Both the position numbers and the translations under genes were made by a program. The notes beneath the pieces are model-generated. The model ran no database searches and was not told where the DNA came from. It saw only the letters and a list, made by a program, of their open reading frames with translations. A stretch of 5,749 nucleotides of DNA from Candidatus Eiseniibacteriota bacterium (GTDB lineage Bacteria > Arandabacterota > Arandabacteria > JAGLYR01), in NCBI GenBank assembly GCA_023132135.1, contig JAGLYR010000210.1, positions 1 to 5,749 of the forward strand. The letters run 5' to 3'. Shown here piece by piece: positions 1-5,749 of this stretch (positions within the stretch are counted from its first letter, which is position 1; every line of letters begins with the position of its first letter).

Positions 1-659
1 TGGAATTCGTCGACCACGATGTGCCGGTATCGCTCCCGGTACCGCCGCAGGACCGACGGGTCGTCACGGAGCAGGAACACGGTTTCCATCAGGAGATCAT
101 CGAAGTCGAGCGCGTTGCTGGCTCTGAGGAGTGCGTGGTACCGCTCGTAGAGCCGGGCGACAACCTCTTGCCAGTAACCGTCTGGTTGGTACGCCCCCGG
201 AAGCAGCATGCTGTTCTTGGCTCTTGAGATCTCACCCAGGACAGATCCAGGCCGCCACTTCTTGTTGTCGATCTCAAGATCCTCAAGAACCCGTTTTATT
301 GTGCGTAGCTGGTCGTTGGTATCGAAGATCACAAACCGGCCGTCGAATCCGCGTCTTCCTCCCTCGCGCCGCAGGACGCGCACACAAATGGAGTGAAACG
401 TTCCTATCGTCAACCGGCCCAGAGCCTCCGCCCCAATCAGTCCCTCGAGGCGGTCTTTCATCTCGCCAGCCGCCTTGTTCGTGAACGTGACCGCCATGAT
501 CCGCCACGGCCGCACGTCGGCCGCGCCCACAAGCCATGCCACGCGGTGGGTGAGGACGCGGGTCTTTCCCGACCCCGGCCCTGCCAGAACCAGAACAGGC
601 CCATCAGTTGCCCGAACCGCCCGCAGCTGTTCGGGATCCAGAGCAGATTCAAGATTCAA
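1..659 (-). CDS. uvrD: UvrD/PcrA-family ATP-dependent DNA helicase, N-terminal part (cut by window edge)
   Basis: This is the first 219 residues of a superfamily 1A DNA helicase, an ATP-driven 3'-5' translocase of the UvrD/PcrA/Rep group that unwinds DNA in repair and in clearing stalled forks. Helicase motifs appear in order: a Q-motif-like LDPEQLRAV (residues 7-15), Walker A GPGSGKT (27-33), motif Ia VTFTNKAAGEMK (57-68), motif Ib GTFHSI (86-91), DFDDLL (185-190) and the start of Walker B, VVDEF (215-219), where the window ends. Full-length relatives have roughly 650-780 residues, so about two thirds is missing. The chosen start is TTG at 659-657, with GGAGGT at 669-664 well placed before it. 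A GTG two codons upstream (665-663) is possible but overlaps that ribosome-binding site. The gene follows the barrel-protein gene by 72 bases and may be in its operon or independently transcribed. UvrD, PcrA and Rep cannot be told apart from the N-terminus, so the symbol stands for the family. Confidence 0.95.
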   Translation of the reverse strand, partial: MNLESALDPEQLRAVRATDGPVLVLAGPGSGKTRVLTHRVAWLVGAADVRPWRIMAVTFTNKAAGEMKDRLEGLIGAEALGRLTIGTFHSICVRVLRREGGRRGFDGRFVIFDTNDQLRTIKRVLEDLEIDNKKWRPGSVLGEISRAKNSMLLPGAYQPDGYWQEVVARLYERYHALLRASNALDFDDLLMETVFLLRDDPSVLRRYRERYRHIVVDEF

Positions 660-731
660 TTGCACCTCCGGAGAAACTGAAGATACTGAAGAGGCCGAAA
701 AGACGGAATGAAGGCTGGTGAAAAATGCGGG
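660..731 (-). other. Intergenic spacer between the barrel-protein gene and the helicase gene
   Basis: This 72-base spacer is pyrimidine-rich on the coding strand and contains an imperfect 9-base tandem repeat (plus-strand aactgaaga/tactgaaga, 675-692, 8 of 9 identical). I see no stem-loop followed by a T-run, so there is no sign of an intrinsic terminator between the genes, and no convincing -35/-10 pair. It stays open in the helicase frame back to the TAG of the upstream gene (734-732). Confidence 0.6.
664..669 (-). promoter_or_regulatory. Shine-Dalgarno site that decides the helicase start
   Basis: On the coding strand GGAGGT (669-664) lies four bases before TTG (659-657). This favours TTG over the in-frame GTG at 665-663, which overlaps the site. 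The first half of the site is also part of a perfect 8-base palindrome, CTCCGGAG (673-666), which is probably too short to form a stable hairpin alone. Confidence 0.7.
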
Positions 732-3686
732 CTAGAAATCGCCGCCCAGCGTGAAGTGGACTCGGTTCTCGTCGACATGGCTGAAGTCCGTCGGCCAGGC
801 GAAATCCACCCGGATAGGGAAGTACCCAAACCGCCACCGCACACTCAACCCGAAAGAAGCATGAACATCGTCGAGGACAAACCCACCGCGACCGGAGCGG
901 GCAACCCGCACAGTCCTGATGCTATCCCACGCACTGCCCACATCCATAAACATAGCCCCCCCGATGTTTCCAAGGGCGATCGGCAGAGGCCAACCCAGCG
1001 CCAGGTACCGGATGAACGGGTACCTGAGTTCCAATGAGAACAGGCCAACACCGTGGCCCCGGAACTCGAAATCCCGGTAACCTCTGAGGAGATACCCGCC
1101 GCCGAGGTAGAAGTACTGCGCATTTTCCCCCGCACTCACGGCTCCGAGGGCCCTCATCGCAAAAGTGTAGTCCCTGGAGAGGGGCACGTACTTGCGAAGA
1201 TCCACGATCCCCGTTGTCATCTTCCGTTCGTTCCCCAGAATTCCCCTGAGGGAATGCCTGATCTCCGCATAGCAGCGAGCGCCGTTGACGGCTCCCAGCA
1301 TGCCCCAGAGGGCCGTGTCGTGAACCAGAGCGATGCGGGGCAGCAGCAGGGTTTCGTCTTCCTGGTAGCGCAGGGGCGGGAATGTCCCGTAGTAGCTCGT
1401 GAACTCGTAGACCTTGCGCTCGATCCGCATGAGCGTCACATCGAACTCGACCCGCTGGAAGCGGTTGAACGGGCGGCTGGCCAACGCGGTCAGTCCATAG
1501 TTTCTCTCGGAAAAGAACTGGTTCCCGTCACCTTGCGAGAGGGGCTCGCTGAGAAGCGTGGGGCTGCCGTAGAAGTAGTTCTTGTAGTGGAAGAGGCCGA
1601 ACCCGTAGTCGGTCCGCCTGGGCAGGTGGTAGTAGAACGAGAGGAAATCCATTTCCTCGAAAGAGGTAAAGAAGTTGGTCGCGAGGAAGAAGCGGTGGTT
1701 ACCAAGAACATCGCTCACCGTCAGCTGTGTACTGCCTCCTGCTCCCACAGCGGAGTTGTACTGGAGACCGCCGCCAATGTAGTCCGGACTGAAGCTGACC
1801 CGGTAGCGCGACAACCAGCGCTCGCCGTCGCCCACAGGAGTCTCGTCTTCCTCCATAAGATCGAGAAGACTGTCCGGAACCACAGGCCAGTTCAGAGCCG
1901 CCGTATGGACCATGATGGAATCGCCAAAGGTTCGGGCGACATAAGGCGCTTCCTGCTCCTCAACAGGTTCAAGATCCAGTGGATCCCGGAGCGCATACAC
2001 GTCCCAGCCGGCTTTCTGAAACACCGAGAACACCAGGCGGTTGCCCTCCAGCGACCAGCTTGGAGTGAATATCCCGCCCATAACACGGGTCAGCTGCCTC
2101 ACCTCCATCCTGTCCAGATCCAGGAGATGGAGGTCGTCGGTGCCGGAGCGATCGGAGACAAACGCAAGGTACTTGCCGTCCGGCGACCAGGCCGGATGCT
2201 GATCGTTGGCAAGACAATGAGTCAGACGTCTCTTCTCCCCCGTGGTCATGTCCAGGAGAAACAGGTCATGAGTCCGGGTTACTTCCAAGGGAGATGTGGC
2301 CGACTCAAACCACGGTTCGTCCGATGAATAGGCCACGTACCGCCCGTCCCTCGACCACACCGGGGCGCGCTCGTCAAAGATGTCGTGGGTGAGCCGCGTA
2401 ACGCTCTCATCCCCCAGAGAAAACTCGTAGAGGTCAGAGAACCCGCTACGGAGTCCACTGACGACAATCCGATCGCCCTCCGGCGACCAGGTCGGCGAGC
2501 TCATGGCGTCCAGATCCGTCGGAATCTCCTGGAGGATCTTCCCGTTCTCCGAGTCCATCACATACAGCACGTGACGCTCCACCGACCTGGCCACGAAGGC
2601 CACACGGCGACTGTCGGGCGCCCAACACATTGTGGAGCGGAAAGCGGCCAGCTCCTGGAACTTCCCGGACCGCTCTCCCTTGAGCAACCTCCGGATGATC
2701 TTACCGTCCAGGGCCGACATCAGGTAGACGTCACTAAAACCGTCCCGGTCGGAGACAAAGACGATTCTCTCCCCGTCAGGTGAAATGGCGGGGCCCAGGT
2801 TGATGTTGGAAGCGTCCTTCTCGTGATCCGTGAGTTTCCGTGCTTTGTCCGCCAGATCCTCGCGCTCGGCCACCTGGGGCCAGTACACCTTCTTCAGATG
2901 CGCGAGGAGTTTCTCAGACAGCTTCGGGGTCGGGACACCTATCGTTCTTTCCAGGGCAGCATCCATGTTCCGGCTGTCCCGGAGAGCCTGGAGAATCTCG
3001 GGGATCTTCTCCGCCCCGTACGTTTCCTCGATGAACCGGAGCGCCGCCTGCCCCTCCTTGTACACCATGTACCCGCCCGTGTACTCGAGCGGCGGAATCC
3101 ACTCGTTGACAACCGCGTCCCGGATCACACGGTCCGCCTCCGTGTCCCACTCCTCCGACATGTGCTCCGCCAGGCCCTCGGCAAACCACAGGGGGACCTG
3201 AAACAGGTACTGCCGCGCGAAGATGGATTCGAGGAGTCCTCCATAAAGCTGGTCGAACATGAAGGCGTGCGTGAGCTCGTGCGTCACCACATGACGCAGA
3301 TCCTCGTAGGAGCCCTGGAAAGGGATCACGACGCGGTTCTTGAAGATCTCCGTGAACCCTCCGGTTCCCTCCGAGATGATCTCCGTGATCACGTTGGTCT
3401 GCTGGAAATCCGCGTGGCAATTGTAGACAAGAATGGGGATACGCTTGGCAGCAGTGTGGCCCGTCCTCCTGCTGAGCATCACGTGCGCGTCTTCGGCGAT
3501 GTCCGCCACCGTTTCGGCCAGGACTCTCCCACCCTCATAGAAGTAGATATCGAAGTGGTCGGTGCTCAGGATCTGCCACTCAAACTCCCTGTACTGGACC
3601 TTGTTCTTGCCGAACACCTGGCCGTCGGCGGTCCCGGCCACAGCAAGAGAAACCAGTATCGCAATTGCTGCAAAAACATGTCTCAT
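732..3686 (-). CDS. Secreted gluzincin peptidase / PD40 beta-propeller / Omp85-like outer-membrane barrel fusion protein
   Basis: Complete 984-residue protein, predicted to sit in the outer membrane. Domains in order: a signal peptide (about 1-22, basic MRH start, hydrophobic core, likely cut near AGTA-DGQ); a peptidase-MA-like zinc metallopeptidase domain (about 30-275) with HELTH at 136-140 and a probable third ligand, Glu170, in WFAEG; six TolB-like PD40 repeats (about 298-566), several with the xPxWSPDGxxxAFxSDR pattern; a linker (about 567-620); and a BamA/TamA-like barrel (about 621-984) rich in alternating aromatic strands, with LRGY at 867-870 matching the conserved Omp85 loop motif and a C-terminal Phe as expected for recognition by the Bam machinery. 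No POTRA repeats are visible. ATG at 3686 is preceded by GAGGG at 3700-3696 and leads straight into the signal peptide. The gene begins 23 bases after the tamB-like stop, which suggests one transcript and a shared role in the envelope. The catalytic residues look intact, but substrate and activity are unknown. A surface-associated protease or a barrel partner for the TamB-like protein are both possible. Confidence 0.93.
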   Translation of the reverse strand: MRHVFAAIAILVSLAVAGTADGQVFGKNKVQYREFEWQILSTDHFDIYFYEGGRVLAETVADIAEDAHVMLSRRTGHTAAKRIPILVYNCHADFQQTNVITEIISEGTGGFTEIFKNRVVIPFQGSYEDLRHVVTHELTHAFMFDQLYGGLLESIFARQYLFQVPLWFAEGLAEHMSEEWDTEADRVIRDAVVNEWIPPLEYTGGYMVYKEGQAALRFIEETYGAEKIPEILQALRDSRNMDAALERTIGVPTPKLSEKLLAHLKKVYWPQVAEREDLADKARKLTDHEKDASNINLGPAISPDGERIVFVSDRDGFSDVYLMSALDGKIIRRLLKGERSGKFQELAAFRSTMCWAPDSRRVAFVARSVERHVLYVMDSENGKILQEIPTDLDAMSSPTWSPEGDRIVVSGLRSGFSDLYEFSLGDESVTRLTHDIFDERAPVWSRDGRYVAYSSDEPWFESATSPLEVTRTHDLFLLDMTTGEKRRLTHCLANDQHPAWSPDGKYLAFVSDRSGTDDLHLLDLDRMEVRQLTRVMGGIFTPSWSLEGNRLVFSVFQKAGWDVYALRDPLDLEPVEEQEAPYVARTFGDSIMVHTAALNWPVVPDSLLDLMEEDETPVGDGERWLSRYRVSFSPDYIGGGLQYNSAVGAGGSTQLTVSDVLGNHRFFLATNFFTSFEEMDFLSFYYHLPRRTDYGFGLFHYKNYFYGSPTLLSEPLSQGDGNQFFSERNYGLTALASRPFNRFQRVEFDVTLMRIERKVYEFTSYYGTFPPLRYQEDETLLLPRIALVHDTALWGMLGAVNGARCYAEIRHSLRGILGNERKMTTGIVDLRKYVPLSRDYTFAMRALGAVSAGENAQYFYLGGGYLLRGYRDFEFRGHGVGLFSLELRYPFIRYLALGWPLPIALGNIGGAMFMDVGSAWDSIRTVRVARSGRGGFVLDDVHASFGLSVRWRFGYFPIRVDFAWPTDFSHVDENRVHFTLGGDF

Positions 3687-3695
3687 CGTGTCGCG

Positions 3696-3700
3696 CCCTC
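3696..3700 (-). promoter_or_regulatory. Probable ribosome-binding site for the peptidase-propeller-barrel gene
   Basis: GAGGG on the coding strand (3700-3696) lies nine bases before ATG (3686-3684), inside the 23-base gap after the TamB-like stop. It is a moderate match. The gap leaves no room for a separate promoter, though one inside the upstream coding region cannot be excluded. Confidence 0.5.
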
Positions 3701-3709
3701 GCCTTGTCG

Positions 3710-5749
3710 CTAGTACCGGTGCCGCAGCTTCACGTCCAGGTTGAAGTGCGTCTTGCCATTGTCCATGCTGGCTTCGCCGTCGAGGGAAAGTGACCGGCTG
3801 AGCCGGTACTCCAGCAAAAGCTGTTGGTCGGGTAGCTCGGCCTCCGCCCTGGAGACAGCGGCCCCCGCCTCTACAGAGGTCCCTCCCCCGAGCGGGTTAA
3901 CGGCCAGGGATTGCTCGTACTTTAGATAGAGGCGGTCCGAGACATATTTGCCAACCCCTACCCGCGTACCCCCGACAAAGCCCGGATCGCCCGGATCGCC
4001 CGGACCCGGTTCGATTTCGAGCTCATCCAAACCCAGACTCCTGGCCAGTCCACTCCCGAACTTCTTGGCCAGGAGCTTGCCCCACGAACGGGCCAGCGTC
4101 CGGGAGAAGGGCGAGGCCGCTCCTCCATCAGGGCCGGCCGCCCTCTGCCCAAGGGCCAGGAGGCGGAAGATCTCCGGTTCACTATACCCACTTTCCGATG
4201 TGGCCGCAAGGTACGGCTTCGCAAGGGTCCCTGTGATATCGAGAGAAACCCGCTCCCTGCCTTCCTCCGTGGCAACTTCAGTCTCCCCGTGAATCTCAAG
4301 ACGGGCGTTTCGGATATCCCGCACGTCTGCGAACTGGATGGACCCCGAGGTGATGCGGAACTCGTTATTGTACAGAAAGTAGCGACCGCGAATGCTCTCA
4401 AGATCGCCCAGGAATCTTGTACCCCGGGCATCTCTTTTGTAACGGATGGAACCCTCCAGTTCGATCTCCGCGTCCGAGTTCCTCAGCCAGACATTGTTGT
4501 CGGCCTCAATCGCAAATTCCGACGTGTAGGTCGGCGCCAGCGCCGAACCCCCGCCGTTGCCCAAGCCCGCCAGATCGCGGGTAATCTCCGCATGATGCAC
4601 AACCACCGATCCCGAGTAACCGGGCACGACGGTCCCGAAGCCCGTCGTGTCCGGCCGTACCAACAGATCTACGTCTACAACAGCGCTGATATCGTCCAGC
4701 AAGGAGGCAATCTCGGCTCTCGCCGCGTTCACGCCGACCCGGTAATCCGTCACACGAAGGGAGTCCATGGTCACCAGGATCTCGGCCACCAGGGATCCGC
4801 CTCCAATGTTGCCGCCGAGACGGTTCACCCGGATGTGATGCCCGTCGAAGACAACGCCCGCCTCCAGATTTGTCACTTCCTCTTCCAGCGGGCCGATGAG
4901 GAGTCTACCACCGCTCACACCCATGGTCCCTTCCAGAAGTGGATCGGCAAGAGAACCGGTAACAGCCAGATCCAGATCGTACACCCCGCTCGACTCCCTG
5001 AATATGGAAGACTTGATGGAGGGAAGGAAGGTGAAGCGACCCTGGCTCACGATAACATCGAGGGAAACGCCGGACGGAGCCGGGGCGATCCAGGGAAACG
5101 TCGGTCTCCCCTGAAGCGGGAGCGCCCCGGTGATCTTGGCCAGAGCTGGACCGCTGGAGATCTCCACCCTGTCGATGACGAGGCTCTGGTCTCGGATCGC
5201 AGACCGAATCTGAACCTGCCCAAGATCGAAGGACCGGAATCGCGCCCCCTCAATCATTGCTTCGATTACACCTTGGGCTCCGCCGGGTTCGCCGGAGAAC
5301 GACGCATCCAGGTGAAGCAGTCCCGAGACGTCCGGCGATTCCGGTGTCCTGGATGCCAGAGCCGCCAGAGGAAAGCCATCCACGTCCAGACTCACGTCCC
5401 CGAGACCCTGGATCTGGAACCGGCTTCCTCCTTCACCCCCCAGGGCAAACTGGACTGGAAGAGATCCCCGCACTTCGCCCCGGCCGCCCCCCATCGTCAC
5501 GACGAGCGAGTCCAAATCCAACCTGGACGTTCCAAGATTGAACACGCCACGTACCGAATCGATATTCCTCCCGCCCACAACCAGTGAATCCACCCCGAAT
5601 GAAACCTGCGCGCTCGGAGCCGCCCGGGTTCCTGTTACAGACACATCCACAAAGGCCGTGCCATCCAGCCCGCGGCCCGGCACAGCAAGGTTCGCGATCG
5701 CGCCGAGAGACATCTGCGTCCCGTGGACTGCGATGTCTGTGGCGCCATC
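3710..5749 (-). CDS. tamB: TamB/DUF490-family translocation and assembly module protein, C-terminal part
   Basis: This is the last 679 residues of a TamB-like protein; the frame is open through the right edge and the true start lies outside. TamB family proteins are anchored in the inner membrane, span the periplasm as a long hydrophobic beta-groove, and pair with an Omp85 barrel (TamA in proteobacteria) in outer-membrane protein assembly or phospholipid transport. The fragment is almost wholly short beta strands with recurring 'G-x-L-x-V-x-G' and 'LDLDSLVV'-like units. The TamB C-terminal domain covers roughly residues 405-679: a DNNVWLRNSDAEIELEG segment, GRYFLYNNEFRITSGSIQF (455-473), SLDITGTLAKPYLAATSES, an amphipathic stretch (about 547-575) and VGKYVSDRLYLKYE (599-612), ending in an aromatic residue (RHRY). 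Family members usually have about 1,000-1,500 residues, so around half is missing. A methionine at 5713 is internal, since 12 more codons are open upstream of it. The neighbouring barrel gene 23 bases downstream supports a TAM-like role. Confidence 0.92.
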   Translation of the reverse strand, partial: DGATDIAVHGTQMSLGAIANLAVPGRGLDGTAFVDVSVTGTRAAPSAQVSFGVDSLVVGGRNIDSVRGVFNLGTSRLDLDSLVVTMGGGRGEVRGSLPVQFALGGEGGSRFQIQGLGDVSLDVDGFPLAALASRTPESPDVSGLLHLDASFSGEPGGAQGVIEAMIEGARFRSFDLGQVQIRSAIRDQSLVIDRVEISSGPALAKITGALPLQGRPTFPWIAPAPSGVSLDVIVSQGRFTFLPSIKSSIFRESSGVYDLDLAVTGSLADPLLEGTMGVSGGRLLIGPLEEEVTNLEAGVVFDGHHIRVNRLGGNIGGGSLVAEILVTMDSLRVTDYRVGVNAARAEIASLLDDISAVVDVDLLVRPDTTGFGTVVPGYSGSVVVHHAEITRDLAGLGNGGGSALAPTYTSEFAIEADNNVWLRNSDAEIELEGSIRYKRDARGTRFLGDLESIRGRYFLYNNEFRITSGSIQFADVRDIRNARLEIHGETEVATEEGRERVSLDITGTLAKPYLAATSESGYSEPEIFRLLALGQRAAGPDGGAASPFSRTLARSWGKLLAKKFGSGLARSLGLDELEIEPGPGDPGDPGFVGGTRVGVGKYVSDRLYLKYEQSLAVNPLGGGTSVEAGAAVSRAEAELPDQQLLLEYRLSRSLSLDGEASMDNGKTHFNLDVKLRHRY
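3981..4007 (-). repeat. 9-base tandem repeat inside the tamB-like gene (Gly-Asp-Pro)
   Basis: The plus strand has cccggatcg twice (3981-3989, 3990-3998), followed by a diverged third unit, cccggaccc (3999-4007). In the protein this reads as a short GPGDPGDPG stretch between the amphipathic segment and the final VGKY strand region, probably a flexible turn or linker. Unit length is a multiple of three, so copy changes would keep the frame. Confidence 0.8.

Follow-up and report, generated by a model that had tools for sequence, protein, structure and literature searches.

Background

In E. coli, outer-membrane proteins that are still folding are acted upon by BepA, YcaL and LoiP (PMC13067283), i.e. 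by separate metalloproteases, and the clearance of stalled outer-membrane proteins is an open question. BepA, a soluble M48 metalloprotease of the periplasm with TPRs, acts on BAM. In PlpD the enzyme is part of an outer-membrane barrel protein: this Omp85 protein, which has one POTRA domain and no propeller, carries a patatin lipase ahead of its barrel, and the enzyme domain is periplasmic (PMC11116518). Within the Omp85 superfamily, Heinz and Lithgow (2014) distinguished ten subfamilies, one of which, 'WD40-Omp85', was likened to a fusion of BamA and BamB (PMC4104836). The TAM system likewise includes an Omp85 barrel protein, TamA; a paper on TAM evolution treats tamB operons with TamA, TamL or BamA, and no WD40 or peptidase partner of TamB was found in its text (PMC4494059).

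Here we describe a protein of 984 residues in which a predicted zinc metallopeptidase, a TolB-like propeller and an Omp85 barrel follow one another and whose gene shares an operon with tamA and tamB. No functional study of this architecture was found among the openly licensed papers searched, and neither the fact that every member examined carries the peptidase nor the position of the gene as third in the TAM operon appears to have been described in the literature searched. The location of the gene beside those of an outer-membrane assembly machine suggests a quality-control protease that is built into the membrane. Our main reading, to which we assign a probability of roughly 0.45, sees in the protein a zinc metallopeptidase of envelope assembly that is anchored in the outer membrane and clears stalled or misfolded outer-membrane-protein clients in a BepA-like manner. 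If true, the family, which occurs in roughly one in three of the searched genomes and stands in the TAM operon here, would have a fixed stoichiometry of protease and barrel and would permit a direct test of the coupling between assembly and proteolysis; the existing picture of WD40-Omp85 would be corrected by the addition of a peptidase that the original description does not mention.

Results and discussion

Domain composition of the protein

The window (i.e. the whole stretch of DNA that was analysed, 5,749 nucleotides) is the entire contig C125 of a source genome that consists of 345 contigs. It holds three genes, all on the minus strand, as are the features given below: the C-terminal 679 codons of tamB (3710..5749; PF04357, 116 bits), truncated at the contig end, the gene under study (732..3686), and the N-terminal part of a UvrD/PcrA helicase gene (3..665; PF00580, 211 bits), also truncated at the contig end. 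The central gene is a single open frame with an ATG start and a stop at 732-734, and lies 23 bases from tamB, which is upstream. Its GC content at the three codon positions (0.61/0.42/0.77) is typical of coding DNA and its product is 43-47% identical, over nearly the whole length, to proteins of genomes of the same class. A sequence-only reading of this DNA had already given the boundaries 732-3686 and had pointed out HELTH at residues 136-140, Glu170, six repeats, an LRGY motif and a terminal Phe; all of these are right, and Pfam matches to Peptidase_MA_2, PD40 and Omp85 bear out its proposal of one polypeptide with a peptidase, a propeller and a barrel in that order.

Inspection of the sequence points to a probable Sec signal peptide without a lipobox Cys (residues 1-23, 3618..3686), and the relatives have comparable N-terminal hydrophobic stretches. 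The probable mature N-terminus is marked by an FGKNK motif (residues 25-29, 3600..3614) that is nearly invariant in the family alignment (G26, N28 and K29 in 81 of 82 members, F25 in 79).

The gluzincin-type peptidase domain (Peptidase_MA_2, PF13485) occupies residues 24-285 (2832..3617). The Pfam match itself covers residues 64-259 with a score of 33.5 bits against a cut-off of 32.4 (the domain by itself scores 39.2 bits), and this nearness to the cut-off may explain why the domain was overlooked. HELTH (3267..3281) is the predicted zinc site and would include the catalytic Glu, whereas Glu170 (3177..3179), located within PLWF.EG, is the predicted third zinc ligand; the HExxH with its downstream Glu and the match to the clan profile place the domain in the peptidase MA clan. 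PF13485 matches every family member scanned. H136, E137, H140, W167, E170 and G171 are unvarying in 82 of 82 full-length aligned members, a set that was selected with a profile including the peptidase and in which peptidase-less members could be under-sampled. The invariance of HExxH and Glu170 despite the wide divergence of these proteins argues for enzymatic activity, and retention of the six residues at such divergence would be surprising in an inactive enzyme. The partial hits that we examined as candidates for peptidase-less members turned out to be genes cut at contig ends or, in one genome (G300), a gene split by an apparent assembly frame change, with HELVH in the neighbouring frame. 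A search of the PDB with the peptidase profile returned no relative above noise by sequence (the best was a collagenase, E 0.11), so that we infer the fold; in an AlphaFold model based on a two-sequence alignment the peptidase motif is borne by helices that have low to moderate pLDDT.

Residues 297-568 (1983..2798; PD40, 115 bits) correspond to a six-bladed TolB-like propeller with the repeats AISPDG, CWAPDS, TWSPEG, VWSRDG, AWSPDG and SWSLEG. Modelled from only two sequences, this part has moderate confidence (pLDDT mostly 60-85, with dips), and its top structural matches in Foldseek are TolB chains (E 1.5e-14), which supports the six-bladed propeller that had been expected from the repeats. 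The family profile, when compared to PDB sequences, also finds TolB first, BamA and TamA being matched as well via the barrel. TolB is nevertheless a different protein, i.e. a soluble component of Tol-Pal without peptidase or barrel, and its full-length profile (TIGR02800) gives 145.8 bits against a cut-off of 343, with only the propeller part matched.

Beyond a variable linker (residues 569-627, 1806..1982), which is gappy and poorly conserved in the alignment, residues 628-984 (735..1805) represent the Omp85 barrel (PF01103, 60 bits, matched at 693-984). An hhalign comparison to a few BamA/TamA barrels resulted in a probability of 99.6 and an E of 1.7e-23, the alignment spanning residues 425-810 of E. 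coli BamA, 810 being the last. In this alignment LRGY (residues 867-870, 1077..1088) is the counterpart of VRGF in L6 of BamA, and R868, E886 and D915 align with R661, E717 and D740, which make up the L6 network in BamA; they are retained in 79, 82 and 79 of the 82 members, respectively. The protein also ends in the terminal Phe. That the C-terminus is a BamA-related 16-strand Omp85 barrel, as the sequence-only reading had it, is supported by these sequence comparisons; AlphaFold with the two-row alignment (mean pLDDT 41.8 for the full protein and 28.2 for the barrel) gave no usable barrel model.

No POTRA family was matched by Pfam in the 984 residues, neither the three domains that characterize TamA nor the five of BamA being found. 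The absence of POTRA domains, which had been put forward as a departure from the normal Omp85 plan, holds in so far as Pfam can tell; it is not exceptional, however, as several subfamilies without POTRA were listed by Heinz and Lithgow (PMC4104836). With a TolB-like propeller ahead of an Omp85 barrel and no POTRA detected, the protein has the composition by which WD40-Omp85 was defined, and the identity of that subfamily with the present family is likely but unproven. The difference is the peptidase, which all members of the present family that were seen carry. A separate matter is PF00149, which we take to be the calcineurin-like phosphoesterase family and not a protease family. The published text names no HExxH peptidase and lacks the word 'peptidase' altogether, and the word 'metalloprotease' is applied in it to a separate 'Metallo' subfamily defined by PF00149 (PMC4104836).

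Genomic context and the TAM operon

The most informative fact about the gene was invisible from the window's letters and concerns its position next to tamB, in a TAM operon that has an ordinary TamA. Contigs C26 and C125 end in an identical stretch of 150 bases (5600-5749 of the window and 14280-14429 of L160): the source assembly breaks inside tamB, and C26 continues upstream of the window with cdsA, rseP, a tamA encoding three POTRA domains and the earlier part of tamB. The order in the source genome is rseP-tamA-tamB-[984-residue gene]-uvrD, which makes the gene the third of the TAM operon. It is preceded directly by tamB in all eight genomes of the class that were examined (the source genome and seven relatives) and followed directly by uvrD in the same-class relatives wherever the contig continues; upstream, the cluster extends in other class members to tsf-pyrH-frr-uppS-cdsA-dxr-rseP-tamA-tamB. 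Three genomes placed outside the phylum (G201, G214 and G332) also have tamB directly before the gene. According to Pfam the order is rseP-tamA-tamB-gene in G201, and in G332 rseP, tamA, tamB, the family gene and uvrD are consecutive, each of them being identified, which is the one case of the full rseP-to-uvrD order outside the phylum. Two further genomes, both of one family, have dxr-rseP-(small open frame)-gene-uvrD. In E. coli, rseP is directly followed by bamA; in some genomes it is the family gene that follows rseP.

Located directly downstream of tamB, the gene could in principle encode a substitute for TamA, i.e. the outer-membrane partner of TamB. Such a replacement is very improbable: a POTRA-bearing TamA is encoded directly upstream of tamB, both in the source genome and in those relatives with long enough contigs, and POTRA, the region by which TamA meets TamB, was not detected in the 984-residue protein. 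We abandoned this explanation on finding tamA upstream and regard it as largely refuted. The source genome moreover encodes a BamA with five POTRA domains (on contig C140), so that the gene is an addition to both TamA and BamA and not a replacement. As an observation, the gene order that links the protein to TAM is suggestive. However, uvrD, which is not an envelope gene and for which we know of no envelope role, is linked as tightly as tamB, and operon linkage alone is therefore no proof of joint function.

The same cluster could also be taken to indicate a TamB-linked role in lipid or lipoprotein transport instead of protein quality control, as cdsA and other envelope-lipid genes are found upstream; yet frr-uppS-cdsA-dxr-rseP is a common housekeeping cluster, and the enzyme domain is a member of a peptidase clan and not a lipase. 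The title of one paper raises the possibility that TAM conducts phospholipids (PMC11014939), but we consider a lipid role of the protein improbable.

Distribution and neighbourhoods of the family

The architecture is confirmed and widespread, and the family to which it belongs is large and has hardly been described. A profile of 21 members finds relatives (E <= 1e-40) in 133 of the 386 genomes searched, or 112 of 328 genera, and most of the matches listed cover nearly the full profile length. The suspicion that the architecture might already exist unnamed in databases was thus correct, a part of it having been published as 'WD40-Omp85' (PMC4104836). A profile scan of genome contigs recovered one relative from an unclassified metagenome-assembled bacterium (L009), and viral contigs scanned with the family alignment contained none.

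Many genomes have two copies of the family gene, including the source genome, where the second lies on contig C323 (L049 164-2947). A quick tree of the 82 members places the tamB- or rseP-linked genes within one clade of 13 (SH-aLRT 95), the only one in which the tamB linkage was seen, and the second copy of the source genome in a separate paralogous clade B of ten members (support 100). The clade B gene is followed by a gene for a BamB-like PQQ propeller in 6/10 members, the second copy of the source genome being one of these. Other members of the family adjoin murA-like genes, GWxTD proteins, M16 peptidases or HEAT-cyclophilin genes. More specifically, the family gene is immediately preceded at five loci (L037, L071, L084, L085 and L088) by a gene of the EPSP-synthase family (probably murA), a gene for a HEAT-repeat protein with a cyclophilin-type prolyl isomerase lies directly upstream at two (L130 and L134, from two genomes), and a gene resembling that for the GWxTD-domain protein of L086 is found downstream at four (L038, L083, L086 and L087).

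These data bear on an explanation that makes the barrel itself an active insertase or translocon; the substrates that it inserts or exports would then be matured or trimmed by the attached peptidase, whose task would not be the clearance of failed ones. All of R868, E886 and D915 are present in 77 of the 82 members, so that the barrel is not visibly degenerate, and the frequent occurrence of two copies per genome would suit dedicated substrates; however, the neighbours differ among clades with no recurring adjacent gene for such a substrate, and the known bacterial insertases and translocases of the superfamily bear POTRA domains, of which the 984-residue protein has none detected. On balance this explanation seems rather unlikely.

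Proposed function

In the quality-control reading that we prefer, the protein would be exported via Sec and inserted in the outer membrane by its Omp85 barrel, which would leave the peptidase and the TolB-like propeller in the periplasm. The peptidase, presumably zinc-dependent, would cut outer-membrane-protein clients that have stalled or misfolded on assembly machines, in this case probably the TAM encoded just upstream, and the propeller may recognise or dock clients or partners. The protein would be an analogue of the E. coli protease BepA, with the difference that its peptidase is covalently joined to an Omp85 barrel, whereas BepA serves BAM non-covalently; both would place an HExxH enzyme at the step of outer-membrane assembly, while their peptidase families differ. 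The reading builds on the invariant HExxH and Glu170, the BamA-like barrel with its L6 residues, the adjacency to tamB, the place of the gene behind rseP in other genomes (the position of bamA in E. coli), the pairing of clade B with a BamB-like propeller gene, and the precedents set by BepA, YcaL and LoiP (PMC13067283) and by the periplasmic enzyme domain of PlpD (PMC11116518). That the clients would be outer-membrane proteins is a guess. The sequence-only reading had seen the propeller as a module that docks or presents substrates between protease and pore, a role that is conjectural, as is the description of the barrel as a pore.

The orientation assumed here is not the only one that can be conceived, as the peptidase and propeller might be passengers that the protein's own barrel takes to the cell surface, resulting in an anchored extracellular protease of the kind first proposed for PlpD. 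Secretion of the Omp85/TpsB type exists (FhaC), and a stand-alone relative with peptidase and propeller occurs in Salinibacter. However, two folded domains with a total of some 600 residues would need to cross, the operon context is one of envelope assembly, and in PlpD, where an enzyme is likewise fused ahead of an Omp85 barrel, the enzyme domain proved to be periplasmic (PMC11116518); we therefore think surface exposure quite improbable. As to the preferred quality-control reading, a more specific version would be that TAM has a third component, i.e. a protease- and propeller-bearing Omp85 barrel from a larger undescribed protease-Omp85 family, which together with TamA-TamB forms an assemble-or-destroy checkpoint. 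We put this version forward as a distinctly tentative one.

The Salinibacter ruber relative is a plasmid-encoded protein of 634 residues (WP_118831798.1; L052 5923-7824) that resembles the 984-residue protein in its HELVH peptidase and PD40 propeller and differs from it in the absence of a barrel. The FGKNK motif is retained in this protein as well, and its annotation reads 'basic secretory protein-like'.
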